From a virus: a stretch of 22,423 nucleotides of DNA. The position numbers and the translations under genes are program-made. How positions within the stretch are numbered: position 1 is the first letter of the stretch; each line of letters starts with the position of its first letter. Of the stretch, positions 1 through 22,423 are shown in pieces. The stretch lies in IMG/VR virus record IMGVR_UViG_3300037961_000238, positions 1-22,423 of that record. One strand, 5' to 3'. Under the pieces are notes generated by a model. That model was given only the letters and a program-made list of their open reading frames with translations, did not search any database and had not been told where the DNA came from.

Positions 1-132
1 ACCAACTCGCTTCCGCTTCGTATTGTGGACTTCGTGGATGGGCCTAAGAGTTCAGTAGGTGATGCTTTCACCGACTGTATTGTTACCTATCTCCCACTTA
101 GCCATGCCTACGAAACCAAGCTCGGCGTTTAA
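1..132 (+). CDS. 3' end of an unidentified gene upstream of the capsid gene (partial)
   Basis: Frame 1 is open from the first base to a TAA at 130-132 and encodes the last 43 residues of a protein whose start lies outside the window. The fragment ends in residues SHAYETKLGV. I do not recognise it. Its place directly before the major capsid gene, only 13 bases from the capsid ATG, suggests a head-morphogenesis protein, but this is inference from position. The capsid Shine-Dalgarno site AAGGAG begins inside its stop codon, so the two genes are probably co-transcribed. Confidence 0.6.
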   Translation, partial: TNSLPLRIVDFVDGPKSSVGDAFTDCIVTYLPLSHAYETKLGV

Positions 133-145
133 GGAGACTTAGGAA

Positions 146-1054
146 ATGGCTATTTCACGCGCACAAATGTTGAAAGAACTGCTCCCCGGTCTCAATGCCT
201 TATTTGGATTGGAGTATGAGCGGTACGACGACGAGCACACGATGATTTACGAAACTGAATCATCTGAGCGTTCGTTTGAGGAAGAGGTAAAGCTGTCCGG
301 CTTTGGTGCCGCACCAGTTAAAGCTGAAGGCGCGGCCATCAGCTATGACTCGGCGCAAGAGTCGTTCACTGCTAGGTATAATCATGAAACGATTGCTCTC
401 GGCTTCAGTATCACAGAAGAAGCAATGGAGGACAATCTATATGACTCACTGTCTGCAAGATACACAAAAGCTCTTGCAAGGGCAATGGCGCATACCAAGC
501 AAGTGAAGTCAGCGAATCCGTTGAACAACGGTTTCAACACCTTCCAATCTGGTGACGGCGTTACGCTGTTCAGCACGGCTCACCCGCTGGTGAATGGTGG
601 CACTAATGCCAACCGTCCTACCACTGCGGCTGATCTGAACGAAACCTCTCTGGAAGATGCTGTGATTAACATCGCCGCATTTACCGATGAGCGTGGACTG
701 CTGATCGCGGCTCGCCCCCGTCGTTTGATTGTTCCCCCCGCACTTCAGTTTGTAGCAACTCGTTTGCTTGAGACTGAAGGTCGAGTCGGAACTGCTGACA
801 ACGACATCAACGCCCTTCGTAACAACGGGTCAATCCCAGAAGGCTACTCTGTCAATCACTTCTTGACTGACACCAACGCCTTCTTCTTGATTACCGATGT
901 ACCGAACGGCATGAAGCACTTTGAGCGCACCGCGCTTGAAACGTCAATGGACGGAGACTTCGATACAGGAAACGTGCGCTACAAAGCTCGCGCTCGTTAC
1001 TCGTTCGGCGTATCTGATCCACTCGGAATTTACGGCTCGCCCGGAACTTCCTAA
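146..1054 (+). CDS. Major capsid protein (Mu gpT-like / HK97-fold)
   Basis: This 302-residue protein is the probable shell-forming major capsid protein. Features of the Mu gpT-like major head subunit group are an N-terminal helical arm (residues 1-25), an acidic E-loop-like stretch around 35-50, the segment TLFSTAHPLVNGG near 140-152, RPRRLIVPP near 190-198, and the conserved NNGSIPEGYSVNHFLTDTNA region at 227-245 followed by a DVPNG turn. The length matches the family. An AAGGAG site at 131-136 fits the ATG at 146. A strong terminator follows at once, so its transcript probably ends here for the most part, in keeping with its high copy number. The first ten residues resemble those of the 41-residue basic protein at 2812. 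The assignment rests on remembered family features, not on a search. Confidence 0.85.
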   Translation: MAISRAQMLKELLPGLNALFGLEYERYDDEHTMIYETESSERSFEEEVKLSGFGAAPVKAEGAAISYDSAQESFTARYNHETIALGFSITEEAMEDNLYDSLSARYTKALARAMAHTKQVKSANPLNNGFNTFQSGDGVTLFSTAHPLVNGGTNANRPTTAADLNETSLEDAVINIAAFTDERGLLIAARPRRLIVPPALQFVATRLLETEGRVGTADNDINALRNNGSIPEGYSVNHFLTDTNAFFLITDVPNGMKHFERTALETSMDGDFDTGNVRYKARARYSFGVSDPLGIYGSPGTS

Positions 1055-1060
1055 AATGTC

Positions 1061-1082
1061 GGGGGGCTTTGCCCCCCTTTTT
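1061..1082 (+). terminator. Intrinsic terminator after the capsid gene
   Basis: GGGGGGC and GCCCCCC form a perfect 7-bp G/C stem around a TTT loop and are followed directly by five T. It starts seven bases after the capsid stop codon. This is a textbook rho-independent terminator and the strongest one in the window. It would separate capsid mRNA from the downstream tail operon, or lower expression of that operon by partial read-through. Confidence 0.93.
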
Positions 1083-1093
1083 CCCTGACTAAT

Positions 1094-1109
1094 TGTTCCA
1101 CATGGAACA
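1094..1109. promoter_or_regulatory. parS-like 16-bp near-palindrome (possible ParB site or operator)
   Basis: TGTTCCACATGGAACA lies between the capsid terminator and the next gene. It has 6-bp inverted arms (TGTTCC / GGAACA) around ACAT. It differs at one position from the perfect palindrome TGTTCCACGTGGAACA, which fits the bacterial chromosomal parS consensus TGTTnCACGTGnAACA; the left half-site is intact. It could bind host ParB, or it could be an operator for the downstream operon. No clear sigma70 promoter could be placed beside it. The sequence match is direct observation; the function is inference. Confidence 0.45.
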
Positions 1110-1138
1110 TTAGACACTAGCCAAGACAGGAGAATCAC

Positions 1139-1621
1139 ATGGCTAATACTACATTCAGCGGTGCCGTCCGCTCTGAAAATGGTTTTTCAGACATCACCAA
1201 AAATTCCACTACTGGCTCTATTACCAGCACCATGACGTTATCCACCTACGAGGCGACGATTACCGTGGCTGACGGTGCAACGACAGGTAAGGAAGCCGCT
1301 ATTGGCATCCCCTCAAACTTTATCCCTATGGGTGTGTTGGTCGCTGTTACCACAGCTTCCGCTAACTCCGTCAACCTTAACGACATTGGCACCGATGCAG
1401 ACACTGACGGCTTTGTCGATGGTATCTCTGCCGCTGTCAACTCTACAGGCTTCAAAGGGTTTTTCCCCTGCAATGGCGTTCTCGGGATGTCCGGTGGCAC
1501 AACCACTGCGTCTACAGAAACAGCAGACGAAGTAGAGATTGTGCTTTCTGGCGATCCGGGTGGCGACACAGTTGTTGTCCTCAAGTTTTTCGGCATCTCT
1601 ACCACTTCAGACGCATCATAA
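1139..1621 (+). CDS. Small virion protein, probable head decoration or fibre protein
   Basis: This 160-residue protein is rich in Ser, Thr, Gly and Val. It has no membrane segment and alternates short hydrophobic strands with glycine turns, as in beta-rich decoration or fibre proteins. I recall similar starts (MANTTFSGxVRSENGF) from unnamed proteins beside the capsid gene of marine phages. The GGAG site just upstream fits the ATG at 1139. It is bracketed by two GC-rich hairpins (1061-1082 and 1628-1644) and so may be expressed as its own unit, as expected for a protein made in numbers close to the capsid. The decoration role is inferred from position and composition only. Confidence 0.6.
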   Translation: MANTTFSGAVRSENGFSDITKNSTTGSITSTMTLSTYEATITVADGATTGKEAAIGIPSNFIPMGVLVAVTTASANSVNLNDIGTDADTDGFVDGISAAVNSTGFKGFFPCNGVLGMSGGTTTASTETADEVEIVLSGDPGGDTVVVLKFFGISTTSDAS

Positions 1622-1627
1622 ACTGAC

Positions 1628-1644
1628 GGGGGCATAGCCCCCTT
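1628..1644 (+). terminator. GC hairpin between structural genes (weak terminator or mRNA-end element)
   Basis: GGGGGC and GCCCCC form a perfect 6-bp stem with an ATA loop, seven bases after a stop codon. Only TT follows before ATCTGG, so the U-tract is poor and read-through is likely. The Shine-Dalgarno site GGAGG at 1649-1653 lies just past the stem. It may trim or stabilise the upstream mRNA or attenuate the downstream operon. Confidence 0.6.
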
Positions 1645-1658
1645 ATCTGGAGGATAAG

Positions 1659-2069
1659 ATGGCTGATACAGTCACAAGTAAGACTATTGAGGATGGCCCT
1701 CGCACAGCGATCATGTATTTCACCAACGTCAGTGATGGCACGGGTGAATCGGCTGTTGCCAAGGTAGATGTTTCTGCGTTGAGTTCAGACCCCGCAGGCA
1801 AGGGAGCCTGTACCAGCGTCAACATCGAAAGCATCCAGTACACGACCAAAGGCATGGGTGTGCAAATCTTCTTTGATGCCACCACGAATGTTTTGGCGTG
1901 GGAGTTGATTGCCGACTACGGCGACACGCTGGACTTTTCTGACTTTGTTGGCTTGCCCAACACCGCCGCCGCTTCTGGCAAGACAGGCGACATTCTTTTC
2001 ACAACCACAGGCGCGAGTAGTGGCGACACTTACTCTGTCGTTTTGAAACTGAAAAAGAACTACGGCTGA
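1659..2069 (+). CDS. Small conserved virion protein of unknown function
   Basis: This is a 136-residue acidic to neutral protein with predicted beta strands and no membrane segment. The N-terminal stretch KTIEDGPRTAIMYFTNVSDG resembles unnamed structural proteins of marine phages as I recall them. The segment from 85 to 105 (WELIADYGDTLDFSDF) and the C-terminal strand ending LKLKKNYG look like a compact beta sandwich. The start has a good GGAGG site at 1649-1653. The stop TGA shares its A with the ATG of the next gene, so translation of the basic mini-protein cassette is probably coupled to it. Neck or head-completion roles are possible but not shown. Confidence 0.55.
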   Translation: MADTVTSKTIEDGPRTAIMYFTNVSDGTGESAVAKVDVSALSSDPAGKGACTSVNIESIQYTTKGMGVQIFFDATTNVLAWELIADYGDTLDFSDFVGLPNTAAASGKTGDILFTTTGASSGDTYSVVLKLKKNYG

Positions 2070-2284
2070 TGAGACAGTATTACAAGAAAGGCGGCAAAAC
2101 CAAAAAGAAGTCCAAGTCCCGTGTCAATGAGGCGGGAAACTACACCAAGCCCGGAATGCGAAAGCGGATATTCAACCGAATAAAAGCTGGCGGTAAGGGC
2201 GGTAAGCCGGGGCAATGGTCGGCGCGTAAAGCGCAGATGCTCGCCTCTGCCTACAAGAAAGCTGGGGGAGGATACAAGGACTGA
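2069..2284 (+). CDS. Basic mini-protein with DUF5872-like N-half
   Basis: This 71-residue protein is very rich in Lys, Arg and Gly. It starts with the leader MRQYYKKGGKTKKKSKS, followed by a module with GNYTKPGMRKRIFNRIKAGG and then GKPGQWSARKAQMLA to a KKAGGGYKD end. From memory this second part matches the first half of DUF5872-type proteins of bacteria, phages and large algal viruses; no search was possible. The charge suggests nucleic-acid or shell binding inside the head. It overlaps its neighbours on both sides as TGATG, so it sits in a coupled cassette. The leader recurs in the gene at 2538. Confidence 0.65.
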   Translation: MRQYYKKGGKTKKKSKSRVNEAGNYTKPGMRKRIFNRIKAGGKGGKPGQWSARKAQMLASAYKKAGGGYKD

Positions 2285-2538
2285 TGGCGCTCAAGAAGTC
2301 GCAGAAGTCCCTCAAGAAGTGGACGAAGCAGAAGTGGCGCACCAAGTCTGGCAAGCCCAGTACTCAAGGTGCAAAAGCTACTGGCGAGCGTTACCTTCCT
2401 GAGAAGGCCATCAAGTCCATGTCATCCAAGGAATATGCCGCGACTACGCGGAAAAAACGCGCAGATACTAAGAAAGGCAAGCAACATTCAAAGCAACCCA
2501 AGCGGATTGCCAAGAAGACAGCGAGGCATCGAAAGTAA
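2284..2538 (+). CDS. Basic mini-protein with DUF5872-like C-half
   Basis: This 84-residue protein is dominated by Lys, Arg and Ser. It contains KSLKKWTKQKWRTKSGKPS at about 8-26, then GERYLPEKAIKSMSSKEYA at about 35-53, then a Lys/Arg tail with two KK(G/T) patches. As I recall, these blocks normally follow the GKPGQWSARKAQ block in single polypeptides of the DUF5872 type, so this gene and the one before it look like a split pair. There is no separate Shine-Dalgarno site; the ATG overlaps the upstream stop (TGATG), which suggests reinitiation and roughly equal synthesis. The biochemical role is unknown; DNA or RNA binding is inferred from charge. Confidence 0.6.
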   Translation: MALKKSQKSLKKWTKQKWRTKSGKPSTQGAKATGERYLPEKAIKSMSSKEYAATTRKKRADTKKGKQHSKQPKRIAKKTARHRK

Positions 2539-2807
2539 TGCGTATGTATTACAAGTCAGGCGGCAAGGTCAACAAGAAGTCCATGTCGTGTAATAAGCCA
2601 AGGCGAACGCCTAGCCATCCCAAGAAGAAGTTTGTGGTCAAGGCGTGCGAGGGCGGAAAAGAGAAAATCATCCGCTATGGCGACAAGAATATGAAGATCA
2701 AGAAGAGCCAGCCGGGACGGCGCAAGTCTTTCCGTGCGAGACACAAGTGCGACTCTAAGCCGCCAAGCAAGATGTCCGCTCGTTATTGGTCTTGCAAGAA
2801 CTGGTGA
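2538..2807 (+). CDS. Basic cysteine-containing mini-protein
   Basis: This is an 89-residue basic protein. Residues 1-17 repeat the leader of the gene at 2069 (12 of 17 identical). A conserved-looking core follows: KKFVVKACEGGKEKIIRYGD at 30-49, then KSQPGRRKSFRARHKCD and SARYWSCKNW at the end. Four cysteines (18, 37, 71, 86) could form a small metal site, although the spacing is not a classic zinc finger. I recall this core from small proteins of marine phages and large algal viruses. It starts on a TAATG overlap. A virion-internal nucleic-acid binding role is a guess from charge and position. Confidence 0.62.
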   Translation: MRMYYKSGGKVNKKSMSCNKPRRTPSHPKKKFVVKACEGGKEKIIRYGDKNMKIKKSQPGRRKSFRARHKCDSKPPSKMSARYWSCKNW

Positions 2808-2811
2808 CGAT

Positions 2812-2937
2812 ATGCCTATAAGCAGAGCGCAGATGGGCAAGCAGGTCAAAAACGCGCCCAAATCAAAGAAGATCAAGGCGGCTAAGTGCAGAAACGGCTT
2901 GGCTCGTAGGGGCAGGACGAGAGGGAGGAAAGTCTAA
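2812..2937 (+). CDS. 41-residue Arg/Lys-rich peptide
   Basis: The true start is the ATG at 2812, four bases after the previous stop. An upstream in-frame ATG at 2734 would overlap the preceding gene by 74 bases and is not favoured. The peptide begins MPISRAQMGKQVKNAPKS and ends RNGLARRGRTRGRKV, with one cysteine and no acidic residue. Its first ten residues match those of the major capsid protein at eight positions with different codons. It ends on a TAATG overlap with the adaptor gene. This is the fourth gene of the basic cassette; its role is unknown. Confidence 0.6.
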   Translation: MPISRAQMGKQVKNAPKSKKIKAAKCRNGLARRGRTRGRKV

Positions 2938-3632
2938 TGGCGACTAGCGGAACGACAGCCTTTACTCTTGACTTGTCAGATATATTTGAGGAGGCGTTTG
3001 AGCGAGCAGGTTCTGAGCTACGAAGCGGCTATGACTACCGGACGGCACGGCGCAGTCTGGATTTGTTGATGCTGGAGTGGCAGAACCGTGGTCTTAACTT
3101 GTGGACAGTAAGGGATGCTACGCAGACTCTGACCGCAGGCACCTCGTCATACGATCTGACCTCGGAAAAGCAGGATATTGTAGAGGGGCTTTTGCGAACT
3201 GACGCAGGAGACACCTCCAAGCAGTCTGATCTGACAATGCAAAGAATCTCGGTGAGCCAGTACGCTCATCAGACCAACAAGCTGACGCAGGGCAGGCCGC
3301 TACAGTATTACGTTGAGCGCAAGCCTGCGGGACTGACGTTGCACTTCTGGCCTGTGCCAGACGCGACAACGACCTACACGTTTGCGTATTACTACCTAGA
3401 CAGGATAGAGGACACCGGAAAGCCAGCGTCCAACAACATGGATGTACCAGCGCGGTATCTGCCGTGCATGGTAGCTGGTCTAGCTTATTACATAGCGAGC
3501 AAGAAGCCTGAATCAATACAACTGGCACCAGCACTCAAGGATGTGTACGAAGAGCAGTGGAATCTGGCGGCAGACGCATCCAGAGAAAAGGCATCGCTTT
3601 ACATGGCTCCCGGTGGGTATAACAATTTATGA
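2937..3632 (+). CDS. Head-to-tail adaptor / tail accessory factor (P22 gp4-like style)
   Basis: This 231-residue protein starts with DIFEEAFERAGSE and then ARRSLDLLMLEWQNRGLNLW at about 38-57. That pattern of two helices ending in a Trp-rich turn is typical of P22 gp4-like tail accessory factors. A beta segment with AGTSSYDL and later LHFWPVPDATTTYTFAYYY resembles the sandwich of ring adaptors. A good GAGGGAGG site at 2921-2928 lies at the end of the 41-residue gene. It would join the portal to the tail. The overlap with the next gene is ATGA. The family is assigned from motif memory; a T7 gp11-type adaptor is the alternative. Confidence 0.68.
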   Translation: MATSGTTAFTLDLSDIFEEAFERAGSELRSGYDYRTARRSLDLLMLEWQNRGLNLWTVRDATQTLTAGTSSYDLTSEKQDIVEGLLRTDAGDTSKQSDLTMQRISVSQYAHQTNKLTQGRPLQYYVERKPAGLTLHFWPVPDATTTYTFAYYYLDRIEDTGKPASNNMDVPARYLPCMVAGLAYYIASKKPESIQLAPALKDVYEEQWNLAADASREKASLYMAPGGYNNL

Positions 3633-3973
3633 GCAGTTACGCGAAAGGCTCCAAGGCGTTTGGATTTTGTGATCGGACAGGTTTCCGATATCCACTGCGC
3701 GACTTGGTCAGACAGATTGAGGATGGCCGCTGGAACGGTCTGCTGGTTGGCAGGGATGTTGTAGATCAGGATCAGCCTCAGTTGAAACTGGGGGATGTCA
3801 ATGCGAACGATCCACAGGCGCTTCGGTTTCCGAGACCTGACGACAGCCTTGATGAAAGTCGTGCGCTTTCTGCGTTCGATCCTGTCGGGGGAGGCAATAC
3901 GGCACTTGGAAGCCGGACTGTCGGTCTTGATATGGCGGGTGTTGTTGGGCGGGTAACGGTGGAGACATCCTGA
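3629..3973 (+). CDS. Conserved small neck-region protein of unknown function
   Basis: This 114-residue protein has a well-ordered N-half (GSKAFGFCDRTGFRYPLRDL at 7-26, then GRWNGLLVGRDVVDQDQPQ at about 33-51) and a loosely ordered, Asp/Pro-rich C-half. I recall the N-terminal blocks from many environmental phages, where the gene also sits between adaptor genes. The single Cys in a CDRTGF context does not make a full zinc motif. It begins on an ATGA overlap and ends on a TGATG overlap, so it is coupled to both adaptors and may be part of the neck. Confidence 0.55.
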   Translation: MSSYAKGSKAFGFCDRTGFRYPLRDLVRQIEDGRWNGLLVGRDVVDQDQPQLKLGDVNANDPQALRFPRPDDSLDESRALSAFDPVGGGNTALGSRTVGLDMAGVVGRVTVETS

Positions 3974-4614
3974 TGGCGTTTACGTTTACCTCCCTAAAAC
4001 AGGCGATACAGGATTATTGCGAGTCAAACGAGACTAGCTTTGTCAATAATTTGACAACAATCATTACGCAGGCAGAAGACAAAATCCTGAAGACAGTGCA
4101 ACTGCCTGATTTCCGTAAGAATGTTTCTGGCTCCGTGGCAGGCGGTAACCAGTACCTGATCATGCCTACAGATTTTTTGACACCCTACTCATTAGCTATC
4201 GACAACTCCGGCTTTGAGTATCTGATCTTTAAGGACGTAAACTTTATACGTCAGGCGTACCCGCTAACGACAACGCAGGGAGCGCCCAAGTACTACGGCA
4301 TTTTTAGCCGCACCGCGTTTATTCTCGGCCCCACCCCTGACTCTGCATATGATGCAGAACTGCATTACTTCCACAAGCCCGAATCCATCACCGTGTCTAC
4401 GGACGGCACAAGCTGGCTTGGCACGAATGCTGAGTCAACACTTTTATATGGCTGTCTTGTCGAGGCATACACGTACCTGAAAGGCGATGCCGATATCATG
4501 CAGATGTACATGCAGAGGTACGCAGAGGCGTTGGGCAAGCTGGAGCAGTTAGGTGAGGGGTATAGCACGACGGACAGTTATCGTAGCGGAGAAGTAAGGA
4601 AGCCTAGAGGATGA
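3973..4614 (+). CDS. Adaptor protein, T7 gp11 / tail tubular A-like
   Basis: This 213-residue protein shows the plan of podoviral ring adaptors. An N-terminal helix (TSLKQAIQDYCESNE) is followed by a second helix, ITQAEDKILKTVQLPDFRK. A strand block with QYLIMPTDFLTPYSLAI, residues QGAPKYYGIFSRTAFILGPTP and a YDAELHYFHKP strand come next, and a closing helix with ADIMQMYMQRYAEALGKLEQ. Its strand order resembles the gene at 2937, so the two may be distant paralogs stacked in the neck. It follows a TGATG overlap and ends ATGA. Family identity is inferred without a search. Confidence 0.68.
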   Translation: MAFTFTSLKQAIQDYCESNETSFVNNLTTIITQAEDKILKTVQLPDFRKNVSGSVAGGNQYLIMPTDFLTPYSLAIDNSGFEYLIFKDVNFIRQAYPLTTTQGAPKYYGIFSRTAFILGPTPDSAYDAELHYFHKPESITVSTDGTSWLGTNAESTLLYGCLVEAYTYLKGDADIMQMYMQRYAEALGKLEQLGEGYSTTDSYRSGEVRKPRG

Positions 4615-4901
4615 TTAGTGTTAGCACCACGATGGACGTGGGTAGCGTGCTTGTTGAGACAACAGAGGGTAGAGGGTTTACCCCAGAAGAGATTGCCGAG
4701 AGGTGCCTGAACAGGGTCGTCTCGGTTGCCGATACTGCGATGCCTGAAGTTCAGGCTCAAGCGCAGGCATTCAAGGATCAGATTAGGGCGGTCCTTGTTT
4801 TTTACATGAAAGAGGCCGCGAAAAGCGACCGAACCACTGTGTATAACGCCCTCTTGGATGCTGGGCAAAAAGACTTAGCCGAACTTATCAGGAGAATGTG
4901 A
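4611..4901 (+). CDS. Small conserved helical phage protein
   Basis: This 96-residue protein is mostly helical after residue 20. Characteristic blocks are EGRGFTPEEIAERCLNRVVS, then AQAFKDQIRAVLVFYMKEAA and TVYNALLDAGQKDLAELIRR. I recall close relatives, never named, from the tail regions of many marine podoviruses. There are no membrane or catalytic motifs. The ATG overlaps the upstream TGA (ATGA), although a second Met at residue 8 is possible. The position between an adaptor and a tail surface protein suggests an assembly or minor tail role. Confidence 0.6.
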   Translation: MISVSTTMDVGSVLVETTEGRGFTPEEIAERCLNRVVSVADTAMPEVQAQAQAFKDQIRAVLVFYMKEAAKSDRTTVYNALLDAGQKDLAELIRRM

Positions 4902-4902
4902 T

Positions 4903-5349
4903 ATGGCTTTTAGCGGAAACTACATGTGTACCTCGTTCAAGCAGGAACTGCTTGTGGGCTCACACAACTTTACTGCCAGTAGCGGGGACACCTTTAAACT
5001 GGCTATGTATACCAACAGCGCGAGCTTTGATGCGTCTACGACTGCTTACACCACAAGTAACGAGATTAGCGGAACAGGCTATTCTGCTGGCGGCGGCACC
5101 TTGACCAATGTTACTCCTACCACGTCAGGAACAACGGCGCTTACGGACTTTGCAGACCTTACGTTCTCTTCCAGTACCCTGACGGCGCGTGGCGCTTTGA
5201 TCTACAACACCACCACTGGTAGCGGCTCTGGCACTACAGACACCGTTGTTGTTCTGGATTTTGGTTCTGACAAGTCATCTAGTGCAGGTGACTTTACCAT
5301 CGTGTTCCCCACAGCGGATGCGTCGAACGCGATTATTAGGATTGCATAA
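4903..5349 (+). CDS. Small beta-rich tail or neck surface protein
   Basis: This 148-residue Ser/Thr/Gly-rich protein opens with MAFSGNYMCTSFKQELLVGS and continues with SGDTFKLAMYTNSASFDAST, a start I recall from conserved unnamed phage virion proteins. The rest is alternating strands and turns without a membrane segment, as in a beta sandwich or fibre base. The AGGAGA site at 4890-4895 supports the ATG at 4903. It precedes the fibre block by two bases, so it may be the tail component on which the fibres dock; that is inference. Confidence 0.58.
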   Translation: MAFSGNYMCTSFKQELLVGSHNFTASSGDTFKLAMYTNSASFDASTTAYTTSNEISGTGYSAGGGTLTNVTPTTSGTTALTDFADLTFSSSTLTARGALIYNTTTGSGSGTTDTVVVLDFGSDKSSSAGDFTIVFPTADASNAIIRIA

Positions 5350-5351
5350 TC

Positions 5352-6245
5352 ATGGCGTTAGTCGTAAAGGATCGGGTAAAAGAAACCACCACTTCTACAG
5401 GGACGGGCGCGATCACATTGGCTGGAGCGCAGGCAAACTTTCGCACCTTCTCTTCTGTGCTGTCTAATGCAGATACAACGTATTACGCGATTATTGACAA
5501 CACAAACCTTGACTTTGAAGTGGGTCTTGGCACTTATGCTAGTAGCGGCAATACGATAACCCGGACCACGGTGTTGTCGAGTTCTAATAGCAATAGTGCA
5601 GTCAACTTTTCCGCAGGTACCAAGGATGTAATCTTGACGTATCCTGCTGACAAGGCAGTGTATGAAGAGTCTGATGGCTCCGTTTTGATTGAAAATCTTG
5701 AGCTTAATGCGAATGCAATTAAGTCCACGGATACTAACGGCAACATCCAGCTTTTCCCCAACGGCACCGGATTTACTGAGCTATACGGCAACACCAATGC
5801 TGGAGCGGTTAGATTTAACTGCGAAAGCAACTCTCACGGGGTAACTTTAAAGGGGCCACCTCACTCTGCCGGTGCCACTTATACCCTAGAGCTACCTGAC
5901 GCAACGGGAAGCGCAAGACAGATTCTTAACACTAACGGCAGTGGTAAGCTGGCCTTTACAAACTCCCTGCCTGATCCACTGCTTAAAAGCGCCAACTACA
6001 CCGCTGTAGCAGGTGATTTTGTGGTGGCGACAGCGGGTAGCATTACAATTACGCTCCCCGCCTCACCCAGCGCAGGAAACGCAGTTACCATCAAAGACGG
6101 TACTGGAGCCGCCGCCACGACGACATTTACTGTCGCCAGAAATGGATCAAACATTGCGTCGAGTGCTAGTGATCTGACGTTCGACAAGAACTTTGCAGAA
6201 ATCACCATGACGTACATTAACAGCACCATTGGGTGGAGCGTGTAA
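5352..6245 (+). CDS. Tail fibre / attachment-domain protein
   Basis: This 297-residue protein begins with a recurrent marine-phage fibre attachment domain: VKDRVKETTTSTGTGAITLA, then FRTFSSVL and TTYYAIIDNT, then an AGTKDVILTYPADKAVY block near 88-104. The middle (residues 110-200) holds repeats of the type found in trimeric fibre shafts, including LELNANAIKSTDTNGNIQ and VTLKGP. The last 90 residues form a separate strand-rich domain ending TYINSTIGWSV. It likely anchors or forms a fibre. It stops directly before the GTG start of the first propeller-like protein, so it may be its structural partner. Confidence 0.65.
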   Translation: MALVVKDRVKETTTSTGTGAITLAGAQANFRTFSSVLSNADTTYYAIIDNTNLDFEVGLGTYASSGNTITRTTVLSSSNSNSAVNFSAGTKDVILTYPADKAVYEESDGSVLIENLELNANAIKSTDTNGNIQLFPNGTGFTELYGNTNAGAVRFNCESNSHGVTLKGPPHSAGATYTLELPDATGSARQILNTNGSGKLAFTNSLPDPLLKSANYTAVAGDFVVATAGSITITLPASPSAGNAVTIKDGTGAAATTTFTVARNGSNIASSASDLTFDKNFAEITMTYINSTIGWSV

Positions 6246-7709
6246 GTGAGCAACCTCTCGGAGCTATTACCGGCTGGTGGCGGGCAAAATAACTTTACCT
6301 TTACTGCGTCTGGCGCTGTATCCAATGGCGACGCAGTTGTATTGAACTCTGACGGCACGGTTACATCCGTTGGAAATGTTGCCGCCGCCATAGGTTCTAT
6401 TGTGGAAATATCCACGCAGACTAACATCAACGCAAGAACCACTAGCTCCGCATATGACAGCACCAACAACAAAGTTGTAATTGCCTACCAAGGCTCATCT
6501 AATTATGGCTACGCTGTGGTCGGGACGATCAGCGGCTCCACGGTTAGTTACGGAACGCCTGTTGCGTGGACATCTACCAGTGTAGAAAGACCGTGTATTG
6601 CGTTTGGCAATGGCAAGGTTGTTGTTTTCTACAAGGATCAAACGGGAGGCACCAAGGCTCGTGTGGGGACTGTTAGTGGCACCAGTATTAGCTTTGGAAA
6701 TGCTGAGACTGTCGACAGTAATGCCACCGCAGGAAACAACTCCATTGCCTATCACGCCGCAGAGGATAAATTCGTGGTGGCCCTGCAAGACAATGGAAGT
6801 AGCAGTTACGGAAAAGCGTCCGTAGGGACTGTCAGCGGAACCACTATTTCATTTGGCTCACAGACCACCTTTGAGTCAGCCTACGTTCTGTTAGAAACCG
6901 GCTCTGTTGTGTACGACAGTACAAATGAAAAAATAGTTATTATCTACACAGACAGCGCAGACAATAACCGTGGCACGGCTGTTGTTGGAACTGTCAGCGG
7001 AACGTCTATTTCTTTTGGCTCTGTCGCAAAGTTTGGAAACGCCAGCTACGGGAGTTTTAATTTATTCGCGACATTTGATGCGTCTGCTGGAAAAATCGTT
7101 GTCGCCGGTAGAGCGGGTCAAAACAGCTATGCGGCTTATGCTGTCGGTACAGTGTCTGGCACTAGCATCTCGTTTGGGACAGAAACGGTTTTTTTGTCAG
7201 AAAGTATTGCAAACAGATATACGCCAATAGAGTACATGGCTTCCGCCAAAAAAGTCGTAATTTCTACATCTTCGTCCTCCAGTAGCGGTTTGTTGCATCC
7301 CGGCACAGTGTCGGGAACGTCTATTAGTTTTGATAGCACAACGGCTTCTGGAGCAGACGCGGATTACACGGTGGCCGCTTTAAGTGATGACACAGCCGCC
7401 AGAAAAATGCATGTCACGTTTTCAGACCCAAACAATAGTCAGCGCCTGTCAGGCAGGGCGTTTTCACCAATCCAGACAAACTTGACATCAACGTCATTTA
7501 TTGGGCTTGCCGCACAAGCGATATCAGACTCGGCTACTGGGACAGTCAACACGGTGGGCTCGCTCAACGAGTCTCAGTCTGGGCTGACCATCGGCTCTGA
7601 TTATTATGTACAGGAAGACGGGACTATTTCTACAACGTCTACGTCGCCAGCAGTAAAAATAGGTCAGGCTATTAAAGCCACAACTATTAACATGAAGAAC
7701 CGATCATGA
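6246..7709 (+). CDS. Seven-repeat propeller-like fibre protein, copy 1
   Basis: This 487-residue protein is probably a host-binding virion component. Residues 1-45 form a head with LSELLPAGGGQ, FTASGAVSNGD and LNSDGTV. Seven repeats of 48-54 residues follow, each marked by a GTVSGTSISFG-like strand starting near 93, 141, 194, 248, 301, 353 and 403 and preceded by a strand of the type NNKVVIAYQ. That count fits a seven-bladed beta propeller. Residues 418-487 form an end domain with FIGLAAQAISDSATG and GLTIGSDYYVQEDGT. The start is GTG, immediately after the upstream TAA, with GGTGGAG at 6232-6238. Two paralogs follow. No enzyme motif was seen. Confidence 0.72.
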   Translation: MSNLSELLPAGGGQNNFTFTASGAVSNGDAVVLNSDGTVTSVGNVAAAIGSIVEISTQTNINARTTSSAYDSTNNKVVIAYQGSSNYGYAVVGTISGSTVSYGTPVAWTSTSVERPCIAFGNGKVVVFYKDQTGGTKARVGTVSGTSISFGNAETVDSNATAGNNSIAYHAAEDKFVVALQDNGSSSYGKASVGTVSGTTISFGSQTTFESAYVLLETGSVVYDSTNEKIVIIYTDSADNNRGTAVVGTVSGTSISFGSVAKFGNASYGSFNLFATFDASAGKIVVAGRAGQNSYAAYAVGTVSGTSISFGTETVFLSESIANRYTPIEYMASAKKVVISTSSSSSSGLLHPGTVSGTSISFDSTTASGADADYTVAALSDDTAARKMHVTFSDPNNSQRLSGRAFSPIQTNLTSTSFIGLAAQAISDSATGTVNTVGSLNESQSGLTIGSDYYVQEDGTISTTSTSPAVKIGQAIKATTINMKNRS

Positions 7710-9160
7710 GCAGTCTGAGCGATTTATTTCCCGCTGGCGCTGGTAAAGAGGTTAGCTTTACGGCGTCAGGCACTATAGCGTCTGGAAAGACGATAATTTT
7801 AAACGCCAACGGCACCGTTACCGCAGTGTCTGGACAAAATTTTGCATCTGGTTCTGAAGCGGTATTTGACGGTGACGATCCACCCTATGATGGGGTTTCT
7901 GTTTTTGACTCCACTAGCAACAAGGTTGTCATTGTTTATCGTGACGGCAATGATGGTTGGGCTGTTGTCGGCACTGTAAGCGGCTCAAGCATTTCATTCG
8001 GAACGCCTGTCGCGTGGCATAGCACTTTTTATTCGGCTACTGAATTAGCAGTAGCTTACGATAGCAACGCAGACAGGGTTGTCATCGCATACAAAGAGAA
8101 TTATGCATCGGATTACGGTTACGCAATAGTTGGAACCGTGTCAGGAACATCAATTAGTTTTGGCACAAAAGTAGTATATAACTCAGCCACGTCAAGATTT
8201 CCCGTTTTGGTTTTCGACAGCGACAATAACAAGGTTGTTGTTTACTACAACGGAGTGGTCGCAAAAGTGGGAACCGTCAGCGGTACGTCAATCAGCTTTG
8301 GGTCAGCGGTGGATATATCCGGTGGGTCAGGTGGAGAGGCAGTAAATGCAGTATTTGACACCAACGCGAATAAGCACGTTGCTACATTCCGAAATTATGC
8401 CGGTGGCGGAACTACTGCCGATTCAGCAGTCGGAACGGTTTCAGGAACGTCAATTTCTTTCGGGTCTAGTTCCCAGTTTGCTAGCGCCGCAGGTTCTTCG
8501 CTCGGCAGGCCGATGGCTTTTGACAGCACAAATAATAAGGTTGTCGTTTTTTTCAACGATTCAAATAACTCCAACACGCTTACCGCAGTGGTCGGCACAG
8601 TTTCCGGCACGTCAGTATCTTATGGAACCCCCGTCGCAACATCAAAGAGTGAGTTAGGGAGTCAAGACCTTCGCCCCGGCCAAGCAACATTTGACAGCAA
8701 TGCGGGGGTGGTTGCGTTGGTCTTTAGCTCAAGCAACGAAACATTTCTTCTTGTCGGGAAGGTAAGCGGGACAACGATAACTCTCGATCCACTTATAACG
8801 CTGAATGATGGCGGCAGAGCAGATTATCCAAACATGACCTACGACTCAAATGCCCAGAAGGTGGTAGTGTCATACGCAGACAACCCAGCCGGGAATGACG
8901 GAACCAGCGTGGTGATTACTGTACCCACCTCAAATGTTACAGCCAGTAACTTTTTGGGGATATCGGGAGGCGCTATATCCGATGGTTCTAGCGGCTCAAT
9001 AACGATAAAAGGGGGGGTTTCGTCTAATGTTTCAGGCTTGACCGCCAACTCGGTTTATTACGTTGCAAAAGACGGAACCTTAACCACAACGTCATCGAGT
9101 AATGTTTTGGTGGGTCGAGCGATTTCATCAACCAGTATTGATCTGGACTACAGCACATGA
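7706..9160 (+). CDS. Seven-repeat propeller-like fibre protein, copy 2
   Basis: This 484-residue protein is a paralog of the preceding gene, with the same head (LSDLFPAGAGKEVSFTASG) and the same end domain (FLGISGGAISDGSSG, then GLTANSVYYVAKDGTL). The marker strand VGTVSGTSISFG recurs near residues 89, 143, 189, 243, 297, 351 and 404, again seven times. Loops between repeats (for example GDDPPYDGVS, or AGGGTTADS) differ from copy 1, which is where binding differences would lie. It starts on an ATGA overlap with copy 1 and ends with another, so the three copies are probably made together. The receptor or enzyme role is unknown. Confidence 0.72.
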   Translation: MSSLSDLFPAGAGKEVSFTASGTIASGKTIILNANGTVTAVSGQNFASGSEAVFDGDDPPYDGVSVFDSTSNKVVIVYRDGNDGWAVVGTVSGSSISFGTPVAWHSTFYSATELAVAYDSNADRVVIAYKENYASDYGYAIVGTVSGTSISFGTKVVYNSATSRFPVLVFDSDNNKVVVYYNGVVAKVGTVSGTSISFGSAVDISGGSGGEAVNAVFDTNANKHVATFRNYAGGGTTADSAVGTVSGTSISFGSSSQFASAAGSSLGRPMAFDSTNNKVVVFFNDSNNSNTLTAVVGTVSGTSVSYGTPVATSKSELGSQDLRPGQATFDSNAGVVALVFSSSNETFLLVGKVSGTTITLDPLITLNDGGRADYPNMTYDSNAQKVVVSYADNPAGNDGTSVVITVPTSNVTASNFLGISGGAISDGSSGSITIKGGVSSNVSGLTANSVYYVAKDGTLTTTSSSNVLVGRAISSTSIDLDYST

Positions 9161-10620
9161 CCAATTTATCTGACTTGTTACCAGCGGGTGCGTCGGGGAA
9201 AAAAGTAGAGGTTACCGCGTCTGGCGCTATATCGAATGGCGACACCGTCATCCTGAACACCAATGGTACCGTTAGTGTTGTGGCGGCAATATCAGAATCT
9301 AAAGGCAGTGCGGCCACTTTTGAATCGGCCCATGTCAGGTACTTTGACTCGGTACATGAGCCTGTTGCAGACAAAATAGTTATCTCATACGCCGATGCCG
9401 GTAACGGATATTACCTAACTGTTGTTGTGGGGGACGTGTCGGGGTCTTCGATCACCTTTGGAACACCTGTTGTCTGTTACAGCTACAGCACCTCACACAC
9501 CTCGATTGCGTTTAATTCTAACAACAGCACTATCGGGGTCGCTTTCCAAGCGAATACATGGGGTAGACATGCTATTGGTAGCGTAAGCGGAACGGCGTTT
9601 ACGCTTGGCGGAACGGGTGATTTTTACGGGGCTACTGCCGGAGAGTGCTCTTTAGCCTATAACGCGGCGGCAAATCGGTGGCTGGTTATGCTTGAGGCGG
9701 TTTCCAACTCTAATTATCCGTATTATTACTCAGGAACCGGATCGGCTACGGGCATAAGTTGGAACGGGGCAAACCTGATCAAGTCTGCCGTAGGATATTG
9801 GCCTAATGTTGTCTATGACTCAAACGCAGAAAGAATGGTTTTTATTTGGCGTGACTATGGAAACAGCAATTACGGAACCGCAGTGGTTGGGGAAATAAAT
9901 TCATCCAAGACAGGATATGATCTTGGCACAGCAGTGGTGTTTGAGAGCGGAATAACCGACTACCCAGACGCATGTTTTGATTCAGACAACAATCTGATTG
10001 TCATAGGGTACAGAGACACCAGTGATTCTAATGCTGGAAAAGTTATAGCTGGCGAGGTATCTGGGTCAGGGACAGACTCAACGATTGAATTTGGAGACGC
10101 TGTGGCGATAGGCATCCAGTCTGGTCAGTACAGTCTTACCTATGACGAAGTGAACAAGAAAGTAGTGATTGGCGTGAGGCACGGCACAAATGGGCGTCCT
10201 TATGTGTACAACGCGACTGTTTCTTCAGACAAAAGCATTTCGCTTGATTCTGGATTTGAGATAAGCACAAACAGCACTAACTCAGGTAACTATAGCTCAA
10301 CACTTGCAACATACGACCCTGATCAAGCAAAAGTCGCGGTTTTACATACAAATGGCAGTACTTCTGGGCAAGGCACTGTATATCAGCCGCCCTCAAGTAA
10401 TGCGCTACCTGCACCCAAGTTTGTGGGAGTTGCCGAGGCGGCTATATCGGACACTGCAACAGGCGAGGTTACGCTGGTTGGCGGCATCTCTGAAAAATTT
10501 AGCGGGCTGACAATAGGGTCAACGTATTACTTGCAGTCTGATGGCTCGGCTTCTACGACAACGTCTCCCATTGTGCTAGGCGTGGCAATATCAGCAACAT
10601 CTATTTTGTTAAACGGATAA
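9157..10620 (+). CDS. Seven-repeat propeller-like fibre protein, copy 3 (diverged)
   Basis: This 487-residue protein is the most diverged of the three paralogs. The head (LSDLLPAGASGKKVEVTASG) and end domain (FVGVAEAAISDTATG, then GLTIGSTYYLQSDGS) are kept, but the marker strand has drifted to VGDVSGSSITFG, IGSVSGTAFTLG, SGTGSATGISW, VGEINSSKTGY, AGEVSGSGTDS, NATVSSDKSIS and QGTVYQPPS, starting near 92, 141, 193, 245, 299, 352 and 405. The sevenfold count is retained. It contains more Tyr, Trp and Cys than copies 1 and 2. The pattern suggests a fixed scaffold with a separately evolving binding face. Confidence 0.7.
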   Translation: MTNLSDLLPAGASGKKVEVTASGAISNGDTVILNTNGTVSVVAAISESKGSAATFESAHVRYFDSVHEPVADKIVISYADAGNGYYLTVVVGDVSGSSITFGTPVVCYSYSTSHTSIAFNSNNSTIGVAFQANTWGRHAIGSVSGTAFTLGGTGDFYGATAGECSLAYNAAANRWLVMLEAVSNSNYPYYYSGTGSATGISWNGANLIKSAVGYWPNVVYDSNAERMVFIWRDYGNSNYGTAVVGEINSSKTGYDLGTAVVFESGITDYPDACFDSDNNLIVIGYRDTSDSNAGKVIAGEVSGSGTDSTIEFGDAVAIGIQSGQYSLTYDEVNKKVVIGVRHGTNGRPYVYNATVSSDKSISLDSGFEISTNSTNSGNYSSTLATYDPDQAKVAVLHTNGSTSGQGTVYQPPSSNALPAPKFVGVAEAAISDTATGEVTLVGGISEKFSGLTIGSTYYLQSDGSASTTTSPIVLGVAISATSILLNG

Positions 10621-10626
10621 GGGAAA

Positions 10627-10893
10627 ATGAAGACAATTACCGAAAACTCAACGAAGCTGTCTAAGTATCTTTTTGAGGACAGCAAAGCTGTGGCTATGGG
10701 CTCCGACAAAATTACAGTTGGAGACCCCTCGGCTCCCGATTTTTATATTGGCGACCTTAATTCTGGAAACGCGACCTTGACTGAGAACGTAACAGATGCA
10801 CCAGAAAATTGGTCGGGAAACCGCTATACATACGACCCCAGTGCCGACCCCAAGTGGGTTCAAGACCCAAACTGGGTAGACCCTAGCGCCTAA
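10627..10893 (+). CDS. Small conserved protein ending in DPNW motif
   Basis: This 88-residue acidic protein begins MKTITENSTKLSKYLFEDSK, followed by GSDKITVGDPSAPDFYIGDL and a NATLTENVTDAPENW block. It ends with two related pieces, DPKWVQ and DPNWVDP. I recall relatives in the fibre regions of many marine phages, without a known role. There is no membrane segment. AAGGG at 10619-10623 overlaps the stop of the fibre gene upstream and fits the ATG at 10627. The QDPNW piece recurs at the end of the protein at 11619. It may be a fibre accessory or assembly protein, inferred from position. Confidence 0.6.
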   Translation: MKTITENSTKLSKYLFEDSKAVAMGSDKITVGDPSAPDFYIGDLNSGNATLTENVTDAPENWSGNRYTYDPSADPKWVQDPNWVDPSA

Positions 10894-10903
10894 AAGAAAC
10901 TAA

Positions 10904-11380
10904 ATGATTGACCCAATTACAGCGGCGGCGGCGGCGACCAAAGCATATGCTGGGGTCAAGGCTTTTATCGAGGCCGGGAAGTCTATTGAAGACACCTTTC
11001 AGGTTGTTGCTCGGTGGCAAGGCCATGCTTCTGACGTGTTATATGCAAGTCAACGCCACAAAAAAAGAACAAACCCATTCAAATCCGTAGTGTTTTCGGG
11101 GTCAGTGGAGGCAGAGGCGGCTCAAGTTTTTGCGGCAAAAAAGCGCGTAGAACAACAGCGAAAAGAGCTAATAACGCTTCTCCAATACGCTTACGGCAAT
11201 GAGGGCGTTGCTGAATATAGGCAGTGCGTAAAGGACGTTACGGAACAAAGGCAAAGAGAAGTATACGCCCAGCAGGAGGCAAAAGACACGGCGGTTAAGT
11301 CGATGTGGATTGCGGCGTTAGTGGGCGTAGCGGGTTGGTTAATTAGCATAATTGTGAAAGCGGTGATGAACAGGGGTTGA
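10904..11380 (+). CDS. Tail-anchored membrane protein of unknown function
   Basis: This is a 158-residue protein. Residues 1-30 are Ala-rich and helical (MIDPITAAAAATKAYAG, then IEAGKSIEDTF), 66-130 form a charged helix likely to be a coiled coil (EAEAAQVFAAKKRVEQQRKE and later EQRQREVYAQQEAKD), and 134-152 form one C-terminal transmembrane helix (WIAALVGVAGWLISIIVKAV). The Shine-Dalgarno site is weak. The next gene also encodes a membrane protein with a coiled coil, so the pair may act together at the inner membrane in lysis or entry. It is not a recognisable holin; its function is unknown. Confidence 0.55.
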   Translation: MIDPITAAAAATKAYAGVKAFIEAGKSIEDTFQVVARWQGHASDVLYASQRHKKRTNPFKSVVFSGSVEAEAAQVFAAKKRVEQQRKELITLLQYAYGNEGVAEYRQCVKDVTEQRQREVYAQQEAKDTAVKSMWIAALVGVAGWLISIIVKAVMNRG

Positions 11381-11382
11381 GG

Positions 11383-11616
11383 ATGGACCAAGGCATGATC
11401 AACACAGTCATCACCCTCGGCGCGGGTATTTTCGGCTGGATTATGAAGACGCTATGGGATTCTGTTAGAAAGTTAGAGGCAAACGTCAGCGAGATAGAAG
11501 TTCGCGTTGCTGGCGACTATGTCAAGCGGGGAGAGTATCGTCAGGATATTCAGCGCATATTTGAAAAACTTGACGTAATAGAGGCCAAGATAGACTCCAA
11601 GGCGGACAAGAAGTAA
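11383..11616 (+). CDS. N-terminal TM plus coiled-coil protein (spanin- or holin-like candidate)
   Basis: This 77-residue protein has one N-terminal hydrophobic helix (MINTVITLGAGIFGWIMKTL at about 5-24), followed by a coiled coil (VRKLEANVSEIEVRVAGDYV) and a second helix (IQRIFEKLDVIEAKIDSK). That layout is seen in inner-membrane spanins and in small phage membrane proteins of unknown role. I chose the ATG at 11383, preceded by AGGGG at 11372-11376; an in-frame TTG at 11377 is less likely. No outer-membrane lipoprotein partner with a lipobox was seen nearby, which argues against a standard Rz/Rz1 pair. Confidence 0.6.
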   Translation: MDQGMINTVITLGAGIFGWIMKTLWDSVRKLEANVSEIEVRVAGDYVKRGEYRQDIQRIFEKLDVIEAKIDSKADKK

Positions 11617-11618
11617 CC

Positions 11619-12404
11619 ATGTTCGGCGCTGGTTCTTTTTCAGCCTTTACCTTTGGCGACGAAGGTCTTCCGGGTCCGGTTAGCGTAACTGGCGTATCCG
11701 CTACCGGCGCTGTTGCCTCAGTTTCAGTCAACGGAGACGCAGACGCCGCAGTTACGGGACTAGAGGCCACGGCCTCAGTAGGCACCGCAATAGCACAATT
11801 CCCAGTTGGTGTGTCGGTGACTGGGGTGTCAGGCACAGGGGCGGTTGGCTCGGCGGCAGGCTCCATTCCTGTCTCGGTTGCCGTGACCGGCCTGTCAGCA
11901 ACAATGCCCATGATCGCATCAAGGTCACAGGGATCGCAGTTTGGCGGGATGACGTTTGCTGAAGACCCCTTCTCTTCCCTTGCAGACGGTCCAATTAACG
12001 TCATTATAAGAGAGGGCGCTGGCGCACCCGTAACCGGCCTTGAGGCCACGGGCGCTGTAGGCTCCGTTGTGGTGAACGGTGATGCAAGTGCCAGCGTTAC
12101 TGGTCTGGAAGGTACCGGCGGCGTTGGTTCCGTCGAAGTGGAGGGTGCAGGTCAGGTCGAGGTAACGGGTGTAGCGGGGGCGGGAGGCGTTGGCTCCGCA
12201 ACTATCACCGAAGGCACAGGCGTTGCTGTGGCGATTAGTTCCGCAGGCGCGGAGGGGCGTGTCGGCGTTGTCACCGCAATCGGTGATATTAGCGTTCTGG
12301 TTACAGGAGTTTCAGGAACAGGCGAAACGTCAGGCGCGTCTGTTGTTGCGTGGAATGAAATCATACCGAATCAAGACCCGAATTGGACAGAGATAGCGGC
12401 ATAA
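11619..12404 (+). CDS. Gly/Val/Ala-rich protein with 22-residue repeats
   Basis: This 261-residue protein is built almost wholly of repeats with the pattern VxVTGLxATGxVGSVxVxG. VTG recurs at residues 23, 45, 67 and 89, and again at 138, 160, 182 and 228, with a degenerate unit between the last two. The exact 22-residue period suggests a beta solenoid or fibrous shaft. Two similar Phe-rich pieces, FSAFTFGDE near 7 and FGGMTFAEDPFS near 108, precede each repeat block, so the gene may be an internal duplication. The C terminus has QDPNWTEI. It lies between membrane proteins and a tail fibre and is probably a virion fibre. Confidence 0.6.
   Translation: MFGAGSFSAFTFGDEGLPGPVSVTGVSATGAVASVSVNGDADAAVTGLEATASVGTAIAQFPVGVSVTGVSGTGAVGSAAGSIPVSVAVTGLSATMPMIASRSQGSQFGGMTFAEDPFSSLADGPINVIIREGAGAPVTGLEATGAVGSVVVNGDASASVTGLEGTGGVGSVEVEGAGQVEVTGVAGAGGVGSATITEGTGVAVAISSAGAEGRVGVVTAIGDISVLVTGVSGTGETSGASVVAWNEIIPNQDPNWTEIAA
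11679..12338 (+). repeat. 66-bp (22-residue) coding repeats in two blocks
   Basis: Four units at about 11679-11906 and five at about 12024-12338 encode the VTG-containing 22-residue repeat, separated by a Phe-rich, non-repetitive spacer. The units vary in sequence but keep the same length, with two one-residue exceptions near the end. Confidence 0.75.
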
Positions 12405-12407
12405 GAC

Positions 12408-13379
12408 ATGACTAGCACATATACGACCAACTTAGGCATAGAGAAAATTGCAACAGGCGATCAGTCTGGTACATGGGGCGACACAACCAACACCAACTTC
12501 GACATTTTGGATCAGGCTGTCAACGGAATACTGTCACTGACCCTGTCTTCTGCCGGTAGTTCTGGCTCGCCAACAGACATCCCTGTTACGGACGGCGCTG
12601 TATCTAACGGTAGAAACAAGTTTATTGAGTTTACGGATGGCGGCGATCTTGGCGGCACAGCGTATGTCAGGCTAACTCCAAATGATGCAGAAAAGATTGT
12701 ATTTGTTCGTAACAGCCTGTCGTCAAGCCGGTCAGTAATCCTCTTTCAAGGCACATATAGCGCCTCAAATGATTTTGAGCTTGCCAACGGCAAGGATGCA
12801 GTGCTGAAGTTTAGCGGTTCTGGTTCAGGCGCTACGGTCACGCAGGTTTTTGTTGACTTGTTAGCAACAACGGTGACCGCCAACCTGACAGGTAACGTGA
12901 CCGGAAATGTCACGGGCGCAGTAACGGGTAACGTCACCGGCAATGTGACGGGAAACGTAACGGGAAACGTGACGGGCGACCTGACGGGAAACGTGACGGG
13001 GAACGTGACCTCGACGGGGTCGTCCTCATTTTCTTCGATTGATGTCAACGGCGGCGCTGTAGACGGCACCCCGATTGGAGCCAACTCTGCCAGTACGGGT
13101 GCGTTTACAACACTCAGCACTACAGGTACAGCAACACTGCCCACTGTAGACATCAACGCCGGAAGCATCGACGGCACAAATATAGGCGCGTCTACCCCCG
13201 GCGCAGGCACATTCAACGCCCTAGCCACCACTGGTGACAACATCAGGATCGACACTGCCCAGACGCCAGCTAGCTCTTCGGCATCAGGCACCAAGGGCGA
13301 GTTCGCTTATGACACAGACTACATATATGTGTGTGTCGCAACTAACACATGGAAAAGGGTTGCACTGTCCACATTCTAA
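12408..13379 (+). CDS. Tail fibre protein with NVTG repeats
   Basis: This 323-residue protein starts with a common phage fibre head, TYTTNLGIEKIATGDQSGTW followed by TNTNFDILDQAVNG. A beta domain extends to residue 155, and an array of 11 tetrapeptides of the type NVTG spans 159-202. Two copies of a segment of about 33 residues follow (IDVNGGAVDGTPIGANSA and VDINAGSIDGTNIGASTP), as in trimeric fibre shafts. The end domain has KGEFAYDTDYIYVCVATNTW, a piece widespread at the end of phage fibres. It lies just before the lysis module and probably contributes to host attachment. Confidence 0.78.
   Translation: MTSTYTTNLGIEKIATGDQSGTWGDTTNTNFDILDQAVNGILSLTLSSAGSSGSPTDIPVTDGAVSNGRNKFIEFTDGGDLGGTAYVRLTPNDAEKIVFVRNSLSSSRSVILFQGTYSASNDFELANGKDAVLKFSGSGSGATVTQVFVDLLATTVTANLTGNVTGNVTGAVTGNVTGNVTGNVTGNVTGDLTGNVTGNVTSTGSSSFSSIDVNGGAVDGTPIGANSASTGAFTTLSTTGTATLPTVDINAGSIDGTNIGASTPGAGTFNALATTGDNIRIDTAQTPASSSASGTKGEFAYDTDYIYVCVATNTWKRVALSTF
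12882..13013 (+). repeat. 12-bp tandem array encoding NVTG-type units
   Basis: Eleven consecutive 12-bp units of the type AACGTGACGGGA encode NLTG, NVTG, AVTG or DLTG, and the last unit ends in Ser. Several neighbours differ by only one or two bases. Gain or loss of units would keep the reading frame and change fibre length. Confidence 0.9.
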
Positions 13380-13384
13380 GGAGG
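13378..13384 (+). promoter_or_regulatory. Strong ribosome binding site of the holin gene
   Basis: AAGGAGG, a seven-base match to the 16S anti-Shine-Dalgarno sequence, overlaps the fibre stop codon and sits four bases before the holin ATG. It is the longest such match I see in the window. Confidence 0.7.
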
Positions 13385-13388
13385 CGTC

Positions 13389-13790
13389 ATGTTAGAAGCG
13401 TTGATTGGTCCAGTTACGGGGCTTCTGGATAAGTTCATACCGGATGCGGACGAGAAAGCGAGGCTCGCGCACGAAATTGCGACGATGTCGGAGCGACACG
13501 CCCAAGAGCTTGCCAAGGGCCAGATTGAGATTAACAAGGCTGAAGCGGCACACAAAAGCATGTTTGTCGCAGGCTGGAGGCCGTTTGTGGGCTGGACTTG
13601 CGGCGTTGCTTTGGCTTGGCACTTTGTGGGCCAGCCTATTGCTGTTTTTGTTATTACATTTGCTGGTGTGGACGCCCCTCCACTACCTGTATTTGAAATG
13701 GAAAGCCTGCTGACCGTTCTTCTTGGGATGTTGGGGTTGGGCGGCTTGAGGACGTTTGAAAAGACCAAGCAGGTGGCAAGGGAGAAGTAA
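13389..13790 (+). CDS. Holin of the three-TM (GTA holin) type
   Basis: This 133-residue protein has a charged N-terminal half (GLLDKFIPDADEKARLAHEI, then a Glu/Lys helix to about residue 55). SMFVAGWRPFVGWTCGVALA at 57-76 enters the first membrane segment, with further hydrophobic segments to about 92 and at 105-120, and the end LLGMLGLGGLRTFEKTKQVA. The GWRPFVGW and LGLGGLRTFEK motifs are typical of the GTA holin three-TM family (PF11351). It would make the inner-membrane hole that lets the endolysin at 14131 reach the cell wall. The excellent AAGGAGG site supports the start. Confidence 0.82.
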   Translation: MLEALIGPVTGLLDKFIPDADEKARLAHEIATMSERHAQELAKGQIEINKAEAAHKSMFVAGWRPFVGWTCGVALAWHFVGQPIAVFVITFAGVDAPPLPVFEMESLLTVLLGMLGLGGLRTFEKTKQVAREK

Positions 13791-13793
13791 GCA

Positions 13794-13931
13794 ATGATTG
13801 AGCCGATAAAATCTGTTGGTAAGGCTTGCAAGTTTCGTGTTATGCACCTTACCGAGTGGCAAGCCGGGATGTTGTTTTTGTCTGCGCTTGCACTGAACAT
13901 TGCTTTGGTGACTGCTTTAGCACTTCAATAA
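13794..13931 (+). CDS. 45-residue single-TM protein in the lysis module
   Basis: An ATG at 13794 opens a 45-codon frame, with GGAGAA at 13781-13786 as a suitable Shine-Dalgarno site. The peptide has a basic start (MIEPIKSVGKACKFRVMHLT), a Trp, and one hydrophobic helix, MLFLSALALNIALVTALALQ, running to the last residue. The stop TAA overlaps the ATG of the next membrane gene. The size and place between two membrane proteins suggest a holin modulator or second holin, but no family was recognised. Confidence 0.5.
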   Translation: MIEPIKSVGKACKFRVMHLTEWQAGMLFLSALALNIALVTALALQ

Positions 13932-14134
13932 TGATTACCCCTGAGCTACTAGATCGCTGGCGGATACTTCCGCGAGTGGTTATGTTTGTGATGATTGTTA
14001 TGACGTATCGGGTTGTCGAGTGGTTCATGGACTTGCCCGACCCGAACCCCGAGCAAGCGGCCTTGGTCAGCGTGATGACTGGCGCACTGACGGGTTCTTT
14101 TGGCTTGTTCCTTGGTTCGGGCAAAAAAGAATGA
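13931..14134 (+). CDS. Small two-TM membrane protein of the lysis module
   Basis: This 67-residue protein starts MITPELLDRWRILPRVVMFV. It has a first membrane segment at about 13-32, a polar link containing MDLPDPNPEQA, and a second segment VSVMTGALTGSFGLFLGSG at about 45-63. The ELLDRWRILPR opening and the PxxxQAALVSV link are conserved in small phage membrane proteins I recall without a firm name. I chose the ATG at 13931 on a TAATG overlap; the frame extends upstream to 13826, but that part only overlaps the 45-residue gene. It may act as a second holin. Confidence 0.6.
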   Translation: MITPELLDRWRILPRVVMFVMIVMTYRVVEWFMDLPDPNPEQAALVSVMTGALTGSFGLFLGSGKKE

Positions 14135-14481
14135 AAGAGTTTAAGTACTTCAAGCTGTCTGATTTCGATTGTCAGGAAACCGGCGAGAATGAGATGGACT
14201 TTGACTTCATCATGGACCTTGATGAGCTACGAGAGTCCTGCGGTTTTCCCTTCATCATCACCTCTGGCTATAGGTCAAACAACCACAGCCTAGAGGCCAA
14301 GAAAGAAAAGCCCGGAACTCACGCGCATGGTATTGCCGCTGACATACAGGTTAAAAACGGCGCTGAAAGAATGTTGATCGTCTGGAAGGCTATAGAGATG
14401 GGATTTAACGGCATAGGAGTTGCTAAGACATTTGTCCATGTCGATAAGCGAGCCTCCACGCCGGTTATGTGGACGTACTGA
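14131..14481 (+). CDS. Endolysin, peptidase M15 type (D-Ala-D-Ala or L-Ala-D-Glu peptidase)
   Basis: This 116-residue enzyme would cut peptide links in peptidoglycan at lysis. It shows the M15 zinc site: ITSGYRSNNH at 43-52, then His64 and Asp71 in THAHGIAADI, and His103 in FVHVD. The central GFNGIGV segment is also typical. There is no signal peptide, as expected for a holin-dependent endolysin. The ATG at 14131 on an ATGA overlap is preferred to an upstream in-frame start at 14020, which would add unrelated residues encoded within the neighbour. The cluster with the holin at 13389 supports the role. Confidence 0.86.
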   Translation: MKEFKYFKLSDFDCQETGENEMDFDFIMDLDELRESCGFPFIITSGYRSNNHSLEAKKEKPGTHAHGIAADIQVKNGAERMLIVWKAIEMGFNGIGVAKTFVHVDKRASTPVMWTY

Positions 14482-16331
14482 TGGCCTTAACGAAGATACA
14501 GTTCAAGCCGGGGATCGACAAGGAAGGCACAGAGTACAGTGCTGATTCCGGCTGGTTTGATGCAGACAGGATTCGTTTTAGAAAGGGCCGCGTCGAAACC
14601 ATTGGCGGCTGGCAAAAGTACGTTAGCACCGCGATCAAGGGCGTCGCTAGGTCGTTGTTTGATTGGGGCTCTGCCGATGGCGATAAGTATCTGGGTGTCG
14701 GTACAAACCTGAAGTTTTATGTAGAGTCTGGCGGCACGGTGTCAGATGTAACCCCCATCAGGCAGACCACTGCGGCTGGCGACGTGACGTTTGCCGCAAC
14801 GAATGGGTCATCAACCTTAGTGGTTAGTGACACCTCGCATGGCGCTGTAGAGGGCGACTTTGTAACGTACTCTGGCGCGGCCTCGTTGGGAGGAAATATT
14901 ACTGCTGATGTGTTAAATCAGGAGTATCAGATCGGGGTCATCGTAAACGCCAACAGCTACAACATAACGGCAAAGGACACGTCAGGCGCCACAGTGACAG
15001 CCAATTCCAGCGACTCTGGGAACGGTGGTAGCTCTGTTGTTGGCGTGTATCAGATCAACACCGGCACCAACTTCTATGTAGACAGTACAGGCTGGGGTGT
15101 GGGTGCGTGGGGCGCTGGGACTTTTGGCGAGTCTGTGGCAATTACCTCATCAAATCAGCTACGCCTGTACAGCCAAGACGCATTTGGCGATGACCTTATA
15201 TTCAACCCCAGAGGCAGTTCTGTGTATTTCTGGGATGAGAGTAGCGGTCTGTCAACGAGGGCCGTTTCGCTTTCCAGCTTAGGAGGCGCTTCAAACACGC
15301 CAGTTGAGGCGCTTCAGGTCATGGTGTCTGACATTGACCGGCATGTTATCTGCTTTGGGTGTAACCCGATTGGTTCTGTGACGTTAGACCCGTTGTTTAT
15401 CCGGTGGTCTGATCAAGAAAACGCGGTAGATTGGACTCCTACTGCGACAAACAGTGCCGGAGGTCAGGTTCTCTCTACCGGCACAACCATTGTGGGTGCG
15501 ATCAAGACTCGTCAAGAAATACTGATATTTACAGACGTTGGCATCCAAGCCATGCGTTTCGTAGGCGCCCCGTTTATTTACTCTTTCTCTCCGGTGGCGG
15601 AAAACGTCAGCATGATCTCGCCCAAGGCCGGGGTAGCGGCGGCTGACTCTGTTTTCTTCATGGACAGGGAAGGGTTCTATGTTTATCGCGGCTCAGTGCA
15701 GAGACTGCCCTGCTCCGTGCTAGATCATGTGTTTTCAAACCTCCAGTTCCAGCAGAGGTTTAAGATATTCGCCACCACTAACCCTGACGACTCAGAGGTA
15801 ACGTGGTATTACCCAGTCGGCACCCCAAGCGCAGACATAACAAACTATGTCACATACAACTATCAAGAAAACAACTGGACTATAGGCACGTTGGATCGGG
15901 GGGCGTTTATTCATGCGCCAACCAAGGAGTTTCCGCTTGCCGCCTCTAACAGCCTGACCAGCGACAACTACTTGTATAGTCACGAGATCGGTCATACGGC
16001 TGACGGCGAACCGTTAAATGCGTTTGTTGCTTCTGGCGGTATTGGTCTTGGCGATGGTGAGCAGTTTGCCGCTGTGCGCCGTGTGATACCTGATTTCACA
16101 TTCAGAGGCACCACTGCGGCGGTTGACCTGTCTTTGGAGGTTAAAGGCCGCGACTTCCCGCTGGGGGATGAAACCCTGCTAGATACAGCGACAATCGCCA
16201 GCAATACCGGTCAGTTTCATCTGAGGGCCAGAACCAGAGAGATGATCATCAAGATATCCAGCAATGGCTCGGGATACGGCTGGACGCTTGGTGACTTGCG
16301 ATTCGATATTAGAACGGACGGAAGGCGCTAA
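14481..16331 (+). CDS. Large tail hub / nozzle-like structural protein
   Basis: This 616-residue protein starts MALTKIQFKPGIDKEGTEYS and continues with SGWFDADRIRFRKGRVETIG and GGWQKY, an opening I recall from many marine podovirus tail proteins. Later strand-rich pieces such as SLFDWGSADGDKYLGVGT, WTPTATNSAGGQVL, AIKTRQEILIFTDVGIQAM and DSVFFMDREGFYVYRG suggest a propeller-like body as in T7 gp12 or P22 gp10. It probably forms the distal tail tube or its closure. The ATG overlaps the endolysin stop (TGATG); a GTG at 14469 is less likely. Homology to either named protein is not proven here. Confidence 0.65.
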   Translation: MALTKIQFKPGIDKEGTEYSADSGWFDADRIRFRKGRVETIGGWQKYVSTAIKGVARSLFDWGSADGDKYLGVGTNLKFYVESGGTVSDVTPIRQTTAAGDVTFAATNGSSTLVVSDTSHGAVEGDFVTYSGAASLGGNITADVLNQEYQIGVIVNANSYNITAKDTSGATVTANSSDSGNGGSSVVGVYQINTGTNFYVDSTGWGVGAWGAGTFGESVAITSSNQLRLYSQDAFGDDLIFNPRGSSVYFWDESSGLSTRAVSLSSLGGASNTPVEALQVMVSDIDRHVICFGCNPIGSVTLDPLFIRWSDQENAVDWTPTATNSAGGQVLSTGTTIVGAIKTRQEILIFTDVGIQAMRFVGAPFIYSFSPVAENVSMISPKAGVAAADSVFFMDREGFYVYRGSVQRLPCSVLDHVFSNLQFQQRFKIFATTNPDDSEVTWYYPVGTPSADITNYVTYNYQENNWTIGTLDRGAFIHAPTKEFPLAASNSLTSDNYLYSHEIGHTADGEPLNAFVASGGIGLGDGEQFAAVRRVIPDFTFRGTTAAVDLSLEVKGRDFPLGDETLLDTATIASNTGQFHLRARTREMIIKISSNGSGYGWTLGDLRFDIRTDGRR

Positions 16332-16528
16332 TGCCCAAATACACAACATTGCCAGTAGCCAGTGCAGAGTACGAACGAGAAAACGAGCAGGTTGCCAGAA
16401 GATCAATAGAGCAATCACTACAAGATATATCTTCGACTGTAGAAGGCAACACAAATAAGACAAACAAGGATTCGTCACTGGCCCTGCGCCGGTTCCAGTT
16501 CTTGCTGATGGGCGCAAGCAATGGCTGA
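16331..16528 (+). CDS. Small conserved helical protein following the hub gene
   Basis: This is a 65-residue protein. Its N-terminal half has MPKYTTLPVASAEYERENEQ and VARRSIEQSLQDISSTV, a helix with coiled-coil character, and it ends DSSLALRRFQFLLMGASNG. I recall the same opening and ALRRFQFLLMGA ending from other environmental phages, where the gene also follows the large tail protein. The TAATG overlap couples it to the hub gene. It may be a trimeric stalk or chaperone; this is not established. Confidence 0.58.
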   Translation: MPKYTTLPVASAEYERENEQVARRSIEQSLQDISSTVEGNTNKTNKDSSLALRRFQFLLMGASNG

Positions 16529-16850
16529 TGTCATTAAGGTTCTCGGTCAGCTTGACCCGTCTGCCACGACAACAACCACGCTGTACACGGTGCCTGACCT
16601 AAATCAGACAACCGTTAGCTCTATCAATGTTTGTAACCGCACATCGGGCGCACTGACATTCAGGTTAAGTGTCCATGTTGCAGGCGCAGGAGCAGACAAT
16701 AAACAGTTTATTTATTATGATAAGTCAGTCTCAGCGACAGACACATTTTCTGCTGTGTTAGGACTGACACTTAACCAAAGCGATGTGGTCAAGGTGTACG
16801 CTAGTGGCACTGGCCTTAGCTTCAATATGTTTGGTGTAGAGACAAGCTGA
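16521..16850 (+). CDS. Small beta-rich virion protein
   Basis: This 109-residue protein is composed of strands: IKVLGQLDPSATTTTTLYTV, then VSSINVCNRTSGALTFRLSV, then ADNKQFIYYDKSVSATDTF and a VKVYASGTGLSFNMFGVE ending. The pattern suggests a jelly-roll or immunoglobulin-like tail decoration. I recall relatives as unnamed marine-phage structural proteins. It overlaps the previous gene by eight bases and the next by one (TGATG), so it belongs to the tail operon. There is no sign of a membrane segment or enzyme site. Confidence 0.55.
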   Translation: MADVIKVLGQLDPSATTTTTLYTVPDLNQTTVSSINVCNRTSGALTFRLSVHVAGAGADNKQFIYYDKSVSATDTFSAVLGLTLNQSDVVKVYASGTGLSFNMFGVETS

Positions 16851-19117
16851 TGAATAGATACCCAGCAAAACCAATGATGGACGAGATGGCGAAGTATGGT
16901 CGCTATGGCGATACAATGCTTGTCCACATGAACCCCGTTGAAGTGGCAGGGATAGCCTCTCTGGTTCCCGGCGGCAAACTCACCACAAACCCCGTTACAG
17001 GCCAGCCAGAGGCGTTCTTGCCCATCTTATTTGGCGCACTCGGTGGCGCACTCAAGCTGGGAACGCTGGGAACTGCGGCCCTTACAGGAGTCGGCACAGC
17101 GGCTGTCACGGGTGACGCCAAGCGAGGCATCCTTGCTGGCCTTACCGCAGGTGCTTCATCAAAGCTAGGTGAGTTGTTCAATAGAGTAATGGACGCTCCG
17201 ATGGTCGCCCCCGGAGGAATAACCGATGTCATTCCTGATGCCGCAAAGGCTGGTGTGGATACGGCAAAGGCTAGCACTGATGCCGTACAAGCGGCGGCAC
17301 AGTCTGGCGAGGGGGTGGCGTCTGTTGCTCAAGACCTTTCACAGCAGTCCGTGATAGACCCATTTCCTGATATGCCTGCGTCTATAGCTCCGAAAAATAT
17401 GTCCCCTGCCAACATAGACCTTTCTTCTGTCCCGCCTCCACAACCGCAAAACTTTAGTCAAAAGATATTTGGCGGTGTAGAAGACGCCGTTAGCGGAGGG
17501 CTGGATAGGCTAGGACCGATGGGTAACTTAGCTGTAGCCGGTATGGGTCAAGGAACTATTGAGCAAATGAGGATGGAAGAGCAGATGCGCCGGCAAGCAG
17601 AAGCTCGCATGGCAGAGGGCGAAGCTGACAGAAGAGAAGCGTTTGACGACCTTCAGCGCGGCTACATGGCGGCACAGCCCGGAATACCGACTGGTTTGTC
17701 AGACGCAAGGGCAGAGATGAGCCGCAGAACCCCGCCTCCTATGTACATGGAAGAAGGTGGCTCTACAAAGAAAAAAGAAAACGGGGCAACAAGAAGAGAA
17801 GACGACAACCCATACGCGCAGGGGTCGGCTCTTGGCACCGCCCGTGACGTAGCGCGATTCATAGGTGGACCAAGAGGTTACTTCGGAGTTGATCCGGTAA
17901 CCGTACAGCAGAGACTGCGTGGGCCAGATACTATCGCTCCGCCAAGAGACTATATGCCGGGGTTTGAGCCAGAGTTTAGCTATTTCCAAGACGCTTCTGA
18001 AGGTATATCAGTGCCTGATCGATCATACAGGCCAATGAGGCAGGGCGTTATATCTCGTGGTCAGTACTTTGATCCGATTCTTCAGGCGCCTCAATCCAAC
18101 GCTCAAATGAACGAGTATCGGCGTACCTTAGAGCAGATGGACCCCGGTCCCTTGGATATCGGCAGTGTTATGGGTCTGGCATCTGAGGGCTCTACGCTGT
18201 CTACGCCACAGCAGAATGTGTTTCAGGCGTACTACTCTCAACCTCCAGCGCCAACGCCAACGACAGATACCACTCCAGACACAACGCCAGACTCGAACAC
18301 AGACGGACAATACGACGCGCTGAGAGAGTACTTCCCAGATATGACCGATCAGGAAATTCAAGATTATCTTGACTCACTCCAAAGCGGAAACCTCTTTACC
18401 CTCTTGTCGTCTGTAGGCGACCCGAATGTTATGGACGCTATTGCGGCTAGGGACGTTACGGGTCCGGTGGACACCACGGCCCTCACCTCGCCCGAGGTTC
18501 TTATTGCGACGTATCCGGGCCTCACTGAAGGCCAAGCCCTGATGATTGCCAACATGAACAGGGAGCGGCTAGGGCGAGACCCTCTAGACTTCCAAGCAGG
18601 CGGCTTGACACCAGAGGTGAGGTTGCAAACGTCTCTTGGCGAAACATCTGTCCCAAGTGGCGGTATCGCTCAGGTTCCCACGGAGTTCACGGCAAAAAAC
18701 CAAATTCCCAGTATGGATGAAGTGCAGATGTTGAGTATGGCTGTATTAGGGCAAATAGAAAATGGTGATCAGATTGTCGAGATGTTTGTGCAGAAATACG
18801 GGCCAGAAATATTCCGTCAGGCAAGAGAGATGATACTTCAATCTGTTGTCCCGAACGCTCAAACGGAGGGGATGATTAGAGGTAATGGCAGTGGGATGGA
18901 TGACGCAGTGCAGGGTATGATAGGCAGTGAACAGCCTGTTGCCGTGTCGCCCGGAGAGTTTATTGTTCCTGCGGATGTAGTGTCTGGTCTTGGCGAAGGA
19001 AGCTCTGATGCTGGAGCAGAAAAGCTAGACGACATGATGGATAGAGTCCGCATGGAACGCAATGGCACAACGAAGCAGGCACCTCAAATTGACGAAAGGA
19101 AAGTGATGCCTGCATGA
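16850..19117 (+). CDS. Large internal virion / DNA-ejection protein candidate
   Basis: This 755-residue protein has an N-terminal block (KYGRYGDTMLVHMNPVEVAG at 15-34). A Gly/Ala-rich hydrophobic zone at 56-103 has repeated small-residue spacing (FGALGGALKLGTLGTAALTG), as in membrane-inserting pilot proteins. A coiled coil follows at 235-270, a Thr/Pro/Asp linker at 466-485, and a C-terminal module at about 672-735 with VSPGEFIVPADVVSGLG and SSDAGAEKLDDMMDRVR, a module I recall in many phage tail and ejection proteins. It contains YMEEGGSTKKK near 299, like the basic mini-proteins. It is probably released into the cell with the DNA. Confidence 0.6.
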   Translation: MNRYPAKPMMDEMAKYGRYGDTMLVHMNPVEVAGIASLVPGGKLTTNPVTGQPEAFLPILFGALGGALKLGTLGTAALTGVGTAAVTGDAKRGILAGLTAGASSKLGELFNRVMDAPMVAPGGITDVIPDAAKAGVDTAKASTDAVQAAAQSGEGVASVAQDLSQQSVIDPFPDMPASIAPKNMSPANIDLSSVPPPQPQNFSQKIFGGVEDAVSGGLDRLGPMGNLAVAGMGQGTIEQMRMEEQMRRQAEARMAEGEADRREAFDDLQRGYMAAQPGIPTGLSDARAEMSRRTPPPMYMEEGGSTKKKENGATRREDDNPYAQGSALGTARDVARFIGGPRGYFGVDPVTVQQRLRGPDTIAPPRDYMPGFEPEFSYFQDASEGISVPDRSYRPMRQGVISRGQYFDPILQAPQSNAQMNEYRRTLEQMDPGPLDIGSVMGLASEGSTLSTPQQNVFQAYYSQPPAPTPTTDTTPDTTPDSNTDGQYDALREYFPDMTDQEIQDYLDSLQSGNLFTLLSSVGDPNVMDAIAARDVTGPVDTTALTSPEVLIATYPGLTEGQALMIANMNRERLGRDPLDFQAGGLTPEVRLQTSLGETSVPSGGIAQVPTEFTAKNQIPSMDEVQMLSMAVLGQIENGDQIVEMFVQKYGPEIFRQAREMILQSVVPNAQTEGMIRGNGSGMDDAVQGMIGSEQPVAVSPGEFIVPADVVSGLGEGSSDAGAEKLDDMMDRVRMERNGTTKQAPQIDERKVMPA

Positions 19118-19533
19118 ACATAAGTCTAGTCCCGTTAGAACACGCCGCGTCGGCATGGAACGATGTCCGACATTACTTGGAACCAGCGGTGGAGAGGTGC
19201 AATGGGCGCTGGACGATGGAGCATCTATGTGCCGCAGTTTCCATGGGCAGTACCCAGCTTTGGGTTGCCTTTGATGAGGAAAAGGTCTGGGGTGCGTTGA
19301 CTACGGAGGTCACCCACTATCCCGGCAAGCGAATACTCTCTATGCACTTCTTGGGCGGAGAGGACTTCGACAAGTGGTACAACCTTCTTTTAGAACAAAT
19401 CAGCCGCTACGCAAAAGACCTTGGGTGCCAGAGCATCGAGGGCGTGGCGAGGTTTGGGTTTTGGAAATTTTTAGAGGCTGATGGCTTCAAGAAGTCAGCG
19501 GCATTTTATGAAAAGGAATTAGGCGATGTCTAA
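19114..19533 (+). CDS. GNAT-like small internal virion protein candidate
   Basis: This 139-residue protein has the alternating pattern of a GNAT acetyltransferase fold: strands QLWVAFDEEKVWGALTTEV (48-66) and KRILSMHFLGG (72-82), a long helix (DKWYNLLLEQISRYAKDLG), strand SIEGVAR, then FGFWKFLEADGFKKSAAFY. The usual acetyl-CoA loop (Q/RxxGxG/A) is not evident after the second strand, where GGEDFDKW stands, so catalysis is doubtful. T7-group phages carry a small internal virion protein at this place in the gene order, as I recall. It starts on an ATGA overlap and overlaps the next gene by eight bases. Confidence 0.6.
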   Translation: MNISLVPLEHAASAWNDVRHYLEPAVERCNGRWTMEHLCAAVSMGSTQLWVAFDEEKVWGALTTEVTHYPGKRILSMHFLGGEDFDKWYNLLLEQISRYAKDLGCQSIEGVARFGFWKFLEADGFKKSAAFYEKELGDV

Positions 19534-20521
19534 GGGCGGCGGAAGTAGCGGACCTACAGAGTCCAAGGTAGTTCAGTCAAACCTACCAGAATACGCAGAA
19601 CCGTATTACAAAGACCTATTGGCTCGTGTTGGGTATGAGTCGGCTGAGCCATATACCCCCTACCCTGCGGCGCGACTGGCGTACTTCACTCCTGCTGAGC
19701 AGGAGGCCATGTATCGCTTTACGGAGATGGGTGTTTCAGGCACACCACCCGAGCTTGATGTAGCTGGCAACATTGCTGGCACGGTGGGCATGGGTAGCCC
19801 CTACGCAGGGACAATGCTTGAGACAACCCGTCGAGCGCAAGAAATGCCGTCAATGGCAGACCCTTATGCGATTAGCCGATACATGAACCCTTATCAGCAA
19901 ATGGTTCTGAACAACCAGATGCGAGAGGCCCGTCGCCAGTCAGACATTGCGGGTCAGCAGATGGGGTTGCAGGCGGCTGGGATAGGGAGCCTTGGCGGTT
20001 ACCGTGAAGGCATCATGCAGGCCGAGCGTGAGCGCAACCTGAACCGTCAGCTTGGCGACATCTATGGCGCCGGTATGCAACAGGCGTTTACTCAGGCACA
20101 GCGAGGTCTTGATCTGGATAGGGCTTACGCGCAACAGGCGGCGCAACTTGGTCAGTCGGCTTATGGAAATATTCTGGCTGGAGATGCACAGCGGATAGCG
20201 GCGGCTGGAATGCTGGGCGACTACGCAAGTCAGCGTCAGAGAATGGAGATAGAAAGACTCCGTAACATGCAGGCGGCTGGCGAAGCAGAGCGTAGGCTTC
20301 GCCAGACAGGCATGGATATTGGATATCAGGACTTCCTGCGACAAAGGTCGTACCCGAGAGAGCAACTTGCATATTACAGCCAGATGTTGCAGGGAACCCC
20401 GATATCTCCGGGTCAGACCATTTCGTCGTTCGGTATGACGCCGTCCACTATGCAACAGTTGCTAGGAACGGGAATCGCGGCGGCTGGCCTGTATAACGCA
20501 TTTGGGGGACAGCGGGGATGA
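19526..20521 (+). CDS. Ala/Gln-rich helical internal virion protein candidate
   Basis: This 331-residue protein begins MSKGGGSSGPTESKVVQSNL and continues with PEYAEPYYKDLLARVGYES and EPYTPYPAARLAYFTPAEQ, an opening I recall from several marine phage proteins. Residues 122-290 are almost all helical, rich in Ala, Gln, Arg and Met, and likely form coiled coils. A small-residue hydrophobic helix (LLGTGIAAAGLYNAFGG) lies near the C terminus. This composition resembles internal core or ejected proteins of podoviruses. It overlaps both neighbours and so is co-translated with the rest of the block. Confidence 0.58.
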   Translation: MSKGGGSSGPTESKVVQSNLPEYAEPYYKDLLARVGYESAEPYTPYPAARLAYFTPAEQEAMYRFTEMGVSGTPPELDVAGNIAGTVGMGSPYAGTMLETTRRAQEMPSMADPYAISRYMNPYQQMVLNNQMREARRQSDIAGQQMGLQAAGIGSLGGYREGIMQAERERNLNRQLGDIYGAGMQQAFTQAQRGLDLDRAYAQQAAQLGQSAYGNILAGDAQRIAAAGMLGDYASQRQRMEIERLRNMQAAGEAERRLRQTGMDIGYQDFLRQRSYPREQLAYYSQMLQGTPISPGQTISSFGMTPSTMQQLLGTGIAAAGLYNAFGGQRG

Positions 20522-22290
20522 TGAATATTCTTGAGCAAGAAGACATTATCAAAGGCTTGCCCGATCAGGCATTGATGCAGGAAGCTCAGATGCCTAGCGG
20601 TCAAGTGCCGCAGTTCTTGGTTGTCTCTGAGATACAACGTCGATCCGACATGCGTAAGCGATTCCAAAAGGAACAACCACAAGAAGGCACAGTCAAGGAC
20701 CGCATCGTGGGTGAGGCTGGCATGGGGATTATGGGTGCTATGCCGCCCCAGATGGCTATGGCCCCGCAAATGCCCCAGAGAATGCCTCAGATGCCCCCAC
20801 AGGGAATAGAGCAGGCGATGCCGCCGCAGAGGATGTCTGGAGGCGGGATTGTCAGGATGGCTAATGGCGGCAGGACGCAAGAAATACTGGACTTGGTAGC
20901 TGTGGGGTTAAGTCCGTTGCAAATTACCCAGAGAGGGTATGAGGAAAAAGAAATTACAGCGGCAATGGACGAGTACAACCGTAGAATGGCCTCCACGGTT
21001 GACCCCACATTTGACGGCTCTTCAAGGATTATTGGCGCTCCTGAAAGGGGAGACCCGACAGTTCAAAGAAGATCCACTGGGTATTTTGATGATCCGGGTG
21101 CGTTTGGTGATACTGTTAGAGAAAACGTGCTAGAGCCGATTGGAAGTGCCGCGAGGTATGTTTCAGAAATACCGGGGAGGGTCGCACAAAGCTCAAGAAT
21201 GGCAGAGGCAAAAAGCCCCTTGAGCGACGGCCTTCTTTTGGCGAGCGATATGCCGGGGCCGCTTAAGGAGAGAGAAACTGACCCGTACGGGTATCGAGAT
21301 GTTTTCACTCCAGAGCAGATAAACCAACGCTTAGAAAGCAGACCGAGTTTGGCTGACGATCTTGACATGACGCCAATAGAGTTTTTCAAGCAACGAGTTT
21401 TGGGCCAGAGCGCGGAAGACAAAACTCCGGTTGGAATAACTAGCATACCGACAGAATACACGGACCCAGCAACCGCTTTGGGCTTGGACGAAGAGGACGA
21501 ATACGTTTACAGGGGGCCGCTTCGTCGAGAGGCAAACGAAAGCAGTCCAGTTAAAGCGGATGCTGATGTTAGAAAAACAGATGAAGTAGGTGAAGTAGGC
21601 GGCGTAAACCTAAAAGGCGACGGAAAAGAGGTTCAGTCGGATTCTGTATTCAGCACCGACGACTACCGTTCTAGGCTCGAATACCTTATGAGTCTTGGGG
21701 TGGACAGAGACAAAGTCGAAATACCTACCCTTGACTACTCAGACATAAGAGACGATCTGAACAGGCGCGTCCAATCCAACATGCTCTTGGCGCTCGGTGC
21801 GGGTATTGCTGGAGGTGACGTATCTAAAGGAATACAGGCCGCAAGCGAGGTGTCTCAGGCAGGCGGCAGAGACATAAGTAAAATTGACCTAGCCGAAAGA
21901 CAGGGTCAGTTCGAGGCCGCAACAGCGGCTCAGAAACGTCAAGATGATCTGCTGAAAACACAGCGAATGCTAGGCGCAGAACTTATGGGTCTGGACGCAA
22001 AGCTTAGGGTGAGCAGTGATACCGATAGAAGAGAGCTTATCAGGTATTACGCGGGCATAAGAGACGGCCTGCAAGATCAGCTAGTGGCACTGACTGAGGC
22101 TGGCTATGGACAGGCGTTACCCAAGGCATCCCAAGACCTAATGAATCGCATCGACAAGATGCTTCAAAACCTATCAAGCCAGTACGGAATAATCTTGCCT
22201 GCGGATGCTGGGGGCGGCGTTGATCGTAATCCAGCAGAGCTAGGCGGCTCCCTAGACCTCAACCTCCCAAGCCGACAGGCGGCACCCTAA
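20518..22290 (+). CDS. Large internal virion protein candidate with Met/Pro/Gln tract
   Basis: This is a 590-residue protein. The N-terminal part has KGLPDQALMQEAQMPSGQVP at 12-31 and a basic RRSDMRKRFQKEQPQEGTVK helix, a combination I recall in cyanophage and other marine virion proteins. Residues 69-106 are rich in Met, Pro and Gln (ten Met in 38), followed by MSGGGIVRMANGG. A disordered acidic middle leads to a hydrophobic small-residue helix near 422-440 (MLLALGAGIAGGDVSKGIQA) and a long coiled coil to about 550. It probably acts with the two genes before it during DNA entry. Two adjacent ATG codons (20518, 20521) are possible starts. Confidence 0.58.
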   Translation: MMNILEQEDIIKGLPDQALMQEAQMPSGQVPQFLVVSEIQRRSDMRKRFQKEQPQEGTVKDRIVGEAGMGIMGAMPPQMAMAPQMPQRMPQMPPQGIEQAMPPQRMSGGGIVRMANGGRTQEILDLVAVGLSPLQITQRGYEEKEITAAMDEYNRRMASTVDPTFDGSSRIIGAPERGDPTVQRRSTGYFDDPGAFGDTVRENVLEPIGSAARYVSEIPGRVAQSSRMAEAKSPLSDGLLLASDMPGPLKERETDPYGYRDVFTPEQINQRLESRPSLADDLDMTPIEFFKQRVLGQSAEDKTPVGITSIPTEYTDPATALGLDEEDEYVYRGPLRREANESSPVKADADVRKTDEVGEVGGVNLKGDGKEVQSDSVFSTDDYRSRLEYLMSLGVDRDKVEIPTLDYSDIRDDLNRRVQSNMLLALGAGIAGGDVSKGIQAASEVSQAGGRDISKIDLAERQGQFEAATAAQKRQDDLLKTQRMLGAELMGLDAKLRVSSDTDRRELIRYYAGIRDGLQDQLVALTEAGYGQALPKASQDLMNRIDKMLQNLSSQYGIILPADAGGGVDRNPAELGGSLDLNLPSRQAAP

Positions 22291-22296
22291 ACAGCC

Positions 22297-22423
22297 ATGT
22301 CGGGGTTGGAGACTTTTAGGGCTAAATACCCTGAATACGATGATGTTGGCGACAAAGAACTCGCTGATGCGCTGTATGAAAAATACTACTCCAACCTAGA
22401 TCGAGATGATTACTACGATCAAA
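22297..22423 (+). CDS. 5' end of a probable large internal virion protein (partial)
   Basis: An ATG at 22297 opens a frame that runs off the window after 42 codons. The start MSGLETFRAKYPEYDDVGDK, then ELADALYEKYYSNLDRD, is the short N-terminal domain that I recall at the front of many phage DNA-ejection proteins, often ahead of a lytic transglycosylase or other large region. The Shine-Dalgarno site is poor (GGCGG at 22279-22283 is far away), so its start may depend on the upstream gene, which ends six bases before. The rest of the protein is not visible. Confidence 0.62.
   Translation, partial: MSGLETFRAKYPEYDDVGDKELADALYEKYYSNLDRDDYYDQ

Follow-up and report, generated by a model that had tools for sequence, protein, structure and literature searches.

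A fixed set of three propeller-bearing genes in marine phages encodes a candidate tripartite fibre tip

In a fragment of a marine podovirus-like phage, we found three consecutive genes whose products share one architecture: a short N-terminal motif followed by a base domain that is split by a seven-bladed propeller. The same linked three-gene set recurs, in fixed order, in many marine viruses. We consider it probable that the three proteins, which we call slots A, B and C, make up the distal receptor-binding tip of the fibre encoded by the gene upstream, likely as an A-B-C heterotrimer that carries its propellers as exchangeable cargo.

Results

Three overlapping genes behind a tail-fibre gene

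The window analysed here is a stretch of 22,423 nt (IMG/VR record IMGVR_UViG_3300037961_000238, positions 1 to 22,423). Its capsid protein is 54-71% identical to those of pelagiphages HTVC023P and HTVC027P, Synechococcus phage MinM2 and Roseobacter phage CRP-901, and we found no DNA-level relatives of the window among phage isolates. The three genes lie on the plus strand at 6246-7709 (slot A, 487 aa, with a GTG start), 7706-9160 (slot B, 484 aa) and 9157-10620 (slot C, 487 aa), each overlapping its neighbor by 4 nt. Relative to the first protein, the second is 39% and the third 37% identical. Slots A and B were assigned from the clades in which their proteins fall, and slot C from its type, which is the third in three-gene sets. 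In bacterial genomes, only two distant matches appeared, both on MAG contigs, one of which has the fibre-tip cassette. Scans for promoters and terminators gave no more matches than expected by chance.

Two other genes farther along the window deserve mention. The protein encoded at 11619-12404 is built of repeated VTGVxGTGAVGSV units, and many related loci have similar repeat proteins encoded upstream of their fibre. The gene at 12408-13379 is a second fibre-like gene that contains GNVT tetrapeptide repeats and shares PHROG 31104 with the tail-fibre gene at 5352-6245.

Each protein carries a predicted seven-bladed propeller

The first-pass annotation had counted seven repeats in each gene, and a profile of a single blade indeed finds seven copies in all three proteins, with a spacing of 47-54 residues in the first. 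It had also remarked that the third copy keeps this number while most of its VSGTSISFG words are gone; consistent with this, the blade scores in gene 3 fall to 11-44 bits. Searching the PDB by sequence returned nothing useful, and a cyclophilin-like Pfam match on gene 1 (29.2 bits, above the cut-off) was judged to be a repeat artefact because it is confined to 36 residues within a single blade and none of the stretches reaches the cut-off alone.

An AlphaFold2 model of gene 2, made with 103 homologues, is a closed seven-bladed propeller (mean pLDDT 91.5, pTM 0.87). Fold searches with residues 43-408 of this model returned seven-bladed propellers as its closest solved neighbors, including E. 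coli YncE (VIA Z 30.9, over 46-406). The seven-bladed lectins PLL, PHL and BP39L also superimpose well (Z 28-30, rmsd 2.5-3.0 over 301-317 residues), but with about 10% identity and other sequence repeats. The beta propeller guessed from the repeats is thus borne out by the model, whereas a solenoid or extended shaft is rejected. Nor is the number of blades a matter of chance, because exactly seven blade matches occur at the first insertion site in 135 of 154 homologues with a single propeller or an empty second site, and double-propeller homologues give 7+7 matches in 26 of 29 cases. Together, these predictions support a seven-bladed beta-propeller fold for the trio proteins.

A conserved fibre terminus precedes the trio

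Directly upstream of the trio, on the same strand, is a tail-fibre gene (5352-6245) with PHROG tail-fibre matches over residues 210-297. Its last ~90 residues (about 5967-6242), ending TIGWSV, make up what we call the socket domain. We collected related loci on viral contigs in scans with the whole family, with the bare base and, independently, with the fibre C-terminal domain only. Wherever these loci reach far enough upstream, a gene with a terminal socket domain precedes the trio. The socket consensus at the fibre C-terminus is ..DLTFDKNFAEITMTYINxTIGWSV, and the fibre stops exactly with the domain. While this C-terminus is conserved, the N-termini of the fibres split into 13 BLAST clusters, and several of the fibres match PHROG tail-fibre families. 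Since the trio sits behind a separate tail-fibre gene, it is more likely to be the tip of a fibre than the fibre itself.

The proteins encoded behind the socket begin alike. Of 136 distinct proteins behind a socket-ended fibre, 127 have an M-S-N-L-S-D/E-L-L-like motif within their first 14 residues, compared to 2 of 3,408 other distinct ORFs, counts that describe an association and not a blind test because the pattern was composed after the sequences were known. The two exceptions among the other ORFs are the second and third genes of one tip array, on contig L167. Motif-like starts behind sockets also occur in isolates, namely MSNLSDFLGG in Roseobacter phage CRP-2 and MSSLRDLL in Synechococcus phage S-CAM1. 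From these sequence patterns, the N-terminal motif most likely docks on the socket domain of the fibre.

Some sockets are followed by other proteins. In the L167 array (L167:7271-9979), the same fibre socket is followed by three tandem genes for tip proteins of an unrelated family without propellers, the third cut by the contig end, and L180:4193-5281 is likewise a tip gene of such a family behind this socket; the N-terminal motif in both is the same or similar. By eye, genes downstream of the fibre at L169:5674-7429 and L176:6938-8797 resemble 2OG-Fe(II) oxygenases, and pelagiphage HTVC027P has an annotated enzyme of this type close to its tail genes.

On the other side of the trio, a gene at 10627-10893 on the plus strand encodes an 88-aa protein that resembles the N-terminal half of gp48 of Lentibacter phage ICBM2 (33% identity, E 1e-14). 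This gp48 is annotated as a tail assembly chaperone, and its C-terminal half is PF16778 Phage_tail_APC. Judged by this resemblance, the small gene is probably an assembly chaperone. The context fits a tail-fibre tip, with a fibre directly upstream and a chaperone-related gene directly downstream.

The base is a single domain with three insertion sites

The first-pass annotation had described the repeats as lying between the same head and end domains in each protein. Both segments are present (head about 44 residues, end about 72), but they are not two domains: relatives join them directly, with no propeller in between, which identifies them as halves of one base domain of ~115 residues. Bare bases of 115-124 aa occur in slot A or B, as in L006 (slot A, 115 aa), L051 (slot B, 119 aa) and L060 (slot A, 121 aa).

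We measured the lengths of inserts at three sites of the base in 262 distinct proteins. At site 1, 12 proteins have no insert and 248 have one of about 360-420 aa. At site 2, 205 have little or no insert, 4 have about 120 aa and 53 have 360-400 aa. At site 3, little or nothing is inserted in 245, and the remaining 17 have 260-280 aa. Such nearly all-or-none lengths are as expected if the base tolerates only whole, closed propellers. The ~270-aa inserts at site 3 have a different repeat of ~43 residues, and their length suggests six blades. One 857-aa slot C protein (L055) folds as two propellers at lower confidence (pLDDT 83.7, pTM 0.50), a level at which the arrangement of base and propellers is not resolved. 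In L068 (3114-4937) and its near copy L069, the site 2 insert is ~117 aa of another kind, cupredoxin-like by eye in L068.

The base also raises the possibility that the proteins decorate the capsid, with the base acting as a cement protein and the propellers displayed on the head, perhaps for loose attachment to the host or to particles. The PF09956 Phage_cement_2 model (cut-off 24) recognizes the propeller-free L006 base at 27.4 bits, with L060 at 23.3 and L051 not listed, and there is a weak match to PHROG head decoration. The window copies, however, score under the cut-off (gene 2 at 16.3 bits, gene 3 at 11.6, gene 1 not listed). These matches are suggestive of kinship to cement proteins (Phage_cement_2/DUF2190), from which nothing certain about location follows. 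Position argues for the tail instead: the upstream neighbor is fibre-like in related loci, the downstream neighbor is related to a tail assembly chaperone, and the usual place for decoration proteins behind the capsid gene is occupied by two other genes (1139-2069). We therefore regard a location on the head as quite improbable.

Three slots are kept in number and order

To the suggestion of looking for phages with different copy numbers, the related loci give an answer: there are one, two or three copies, mostly three and never more. We counted base genes in 67 distinct gapless cassettes with both anchors, of which the small gene is the downstream one: there are three in 58 cassettes, two in 6 and a single one in 3, and no cassette has four or more. 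The scan with the fibre domain, which made no use of propellers, found 21 threes, 3 twos and 3 ones, together with 13 loci without a visible base gene; some of these stop at the fibre because the contig ends, and others have a different tip. The cassette is also present in L025, whose capsid protein belongs to PHROG 267, compared to PHROG 371 in the window.

Judged by terminal motifs, the first gene is A in 45 of 45 cases, the second B in 44 of 46 and the third C in 36 of 36. In a tree of base domains, 4 changes are enough to account for the slot labels, compared to a mean of 70 after shuffling; inner branching is weak because the alignment is short (110 columns), and two divergent contigs, L022 and L039, fall outside the clean slot clades. 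An enlarged tree still clusters the slots strongly, if less cleanly (18 changes for six labels, versus 116). Base phylogeny thus shows the three slots to be orthologous, in the fixed order A-B-C, and the product of an old triplication, and the slot tree rejects recent tandem duplication or concerted evolution. At the joints between base genes, 191 of 202 distinct cases have an exact 4-nt overlap, an arrangement common in phage operons.

Several cassettes depart from this plan. Two-gene cassettes include L025:5769-8701, L044:3731-6741 and L088:946-4973; the second gene of L025 and of L088 starts like B but ends like C and is possibly a B/C fusion. In L065:1376-2910, L097:6350-7745 and L106:7001-8595, slot A is replaced by a base with a C-terminal glycine-rich extension, identified in L065 as Gly_rich_2 by Pfam, and a small gene of its own comes next inside the cassette, as if cargo and helper were exchanged jointly. 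Three cassettes beyond the 67 have such a small extra gene behind a glycine-rich slot A protein.

Of the arrangements that the first-pass annotation had offered for three parallel copies, the mixed fibre is judged best, refined here to slot-specific orthologues; the copies are not recent. One alternative is that A, B and C each form their own homotrimer on different copies of the fibre, so that one phage would have three receptor specificities simultaneously. The N-terminal motif is common to all three, the propellers within one phage are only 31-40% identical, the one-gene sets imply a working homomeric form, and separate homotrimers would give an identical gene order. Yet a trimer of empty bases would be a tip without a binder, and empty bases are nevertheless retained in order in several lineages. 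Additionally, the count stops at three and slot identity persists, with its order, over large divergence. These features favor a heterotrimer, as do the gene overlaps, which suggest coupled translation, and the tail of a virophage with an analogous gene layout, which is a 1:1:1 heterotrimer (PMC12724248). We consider separate homotrimers unlikely. The existence of two- and one-gene sets means that not every lineage requires three different subunits, and the one-gene sets are probably homomeric.

Tandem paralogues with variable binding modules would also suit receptor binders deployed singly, through phase variation or recombination, as with invertible fibre genes. All three genes, however, are intact, in the same orientation and translationally coupled, with slot-specific bases, and we noticed no inversion or switching system, although no dedicated search was made. 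Deployment one at a time is accordingly very improbable.

In the A-B-C heterotrimer that we favor, the N-terminus of each protein would dock on one of the three chain ends of a trimeric fibre, and the bases would join the proteins 1:1:1 into an ordered cap. Each propeller, grafted into a loop of its base, would be presented to the host surface as exchangeable, lectin-like cargo for sugars found there, and the small downstream gene product would assist assembly as a chaperone. We infer all four elements, namely the heterotrimer, docking, receptor binding and the role of the chaperone; a glycan would be the class of receptor, judging from the predicted fold only.

Propellers change faster than the base that holds them

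The first-pass annotation had proposed dN/dS by loop versus strand to find diversifying faces. A dN/dS comparison of propeller and base revealed no overall positive selection: between the window and its near relatives, omega is 0.14-0.25 for the propeller and 0.02-0.08 for the base, with the pairs that involve L006 near synonymous saturation. Strong positive selection on the propellers is therefore not seen, and their omega exceeds the base value by a factor of about two to eight. In L006 and L077, which have capsid proteins 96-98% identical, the bases are 76-87% identical and the propellers 32-65%, and slot A of L006 is without a propeller. Mean entropy in the alignment is about 1.2 bits for the base and about 2.2 for the propeller, and the most variable propeller loops number about one per blade, where the next blade joins. 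This sequence pattern fits binding modules that change on a conserved holder.

Discussion

Phage fibre tips are usually described as homotrimers, and propellers are already known in phage tails. The virophage tail work is a precedent for tripartite tips: Dishui Lake virophage 2 has three consecutive homologous tail genes with position-specific clades, whose products, as shown biochemically, assemble into a 1:1:1 heterotrimer binding Synechococcus LPS (PMC12724248). Slot tree and copy counts give the phage trio the same layout of consecutive homologous genes and position-specific clades. The virophage proteins, however, are 196-247 aa with a PF07484 collar domain and a T4 gp37-like tip (PMC12724248); they have no propeller or split base, and no fibre socket gene is described. 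PF07484 gave no match to the three window proteins among Pfam results with E up to 1, and the trio is therefore analogous to the virophage tails, not of the same family.

Other known systems share single features. The model of the Phage_cement_2/DUF2190 head proteins (PF09956) recognizes the base of a propeller-free relative, but in the trio the base occurs three times, is split by a propeller each time and lies behind a tail-fibre gene. Cultured marine relatives are gp49 of Lentibacter phage vB_LenP_ICBM2 and gp52 of Roseobacter phage CRP-2, which lie behind or near a fibre gene; unlike the window, these phages show one such gene and no A-B-C trio, and ICBM2 gp49 is without the N-terminal motif. 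Klebsiella phages have branched receptor-binding systems joined by short conserved peptides. As proposed here, the trio would share with them the modular docking of separate tip proteins, although theirs are depolymerase spikes and ours are propellers on a common heteromeric base. In the literature searched, which was incomplete and covered mostly by title and abstract, neither a split base with quantised propeller grafts, nor A-B-C slots in tailed phages, nor the motif/socket pair turned up.

A broader reading, which we see as evenly poised, is that the cassette is a widespread display platform of marine phages, in which a slot-specific, heterotrimeric A-B-C cap clips through one pair of motif and socket onto many unrelated fibres. 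Each of the three graft sites in its base could stay vacant or take up an entire propeller of seven or roughly six blades, and swapping this cargo would change host range on an unchanging cap. If true, uncultured marine phages would possess a natural modular adhesin kit, a conserved set of three distinct propeller subunits with empty place-holders and quantised grafts. Such a kit would supply testable rules for finding the host-range gene in these genomes, and the fibre socket and the motif would serve as a marker for annotating tip genes whatever their cargo.
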